Source: a virus. From it: 23,837 bases of DNA. The DNA lies in the IMG/VR virus record IMGVR_UViG_3300030098_002418, positions 1-23,837 of that record. The stretch is one strand, 5' to 3'. Positions within the stretch are counted from its first letter, which is position 1, and every line of letters starts with the position of its first letter. Shown in pieces: positions 1 through 23,837 of this stretch. The notes beneath the pieces were generated by a model. That model saw only the letters and a program-made list of their open reading frames with translations. It did no database searches and was not told where the DNA came from. Both the position numbers and the translations under genes were made by a program.

Positions 1-34
1 AATCTGCTAATTTGTTCATTTCTTTATCTGTCAT
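1..34 (-). CDS. 5' end of a leftward gene, cut by window edge
   Basis: Only the first 11 codons are visible, reading MTDKEMNKLAD. The ATG overlaps the end of the next upstream gene (24-455) by 11 bases. This matches the tight, overlapping packing of the leftward operon, and it is the only reason to believe in the gene. No function can be given. Confidence 0.45.
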   Translation of the reverse strand, partial: MTDKEMNKLAD

Positions 35-455
35 TGTATTCGTATTTTTCTATTAATTTATCTGATTCGCCTACAAATATACACTCTCCACTGTAGTTAA
101 ATATACTGATCCATAGTTCTGCGTCATCCTTTACCCACACAAAATACTCATAATCCTCCCAATCTTTTTCACTTGGTTTGTGTAAATATACATTACCTGG
201 TCCATCTTTTAATAAACCTACTATTTGAGCCGCTAAACAACCCATACCGTTAGCTGTTGGACCTTGCATGTCATGAGACAATCCATTTGTTACATTGTAA
301 CCATCTAATAATTCAGCTAATTTAACACCTAAACCTGATGGATAACCATCATAATGGTGATATATTTGTACGTGTATTTTATCCACACCTGGATGTTCGC
401 TGAAAGATACTCCATCTTCTCTTTCAACGAAGTTGATTAATGCTCTTGTTGCCAT
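24..455 (-). CDS. Conserved-looking phage protein of unknown function
   Basis: A 143-aa soluble, acidic protein with no signal peptide or membrane segment. It is rich in aromatic residues and has a histidine/tyrosine patch near residues 32-36 (YHHYDGYP). The C-terminal half alternates W/F/Y with hydrophobic residues (YFVWVKDDAELWISIF), suggesting a beta-rich fold. I recall similar short proteins in marine T4-like and pelagic phages, but that is memory and not a search. Its ATG directly abuts the stop of the preceding gene (456-719), so the two are almost certainly co-transcribed. No catalytic motif is evident. Confidence 0.8.
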   Translation of the reverse strand: MATRALINFVEREDGVSFSEHPGVDKIHVQIYHHYDGYPSGLGVKLAELLDGYNVTNGLSHDMQGPTANGMGCLAAQIVGLLKDGPGNVYLHKPSEKDWEDYEYFVWVKDDAELWISIFNYSGECIFVGESDKLIEKYEYNDR

Positions 456-719
456 TTAAATTCTTTCGTTTTCATATTCATAATAATTTTCTTTAATCCT
501 TTCAATAATAAACCTTCCATTTGCTGTATGAAATCCATAACTATGTGTCATTAGGCTATTAATTGGTTCGTTTGATAGTAATAATCTCATTAAATCATAA
601 CTATTGTGTTGTAATTCTTCAGCCACGTCGTTTATAGCGTAAGATAAAGCTCTACAATCATGTCTTGGTTCATATCCAAGATCTTTTCTTATATATTTTT
701 CTACTTGTTCTTCTGTCAT
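456..719 (-). CDS. Small hypothetical protein
   Basis: An 87-aa, probably helical protein with no motif I recognise. It begins MTEEQVEKYIRKDLGYEP and has a central stretch NDVAEELQHNSYDLMRLLL that would form an amphipathic helix. It overlaps the deoxyribonucleotidase gene by an ATGA (716-719) and abuts the following gene at 455/456, so it sits in the middle of a translationally coupled trio. The coupling is the main evidence that it is real. Confidence 0.75.
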   Translation of the reverse strand: MTEEQVEKYIRKDLGYEPRHDCRALSYAINDVAEELQHNSYDLMRLLLSNEPINSLMTHSYGFHTANGRFIIERIKENYYEYENERI

Positions 720-1165
720 GTCTTTATATATTTATAGATATACTCTAACGTAGATGGCCAATCGAGACATCTTTGGTTGTGTCCAAACCATATCCATTTA
801 CCTTGGAAATCAGGTTGTCCTCTCCACCTACTGTCATCGATCAATACGTCACCTATTAATAAGTCTTTTCTATGTGTTAATATTAATTTTCTTTTAAGAT
901 ATGGAAAGTGTTGTTCAATCCATCTTCTCTTTGCTGCCCACATATCAGGTCTAGACCAAGGTGGTGTTGACGCTATATATATCTCGAAATCGTTATCTAA
1001 CCTCATAAGAGCGTCTTTTGCACCTGGTATAGCCTGTAATTTACCATAATCTACGTGGAGGTCGGGCCTGTGTATAGCACAACCTTGTTCTTCTTCTAGG
1101 ATTTTGTGTTCTCTACTGAAATCAGAGATAACACCATCCATATCTATATACATTATTTTCTTCAT
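716..1165 (-). CDS. 5'(3')-deoxyribonucleotidase-like HAD phosphatase
   Basis: A 149-aa protein with all four HAD-superfamily motifs in order. Motif I is YIDMDGVISDF, with nucleophile D8 and acid D10. Motif II is IASTPPW (residues 64-70). Motif III is probably K100 in THRK. Motif IV is GDVLIDD (105-111), for magnesium. Length, the small cap and the STPPW variant fit the NT5C family, which hydrolyses (deoxy)nucleoside monophosphates. These enzymes are common in phages and are thought to adjust dNTP pools or salvage host nucleotides; the exact substrate here is inferred. The gene is coupled to the next one by an ATGA overlap and follows 1169-1423 after 3 bases. Confidence 0.85.
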   Translation of the reverse strand: MKKIMYIDMDGVISDFSREHKILEEEQGCAIHRPDLHVDYGKLQAIPGAKDALMRLDNDFEIYIASTPPWSRPDMWAAKRRWIEQHFPYLKRKLILTHRKDLLIGDVLIDDSRWRGQPDFQGKWIWFGHNQRCLDWPSTLEYIYKYIKT

Positions 1166-1168
1166 ATT

Positions 1169-1423
1169 CTAATCTAATAATACCATATAGGCTTTTGGGT
1201 TATTTACTTTGAACCAATCTAATCCTTTAGATAAAGTATTAATAATATCTTTATTATTTACACCCATTTCGGAAACTATACAAGCTCCCATAACTAGATC
1301 ATACATAGATAACTCTATATTATTTAGTTCATATTCTTCTCCTGTAAATCTATTTGCTACAGTTCCACCTTCTTCATAAACAGTTCCATCGAACCATTTA
1401 GGTAATGTTTGTTCTTTTGTCAT
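1169..1423 (-). CDS. Small conserved phage protein, unknown function
   Basis: An 84-aa acidic protein. The N-terminal half (PKWFDGTVYEEGGTVANRF, then GEEYELNNIELSMYDLVMG) looks like a compact beta-then-helix domain. I recall very similar proteins (PKWFxGxVY...ELSMYD) in T4-like cyanophages and other marine phages, where they remain uncharacterised; this is recollection only. It lies between the tRNA-like element (1438-1511) and the nucleotidase gene, in the same orientation and with a 3-base gap to the latter. Confidence 0.8.
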   Translation of the reverse strand: MTKEQTLPKWFDGTVYEEGGTVANRFTGEEYELNNIELSMYDLVMGACIVSEMGVNNKDIINTLSKGLDWFKVNNPKAYMVLLD

Positions 1424-1437
1424 ATTATTTAATTTTA

Positions 1438-1511
1438 GTGGCAGGAGAGGAATCGAACCTCTCTGTATACGTGGAATTTCACCACCTTACTATCCATGTA
1501 ACTACCTATTG
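1438..1511 (-). tRNA. tRNA-like gene, degenerate or non-canonical
   Basis: Read on the minus strand, a 74-nt cloverleaf can be drawn in the only sizeable gap of this operon. The T arm is perfect (AGAGG-TTCGATT-CCTCT) and contains a consensus B box, GGTTCGATTCC. The D arm is TTAC-ATGGATA-GTAA with the expected GG. An anticodon arm GTGG-TGAAATT-CCAC follows. Two things are wrong. The acceptor halves CAATAGG and CCTGCCA give only GG/CC, A-T and T-G pairs, plus three A-C mismatches. The anticodon loop lacks U33 in the standard register; GAA (Phe) appears one base out of register. CCA is not encoded. It may be a decayed tRNA, an odd functional tRNA or another structured RNA. Confidence 0.42.
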
Positions 1512-1517
1512 AGACGC

Positions 1518-1874
1518 TTATTTAGCGGAATTTTCTTTTGTATTTGTTGGTAATACTTTAAAATATTTATCTATTTTATCCATTATAGATTCTACTATAT
1601 AACTAGTATCGTTCATTTCTATATTTCCAATGACAATTCTATTATCATAATCAAATTCAGGTTCAAACTCATAATTATCTGAGTCACTAAAATCGAAATC
1701 ACCAACTCCGTCTTCAACTAAACCTTGTATTTCGTCAAACATCCAACCTTCCATTTCAGGTTTATTCATGTCTTCTAATTCTCTCTTTTTCATAGTAATG
1801 TCTGTATTTAGACTATTAACTTTATCTTCGAGACCTTTTATTGTAGCCTCCAACAATTCTTTTGATTCACTCAT
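1518..1874 (-). CDS. Acidic coiled-coil protein of unknown function
   Basis: A 118-aa protein in two parts. Residues 1-40 form a heptad-like coiled coil (LLEATIKGLEDKVNSLNTDI). Residues 45-118 are very acidic and aromatic (DFDFSDSDNYEFEPEFDYD), followed by a short beta-rich tail. The acidic middle could mimic DNA or bind a basic partner, but that is conjecture. It lies just upstream of the tRNA-like element and 7 bases downstream of 1882-2124. No family was recognised. Confidence 0.75.
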   Translation of the reverse strand: MSESKELLEATIKGLEDKVNSLNTDITMKKRELEDMNKPEMEGWMFDEIQGLVEDGVGDFDFSDSDNYEFEPEFDYDNRIVIGNIEMNDTSYIVESIMDKIDKYFKVLPTNTKENSAK

Positions 1875-1881
1875 TTTATTA

Positions 1882-2124
1882 TTATTTTATTATTATTTTA
1901 TATTCTCCTGATTTATATTCTTTTCTAGTTTCAAGATACTCCATTGGAAACTCTTGATGAGTCTTGAATGAAGAGTATCCATTTGGTCCATCATTTAGTA
2001 TTTCTACTGTGCCATATCCTGGCCAATAAGGATTATTATCTATATCTAGTATTATTTCTTTTCTTTCTTTAACATTAGAATAATCTAAGCTAAACCATAA
2101 TTGTTTTAACTCATGTCTATTCAT
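1882..2124 (-). CDS. Small hypothetical protein
   Basis: An 80-aa protein beginning MNRHELKQLWFSLDYSNVK, with a Gly/Pro/Tyr-rich middle (NPYWPGYGTVEILNDGPNGY) and a basic end. There is no signal peptide or membrane segment. Its start lies inside the end of the 53-aa gene at 2117-2278 (8-base overlap), which argues for translational coupling and for the reality of both. Function unknown. Confidence 0.7.
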   Translation of the reverse strand: MNRHELKQLWFSLDYSNVKERKEIILDIDNNPYWPGYGTVEILNDGPNGYSSFKTHQEFPMEYLETRKEYKSGEYKIIIK

Positions 2125-2278
2125 ACCACACGCCTTTTACTGTTGTTTCACCAACAATATTACCACTACCATTTCTTATAGCAGCTTTACCTCTAACCTC
2201 TTTAATAACTTTCTTTTCAGTTAATTGGCTTTTGTCCCAGTATTTAGGATTCTTACTATTTAGTTTTCTCTTTTTCAT
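2117..2278 (-). CDS. 53-aa basic miniprotein
   Basis: ATG at 2278, stop TAG at 2117-2119. The product is strongly basic at its N-terminus (MKKRKLNSKNPKYWDKSQ) and ends in GVWYE. It starts inside the 3' end of the membrane miniprotein gene (23-base overlap) and ends inside the start of the next gene (8-base overlap). This is a chain of overlapping small genes, which is typical of phage early operons. Basicity suggests nucleic acid binding, but no fold is recognised. Confidence 0.6.
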   Translation of the reverse strand: MKKRKLNSKNPKYWDKSQLTEKKVIKEVRGKAAIRNGSGNIVGETTVKGVWYE

Positions 2279-2393
2279 CGTACTTTTTTATATTATTATT
2301 AAATATATTTCTTCTTATACTACATTTTATTTGTGAGGTAATATACATTCCTATTACAATACCCACACCTAATATTATTATTAATTCTATCAT
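2256..2393 (-). CDS. 45-aa single-pass membrane miniprotein
   Basis: ATG at 2393, stop TAG at 2256-2258. Residues 2-19 (IELIIILGVGIVIGMYIT) are a clear transmembrane helix, followed by a basic, polar tail (KCSIRRN...KKYDEKEKTK) that would face the cytoplasm. There is no lipobox and no cleavage site. Small early membrane proteins of this shape are often inhibitors of host membrane processes or superinfection exclusion factors. A holin role is less likely, because a better holin lies on the late strand. The role is inferred only from topology. Confidence 0.55.
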   Translation of the reverse strand: MIELIIILGVGIVIGMYITSQIKCSIRRNIFNNNIKKYDEKEKTK

Positions 2394-2399
2394 GTTATA

Positions 2400-2939
2400 T
2401 TATTTAAACCATTCACTTACATTATATCTATGTCCATTTACTATTACTTTTACTTCTGGTGTATTAAACTCTTCTTGAGCTAAGTCTCTTCTGGATAGCA
2501 AATTTTCCATTTCAAATTCATGTTTCCATTTAGGTATAAACTTACCATCTTCTATCATATTTGCTTGTTTTATATAATAATTTTTGAGACAATAGTCTAT
2601 TAAGTATTGTAATCTTTTTCTTGTACTCATTATTTTTATACAAGTTCTTCTTCTCCATTTCCTATATTGACCTGGTATTTTTACTTGTTGATATTCACCA
2701 TGAACAGTTTTCCATTCATAAGCTTGGAAGTATTCATCTGTATAATCTCTTTTATTTAGTTGATAAGGTGTATATCCACCATTCATTCGTCTTACATAAC
2801 CTGTCTCAAACGAGCCAACTTCTATGTATTCACCATACATTTTAATTGGTAATCTATATATTCTTGTACCATTTCTTATTTGTCTATCAGTTGTAATATC
2901 TTTCCAACCTAATAAATCCATTTGTTCTTTTAATGTCAT
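2400..2939 (-). CDS. Hypothetical protein, basic, 179 aa
   Basis: The largest gene of the leftward block. The first 90 residues look beta-rich, with many Tyr/Gly (RLPIKMYGEYIEVGSFETGY). A very basic segment (YRKWRRRTCIKIMSTRKR, about 92-109) precedes a helical C-terminal half. The arginine-rich patch suggests nucleic acid binding. No enzyme motif was found. Its ATG overlaps the stop of 2936-3079 as ATGA, so it is coupled to that gene. Confidence 0.75.
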   Translation of the reverse strand: MTLKEQMDLLGWKDITTDRQIRNGTRIYRLPIKMYGEYIEVGSFETGYVRRMNGGYTPYQLNKRDYTDEYFQAYEWKTVHGEYQQVKIPGQYRKWRRRTCIKIMSTRKRLQYLIDYCLKNYYIKQANMIEDGKFIPKWKHEFEMENLLSRRDLAQEEFNTPEVKVIVNGHRYNVSEWFK

Positions 2940-3079
2940 ACGTTTAATTTTTCCATTCTATCTCTAATTTCTTCCATATCTTTCTCCCAAATATACTCCC
3001 ATAATATATCGTTTACCGCTTCTAATTCTTTAATTACTGATAGTAATCCTTCTATATCATATCCTTCGTAGTCTTTCAT
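2936..3079 (-). CDS. 47-aa acidic helical miniprotein
   Basis: ATG at 3079, TGA at 2936-2938, the latter inside the ATGA junction with the next gene. The product is short, acidic and probably one or two helices (IEGLLSVIKELEAVNDILWE). It starts one base after the stop of 3081-3269. The precise junctions on both sides support it as a real gene that automated calling could miss. Function unknown. Confidence 0.6.
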   Translation of the reverse strand: MKDYEGYDIEGLLSVIKELEAVNDILWEYIWEKDMEEIRDRMEKLNV

Positions 3080-3080
3080 A

Positions 3081-3269
3081 TTACCATTGCTTTACTTCAT
3101 TATACACTTCATCGAATTGTTCTATCATTTCAGGTCGTAGATTTTCCTTCCAATCACCTTGCATAAAACTTTTAGTTGTTTTATACATTTCACCCATGAT
3201 TCTCATAAGTATTTTATTATCTAATACAAAGTAAATTGCATTATCACTTTTATAAATTCCGTTTTTCAT
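3081..3269 (-). CDS. 62-aa hypothetical protein
   Basis: A soluble protein beginning MKNGIYKSDNAIYFVLDNKI and ending in an acidic helix (EQFDEVYNEVKQW). Only one base separates it from the genes on each side, so it belongs to the same transcription unit running down from the motif at 3831-3866. No motif was recognised. Confidence 0.65.
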   Translation of the reverse strand: MKNGIYKSDNAIYFVLDNKILMRIMGEMYKTTKSFMQGDWKENLRPEMIEQFDEVYNEVKQW

Positions 3270-3270
3270 A

Positions 3271-3507
3271 TTATTTATTTTCTTCTATTAAAAACCTATC
3301 ACCAAATGTATCTTCCCAAGTCATATCTGTTAGATGTAAATCTACCCATGTGAAGAAGTCTCTTAAATCTTCTACACTTAATTCACCCCAAAATACTATT
3401 GATCTTAAAGATTCTTCTATTCTTTGTGGTGCTGCATGATAATTTTCTTGATGTTTTATTATTCTTTGTTTATACTCTGGTTTGAGTCTGTCCCATATAG
3501 TTTTCAT
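3271..3507 (-). CDS. 78-aa hypothetical protein
   Basis: A Trp-rich, mainly helical protein (ELSVEDLRDFFTWVDLHL, then DMTWEDTFGDRF). It has no signal peptide or membrane helix. Single-base gaps separate it from both neighbours, and the start is preceded by the AATATG context common to this block. Function unknown. Confidence 0.7.
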   Translation of the reverse strand: MKTIWDRLKPEYKQRIIKHQENYHAAPQRIEESLRSIVFWGELSVEDLRDFFTWVDLHLTDMTWEDTFGDRFLIEENK

Positions 3508-3508
3508 A

Positions 3509-3811
3509 TTACTTATGTTTATTATCTATTACTTCTTTCATTGTTAAACCATCTTCATTCACGAAGGTGTCAAATGCTTCTTTAAGCGCGTCTTGACTAT
3601 CTTGATCTAATGGAGTTCCATCTTCAAGACTCCATCCACCATCATCATCATCATTAACTTCTTGAATATCAATTAGTTGTGTCATATAATCACCATTATC
3701 TATCAATTCTACTTGCAAGTTTATAATCGCTTGTTTCTCGGTTATACCTTCCATCTCTACCATAGTTTTCATACTGATACAATCTCTGTATGTAATTTCA
3801 TAATTCTTCAT
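3509..3811 (-). CDS. 100-aa acidic hypothetical protein
   Basis: First gene of the unit served by the promoter-like motif at 3831-3866; its ATG lies 20 bases downstream of that motif. The N-terminal 45 residues look like a beta-strand and helix unit (MKNYEITYRDCISMKTMVEM, then EKQAIINLQVELID). An acidic linker with DDDDGGW follows, and a helical end. Nothing identifies a function. Confidence 0.75.
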   Translation of the reverse strand: MKNYEITYRDCISMKTMVEMEGITEKQAIINLQVELIDNGDYMTQLIDIQEVNDDDDGGWSLEDGTPLDQDSQDALKEAFDTFVNEDGLTMKEVIDNKHK

Positions 3812-3830
3812 ATTATTATATTTTATTCAT

Positions 3831-3866
3831 TTATATTATCCTTCTATTGTCGTATTTAATTTGTAA
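3831..3866 (-). promoter_or_regulatory. Early promoter-like motif, copy A
   Basis: One of seven copies of a 36-base element. On the coding (minus) strand the consensus is TTACAAA, then TAAATACG, 9 variable bases, then GGATAATATAA. This copy reads TTACAAATTAAATACG and GGATAATATAA. It lies 20 bases upstream of the gene starting at 3811. TAATAT resembles a -10 element; the upstream block is unlike a standard -35 or the usual Bacteroidota promoter boxes. Confidence 0.65.
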
Positions 3867-3870
3867 ATAA

Positions 3871-3946
3871 ACGAAGGTGGGATGTTTGAGTTAATGACCT
3901 ACTATCTTGTAGATTTACGGGTTAACTTCCAATCCCACTCCTTCGT
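3871..3946 (-). ncRNA. Structured RNA, cloverleaf-like with closed acceptor stem
   Basis: The ends pair exactly as ACGAAGG with CCTTCGT, and the pairing continues as TGGGAT with ATCCCA after a 2-nt bulge. Inside are a 6-bp helix (AGTTAA/TTAACT) and a CTAC-AAGATA-GTAG hairpin, written on the minus strand. As a tRNA read on the minus strand it has a good acceptor stem, a D arm (TGGG, a 12-nt loop with GG, CCCG) and an anticodon-like hairpin. However, that loop is 6 nt, and no T stem can form. It lies between the stop of 3951-4166 and motif A, so it could also act as a terminator or mRNA-stabilising structure. Confidence 0.45.
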
Positions 3947-3950
3947 ATAT

Positions 3951-4166
3951 TTAACACAACATTGTACCATAACCTCTACGTTGAGTCATCTTAGCTATTT
4001 TTGCTGCATCACTTTGTGACATTATCTGTATAGAGTTACCAGTCTTGTGATTAATAAGAGGTGCACAACCATACTGTTCTACAGTTGAACAATTAACACA
4101 AGTTTTATAACCAAGATTGACTCTGACGTTAGGTATTATACTTCCACATTTACAATTCATATTCAT
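3951..4166 (-). CDS. Small Cys-rich (putative zinc-binding) protein
   Basis: A 71-aa protein with a possible zinc site made of C5-x-C7 and C23-x2-C26 (KCG... and CVNCS), followed by a polar tail ending GYGTMLC. Such knuckles often bind nucleic acid or a host protein. It may start at the second methionine (position 4160), since only 8 bases separate the first ATG from the promoter-like motif at 4174-4209; with the first ATG the mRNA would be nearly leaderless. It is transcribed alone, with a structured RNA after its stop. Confidence 0.75.
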   Translation of the reverse strand: MNMNCKCGSIIPNVRVNLGYKTCVNCSTVEQYGCAPLINHKTGNSIQIMSQSDAAKIAKMTQRRGYGTMLC

Positions 4167-4173
4167 TATTTAT

Positions 4174-4209
4174 ATATATTATCCATTAGTAATCGTATTT
4201 TGTTTGTAA
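4174..4209 (-). promoter_or_regulatory. Early promoter-like motif, copy B
   Basis: Coding-strand blocks are TTACAAA, AATACG, 9 variable bases and GGATAATATAT, with the same 36-base spacing as the other copies. It sits right upstream of the Cys-rich protein gene at 3951-4166 and immediately after the stop of 4211-4468. Confidence 0.65.
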
Positions 4210-4210
4210 T

Positions 4211-4468
4211 CTAATCAAGACTAGGTTCTCTACCATTACTTATATCTATATCTATACAATTCTTTATAGCTTTTTCCATTGGAGTTATTTCACGTTTGGT
4301 TTCATTTTCCCATATTTCTTTAGCTCTAAGTTCTATCATTTCATAACTATTAGGACCTGTAAGAGTCTCTGAATAACCTAAATGATGTTCTTGACCGAAA
4401 CTATCTATCACATGGATATTATAGTGTGTATTTCCTTGGTATTTGTCTATTATTATTCTTCTTGCCAT
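4211..4468 (-). CDS. 85-aa hypothetical protein
   Basis: I chose the internal ATG at 4468 (product MARRIIIDKYQGNTHYNIHV). An upstream in-frame ATG at 4489 would overlap the preceding lipoprotein gene by 20 bases, whereas this start leaves the usual one-base gap and the local AATATG context. The product begins with a beta-hairpin-like segment and ends in an acidic tail. It is the last gene of the run that starts at 5601. No function recognised. Confidence 0.7.
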   Translation of the reverse strand: MARRIIIDKYQGNTHYNIHVIDSFGQEHHLGYSETLTGPNSYEMIELRAKEIWENETKREITPMEKAIKNCIDIDISNGREPSLD

Positions 4469-4469
4469 A

Positions 4470-4631
4470 TTATTTTTTATAAAATTCATTTATCAACGAG
4501 TCACGTTCGTAACTATAATCTATATATAGTTTGTCTAATTTATAGTTTATTTCTATTTGTCTTTGTGTTAATTGATTTACTCCACAAGATACAGTTGATA
4601 AAACTACTATTATCATTATTATTTTCTTCAT
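4470..4631 (-). CDS. Small putative lipoprotein
   Basis: ATG at 4631 gives 53 residues. The N-terminus is a classical lipoprotein signal: MKK, a hydrophobic core IIMIIVVLS, then TVSC-G with the acylated Cys at about residue 17. The mature part is about 37 polar residues (GVNQLTQRQIEINYKLDKLY...), probably one helix. No Bacteroidota surface-export signal (acidic run after Cys) is seen, so periplasmic-side anchoring is inferred. Upstream in-frame ATGs would overlap the previous gene and lose the signal sequence. It could be an outer-membrane spanin subunit, but its location among early genes favours superinfection exclusion or envelope modification. Confidence 0.65.
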   Translation of the reverse strand: MKKIIMIIVVLSTVSCGVNQLTQRQIEINYKLDKLYIDYSYERDSLINEFYKK

Positions 4632-4632
4632 A

Positions 4633-4911
4633 TTATTTATCTTTTCTATGGTTATGACATAATCCACTTTTGTCTTTAGTTCTACTTTTACACGGAGTAT
4701 TTTTCTTAGTAGTTCCACTACATATTACAGTTTCACCTTTATTTTTATCTTTACTCACGTGGTTTGGGTCATGGTTATGACATAGACTATTGTCTTTTTT
4801 AGTAATGTTCTTACATTGAGTATTACTTTTTGTCTTACCTTTACACTGTGTTTGACTAAATCCTACTACAGACACACACATCATTCCTATTATTATACTT
4901 TTCTTTAACAT
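4633..4911 (-). CDS. Secreted Cys/His repeat protein
   Basis: A 92-aa protein. Residues 1-20 are a signal peptide (MLKKSIIIGMMCVSVVGFSQ), probably cleaved after Ser/Gln as in many flavobacterial secreted proteins. Two copies of a Cys/His unit follow, at residues 22-47 and 63-88, spaced C-x9-C-x10-CHNH and exactly 41 residues apart. Similar QCxxxTKxxxxC...C-x-H motifs occur in small Bacteroidota and phage proteins (I recall a DUF5763-type family, not checked). Metal binding in the periplasm, or disulfides, is likely. It lies between two lipoprotein genes. Confidence 0.75.
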   Translation of the reverse strand: MLKKSIIIGMMCVSVVGFSQTQCKGKTKSNTQCKNITKKDNSLCHNHDPNHVSKDKNKGETVICSGTTKKNTPCKSRTKDKSGLCHNHRKDK

Positions 4912-4924
4912 AATTTACTTATTT

Positions 4925-5035
4925 TTAATAGAATGAAGGACAGTTTGTTTGAACTGTAGTTTGTTGAACACTTCCACAAGATGAAAATCCTACTATCATT
5001 CCTATTATTACTGTTATTATTACTATCTTTTTCAT
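4925..5035 (-). CDS. 36-aa putative lipoprotein
   Basis: ATG at 5035, TAA at 4925-4927. It reads as a complete miniature lipoprotein: MKK, a long hydrophobic core (IVIITVIIGMIVGF), a lipobox-like SSC-G at Cys20, and a mature tail of only about 17 residues (CGSVQQTTVQTNCPSFY) with a second Cys. It sits four bases before the next lipoprotein gene and shares its design. Its role is probably in the host envelope; specific function unknown. Confidence 0.65.
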   Translation of the reverse strand: MKKIVIITVIIGMIVGFSSCGSVQQTTVQTNCPSFY

Positions 5036-5039
5036 ATTC

Positions 5040-5204
5040 TTAGTATTGAGGGTGAGAACTAATTAAACCTCCACAAGTTTTCTTCGCTGGATATCCAGTT
5101 CCTACATGAACATAACTTGTTCCACCACAACTCATCATCATTAGTCCTATGACTAAAGATAACCACATTACTACAAATACATTTCTACTTTTTCTATCAC
5201 TCAT
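5040..5204 (-). CDS. 54-aa putative lipoprotein
   Basis: ATG at 5204, TAA at 5040-5042. A charged N-terminus (MSDRKSRN) precedes a hydrophobic segment (VFVVMWLSLVIGLMMM), then SC-GG with Cys26 as a candidate acylation site, and a Gly/Tyr-rich tail with another Cys. Alternatively it stays as an uncleaved membrane protein. It is the first of the four consecutive exported proteins read after 5365-5601. Confidence 0.6.
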   Translation of the reverse strand: MSDRKSRNVFVVMWLSLVIGLMMMSCGGTSYVHVGTGYPAKKTCGGLISSHPQY

Positions 5205-5222
5205 AATTTTATTTTTATTTAA

Positions 5223-5300
5223 TTAATATTTAGTTGTTCCATTTTTCTTTATAAGTTTCTCTATCCACTTATCAAAGTCTTTTAATTCTTTTTCTTTCAT
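5223..5300 (-). CDS. 25-aa charged miniprotein, tentative
   Basis: ATG at 5300, TAA at 5223-5225, giving MKEKELKDFDKWIEKLIKKN and five more residues. It would form one amphipathic, highly charged helix. It fills an otherwise empty gap between the 54-aa lipoprotein and the gene at 5365-5601, in the same direction. It is too short to be sure that it is translated. Confidence 0.35.
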   Translation of the reverse strand: MKEKELKDFDKWIEKLIKKNGTTKY

Positions 5301-5319
5301 AGTTTCTATTTGTTATAGA

Positions 5320-5335
5320 CGAAGATATTACTTCG
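5320..5335 (-). other. Small hairpin between genes
   Basis: CGAAG-ATATTA-CTTCG forms a perfect 5-bp hairpin in the 64-base gap 5301-5364, downstream of the stop of 5365-5601. TAGACGAA and a nearby TTCGACTA extend the symmetry imperfectly. There is no clear U-run on the minus strand, so it is more likely an mRNA processing or attenuation hairpin than a strong terminator. Confidence 0.3.
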
Positions 5336-5364
5336 TTTCGACTATTAAAGTCTCATCAGTATAA

Positions 5365-5601
5365 CTATACTAATTCTTTTCCTCTACATACCATCGGAAT
5401 GTTATTAGTTGCAGTATATGACTTATATTTTTCCCAACACGGTAGAGAGTTAAGAGTTTCTTTCATAATTTCAAACACTTTATCGTGGTTGTAAGTTATT
5501 TCATCACCTTTTTTATTAGTAAAAGTTATAATTTGATTTTTACCGATTAAGGATTTTCTTACTACGAATCTCTTCGATTTCATTACATTGTTCTCGCTCA
5601 T
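5365..5601 (-). CDS. Hypothetical protein, RKSLIGKN family, copy 1
   Basis: A 78-aa basic protein closely related to the product of 6631-6855. Shared blocks are KRFVxRKSLIGKNxIITFT, KKGxxITYNHDxV, then CxxKYKSYTxTNNIPxxCR. The first half is probably a small beta-rich domain, and two conserved Cys may pair or bind metal. The paralogous copies about 1.2 kb apart, each behind a copy of the same 36-bp motif, show a local duplication. The start follows a 59-base leader after that motif. No known family was recognised; a small regulator or host-takeover protein is a guess. Confidence 0.8.
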   Translation of the reverse strand: MSENNVMKSKRFVVRKSLIGKNQIITFTNKKGDEITYNHDKVFEIMKETLNSLPCWEKYKSYTATNNIPMVCRGKELV

Positions 5602-5660
5602 AATTTTTAATTTTTTAAGTTTATATTTATTTTATTTATTCGTTTCATTTCGTTATTCAG

Positions 5661-5696
5661 TTATATTATCCAAATTAGTTTGTATTTAATTTGTAT
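5661..5696 (-). promoter_or_regulatory. Early promoter-like motif, copy C
   Basis: Coding-strand blocks are ATACAAATTAAATACA, 9 variable bases, then GGATAATATAA; spacing is identical to the other copies, with ATACAAA and AATACA as variants. It precedes the gene at 5365-5601 and probably also serves the lipoprotein run down to 4211, since no other copy lies in between. Confidence 0.6.
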
Positions 5697-5700
5697 TTTA

Positions 5701-5949
5701 TTATCTTTTATTTGTATAAGAATAATCTTTATGAAATACTAGAGTATCTTTAAATTTTTGAAGATTAAAGTATTGATTATGTTCTTTATGGTCGTCAAGA
5801 CTTATATAACAATAACCTTTTAGATTAAAGAAGTTTGTATTATACTTATTAAACCATTTTGGTAATTGATGTAATTGGTATGGTAAATATATTTTATTAT
5901 TTAATTTTAGAATATTTAATTGATTAAATTTTAATTTTTTAGAGTGCAT
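5701..5949 (-). CDS. 82-aa Asn/Lys-rich hypothetical protein
   Basis: An extremely AT-rich gene encoding many Asn, Lys, Tyr and Phe (LPKWFNKYNTNFFNLKGYCY). There is no signal peptide or membrane helix. It is a single-gene unit with its own copy of the 36-bp motif (5983-6018) and 33 bases of leader. Base composition is more extreme than in the late genes. Function unknown. Confidence 0.65.
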   Translation of the reverse strand: MHSKKLKFNQLNILKLNNKIYLPYQLHQLPKWFNKYNTNFFNLKGYCYISLDDHKEHNQYFNLQKFKDTLVFHKDYSYTNKR

Positions 5950-5982
5950 AATTTTATATTTTTATATTTTTATTTCTTATAC

Positions 5983-6018
5983 TTATATTATCCAACTGAG
6001 TTCGTATTTAGTTTGTAA
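5983..6018 (-). promoter_or_regulatory. Early promoter-like motif, copy D
   Basis: Coding-strand blocks are TTACAAACTAAATACG, 9 variable bases, then GGATAATATAA, a perfect match to the consensus. It directly follows the stop of 6019-6201 and lies 33 bases upstream of the ATG at 5949. Confidence 0.7.
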
Positions 6019-6201
6019 TTAATTATTTAAGTTAATTTCAATTATAAATGTTTGGAATAATTTAGTATTTGATTTTGTAATATTATAATTTAATTCTAAG
6101 TATTCAATTTGATTTGAAGTATTTGGAATAATTATAAATTTATTATTATTATTTTTATAAGTTATTTTATTTGTTTTTAAGTATTTAATTAAGTTTTTCA
6201 T
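6019..6201 (-). CDS. 60-aa Asn-rich hypothetical protein
   Basis: A very AT-rich small gene (MKNLIKYLKTNKITYKNNNN). A stretch NNKFIIIPNTSN resembles DNKFIIFEYTSN in the next upstream gene (6327-6563), with the same order of a short helix and then a strand; this may be distant kinship or just composition. It is a single-gene unit, only 10 bases downstream of its promoter-like motif. Confidence 0.55.
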   Translation of the reverse strand: MKNLIKYLKTNKITYKNNNNKFIIIPNTSNQIEYLELNYNITKSNTKLFQTFIIEINLNN

Positions 6202-6211
6202 ATTTTCTTTA

Positions 6212-6247
6212 TTATATTATCCAAGTTGACTCGTATTTAGTTTGTAA
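6212..6247 (-). promoter_or_regulatory. Early promoter-like motif, copy E
   Basis: Coding-strand blocks are TTACAAACTAAATACG, 9 variable bases, then GGATAATATAA, a perfect consensus match. It ends only 10 bases before the ATG at 6201, so a transcript starting about 7 bases after TAATAT would have almost no leader. Confidence 0.7.
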
Positions 6248-6305
6248 AAGTATATAATTTGTTTAGTTGATAAATTACATTGACTAGTATAGGTCTGTGA
6301 CTCTT

Positions 6306-6324
6306 TGTCATTGACATTTTGTCA
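6306..6324. other. Cluster of alternating TGTCA/TGACA inverted repeats
   Basis: The run TGTCA-T-TGACA-TTT-TGTCA gives two interleaved perfect inverted repeats in the 79-base gap after the stop of 6327-6563. An 8-base direct repeat TTTGTCAT occurs at 6304 and 6318. It could be an operator or an RNA hairpin at the 3' end of the upstream transcript. Confidence 0.3.
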
Positions 6325-6326
6325 TA

Positions 6327-6563
6327 TTAAATTATGATAAATTCTAAGTCTAATTCATCTTCGAGTCTAATAAAGTCTATATTGTTATCTTTTAATAGTT
6401 GAGAACATTTGTTTATATTAGAAGTGTATTCGAATATGATAAATTTATTATCTTTGAAGTCATTCATGTTTAAGTTATTCTCGTCGAAGAAGTTTTCTGA
6501 ATCAGTTATATAATGAATTTCAGAATGATTTTTTAAGATTGAATTTAATTTGTTGTAAGTCAT
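6327..6563 (-). CDS. 78-aa acidic hypothetical protein
   Basis: An acidic, Asn-rich protein (MTYNKLNSILKNHSEIHYIT, then DSENFFDENNLNMNDFKD). The order of helix, strand, helix, strand suggests a small alpha/beta or ferredoxin-like fold ending in hydrophobic LEFIII. It is a single-gene unit with its own motif copy (6596-6631). No family was recognised. Confidence 0.6.
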   Translation of the reverse strand: MTYNKLNSILKNHSEIHYITDSENFFDENNLNMNDFKDNKFIIFEYTSNINKCSQLLKDNNIDFIRLEDELDLEFIII

Positions 6564-6595
6564 ATTTATTTATTTAATTATTATTATTTCTATAT

Positions 6596-6631
6596 ATATA
6601 TTATCCATTAATAGTCGTATTGACTTTGTAT
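6596..6631 (-). promoter_or_regulatory. Early promoter-like motif, copy F
   Basis: Coding-strand blocks are ATACAAAGTCAATACG, 9 variable bases, then GGATAATATAT. It overlaps the last base of the stop codon of 6631-6855 and lies 32 bases upstream of the ATG at 6563. Confidence 0.6.
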
Positions 6632-6855
6632 TATCTACAGAATGTTGGAATGTTATTAGTATTCGTGTAAGACTTATACTTCTTGAAACAGTTCATTGAA
6701 TCGAATCTATCTTTGTTTCTGTTATATACTTCATCATGATTGTATGTAATAGTCTTACCTTTCTTAGTAGTGAATGTGATGATCATGTTCTTTCCAATTA
6801 GAGATTTTCTGATTACAAATCTTTTAGTAGTTAGTTTGTTGTTTGTGTTTGACAT
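6631..6855 (-). CDS. Hypothetical protein, RKSLIGKN family, copy 2
   Basis: A 74-aa paralogue of 5365-5601 with the same blocks (KRFVIRKSLIGKN, ITYNHDEV, KYKSYTNTNNIP, CR). It is the first gene left of the divergent control region, a position where phages usually place their earliest or most strongly expressed genes. The N-terminal ten residues and the helix around 45-55 are the variable parts. Function unknown. Confidence 0.8.
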   Translation of the reverse strand: MSNTNNKLTTKRFVIRKSLIGKNMIITFTTKKGKTITYNHDEVYNRNKDRFDSMNCFKKYKSYTNTNNIPTFCR

Positions 6856-6898
6856 AGTAATTTAATTTATTTAGTTAGTTATTATAGTTATTATTCAA

Positions 6899-6934
6899 TT
6901 ATATTATCCATACATAGTAGTATTAAAGTTGTAA
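6899..6934 (-). promoter_or_regulatory. Early promoter-like motif, copy G
   Basis: Coding-strand blocks are TTACAAC, AATACT, 9 variable bases, then GGATAATATAA. It is the most divergent copy in the upstream half but keeps identical spacing. It lies 43 bases upstream of the ATG at 6855 and marks the left edge of the intergenic control region. Confidence 0.55.
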
Positions 6935-7259
6935 GATGTAGAGGAAAAGGTGAAATAATTCTAGACAGAGATGAATTGAGATGAGGAAGAGGAAACGAAA
7001 GAGGAATAGAGAGGGGAGGAGGGATATATAACGGAATTTATATATATGATGGGGAGGGCCCATTTTAGATTGGACTTTTTATATACGGAAAGGGGAGGGA
7101 AGGGGAGGAGCAACATCCCACCCCAATATTTATAACAACTTTTTTTTGTGACATAAGCCTATTAAGAAGAATATAGTAACTAGCTAGTGTCACACTTTAT
7201 GTAAATAATATTTTTTCTATGTAATTATTAGTGTAACTAATAACGCAAAACTAGGAATT
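6935..7259. promoter_or_regulatory. Divergent control region with polypurine tract and palindromes
   Basis: This non-coding stretch separates the leftward and rightward blocks. From 6936 to 7110 the plus strand is strongly purine-rich, with G-runs at 7011-7023, 7051-7058 and 7092-7110 in an otherwise AT-rich genome. It holds ATATATAA/TTATATAT (7024-7045), two ACGGAA repeats after AT-runs (7026-7036, 7081-7090), the palindrome ACTAGCTAGT (7179-7188), TGTGACA/TGTCACA (7147-7194) and TTATTAGT-GTA-ACTAATAA (7225-7243). It should contain the late promoter and its operators, and possibly an origin. No standard promoter could be assigned with confidence. Confidence 0.6.
7225..7243 (+). promoter_or_regulatory. 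Operator-like palindrome before first late gene
   Basis: TTATTAGT and ACTAATAA form a perfect 8-bp inverted repeat around GTA, ending 16 bases before the ATG at 7260. Position and symmetry fit a dimeric regulator site or a leader hairpin controlling the late block. Confidence 0.4.
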
Positions 7260-7499
7260 ATGGGATATAGACCATTCAAGATGAAAGGATTTAGTCCTTT
7301 TACGCGAACAGAAGAAAAGCCAAAAATTGCATCTGACACTACTGTAAGTAGAGATGCTCGTGTAAGAATGTCTAATCCCCCACAGTACGAGGTAAAAATA
7401 GATGGTAAAACCGCGTGGTTATCTGAAAAAGATTACAAAGCTTGGCATAAAAGAACTTATCCTAAGACGACTAATAAACTTATTAAAAGAGGAAGTTAA
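7260..7499 (+). CDS. First late protein, 79 aa, FKMKG motif
   Basis: A basic protein. Its N-terminus, MGYRPFKMKGFSPF, closely matches the start of the product of 13979-14362 (MGYKMKGFSGF) and related motifs in other late proteins here. The middle is disordered (TEEKPKIASDTTVSRDAR). The C-terminal 40 residues (YEVKIDGKTAWLSEKDYKAW) look like a small folded unit. It starts the rightward block, 5 bases before the next gene. A virion or morphogenesis role is inferred from position only. Confidence 0.75.
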   Translation: MGYRPFKMKGFSPFTRTEEKPKIASDTTVSRDARVRMSNPPQYEVKIDGKTAWLSEKDYKAWHKRTYPKTTNKLIKRGS

Positions 7500-7504
7500 G
7501 AAGA

Positions 7505-7741
7505 ATGGCTGAAAAACGACCAGGTAATTCACAAGGACTATCAAGAGTTGCGCTAGCAAATAAAAGAGCTGGAGATTTAGCTAAAGCTAAAGAAAAATAT
7601 AGAGCAGATCGTAAGGCTGAAAACCAAAGAATAGGACAAAGATCTGATTCTGATCTTCACCACACAAAGTCAGGAACAGTAAGAAGAACATCAATAGCTT
7701 ATAACAGAGCTACACATGATAGAAACGAAGTAAAAACATAA
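7505..7741 (+). CDS. 78-aa basic protein
   Basis: A highly basic, hydrophilic protein (ANKRAGDLAKAKEKYRADRK), mostly helical or disordered, rich in Arg, Lys, Ala and His with no hydrophobic core. It could bind DNA inside the capsid or RNA. It is packed between its neighbours with gaps of 5 and 2 bases. No family was recognised. Confidence 0.7.
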   Translation: MAEKRPGNSQGLSRVALANKRAGDLAKAKEKYRADRKAENQRIGQRSDSDLHHTKSGTVRRTSIAYNRATHDRNEVKT

Positions 7742-7743
7742 TT

Positions 7744-8091
7744 ATGCCAAATTTTAAAAAATCAGACGGATATCAAATGAAGAGGGGTTACGCCCCAGAA
7801 TTTAGAGAACTTGGATCTTCTCCTGCTGAACCAGGGGATTCTCCAAATAAAAAGTTCTCTTGGGGACAAGCTGCGGGTGGAGCCGCTAAAGGAGCTCAGA
7901 TGGGGGCTAAATTTGGCCCTTGGGGTGCTGCGATTGGAGGTGTGCTTGGTGGAGCTGCTGGCGGAATCTTAGGTGGAAAAGCAGAAAAAGAGGAAGAAGC
8001 AGCTATGTTAGACGAAGAAAACAAGAATAAACTTGCGGCAGAAGCTTTAGAGGCAAAAGAGAGAGAATCATTAGGTTACTCAGAAGAATAA
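7744..8091 (+). CDS. Glycine-zipper protein, putative membrane-active virion protein
   Basis: A 115-aa protein in three parts. Residues 1-38 are polar and carry YQMKRGY, GSSPAEP and DSPNKK, variants of the late-protein motif. Residues 41-78 form a long Gly/Ala zipper (GAKFGPWGAAIGGVLGG) of the kind that packs in membranes. The C-terminal 35 residues are an acidic, Ala/Glu-rich helix. Such zippers occur in phage internal or ejection proteins that form channels across the host envelope, and a role in genome delivery is plausible but unproven. The LysM gene follows after 13 bases. Confidence 0.75.
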   Translation: MPNFKKSDGYQMKRGYAPEFRELGSSPAEPGDSPNKKFSWGQAAGGAAKGAQMGAKFGPWGAAIGGVLGGAAGGILGGKAEKEEEAAMLDEENKNKLAAEALEAKERESLGYSEE

Positions 8092-8104
8092 AACAAATAA
8101 AACT

Positions 8105-8776
8105 ATGGCAGGAATAGGAAAATATAAAAAAGGAGCAAAATTTACGTTAAAATCAGGTAATAAACCGGCTTTTAAAATGATGGGTAGCAGTTCTCCGGCT
8201 AATATGAACAACTTTGGTATTGGAAAAGGTGCTTCACCGTACAAAAACGAGGAAACTACAGATGATATTGTAGTAAATAATGAAAACACACAAAATAACA
8301 ACGAAGAAACAACCGATAAAACAAACGAAAAAGGTGGAGAAGCTCAAAGAGCTGATAAACCTTGGGTAAAAGCGCTGAAAACCGCAACTACTTTACTTTC
8401 TGGTGGTATTCAAGGGGTTTATGGTGGGAAAAGAGAATATCCTAAAATAAATTACGGTATGAAAACTGAAGAATCTACTAAATCTCCTGAAGAAAGAGTA
8501 AACGATGCTATAGATACGGATAATGAAAATGTTAAAATTGAGAATAAAAATGTAATTAATACTAATGACGACAGTAAAAGTACTTCGTATACCATACAAA
8601 GTGGAGATACTTTAAGTAAGATAGCATCTGCTAACAATACCACTGTAGAAGAACTAATGAAGTTAAATCCTCACATAAAAGATAAGAATAAAATAATTTC
8701 TGGTCAAGATTTGAAAATAAGTAGCGGTTCTGAAGATAATGAGAACGTAAATGAGAACACCAATATAAATGAATAA
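8105..8776 (+). CDS. LysM-domain protein, probably virion-associated
   Basis: A 223-aa protein. Residues 20-47 carry the shared motif (KPAFKMMGSSSPANM, FGIGKGASPYK). Residues 50-85 are a disordered Asn/Thr/Glu linker. Residues 161-205 are a LysM domain (SYTIQSGDTLSKIA, LNPHIKDKNKI, SGQDLKI), which binds peptidoglycan or chitin-like glycans. No lytic domain is present, so it is more likely a tail or baseplate component, or an anchor for the neighbouring glycine-zipper protein, than a complete endolysin. It overlaps the next gene by 8 bases. Confidence 0.8.
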   Translation: MAGIGKYKKGAKFTLKSGNKPAFKMMGSSSPANMNNFGIGKGASPYKNEETTDDIVVNNENTQNNNEETTDKTNEKGGEAQRADKPWVKALKTATTLLSGGIQGVYGGKREYPKINYGMKTEESTKSPEERVNDAIDTDNENVKIENKNVINTNDDSKSTSYTIQSGDTLSKIASANNTTVEELMKLNPHIKDKNKIISGQDLKISSGSEDNENVNENTNINE

Positions 8777-9623
8777 TATGAACGGAGAAATTATAGGTGG
8801 TGTATCACCATTAAAAAGAAAAGCTAGTAGAGCTAAGTCCCGTCGAGGAGGTGCTGAGGCTGGAAAAGCCACTGCTAAAAAAGGTAATTGGCTTGGTGGT
8901 AGAGGTGGATATAAGAAATCATCTGGAAAACAAGGAACTGGAGTAAATAGAGGAGGTTATAATGTGCACACAAGATTCAAGCCTAGAGAAAAACCTGATG
9001 CTCCAAAAGGTGGTGGAACAGGAGGAGGGGGTGATCCTACTTCTAACAAGCCGTATTCTTATGATAAAGATGGTAATATAGTTATTCATAATAATAATTA
9101 TATAAATACTGCAGGTGGTACAAATACAAACACAAATATAAATACCAACACGAACAACGTTAAAAACGAAAACGATCAAATAAACGACGAGTTTGGATAT
9201 AGATTTGAAACAGAAGACGGTGAGACAACAGAGAGCATGGAAGAGACTAACGACACGTCTTACAGATCTGTTTGGGAGGGTTATAGCGAAAGAGGAGGTA
9301 AGTTGACGCAACGTAGTAAAAGATATCAAACATCAGGGCAAGGATTGAGATTTGATAAGGACGATCCTAAAGCAATGGAATTTTTCAAAGATCATACCGA
9401 TAGAATAAAAGGTAACCATATAATACATAATACTTTTGAAGAATATAAATCTTTTATGTTAAAACTAAAAGAATGGGAGAAGTCAGGAGGAAAAACGATA
9501 ACTTCAAAAAGTAATAGAAAAAGCTATACTAAAGTAGTTAAAACAACCGGTGGTAAAACATTTAAGATAAAATACAATAAAAACACGGGTAAAGAAATTA
9601 GTAGAACAGAAGTAAAAAATTAA
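8769..9623 (+). CDS. Low-complexity basic late protein, 284 aa
   Basis: It begins MNNMNGEIIGGVSPLKRK, containing SPLK from the shared motif set. Residues 15-90 are Arg/Lys/Gly-rich (AKSRRGGAEAGKATAKKG) and look disordered and nucleic-acid-binding. An Asn/Thr repeat (GTNTNTNINTNTNN, about 117-130) follows. The C-terminal 130 residues seem folded and end with a basic TTGGKTFKIKYNK segment. No enzyme motif is visible. A structural or internal virion protein is the best inference. Confidence 0.7.
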   Translation: MNNMNGEIIGGVSPLKRKASRAKSRRGGAEAGKATAKKGNWLGGRGGYKKSSGKQGTGVNRGGYNVHTRFKPREKPDAPKGGGTGGGGDPTSNKPYSYDKDGNIVIHNNNYINTAGGTNTNTNINTNTNNVKNENDQINDEFGYRFETEDGETTESMEETNDTSYRSVWEGYSERGGKLTQRSKRYQTSGQGLRFDKDDPKAMEFFKDHTDRIKGNHIIHNTFEEYKSFMLKLKEWEKSGGKTITSKSNRKSYTKVVKTTGGKTFKIKYNKNTGKEISRTEVKN

Positions 9624-9648
9624 TTAATTAAACATAAAAATAAAAACA

Positions 9649-10446
9649 ATGGGATTTAAATTACCGGAAAAATCAATAACAAGTGGAACGAGTGCACATC
9701 GATCTGCTTTAAAAAAGGTTTCTGAGACAGAAACAGAGATACCAGAGTCAACACTTGAAGTATTTGACAAGGTTGGAACTAATCTTACTAAAACTATTTC
9801 GAATGTTGTCAAAAACCAACAGAAAGAAAAAAAGGCATACGGAGGAACAAAAACATGGTCTGAAGGACAAAAAGATAGTGGTGGTACATTAAACCAAATT
9901 ACTAAAGACCAAAGAAAGTATGAAAAAGAAATGGAGGCTAAAGATCCGTCTTGGAACAAAAGAGAAGATAATGAGTGGAAAAAACGTCAAAACAAAATAA
10001 ACAAACATCTTGGATCTTCTAAAGTTTACGATACTATACCTGATAGAAAAACTAAAGACGTAGACGGGGAAACTAAAATGAAAGGTTTAGAATCTAACAA
10101 AGGTAAAACCTTAACTGAAGAACAAAAACAAGACGAAAAAACTAACATTTCTATAGAAAAAGATAAAATTAAAAGCGCTAAATCAGATATAAAGACATCT
10201 ACAAATAAAGACGAAGAACTTGACGCTAAAGACAAAAGAGATAAATCTCAGAAAGAAATAGCCGATATCAAATCTGGAAGAGATAACAAATACACTGGAA
10301 CTAGACTTAGTAGGTGGTTTAATAAACAAAGATCAAAACGTAACCAAAGACAGTTAGATAGAAGAGAAAAGAATAGAAATAAAAACGAGGATTCTCCAAC
10401 TAAAAATATGAAAACCGGAAAATATAAACAGAAATTTGAAAAATAG
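9649..10446 (+). CDS. Highly charged late protein, 265 aa
   Basis: Lys/Glu/Asp-rich throughout, with long probable coiled coils (about 60-110 and 150-215). It starts MGFKLPEKSITSG and ends in DSPTKNMKTGKYKQKF, so short motif-like pieces seen in its neighbours appear at both ends. There is no hydrophobic core to speak of. It could be an internal virion or assembly protein. Its TAG stop is part of a small hairpin (10444-10458). No family was recognised. Confidence 0.7.
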   Translation: MGFKLPEKSITSGTSAHRSALKKVSETETEIPESTLEVFDKVGTNLTKTISNVVKNQQKEKKAYGGTKTWSEGQKDSGGTLNQITKDQRKYEKEMEAKDPSWNKREDNEWKKRQNKINKHLGSSKVYDTIPDRKTKDVDGETKMKGLESNKGKTLTEEQKQDEKTNISIEKDKIKSAKSDIKTSTNKDEELDAKDKRDKSQKEIADIKSGRDNKYTGTRLSRWFNKQRSKRNQRQLDRREKNRNKNEDSPTKNMKTGKYKQKFEK

Positions 10447-10458
10447 GGAAACACCCTA
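10444..10458 (+). other. Small hairpin at gene end
   Basis: TAGGG-AAACA-CCCTA is a perfect 5-bp stem that includes the stop codon of the preceding gene. No U-run follows, so it is not a typical terminator; it may limit read-through or protect the 3' end of the mRNA. Confidence 0.3.
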
Positions 10459-10465
10459 AACCAAG

Positions 10466-10479
10466 TTATTAACCAAAAA
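10466..10479 (+). repeat. Leader repeat TTATTAACCAAAAA, copy 1
   Basis: The same 14 bases recur at 12672-12685, in both cases in the G-poor leader just before a start codon (10490 and 12697). Together with the AACAATTAAATTAAAT leader pair this suggests conserved translation-start or promoter context. Confidence 0.5.
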
Positions 10480-10489
10480 TAAAACCAAA

Positions 10490-10780
10490 ATGACTTACTT
10501 GTATTACAAAAGTTCGTATACCACGAACACAACTAAACCGAACGAAAAAACTATTAAAAACTGGAAACATCTTTCAGAAAAGAAAAACTGGAGAATTACA
10601 CAGCTTTCTAATGGATTTTACCAAACAGAGTGCTCTAATCCTGAAAATGAAGAATGGTACCCTGTTACAAGAAGAGAAACAATAGAAGGTGCTGAAACCG
10701 CAATTAACGGAAGCATCGATCATTTTTCTAAAAAATTAGAGTCTATTAAAGGGCCTAAAGTAATAAAAACGTTTGAATAA
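10490..10780 (+). CDS. 96-aa hypothetical protein upstream of groEL
   Basis: A soluble protein beginning MTYLYYKSSYTTNTTKPNEK. The region NWRITQLSNGFYQTEC and EEWYPVTRRETIEGAETAI reads as a compact alpha/beta domain, resembling small beta-sheet and helix domains that decorate phage tails or bind nucleic acid, but without a firm match. It ends 26 bases before groEL. The start follows a G-poor leader and the first TTATTAACCAAAAA copy. Confidence 0.7.
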   Translation: MTYLYYKSSYTTNTTKPNEKTIKNWKHLSEKKNWRITQLSNGFYQTECSNPENEEWYPVTRRETIEGAETAINGSIDHFSKKLESIKGPKVIKTFE

Positions 10781-10787
10781 AAACAAC

Positions 10788-10803
10788 AACAATTAAATTA
10801 AAT
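10788..10803 (+). repeat. Leader repeat AACAATTAAATTAAAT, copy 1
   Basis: A 16-base sequence directly before the groEL start, found again at 15534-15549 before the gene at 15553. The leaders are A-rich and lack a Shine-Dalgarno sequence, as expected for Bacteroidota hosts. Confidence 0.5.
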
Positions 10804-10806
10804 TAA

Positions 10807-12375
10807 ATGGAATACAATCTACCTAGCGAGATTGTCAAAGATCTTAACTTTGGCGATGACGCTAAAAGTAAAATTATTAGAGGGGTAGACAAATTAGCAC
10901 AAGCTGTTAAATCTACCCTTGGAGCCTCAGGACAATGCGTGATATATGAAGACGCACGAGGCAACCCGGTCATAACAAAAGACGGTGTAACCGTAGCAGA
11001 ATCGGTTGTCTTATTTGACCCGGTTGAAAATATGGGTGCTACTTTAATAAAAGAAGCAGCTAGAAACACAGTGAAAGAGGCAGGGGATGGTACTACTACA
11101 GCTACCGTCCTTGCTGAAGCACTTATAAAAGAGGTCAATAAAAAAGAATATGTTGGTAAAACAACTAGACAAATTAAAGAAGGTATTAACTCAGGATTAA
11201 AAAAAGTTAATAAATACCTTAAAGAAGCTTCTTACGAGATCAAAGGAGATATGCTTCAAAACGTTAGCGCTATTAGTTGTAATAACGATTTAACTCTTGG
11301 AACAATTATATCTGAAGCTTATGAAAAAGTAGGGAAAGATGGTGTCGTTCTGATGGAGGGATCAGAGACTGAAAATACTTATGTTGAATTAGTAGACGGA
11401 GTACAAATAGAATCTGGACTTACATCACCACACTTTGTTACCGATACAGACAAACAGAGGGCTATATTAGAAAACCCTTTAGTACTCATTGTTGGGTCGG
11501 AAATCCCAAATATTAGAAAAATACAAAATATATTAGAGTTTGTTATAAAAAATAACCGATCTTTACTTATAGTCGCTCCAGTGAGTCAACAAGTAAAATC
11601 GGCGCTTTTGATGAATAAAGTCAAAGGTACTATTAAAGTTAATATAATAGACTTACCAGGCTTTGGTCCTACTAAAAGAGACACGATAGAGGATTTAGCT
11701 ATATTAACTGGCGCAACCGTTATAAATGAAGAACTAGGAGACGATTTAGATGGTATATCACTAGATATTCTTGGAGAAGTTGATAAGGTGGTTACAGATG
11801 ACAAAAGCACAGTTTTTACAATACAAGACACTAATGTTGATGTTACAGCTAGAATCGAAGAGGTTACTAAACTAAGGGACAAGGAAAAAGATGGTTTCTT
11901 AAAAAGATTTTTAGAAAAAAGAATAAGTTTATTATCTGGATCTGTAGCAATAGTAAAAGTAGGTGCTGATTCAAAAGTAGAACTCAAAGAAAAGAAAGAT
12001 AGAGTTGAAGATGCAATATACGCTACAAAAGCAGCCTTGAAAGAAGGTATTGTTCCGGGTGGTGGAATTGCATTGTTGAACGCTTCTCAGAATATAGAAC
12101 CTGAAAATGTTGGAGAAAAAATACTGTTAAACGCAATTAAGGCACCATTCGAAACAATACTATATAACGCAGGAATAGAAGACTATGAACTGCCTAATGT
12201 TGAAGGAACCGGTATTGACGTTGTTAGTGGAGAAATAGTAGATATGATTGAACATGGAGTTATAGATCCATTGTTAGTAACTAAAACAGCATTAAAGAAC
12301 GCAATATCTGTTATTTCTACTATAATTTCCGCAAATTGTGTAATATCTAATATAAGAGTAAATGAAAGCAGTTAA
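10807..12375 (+). CDS. groEL: Chaperonin GroEL (Cpn60), phage-encoded
   Basis: A 522-aa group I chaperonin subunit of full architecture. Nucleotide-site residues are present: TLGAS (37-41, where E. coli has TLGPK), KDG (58-60), GDGTTT (93-98), catalytic Asp at D402 in VEDAIYATK, PGGGIAL (417-422) and IDP with D487. It should form ATP-driven folding rings with the GroES encoded next door. Differences from host-type GroEL: the Gly-Gly-Met tail is missing, and the apical substrate patch reads LTSPHF (205-210) instead of YLSPYF, changing two key residues. Phage GroELs are known but uncommon and are thought to fold capsid or tail proteins. Overlap with groES is 14 bases. Confidence 0.97.
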   Translation: MEYNLPSEIVKDLNFGDDAKSKIIRGVDKLAQAVKSTLGASGQCVIYEDARGNPVITKDGVTVAESVVLFDPVENMGATLIKEAARNTVKEAGDGTTTATVLAEALIKEVNKKEYVGKTTRQIKEGINSGLKKVNKYLKEASYEIKGDMLQNVSAISCNNDLTLGTIISEAYEKVGKDGVVLMEGSETENTYVELVDGVQIESGLTSPHFVTDTDKQRAILENPLVLIVGSEIPNIRKIQNILEFVIKNNRSLLIVAPVSQQVKSALLMNKVKGTIKVNIIDLPGFGPTKRDTIEDLAILTGATVINEELGDDLDGISLDILGEVDKVVTDDKSTVFTIQDTNVDVTARIEEVTKLRDKEKDGFLKRFLEKRISLLSGSVAIVKVGADSKVELKEKKDRVEDAIYATKAALKEGIVPGGGIALLNASQNIEPENVGEKILLNAIKAPFETILYNAGIEDYELPNVEGTGIDVVSGEIVDMIEHGVIDPLLVTKTALKNAISVISTIISANCVISNIRVNESS

Positions 12376-12619
12376 TTATTACATTATAATAGAGATTATA
12401 AAAGAGGGACCGAAGAAAGTAGGTGGCCTAATTTTAACAGATGAAGTAAACGAAGACAATAGATATATTAAAGCTAAGGTTATATCCATTGGTAACTTAG
12501 TAGAAGGTATAAAAGAAGGTGATGTAGTTTACTATGACAAACACGCTGGGCACGGAATCCAGCATAAAGATAAATTTTACGGCGTTATCAAACAAATGGA
12601 CGTCGTGCTTATAGATTAG
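12362..12619 (+). CDS. groES: Co-chaperonin GroES (Cpn10), phage-encoded
   Basis: An 85-aa Cpn10 (E. coli GroES has 97). The mobile loop carries KKVGGLILT (18-26), whose hydrophobic L-I-L corresponds to I-V-L that docks on the GroEL apical domain. It is followed by the beta-barrel strand IKAKVISIGN, the KEGDVVYY turn and a terminal strand VVLID. The roof region is shortened (DKHAGHG). It caps the GroEL ring during folding. Gene order is groEL then groES, the reverse of the usual bacterial operon, and the ATG lies inside the end of groEL, so the two are translationally coupled. Confidence 0.93.
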   Translation: MKAVNYYIIIEIIKEGPKKVGGLILTDEVNEDNRYIKAKVISIGNLVEGIKEGDVVYYDKHAGHGIQHKDKFYGVIKQMDVVLID

Positions 12620-12696
12620 ACCCAAACCAAAAACCCTAATCCTCAAACTTAAAACAAGACAATTAACCTAATTATTAACCAAAAAATTACAAAAAA
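12620..12696 (+). promoter_or_regulatory. G-poor unstructured leader
   Basis: A 77-base gap after groES, composed almost only of A, C and T on the plus strand, with one G in the middle. It contains the second TTATTAACCAAAAA copy (12672-12685). It is probably a leader for efficient initiation without a Shine-Dalgarno, possibly with its own promoter, ahead of a protein whose codon choice resembles that of the capsid gene. Confidence 0.4.
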
Positions 12697-13125
12697 ATGG
12701 AAAAGTATTTTTATGTAAGAGTAGGAACTGCTACCAACACAGAAGATGACGAGGCTACTGGGTCAACGTTGTATCCTGTAAGCGCGCTTAGAGGTATGTG
12801 CTCTGGTACTTCAGATCAAAAAGGTGCTGTAACTGATGATGATGATGCTTTGTCGTTATTCTTTACTCCTAAGGCTTCTACTGGAAGTGGAGGTGATGCA
12901 GACGACGTTCAAGGTGATAACGTTGACGTTGTTGTTCTAGCTTGTGCTCAGTATGGCCAAAAAGCTGTAATGAGAAACATTGTTAGTGCAATGAACTCTC
13001 AACCTCACGGAAACGCGTTTATTACTCTTTATGACGGGTACGCTGACAAGCCTGCGCCAGATCCAACTAGTGACATCACTGGTGTAACTGGAGCTACTGT
13101 ACTACATGTAGAGAACGCTGACTAA
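12697..13125 (+). CDS. Probable virion structural protein, 142 aa
   Basis: A soluble, acidic, Gly/Ala/Thr/Asp-rich protein (SGGDADDVQGDNVDVVVLAC), apparently beta-rich, with no charged low-complexity tails. Codon choice (many GCT, GGT, ACT, GTT) resembles the major capsid gene more than its neighbours, suggesting high expression. Together with a long G-poor leader this points to an abundant virion component, such as a head decoration or tail protein. It is unlike any family I can name. Confidence 0.7.
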   Translation: MEKYFYVRVGTATNTEDDEATGSTLYPVSALRGMCSGTSDQKGAVTDDDDALSLFFTPKASTGSGGDADDVQGDNVDVVVLACAQYGQKAVMRNIVSAMNSQPHGNAFITLYDGYADKPAPDPTSDITGVTGATVLHVENAD

Positions 13126-13131
13126 TCTTAA

Positions 13132-13572
13132 ATGAGATTAACAGCGCAAGATCTGCGTGAATTAAACATCCTTAAGTATTACAGGCTCACTAGAAAGTGG
13201 GCTTGTAAGACTTACGGATTAACAGATGCAGATTTAGAATTATTAATTTATTTAGATTGTAAAGGAAGATTTACACGACAAGAGTTTATAGATGGTACTT
13301 ATACCATGAGTTGGGATAAGAACCGTTGGGAGAAACTAAAAAGATTAGGTTGGATAGAAACCTGGAGACATAGAAACAGAACAACAATAAAGTACTCGAT
13401 ATTTAAAACATCGTTTAAATGTTCTCAGTTAATAAGTAGAATATATAGAGTGTTGTTAGGTGAAGAAGATTTACCAGTATCAGAAAGAAGTACTTTTTAT
13501 AATAATAAATCATATACAGATAAAGTTTACAATAAAGCTATAGATGATATGATTAAAGATAAAGACAGATAA
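13132..13572 (+). CDS. Winged-helix-like protein, putative regulator
   Basis: A 146-aa basic protein. Residues 20-100 have the helix-turn-helix, then wing pattern of MarR-like domains: LTDADLELLIYLDCKGRFTR, DKNRWEKLKRLGWIETW, then RNRTTIKYSIF as a possible beta wing. The last 40 residues are polar and helical. Because it sits among late and virion genes, it may regulate late transcription or be a DNA-binding structural protein. It starts 6 bases after the preceding gene and ends 1 base before the metallopeptidase gene. The fold is inferred by eye. Confidence 0.65.
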   Translation: MRLTAQDLRELNILKYYRLTRKWACKTYGLTDADLELLIYLDCKGRFTRQEFIDGTYTMSWDKNRWEKLKRLGWIETWRHRNRTTIKYSIFKTSFKCSQLISRIYRVLLGEEDLPVSERSTFYNNKSYTDKVYNKAIDDMIKDKDR

Positions 13573-13573
13573 T

Positions 13574-13966
13574 ATGGCATTTAAACTAGGATCATCACGA
13601 GGACCAATACTTGATAAAGGACAGGTTAATTCAAAACTGTCATTTAAACAGAACGAAGAGTCTATACCTGGAACACCTGTATTAAGAAAAAATCTTGGTA
13701 AAGGTATATTAGGTGAGGCTAATAATGATGGATCTATATTTATAAGTCATAAAGTAAAACCAGGAAGTGCACAGGAGAAACAAGTGCTTTTACACGAAAT
13801 GGTCCACATGACAGACATGAAAATTGGTAAGTTAGCTTATAATGATAACTACATCAAATGGAACGGAGAAGTGTATGAGAGAAAAGACGGAATGATTAAT
13901 TATAACGGAGAGATGTTACCAGAAGGTGACAAATCTTTTCCTTGGGAAAAAATGCCTTGGGAATAA
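13574..13966 (+). CDS. Small HEMVH zinc metallopeptidase-like protein
   Basis: A 130-aa protein with a zincin motif HEMVHMTD (74-81) at the end of a helix (AQEKQVLLHEMVH). The two His would bind zinc, and Glu75 would be the catalytic base. The third ligand is not certain; D81 is a candidate. The N-terminus MAFKLGSSRGPI is similar to those of other late proteins here, and the C-terminus ends SFPWEKMPWE. Small phage zincins may process virion proteins or act on the host envelope. The shared short motifs of neighbouring proteins could be its substrates, which is conjecture. Confidence 0.75.
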   Translation: MAFKLGSSRGPILDKGQVNSKLSFKQNEESIPGTPVLRKNLGKGILGEANNDGSIFISHKVKPGSAQEKQVLLHEMVHMTDMKIGKLAYNDNYIKWNGEVYERKDGMINYNGEMLPEGDKSFPWEKMPWE

Positions 13967-13978
13967 AAAAAACAAATT

Positions 13979-14362
13979 ATGGGATATAAAATGAAAGGAT
14001 TTAGCGGGTTTGGAAACTCTCCTGCAAAACAAAAAAAAGAAAAACATTTTTTACTTAGAGATAAAGAAGGACCTATCGCAACAGACGATGACACTAAGGA
14101 AGGTAATGTTTCTGCGTATTTTAGAAAAAATAAACAACACGTAGACAAAGACAAGACTATAACTTTGTCGCCTGGTTATGAAGATACTGAAAAGATACAA
14201 AAAGTACAGGGAGAAGGAATAACGCCTCATTCTCAAGAATTTGGAAAATTTAAAGCGCTTAAGGAAGTCAAGATATGGCGACCAGCTTTTGAAGGTGCGG
14301 ATCACAGCAAAGAGGAATTGGAAAAAATGTCTAAAAAGGAAAAAAAAGATTATTACGAATAA
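13979..14362 (+). CDS. Late protein with MKGFSGF/SPAK N-terminus
   Basis: A 127-aa charged protein. Residues 1-20 (MGYKMKGFSGFGNSPAKQ...) are the clearest example of the motif shared with 7260-7499 and others. The rest is Lys/Glu/Asp-rich, with a possible folded patch around ALKEVKIWRPAFEG, and ends in a charged helix (KEELEKMSKKEKKD). It lies between the metallopeptidase and the holin with gaps of 12 and 9 bases. Function unknown. Confidence 0.7.
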   Translation: MGYKMKGFSGFGNSPAKQKKEKHFLLRDKEGPIATDDDTKEGNVSAYFRKNKQHVDKDKTITLSPGYEDTEKIQKVQGEGITPHSQEFGKFKALKEVKIWRPAFEGADHSKEELEKMSKKEKKDYYE

Positions 14363-14371
14363 AATTAAATT

Positions 14372-14764
14372 ATGAATATATTAGGAAAAATATTTTCAGG
14401 TGGGACTGCGGATTTAGTAAAGGGTGTAGGTGGAGTTATAGATAACTTACACACGTCTAAAGAAGAAAAGCTTGAAGCTGAAAAGAAAATAAAAGATATG
14501 ATAATGGGTTACGAAGCTCAAATGCAAAAAGAAGTTTCTAACAGATGGGGTATGGATATGAACTCAGACTCTTGGTTATCAAAAAACATAAGGCCTTTAG
14601 TTCTTATATTTTTAGTAGTATCAACAGTATTAATGATATTCATTGATGCTGGTGTTATTGCCTTTGAAGTAAAAGATACTTGGGTTGATCTATTACAATT
14701 AGTATTAATAACCGTGATCGGTGCCTACTTCGGTGGTAGATCACTAGAAAAAGTAAAAAAATAA
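14372..14764 (+). CDS. Putative holin, 3TM/GTA-holin-like
   Basis: A 130-aa protein. Residues 1-30 are an amphipathic start (MNILGKIFSGGTADLVKGVG), and 30-56 a charged helix. NSDSWLSKNIRPLVL leads into a first membrane helix (about 75-92), and a second follows (about 105-122), ending in a basic RSLEKVKK tail. The SWLSKNxRPL lead-in is typical of the GTA_holin_3TM family as I remember it. Holins make holes in the inner membrane to start lysis. No endolysin is visible beside it within the window; the LysM protein lacks a catalytic domain. Confidence 0.75.
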   Translation: MNILGKIFSGGTADLVKGVGGVIDNLHTSKEEKLEAEKKIKDMIMGYEAQMQKEVSNRWGMDMNSDSWLSKNIRPLVLIFLVVSTVLMIFIDAGVIAFEVKDTWVDLLQLVLITVIGAYFGGRSLEKVKK

Positions 14765-14768
14765 TAAA

Positions 14769-15527
14769 ATGGGATATATTTCAAGATTAATTAAACCAAC
14801 GCCCGCTGTGGCTACAATGATACAATCTAATAAAACAGATCTACCTTTTGCAGCAGGAGATGTCGTTTGTGATTGGACTTCTTTTCAAGTTCCTGTAGGA
14901 ACTGTAAAACTAGAATCTTTAACACTATTAGTAACCGGTCAAGACGCAACACCTCAAACAGCTAGAGACATGGTTGTGTATTTTGCTAAAGGAAATGCAG
15001 ATGGCACGGCCCCTTCTTCTTTGGGTACTGGTAACACTACGGTTAATGGAAAAGGTTTTTATAACAATATTTTAGGACATACTGTATTAGATCTTCTTAA
15101 TTATGACGGTAGATTAGATTTTGCTAGCATCCTTACTGCTGGTACAACTAACACAGATTCTAGTATGAACCATACAAATTTAGTTCTTGAAGCTGCGAGA
15201 ACAGTTAATGGTGATCACACTTTGTATGTAGCTGTAGTAGGTGGAGCAAGTTATGATGGTGATTTTTCTACAGGAGTGTTATTAAACGACACAGATGATG
15301 TTGCTGCTGGCGACACCGCTTTGGTAACAGATGGTACAGATGCTGACAAAGTGTTTAATCCTGGAGATGTAATACTTAAACACGACTCTGATACAGTTGT
15401 AGGAACAGTTAAATCCGTTAGCGCTAACCTAATAACATTAGAAAGTGGTAGTGGAGTAGCTATAGCAGATGACGATGAACTAGTGCACGCGAGTCCAATA
15501 AAAATAAGATTAGGACTTCAGTATTAA
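14769..15527 (+). CDS. Probable virion structural protein, 252 aa
   Basis: A soluble, Thr/Gly/Asp/Val-rich, beta-dominated protein with few charged low-complexity parts. The N-terminus MGYISRLIKPTPAVATMIQS looks like an arm followed by strands (KLESLTLLVTGQD, GDHTLYVAVVGGA). The C-terminal 60 residues (GDVILKHDSDTVVGTVKS, then LITLESGSGVAIADDDELV) look like a small beta-barrel. This composition is typical of head, decoration or tail proteins. It follows the holin after 4 bases. No specific homologue was recognised. Confidence 0.7.
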   Translation: MGYISRLIKPTPAVATMIQSNKTDLPFAAGDVVCDWTSFQVPVGTVKLESLTLLVTGQDATPQTARDMVVYFAKGNADGTAPSSLGTGNTTVNGKGFYNNILGHTVLDLLNYDGRLDFASILTAGTTNTDSSMNHTNLVLEAARTVNGDHTLYVAVVGGASYDGDFSTGVLLNDTDDVAAGDTALVTDGTDADKVFNPGDVILKHDSDTVVGTVKSVSANLITLESGSGVAIADDDELVHASPIKIRLGLQY

Positions 15528-15533
15528 ATAAAT

Positions 15534-15549
15534 AACAATTAAATTAAAT
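15534..15549 (+). repeat. Leader repeat AACAATTAAATTAAAT, copy 2
   Basis: Identical over 16 bases to 10788-10803 and likewise directly before a start codon. The shared sequence before unrelated genes points to a conserved initiation context and not to gene duplication. Confidence 0.5.
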
Positions 15550-15552
15550 AAA

Positions 15553-15819
15553 ATGGCAAAAAGAAAAACAAAAAAGGTTGAAAAACCAACAAAAATTAGT
15601 AATGAGCATTTAAGTAAAATGCAAGACGTAATCAACAATCTTAATAGAGGTCAAATGGAGGTTGGTAGTTTAGAGACTAGAAAACAAGCTATATTAGATC
15701 ACGTAAAGACTTTTCAAGTTGAATTAGCTAGAATACAAAAAGATCTAAAGAAAGAGTATGGCACTGATAATATCAATATCCATACTGGAGAAATAAATCA
15801 CGATGAGCAAGCTAATTAG
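15553..15819 (+). CDS. Small coiled-coil protein
   Basis: An 88-aa protein with a basic start (MAKRKTKKVEKPTKI), then one long coiled coil (about 18-68, containing MQDVINNLNRGQMEVGSLET and VELARIQKDLKKEY), and a short acidic tail (NINIHTGEI). I recall similar small coiled-coil proteins near the packaging genes of marine phages. It may be a structural or assembly factor. The next gene starts inside its last 17 bases. Confidence 0.75.
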   Translation: MAKRKTKKVEKPTKISNEHLSKMQDVINNLNRGQMEVGSLETRKQAILDHVKTFQVELARIQKDLKKEYGTDNINIHTGEINHDEQAN

Positions 15820-16024
15820 AAAAATTACTGTAGGCAAGGATTATAAGAACGACGCCATGCATTATGCTGTTGGTCAAGAAGTTTATGGTGGACACACTAT
15901 ATCTGATATATTAGAAGAAAAAGATAAATACTCTATATATATCAAAAAGAATAAAGATGTTCTACCTTGGAAAGACTTTAACAAAAACATGGCTATATCT
16001 GTAGAGTATAACTTAGAATACTAA
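15803..16024 (+). CDS. 73-aa hypothetical protein
   Basis: A small basic protein, probably beta-rich (MSKLIRKITVGKDYKNDAMH, GQEVYGGHTISDI). The middle resembles SH3-like barrels in outline only. It overlaps both neighbours (17 bases before, 1 base after), so it is part of a coupled string leading to the terminase genes. Function unknown. Confidence 0.7.
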   Translation: MSKLIRKITVGKDYKNDAMHYAVGQEVYGGHTISDILEEKDKYSIYIKKNKDVLPWKDFNKNMAISVEYNLEY

Positions 16025-16626
16025 TGAAAGCGCCTTTTGACTTTGTTATAGAGCCAAAAGGAAATAGATATAACAATACTAAAAAAGTTGGTGAGAAAGA
16101 TTTAATATTAAACACAGAGGTTTATAATCATCAATTTGTTAATAGAGAAGCTATTGTTAAATCAATTCCCACAGCTTTTGAAACAGAAATAAAACCAGGA
16201 GACACTATTATAACGCATCACAACGTATTTAGGCGTTGGCACGACGTTAGAGGTAACGAAAAAAATAGTAAAAGCTATTTTGATGAAAATACTTATATTG
16301 TAACAAAAGATCAAGTATTTTTGTATAATAGAAACGGTGAATGGAAAGCACCAAAAGGATATTGTTTTGTGCAACCAATTAAAAACCGAAAACAGTTTGA
16401 ACACGAAGAAGAAGAGCGTTGTATAGGTATTGTAAAGTACACAGACGGCACGTATGATAAAGAAGAGTTAGTAGGCTTTACGCCTTCTTCAACATACGAG
16501 TTTATTATTGACGGGAAGAGACTGTATAGAGTTATGACTAAATTTATTACAATTAAATATGAATACCAAGGAAACGAAGAAGAATATAATCCAAGCTGGG
16601 CAGAAAGCAGTGGAAGAGCTGATTAA
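16024..16626 (+). CDS. Cpn10/GroES-fold-like protein with C-terminal extension
   Basis: A 200-aa protein. Residues 1-105 follow the order of a Cpn10 barrel: DFVIEPKGNR as first strand, a loop with KDLILNTEVY (26-35) in mobile-loop position (L-I-L as in the GroES at 12362), AIVKSIP, IKPGDTIITHHNVF (56-69), and YIVTKDQVFLY as final strand. The region 110-200 adds a further beta-rich extension. If correct, it is a second co-chaperonin-type protein, perhaps specialised for capsid folding as T4 gp31 is. The match is by eye, and the family may simply share a barrel. The end overlaps the next gene by 68 bases. Confidence 0.65.
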   Translation: MKAPFDFVIEPKGNRYNNTKKVGEKDLILNTEVYNHQFVNREAIVKSIPTAFETEIKPGDTIITHHNVFRRWHDVRGNEKNSKSYFDENTYIVTKDQVFLYNRNGEWKAPKGYCFVQPIKNRKQFEHEEEERCIGIVKYTDGTYDKEELVGFTPSSTYEFIIDGKRLYRVMTKFITIKYEYQGNEEEYNPSWAESSGRAD

Positions 16627-16834
16627 GGTTGCTAAAGAACCGATTGTAGATTCAGACGACGATATATCAGCAGATAGATTAAAGAATGCCGCGGCTACTA
16701 AAAAACTAGCTATATTTGACGCATTTGAAATACTTACAAGAATCCAAGAAGAAGAAAACTTGCTTGAGGGCAAGGCACCTGAAGAGGGAAAGAAAACGGT
16801 CTTTAAAGGATTCGCAGAAGGTAGATCTAAGTAA
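16559..16834 (+). CDS. Probable terminase small subunit
   Basis: A 91-aa, mostly helical protein (NIIQAGQKAVEELIKVAKEP, RLKNAAATKKLAIFDAFEIL) ending in a basic FKGFAEGRSK. It lies directly before the large terminase and overlaps it by one base (TAATG), the usual place for TerS, which recognises phage DNA and loads it on the motor. No clear helix-turn-helix is seen, so the call rests on position, size and helicity. It begins 68 bases inside the preceding gene, in another frame. Confidence 0.6.
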   Translation: MNTKETKKNIIQAGQKAVEELIKVAKEPIVDSDDDISADRLKNAAATKKLAIFDAFEILTRIQEEENLLEGKAPEEGKKTVFKGFAEGRSK

Positions 16835-19050
16835 TGTACAAGCAAAGTTTAGTTAAAACTGTAGAACCTATTAAAAGAACTACGATCACTAGAATGAATC
16901 GTGGTAAAAAGTGGAAATACGGTTATAATAAAGAACACGATTTAATTGTGTTGTCACACAATGGAATTATAGGTGAAATTATAGAGATTCAAAATTTAAT
17001 TATAGCGCTACCGAAACCACCTAAAGAAGTATATAAACATCCAAAGAATAAGTGGGTTAAGCAGGAATATCCTAAAGAGCTCGAAAGGATTAAAAACATA
17101 TTCGATTGGAGGGGTTATCCGGAAAACAATAAAGAAAAATGGTACGATTATATAGACGAGGAATTTAAACGTCGAGAAGAGGGTTTCTGGTTTATGAATA
17201 ATGGTAAACCAACCTGGATAACCGGTACGCACTATATGTATTTACAATGGAGTAAGATTGACGTTGGGGCTCCAGATTATAGAGAAGCTAATAGACTGTT
17301 TTATATATTCTGGGAAGCGTGTAAGGCAGATAAAAGATGTTACGGAATGTGTTACCTTAAAAATCGTCGATCTGGATTTTCTTTTATGTCATCAGCTGAA
17401 ACAGTTAATTTAGCCACAATATCAAGTGATAGTAGATATGGTATATTATCAAAAACAGGTGCAGATGCGAAAAAAATGTTTACAGATAAGGTCGTTCCTA
17501 TCTCTATTAATTATCCGTTCTTTTTTAAACCTATACAAGATGGAATGGATCGTCCAAAATCCGAGTTGGCTTATCGTGTTCCCGCTAGTAAGTTTACGAG
17601 AAAGAAAATTACAGCGAACGAACAGCTCGAAGATATCAAAGGGTTAGATACAACTATTGATTGGAAAAACACTGGAGATAATAGTTATGATGGGGAAAAA
17701 TTAAGTTTATTAGTTCATGACGAAAGTGGTAAGTGGGAAAGGCCAGACAATATATTAAACAACTGGAGAGTCACGAAAACGTGTTTAAGATTAGGTAGTA
17801 GAATAGTAGGAAAATGTATGATGGGTTCAACATCAAACGCCCTTGACAAAGGAGGTGATAACTTTAAAAAACTATACAATGCATCAGACGTTACTTCAAG
17901 AAATAGAAATGGACAGACAAAATCTGGTTTATATTCTTTGTTTATCCCAATGGAATGGAACTACGAAGGATTTATTGATGAATACGGATATCCAGTATTC
18001 AATAATCCAGACGATGATGTACTCGGACCAGATGGTGAATTAATAGATTACGGAATAATAGAACACTGGGAAAACGAAGCTGAAGGATTAAAACAAGACC
18101 ATGATGCCCTTAATGAGTTCTATAGACAATTTCCAAGAACTACAGAACATGCATTTAGAGATGAAGCTAAAAATAGTATATTTAACTTAGTAAAAATATA
18201 CGAACAGATAGATTACAACGAAGGTGTAGGTAATTCTTCAGTAATATCTAGAGGTAATTTTCAGTGGGTTAATGGAGTTAAAGACACGCAGGTAATATTT
18301 TATCCTGATCCAAAAGGAAGATTTAAGGTAAGTTGGTTTCCACCATCTCACATGCAGAATAAAGTTGTTGTCAAGAATGGCATAAGATATCCTGCTAATG
18401 AACACATGGGCGCTTTTGGTTGTGATAGTTACGATATATCAGGGACGGTTGATGGTAAGGGATCTAACGGGGCTTTACATGGATTGACAAAGTTTTCAAT
18501 GGAAGATTGCCCTCCTAATCATTTCTTCTTAGAATATATAGCTAGACCACAAACGGCTGAGATATTTTTTGAAGATGTTTTAATGGCATTAGTATTTTAT
18601 GGAATGCCACTGTTATGTGAGAATAACAAACCTAGATTGTTATATCACTTAAGAAGAAGAGGATACAGGGGATATTCTATGAATAGACCTGATAAAGTTT
18701 GGAACAAATTATCTGTAGCAGAAAAAGAAATAGGTGGTATACCAAACTCTAGTGAAGATATAAAACAAGCTCACGCGGCGGCTATTGAAATGTATATACA
18801 GCAACACGTGGGTCATTTACAAGATGGTGTTTATGGAAATATATATTTCAACGAGACGTTAAACGATTGGAGTAGATTCGATATAACAAAAAGAACAAAG
18901 CATGATGCGACTATAAGTTCTGGATTAGCAATAATGGCTTGTAACAGACATCTTTATAGACCTAATGCAAATATAGAGAAACCAAAATTGAATATAAGTA
19001 TTGCTAAATATTCCAACAAAGGTAGTACTTCAAAGATAATAAAGAATTAA
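16834..19050 (+). CDS. terL: Terminase large subunit
   Basis: 738 aa, the DNA-packaging motor. The ATPase domain has a deviant Walker A (LKNRRSGFSFMSS, 175-187), Walker B LLVHDE (292-297) with catalytic Glu297, and coupling motif GSTSN (331-335). The nuclease (RNase H-like) domain starts with GAFGCDSYDIS, where D531 and/or D534 would bind metal. It moves the genome into the prohead through the portal and cuts it. A long N-terminal region (1-165) precedes the ATPase, making it larger than typical TerL and like those of crAss-like phages. The portal gene follows after one base. Confidence 0.92.
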   Translation: MYKQSLVKTVEPIKRTTITRMNRGKKWKYGYNKEHDLIVLSHNGIIGEIIEIQNLIIALPKPPKEVYKHPKNKWVKQEYPKELERIKNIFDWRGYPENNKEKWYDYIDEEFKRREEGFWFMNNGKPTWITGTHYMYLQWSKIDVGAPDYREANRLFYIFWEACKADKRCYGMCYLKNRRSGFSFMSSAETVNLATISSDSRYGILSKTGADAKKMFTDKVVPISINYPFFFKPIQDGMDRPKSELAYRVPASKFTRKKITANEQLEDIKGLDTTIDWKNTGDNSYDGEKLSLLVHDESGKWERPDNILNNWRVTKTCLRLGSRIVGKCMMGSTSNALDKGGDNFKKLYNASDVTSRNRNGQTKSGLYSLFIPMEWNYEGFIDEYGYPVFNNPDDDVLGPDGELIDYGIIEHWENEAEGLKQDHDALNEFYRQFPRTTEHAFRDEAKNSIFNLVKIYEQIDYNEGVGNSSVISRGNFQWVNGVKDTQVIFYPDPKGRFKVSWFPPSHMQNKVVVKNGIRYPANEHMGAFGCDSYDISGTVDGKGSNGALHGLTKFSMEDCPPNHFFLEYIARPQTAEIFFEDVLMALVFYGMPLLCENNKPRLLYHLRRRGYRGYSMNRPDKVWNKLSVAEKEIGGIPNSSEDIKQAHAAAIEMYIQQHVGHLQDGVYGNIYFNETLNDWSRFDITKRTKHDATISSGLAIMACNRHLYRPNANIEKPKLNISIAKYSNKGSTSKIIKN

Positions 19051-19051
19051 T

Positions 19052-21451
19052 ATGAGACAATTTCCAAGTCAGGTAGTTAGTGATGTAGAGAAAATAAGCT
19101 ATGAGTATGGACTCAAAGTGGCTCAAGCTATAGAAGGAGAATGGTTTGATAAAGATAACTATAGTAATAGATATATACACAATAGAAACAATTTTCATAA
19201 TTTAAGATTATACGCTAGAGGAGAACAATCTATAGAAAAATATAAAAATGAACTTTCTATTAATGGTGATTTATCATATTTAAATTTAGATTGGAAACCA
19301 GTTCCAATAATTCCTAAATTCGTAGATATCGTAGTCAACGGGATTGCCGAAAGAATGTACGATGTAAAAGTGTTCTCTCAAGATCCGTTTGGAGTCAGTA
19401 AAAGAACTCAATACATGGATAAAATCATGGAAGATATGCGAACTAAAGATTTAAAAGCGTTCGTTAAAGAAGAGTTTGGTTTGGATTTATTTAGTAAAAA
19501 CCCAGATTTATTACCAGATTCTCAAGAAGAATTAGATCTTCATATGCAGTTAGACTATAAGCAAGCTGTGGAAATAGCAGAAGAACAAGCTATAAATACT
19601 TTGTTAGAAGGTAATAGCTATGAATTAATTAAAAAGAGATTTTACTACGATCTAACTGTCTTAGGTATTGGGGCAGTAAAAACCTGTTACAATACTTCTG
19701 AAGGTGTTACTATAGATTATGTTGATCCGGCAAATCTTGTTTATTCTTACACTAACTCCCCTTATTTCAATGACATATATTACTGTGGTGAGGTTAAAAC
19801 ATTACCAGTAAATGAATTGATTAAACAATTTCCTCATTTAACACAGGAAGATTTAAAAGAAATAACTAATTACAACAATCAAAATCAAGGAAAATACGAC
19901 AATAATAGATTTAGAGAGGGAGAGAACGATAACAATAAAGTAAAAGTTTTATACTTTAATTATAAAACCTACATGTCTGAGGTTTATAAAATGAAAGAAA
20001 CTGCTACTGGAGCAGACAAAGCTATAGAAAAAGATGATACTTTCAACCCTGGAGAAAGTGAAAATTTCTCAATGGAATCTAGAAAAGTAGAATGTTTATA
20101 CGATGGTGCTTTAGTTCTAGGTACTAAAAAGCTACTTAAATGGGAGATGGCTAAAAACATGATGCGTCCTAAAAGTGATTATACCAAAGTAAAAATGAAT
20201 TACGCTATATGCGCGCCTAGAATGTATGATGGTAGAATAGAAAGTCTGGTTAGTAGAATAACTGGTTTTGCTGACATGATACAATTGACTCATCTTAAAC
20301 TTCAGCAGGTGTTATCAAGAATGGTTCCAGACGGTGTTTATCTAGACGCAGATGGATTAGCTGAAATTGATTTAGGTAACGGAACTAATTATAATCCACA
20401 AGAGGCTTTAAACATGTTCTTCCAAACAGGTTCTGTTATCGGTAGATCATACACGTCAGAAGGTGATATGAATCCTGGTAAGGTGCCAATACAAGAAATA
20501 CAATCTGGAAGTGGAGGACAAAAATTACAATCACTTATAGGTAATTATAATTATTATCTCCAAATGATAAGAGATGTAACCGGATTAAACGAAGCTAGAG
20601 ACGCTACTACTCCGGATCCTAAAGCTTTGGTAGGTGTTCAAAAAATGGCAGCAGCAAATAGTAATACCGCTACTAGGCATATATTACAAGGAGGTTTATT
20701 TTTAACAGCAGAAGTTTGCGAGTGTTTGTCTCTCAGAATATCTGATATTATAGAATATTCTCCAACGAGAGAAGCTTTTATACAAGCGGTAGGTGCTCAC
20801 AATGTAGCTACATTAAAAGAAATGACACAGTTACATCTTTATGATTTTGGTATATTTATAGAATTAACGCCAGACGAGGAAGAAAAAGCTATATTAGAAC
20901 AAAATATTCAAGTAGCTTTAGGACAGCAAAATATAGAACTAGAAGATGCTATTGATTTAAGAGATATTAAAAACGTTAAGTTAGCTAACCAATTGTTAAA
21001 AATAAGAAGAAAAAAGAAAATACAAAGAGACCAACAGTTACAACAAGAAAACATGATGGCTCAAGCACAAGCTAATGCTCAACAAACACAAGCTGCCGCT
21101 CAAGCAGAGGTTCAAAAAAATCAATCATTAGCTCAAACGACAATATCTATAGAGCAAGCTAAAAATCAATTTGAAATTGAAAAACTATATCAAGAAGCTG
21201 AAATTAAGAAAATGTTAATGGAACAAGAGTTTCAGTATAACATGCAGTTAAAGGGAACTGAAACACAACAAAAAGCGTCTTCTGAAAAAGAAAAAGAAGA
21301 TCGTAAAGATAGAAGAACGAAAATACAAGCAACACAACAAAGTGAACTTATAGATCAAAGAAATAACAACAAACCACCTAAAAACTTTGAATCATCAGGT
21401 AATGATATATTAGGAGGTGTAGGTGATATGTCGAGCTTTGGTCCTAGATAA
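19052..21451 (+). CDS. Portal protein
   Basis: 799 aa, the dodecameric ring at the capsid vertex through which DNA passes. Evidence is the position between terL and scaffold/capsid genes, the length, and typical composition. There is a mainly helical N-terminal part with IPKFVDIVVNGIAERMYDVK (membrane-free clip and wing style) and a core domain with RDVTGLNEARD and ALVGVQKMAAANSNTATRH (stem-like helices). The last 180 residues form a Gln/Ala-rich coiled coil (about 640-740: LQQENMMAQAQANAQQTQAA) that may build a barrel. I assign it by pattern; no alignment was run. Confidence 0.9.
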   Translation: MRQFPSQVVSDVEKISYEYGLKVAQAIEGEWFDKDNYSNRYIHNRNNFHNLRLYARGEQSIEKYKNELSINGDLSYLNLDWKPVPIIPKFVDIVVNGIAERMYDVKVFSQDPFGVSKRTQYMDKIMEDMRTKDLKAFVKEEFGLDLFSKNPDLLPDSQEELDLHMQLDYKQAVEIAEEQAINTLLEGNSYELIKKRFYYDLTVLGIGAVKTCYNTSEGVTIDYVDPANLVYSYTNSPYFNDIYYCGEVKTLPVNELIKQFPHLTQEDLKEITNYNNQNQGKYDNNRFREGENDNNKVKVLYFNYKTYMSEVYKMKETATGADKAIEKDDTFNPGESENFSMESRKVECLYDGALVLGTKKLLKWEMAKNMMRPKSDYTKVKMNYAICAPRMYDGRIESLVSRITGFADMIQLTHLKLQQVLSRMVPDGVYLDADGLAEIDLGNGTNYNPQEALNMFFQTGSVIGRSYTSEGDMNPGKVPIQEIQSGSGGQKLQSLIGNYNYYLQMIRDVTGLNEARDATTPDPKALVGVQKMAAANSNTATRHILQGGLFLTAEVCECLSLRISDIIEYSPTREAFIQAVGAHNVATLKEMTQLHLYDFGIFIELTPDEEEKAILEQNIQVALGQQNIELEDAIDLRDIKNVKLANQLLKIRRKKKIQRDQQLQQENMMAQAQANAQQTQAAAQAEVQKNQSLAQTTISIEQAKNQFEIEKLYQEAEIKKMLMEQEFQYNMQLKGTETQQKASSEKEKEDRKDRRTKIQATQQSELIDQRNNNKPPKNFESSGNDILGGVGDMSSFGPR

Positions 21452-21479
21452 CAATTATTAACTATTATTATATTATATT

Positions 21480-22664
21480 ATGGCAAAAAAGAAAAAAGAA
21501 GAAGTAGTCGAAGAGACTCCTAAAGTAAACGAACCTAAAGGGGACGTTACTAAAGTTACAACTAAAATGAAAAAACCAGCTGAGGATTTAAAAACCGTAA
21601 CTAAGGTTGATCTAACTAAAAAACCAGAAGAAGCAAATGAAACCAAAGAAGAAGTTACAAACGATAGTACTGACGACTCAAGAGTGGTTGAGATCGTTGA
21701 GGACGCCGGGACCACACAAGAACAAGAAGAAGTACAGCCGGAAGTTGAAACACAAGAAACTCCAGTTGTAGAAGAAGTAACAAATGAAGAAAAAGTTACA
21801 GAAGCTATAGAACAAACTATAACTGAATCTATAGAAACCGGAAAAGATTTACCAGAGAATATTCAAAAACTAATGGACTTTATGGATGACACTGGTGGTG
21901 ATTTAAGCGATTATTTAAAACTTAATCAAGACTATTCAGAATTAGATAATCATGCTTTATTAAAAGAATACTATAAATCAACTAGACCTCATTTATCAGA
22001 AGAAGAAGTAGAATTTGTTATGGAAGATACTTTTGCTTTTGATGAGGATATAGATGATCAAAAAGAAATAAAAAGAAAAAAATTAGCTATGAAGGAGCAA
22101 GTTGCTTCTGCAAAGCAACACTTGGAAAGTGTAAAATCCAAATATTATGAAGATATCAAAGCTGGAAGTAAGCTCACTGAAGAGCAACAAAAAGCTATGG
22201 ATTACTTCAACGAGTACAACAAGAGATCGGCAACTAATCAAAAGATGTCAGATATTTTTAGAGCTAAAACAGAAGCTGTCTTTAATGAACAATTCAAAGG
22301 TTTTGAATACAAAGTTGGAGACAAGAAATTTAGGTTCAATATAAAAGACGCTGACAAAGTGAAAACTACGCAAAGTGACATTAACAACTTTATAGGAAAG
22401 TTTCTGAATAAAGAAGAGGCAATGGAAGATGCAACTGGTTATCACAAAGGACTTTTTACAGCTATGAATCCTGATCAAATTGCTAATCATTTTTATGAAC
22501 AAGGTAGAGCTGACGCTTTAAAAGACAGCATTGCTAAATCTAAAAATGTAAGTATGGATCCTAGACAATCTCACGTCGAGAACGTGAATACTAGCGGGTT
22601 TAAAGCAAGAGTTCTAAATGATGACGGCCCTGATTTCAAATTTAAAATTAAAACTAAAAAATAA
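21480..22664 (+). CDS. Scaffold protein
   Basis: A 394-aa, very acidic and Glu/Thr/Val-rich protein directly before the capsid gene. Residues 1-115 are disordered and acidic (EEVVEETPKVNEPKGDVTKV, then EQEEVQPEVETQETPVVEEV). Residues 120-300 are helical, with likely coiled coils (KQHLESVKSKYYEDIKAG). The basic end FKFKIKTKK could contact capsid protein, as in classical scaffolds, which shape the prohead and are then lost. It follows the portal after 28 bases and precedes the capsid gene after 13. Confidence 0.8.
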   Translation: MAKKKKEEVVEETPKVNEPKGDVTKVTTKMKKPAEDLKTVTKVDLTKKPEEANETKEEVTNDSTDDSRVVEIVEDAGTTQEQEEVQPEVETQETPVVEEVTNEEKVTEAIEQTITESIETGKDLPENIQKLMDFMDDTGGDLSDYLKLNQDYSELDNHALLKEYYKSTRPHLSEEEVEFVMEDTFAFDEDIDDQKEIKRKKLAMKEQVASAKQHLESVKSKYYEDIKAGSKLTEEQQKAMDYFNEYNKRSATNQKMSDIFRAKTEAVFNEQFKGFEYKVGDKKFRFNIKDADKVKTTQSDINNFIGKFLNKEEAMEDATGYHKGLFTAMNPDQIANHFYEQGRADALKDSIAKSKNVSMDPRQSHVENVNTSGFKARVLNDDGPDFKFKIKTKK

Positions 22665-22677
22665 AAATTAAAAAATT

Positions 22678-23837
22678 ATGGCAACAGGAATTAATCAAAC
22701 TGCTGGGCCTAATTTGAATAGTGTACCGGCTCCAGTGCCGCAAGCACTATCTACAAATTACCTAGACTTTACGGGTGCTACAGATACAACGTGGGCCCAA
22801 CAATATTTACCAGATCTAATGGAGAAAGAAGCTGAAGTTTTCGGACCGAGAACTATTTCAGGTTTCTTATCGCAAGTTGGAGCTGAAGAAGCGATGGCTG
22901 CTGACCAAGTTGTTTGGTCTGAGCAAGGTCGTTTACACTTGTCTTATTTAGGACACATTGAGAATGCTACAGGTGGTACTGCTTCTGGTGGTCAAATCGA
23001 AATTGAAACAGATATCGATGGAAACGACATAGGTGCAAATCACGGTATTAGAGTTAACGATACGGTTATCGTTGCAAACTCTGAAGGTGTTGTAAGATGT
23101 TTAGTAGAAGCTGTTGATACAGGTTCTATGATCGACGTTTTACCTTACGACTTCGCATCATTAAATACTGCGAATATTACAACTACTGGTGGAACTAGAG
23201 ATACAACTATATTAGTTTATGGTTCTGAATACGGTAAAGGGGATAGCTATAACAACGCTGCCAACGATGCCGCTACTGATTCAAGAGGTGGTAACGAGCC
23301 TTCTTTCCAAACTTTTACTAACAAACCGATTATCATGAAAGATTACTACGAAGTATCAGGTTCTGATACAGCTAGAGTTGGTTGGGTTGAAGTTACTGGA
23401 GAAATGGGTCAATCAGGTTACTTATGGTACTTAAAAGCTGAGGCTGATACTAGAGCTAGATTTACTGATTACTTAGAAATGGCGATGTTAGAAGGTGAAT
23501 TAAACCTTGCTGACTCTCAAATCGATGGTAACGCTCTTGTTGCAGGTTCTGCTGCTGGTGCTGGAAACGTAGGTACTGAAGGTTTATTTGCTGCTATCAC
23601 TTCAAGAGGTAACTTAACTTCTGGAATTGATGGTGTTAGTGCTACTGATGATTTAGCTGAATTTGACAACATTTTAGCTGAATTTGATAAACAAGGAGCT
23701 ATTGAAGAAAACATGTTATTCTTAAATAGACAAACTTCTTTAGCATTTGACGACATGCTTGCTTCTATGAATTCTTATGGAGCTGGTGGTACTTCTTACG
23801 GAGTATTTAACAACTCTGAAGATATGGCACTTAATTT
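22678..23837 (+). CDS. Major capsid protein, 5' part, cut by window edge
   Basis: 386 codons are visible, starting MATGINQTAGPNLNSVPAPV. An N-terminal arm is followed by QQYLPDLMEKEAEVFGPRTI, Ala/Gly-rich strands and helices, a long block with GQIEIETDIDGNDI, then KPIIMKDYYEVSG and TARVGWVEVTGEMGQSGYLW, and an AEADTRARFTDYLEMAMLEG helix. This fits an HK97-fold MCP. Codon choice is the most biased in the window (GCT, GGT, ACT), as for very highly expressed genes. It follows the scaffold gene after 13 bases. The C-terminus and any later capsid genes lie outside the window. Confidence 0.85.
   Translation, partial: MATGINQTAGPNLNSVPAPVPQALSTNYLDFTGATDTTWAQQYLPDLMEKEAEVFGPRTISGFLSQVGAEEAMAADQVVWSEQGRLHLSYLGHIENATGGTASGGQIEIETDIDGNDIGANHGIRVNDTVIVANSEGVVRCLVEAVDTGSMIDVLPYDFASLNTANITTTGGTRDTTILVYGSEYGKGDSYNNAANDAATDSRGGNEPSFQTFTNKPIIMKDYYEVSGSDTARVGWVEVTGEMGQSGYLWYLKAEADTRARFTDYLEMAMLEGELNLADSQIDGNALVAGSAAGAGNVGTEGLFAAITSRGNLTSGIDGVSATDDLAEFDNILAEFDKQGAIEENMLFLNRQTSLAFDDMLASMNSYGAGGTSYGVFNNSEDMALN

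Follow-up and report, generated by a model that had tools for sequence, protein, structure and literature searches.

The question raised by this locus is what a long motif, repeated seven times ahead of the leftward genes of a phage, does there, and which protein reads it. The DNA analysed, hereafter the window, comprises the 23,837 nucleotides of IMG/VR record IMGVR_UViG_3300030098_002418 and represents part of the genome of a marine tailed phage, a relative of Elemovirus. Its terminase large subunit shares 64% identity with that of phage MW202828 and 46% with those of the Elemovirus phages of Flavobacterium. The window also encodes GroEL and GroES, and its early and late blocks lie on opposite strands, the terms "early" and "late" being based on gene content and analogy, not on timing data. 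The two blocks are separated by a non-coding region (6935-7140) that is 69% purine on the plus strand, with 31% G and 10% C, and contains GGGCCC. The features of the window are collected in Table 1.

Table 1. Features of the window, with predicted start sites and the ORFs that follow the motif copies.
Feature	Position	Strand	Predicted start site	Downstream ORF	Remarks
Promoter-like motif	3831..3866	-	3828	3811-3509	GATAAT at 3840-3835
Promoter-like motif	4174..4209	-	4171	4166-3951	
Promoter-like motif	5661..5696	-	5658	5601-5365	ORF followed by a gene run
Promoter-like motif	5983..6018	-	5980	5949-5701	Top score in the window, 52 bits
Promoter-like motif	6212..6247	-	6209	6201-6019	
Promoter-like motif	6596..6631	-	6593	6563-6327	
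Promoter-like motif	6899..6934	-	6896	6855-6631	Closest to the early/late boundary; weakest copy, 32 bits
Dyad, TGTGACATAAGC - 24 nt - GCTAGTGTCACA	7147..7194	+			Before the late block; same element before the HTH-sigma operon in relatives
First ORF of rightward (late) block	7260..7499	+			No motif copy in this block
Terminase large subunit	16834..19050	+			Places the phage; defines the late strand

All seven 36-base copies were recovered at the positions given in the initial annotation; every one lies on the minus strand, and their internal distances are constant. The sequence that they were said to share is somewhat less uniform: three copies match the literal consensus exactly, two differ from it at two positions and two at three, and the upstream box is slightly looser than "shared" implies (CAAAATACG at 4174, TAAATACA at 5661, TCAATACG at 6596 and TTTAATACT at 6899). 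With up to three mismatches allowed, the literal pattern matched seven times on the minus strand and not once on the plus strand, which bears out the reported absence from the rightward block, and the pattern read backward had no match in the window. A related pattern gave no match in 100 dinucleotide shuffles. Each copy does precede a gene, namely an ORF of 60-100 aa on the same strand, with its ATG 5-57 nt past the predicted start. The family of the ORF next to the early/late boundary (6855-6631) is present in all ten full genomes of related phages. A scoring matrix derived from 470 motif sites of other viral contigs gave the window copies 32 to 52 bits. In a scan of 868 kb of phage DNA with this matrix, which is not independent for those scanned genomes that overlap its training contigs, every site found scored above 25 bits, none fell between 10 and 25 bits on either strand, and the reversed control produced no site of 8 bits or more. 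The seven-copy motif is real, conserved, oriented and promoter-like.

The motif is widespread among related viruses, with at least 119 motif-bearing stretches in IMG/VR. It occurs in the early block of 40 of 40 related viral contigs, each selected for one exact motif match, at 2-13 copies per contig. A pattern search of these contigs, independent apart from that selection because the pattern came from the window alone, found 258 copies on one strand versus 4 on the other, with 2 control hits. The same terminase family is encoded by 39 of the 40 contigs (55-88% identity), and in all 39 the motif strand is opposite to the terminase strand. More than 600 stretches encode this terminase family, so the group is large. 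No significant match to the motif was found in cultured phages, and no report of it was found in the open-licence literature searched. In one genome (G029; L139 and L140), T replaces C at position 2 in 12 of 13 copies, where other genomes nearly always have C, a pattern of coordinated change across the putative promoters. A 64-kb contig in a Prochlorococcus single-cell genome (L376), otherwise different, carries a single full-strength motif at 3098-3130 before a homologue of one early gene, and promoter and gene appear to have moved together.

Analysis of 251 sites from 36 genomes, with positions counted from the A of ACAAA, revealed a conserved stretch, TTACAAACTAAATACGA, followed by seven nearly free bases and then TGGATAATATAWWTR. 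Position 37, 12 bases downstream of the G of GATAAT, is a purine in 251 of 251 sites, and this purine is also universal when the site-finding matrix ends at position 33 and so ignores it. Considering ORFs of at least 30 codons, the first ATG lies exactly at position 37 in 42 of the 251 sites and earlier in 9, four of them at position 35, where base composition often makes positions 35-37 read ATG. Across the ten full genomes and the window, the ATG is at position 37 in 23 of 94 sites and never earlier. The median distance to the ATG is 54.5 for sites versus 107 for positions drawn at random from the same spans; an ATG lies within 60 in 63% of sites versus 19% of random positions. The fixed purine and the ATG boundary therefore suggest a promoter whose start would be placed at position 37; such a boundary is expected if RNA starts there and many of the messages lack a leader. 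In F. psychrophilum, 5.5% of mRNAs are leaderless (PMC9723704), so the 17% at motif sites would be high.

With +1 at position 37, GATAAT falls at -12 to -7 and the second box TTACAAACTAAATACGA at -38 to -22. This arrangement is of the sigma-70 type, with A at -11, T at -7 and, about 7 nt further on, a purine start; TAATAT, which had been suggested as the -10 element, is not the best register. The motif is not palindromic and is strictly oriented toward genes, and its consensus contains no stem of 5 bp or more. A hairpin promoter was rejected on this count, the promoter of the N4 virion polymerase having a small hairpin upstream of the start. Measured against base composition, the motif holds about 40 bits, when about 14 bits would suffice to find seven sites in 65 kb. 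An information excess of such size is known for T7 promoters, and here it hints at a contact beyond the sigma factor and keeps a phage helix-turn-helix (HTH) protein, described below, in play. The promoter function of the motif is well supported by its sequence features.

Bacteroidota sigma-A reads TAnnTTTG at -12 to -5 (PMC6847099, PMC9723704), and the motif has GATAATAT there instead. The nearest named relatives, Elemovirus and MW202828, resemble the motif phages in terminase family, late gene order and GroEL/GroES, but they have TAnnTTTG host promoters and lack the motif, the sigma factor, the HTH protein and the dyad. Intergenic TAHHTTTG boxes near genes number 15 in elemoF and 11 in MW202828, compared with 2 in the window and 0-3 in each of ten motif genomes; in the motif clade they occur at or below chance, also in a stricter two-box search, with totals near the shuffle expectation. 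Host-type promoters for the early genes of this clade were rejected, as the boxes are not above chance. The comparison suggests that the clade dropped the host promoter code and uses promoters of its own in place of host sigma-A promoters. No Shine-Dalgarno sequences were found, which agrees with a Bacteroidota host.

In every full motif genome (10 of 10), the gene for a 206-aa HTH protein precedes that for a 250-aa sigma-70-family factor. In these relatives the sigma gene lies at the end of the early array, beyond the reach of the window fragment. The sigma factor was found in 34 of the 40 motif contigs; the six others are 48-62 kb long and may be incomplete. Among 33 MW202828-like and elemo-like contigs, 13 of them longer than 50 kb, none carries the sigma gene and none the motif. 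The family assignment is based on TIGR02937 (64.3 bits versus a cut-off of 42.9), on Pfam regions r2 (24.4 versus 24) and r4 (29.2 versus 24.1) for the protein of genome G017, and on PHROG 351. The best PDB match, and the nearest solved structure by sequence, is FliA (1rp3, E=1.8e-8), and a predicted model of moderate confidence matches the sigma chains of initiation complexes. The protein stays far under both the FliA and SigBFG subfamily cut-offs (for FliA/WhiG, TIGR02479 gave 55.9 bits versus 189.6). The HTH protein had no solved relative by fold, matching one unnamed viral model, and no significant match in cultured phages. Two genomes (G017, L129 and L132; G003, L145 and L148) carry two diverged HTH-sigma modules per contig, reflecting true duplication or mixed assembly. 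In G031 (L161-L164), frameshifts or stops break the terminase, sigma and HTH genes and are probably sequencing errors.

A phage-specific promoter for a modified host polymerase, one of the two options raised in the initial annotation, is the reading best supported by the start purine, the leaderless ATGs, the sigma-70-like placing of GATAAT, the loss of host-type promoters and the presence of a phage sigma-70-family factor in the same clade. The seven copies would be promoters of the phage early genes, with transcription starting at the conserved purine three bases past the 36-base motif, GATAAT serving as the -10 element and TTACAAACTAAATACGA as a second recognition box over the -35 region. 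The predicted reader is host core RNA polymerase carrying the phage sigma-70-family factor of about 250 aa, with FliA/SigBFG (group 3) character, and the first sigma would be supplied by virion carriage or basal transcription. We give a probability of roughly 0.5 to early promoters being read by host core polymerase with the phage sigma, and the odds that the sigma itself is the motif reader appear about even. The co-occurrence of sigma and motif may represent a single evolutionary event, because both are confined to one clade. Most motif copies lie upstream of the sigma gene, which itself follows a different element, the dyad, so the source of the first sigma is a gap in the sigma reading. 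The divergence of the motif showed no measurable co-variation with that of the sigma factor (partial Mantel r ~0), and for a sigma factor acting alone, conservation of AATACGA at -28 to -22 would be unusual.

SPO1 gp28 and T4 gp55 are phage-encoded sigma factors with their own promoter class. The motif phages are similar in combining, here by co-occurrence only, a phage sigma-70-family protein with a promoter class outside the repertoire of the host sigma. They differ in that the motif promoters would govern the early array, with the sigma gene in the same block behind a separate dyad, in a motif far longer than the SPO1 middle or T4 late boxes, and in a host phylum with a divergent sigma-A. 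The likeness to FliA/sigma-28 and SigB/F/G (group 3) lies in the protein, FliA being the nearest solved relative of the phage sigma. The FliA -10 consensus is GCCGATAA, and GATAA is common to it and the motif; compared with the full FliA promoter, TAAAGTTT-N11-GCCGATAA, the motif has ACAAACTAAATACGA instead of TAAAGTTT, its spacing differs, and only GATAA is shared.

The strongest alternative, which we consider plausible yet somewhat less probable, is that the promoter is read by another phage factor, either the HTH protein as an activator of host polymerase or a virion-delivered RNA polymerase such as those of crAss-like phage phi14:2 and coliphage N4. An activating HTH protein would bind the upstream box, and the sigma would serve later genes. 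The ratio of about 40 to about 14 bits resembles that of promoters dependent on a dedicated polymerase or on a pair of proteins, the motif array precedes the sigma gene, and the HTH protein is kept in 10 of 10 genomes, with motif divergence, in the upstream box, weakly following its own (r 0.31, p 0.002, one of many tests). The dyad at the start codon of the HTH protein is, however, its more natural target, and host-type promoters serve the sister phages, whose late gene order is the same. For a virion polymerase, a close parallel is phi14:2, which infects Bacteroidota, has its early and late blocks on opposite strands, relies on a virion polymerase to transcribe its early genes (review PMC10136315) and likewise lacks host-type boxes in the 50 kb examined. 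The motif matrix found no match in those 50 kb, and phi14:2 has DFDxD proteins, whereas the motif clade has a sigma factor and no recognisable polymerase. The DFDxD catalytic motif of the crAss-like virion RNA polymerase, and DxDxD more broadly, is not conserved in the ten full motif genomes. Their giant late protein (2300-3344 aa, e.g. L130:472-8643:-), encoded in the virion block, carries an HExxH and a C-terminal stretch of 650-870 aa, both conserved, and matches no polymerase family; a crAss-type virion polymerase was rejected on these grounds. The motif also lacks an N4-type hairpin, and a search for a T7-type polymerase gave no match, its control being silent too. A more far-reaching scenario, in which the clade abandoned host promoters and a virion-delivered sigma or an unrecognised polymerase reads the 40-bit two-box promoter to yield partly leaderless early mRNAs, is rather doubtful.

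That the motif is a dispersed operator of one phage regulator, with promoters elsewhere, was the other option raised initially and is improbable. It is repeated about once per transcription unit, long and two-boxed, and the early block of the sister phage MW202828 (MW202828.1; L008, L009; 43745-55154) carries, all within that block, 14 exact copies of an operator-like 16-bp perfect palindrome, GTGTCGTTAACGACAC, several shortly before a start codon and some inside genes. The asymmetry and strict orientation of the motif, the fixed purine and ATG pile-up at position 37 and the lack of host-type boxes near genes argue against this function. The dyad, of general form GTGACAnnAGCC - ~19 nt - AGGCTAnTGTCAC, is a better operator candidate. 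All ten full genomes have it at the start codon of the HTH-sigma operon, and some have a third copy within the early array; the HTH protein would be its natural binder, tying early to late expression.

If unmodified host polymerase read the motif with a sigma of the host, the onset of infection would be accounted for, and the true host's ECF or other sigma could differ from those of Flavobacterium used for comparison. This reading is highly improbable, as the motif fits no Flavobacterium sigma-A, sigma-54 or ECF pattern described (PMC9723704, PMC6847099), the sigma factors of F. psychrophilum are limited to sigma-A, sigma-54 and seven of the ECF type (PMC9723704), and 257 Gb of genomes from bacteria and archaea yielded just 7 matching stretches. 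Most of these are isolated matches or phage contigs, the multi-copy ones being phage contigs inside MAGs, apparently binned phage.

Marine Flavobacteriia have abundant phages whose early transcription has hardly been studied. For hundreds of uncultured genomes, the motif offers early promoters with predicted start bases, together with a candidate sigma factor. It indicates that the promoter code was switched between sister groups of phages, and Bacteroidota genetics could gain from this system a sigma factor and promoter that work as an orthogonal pair.
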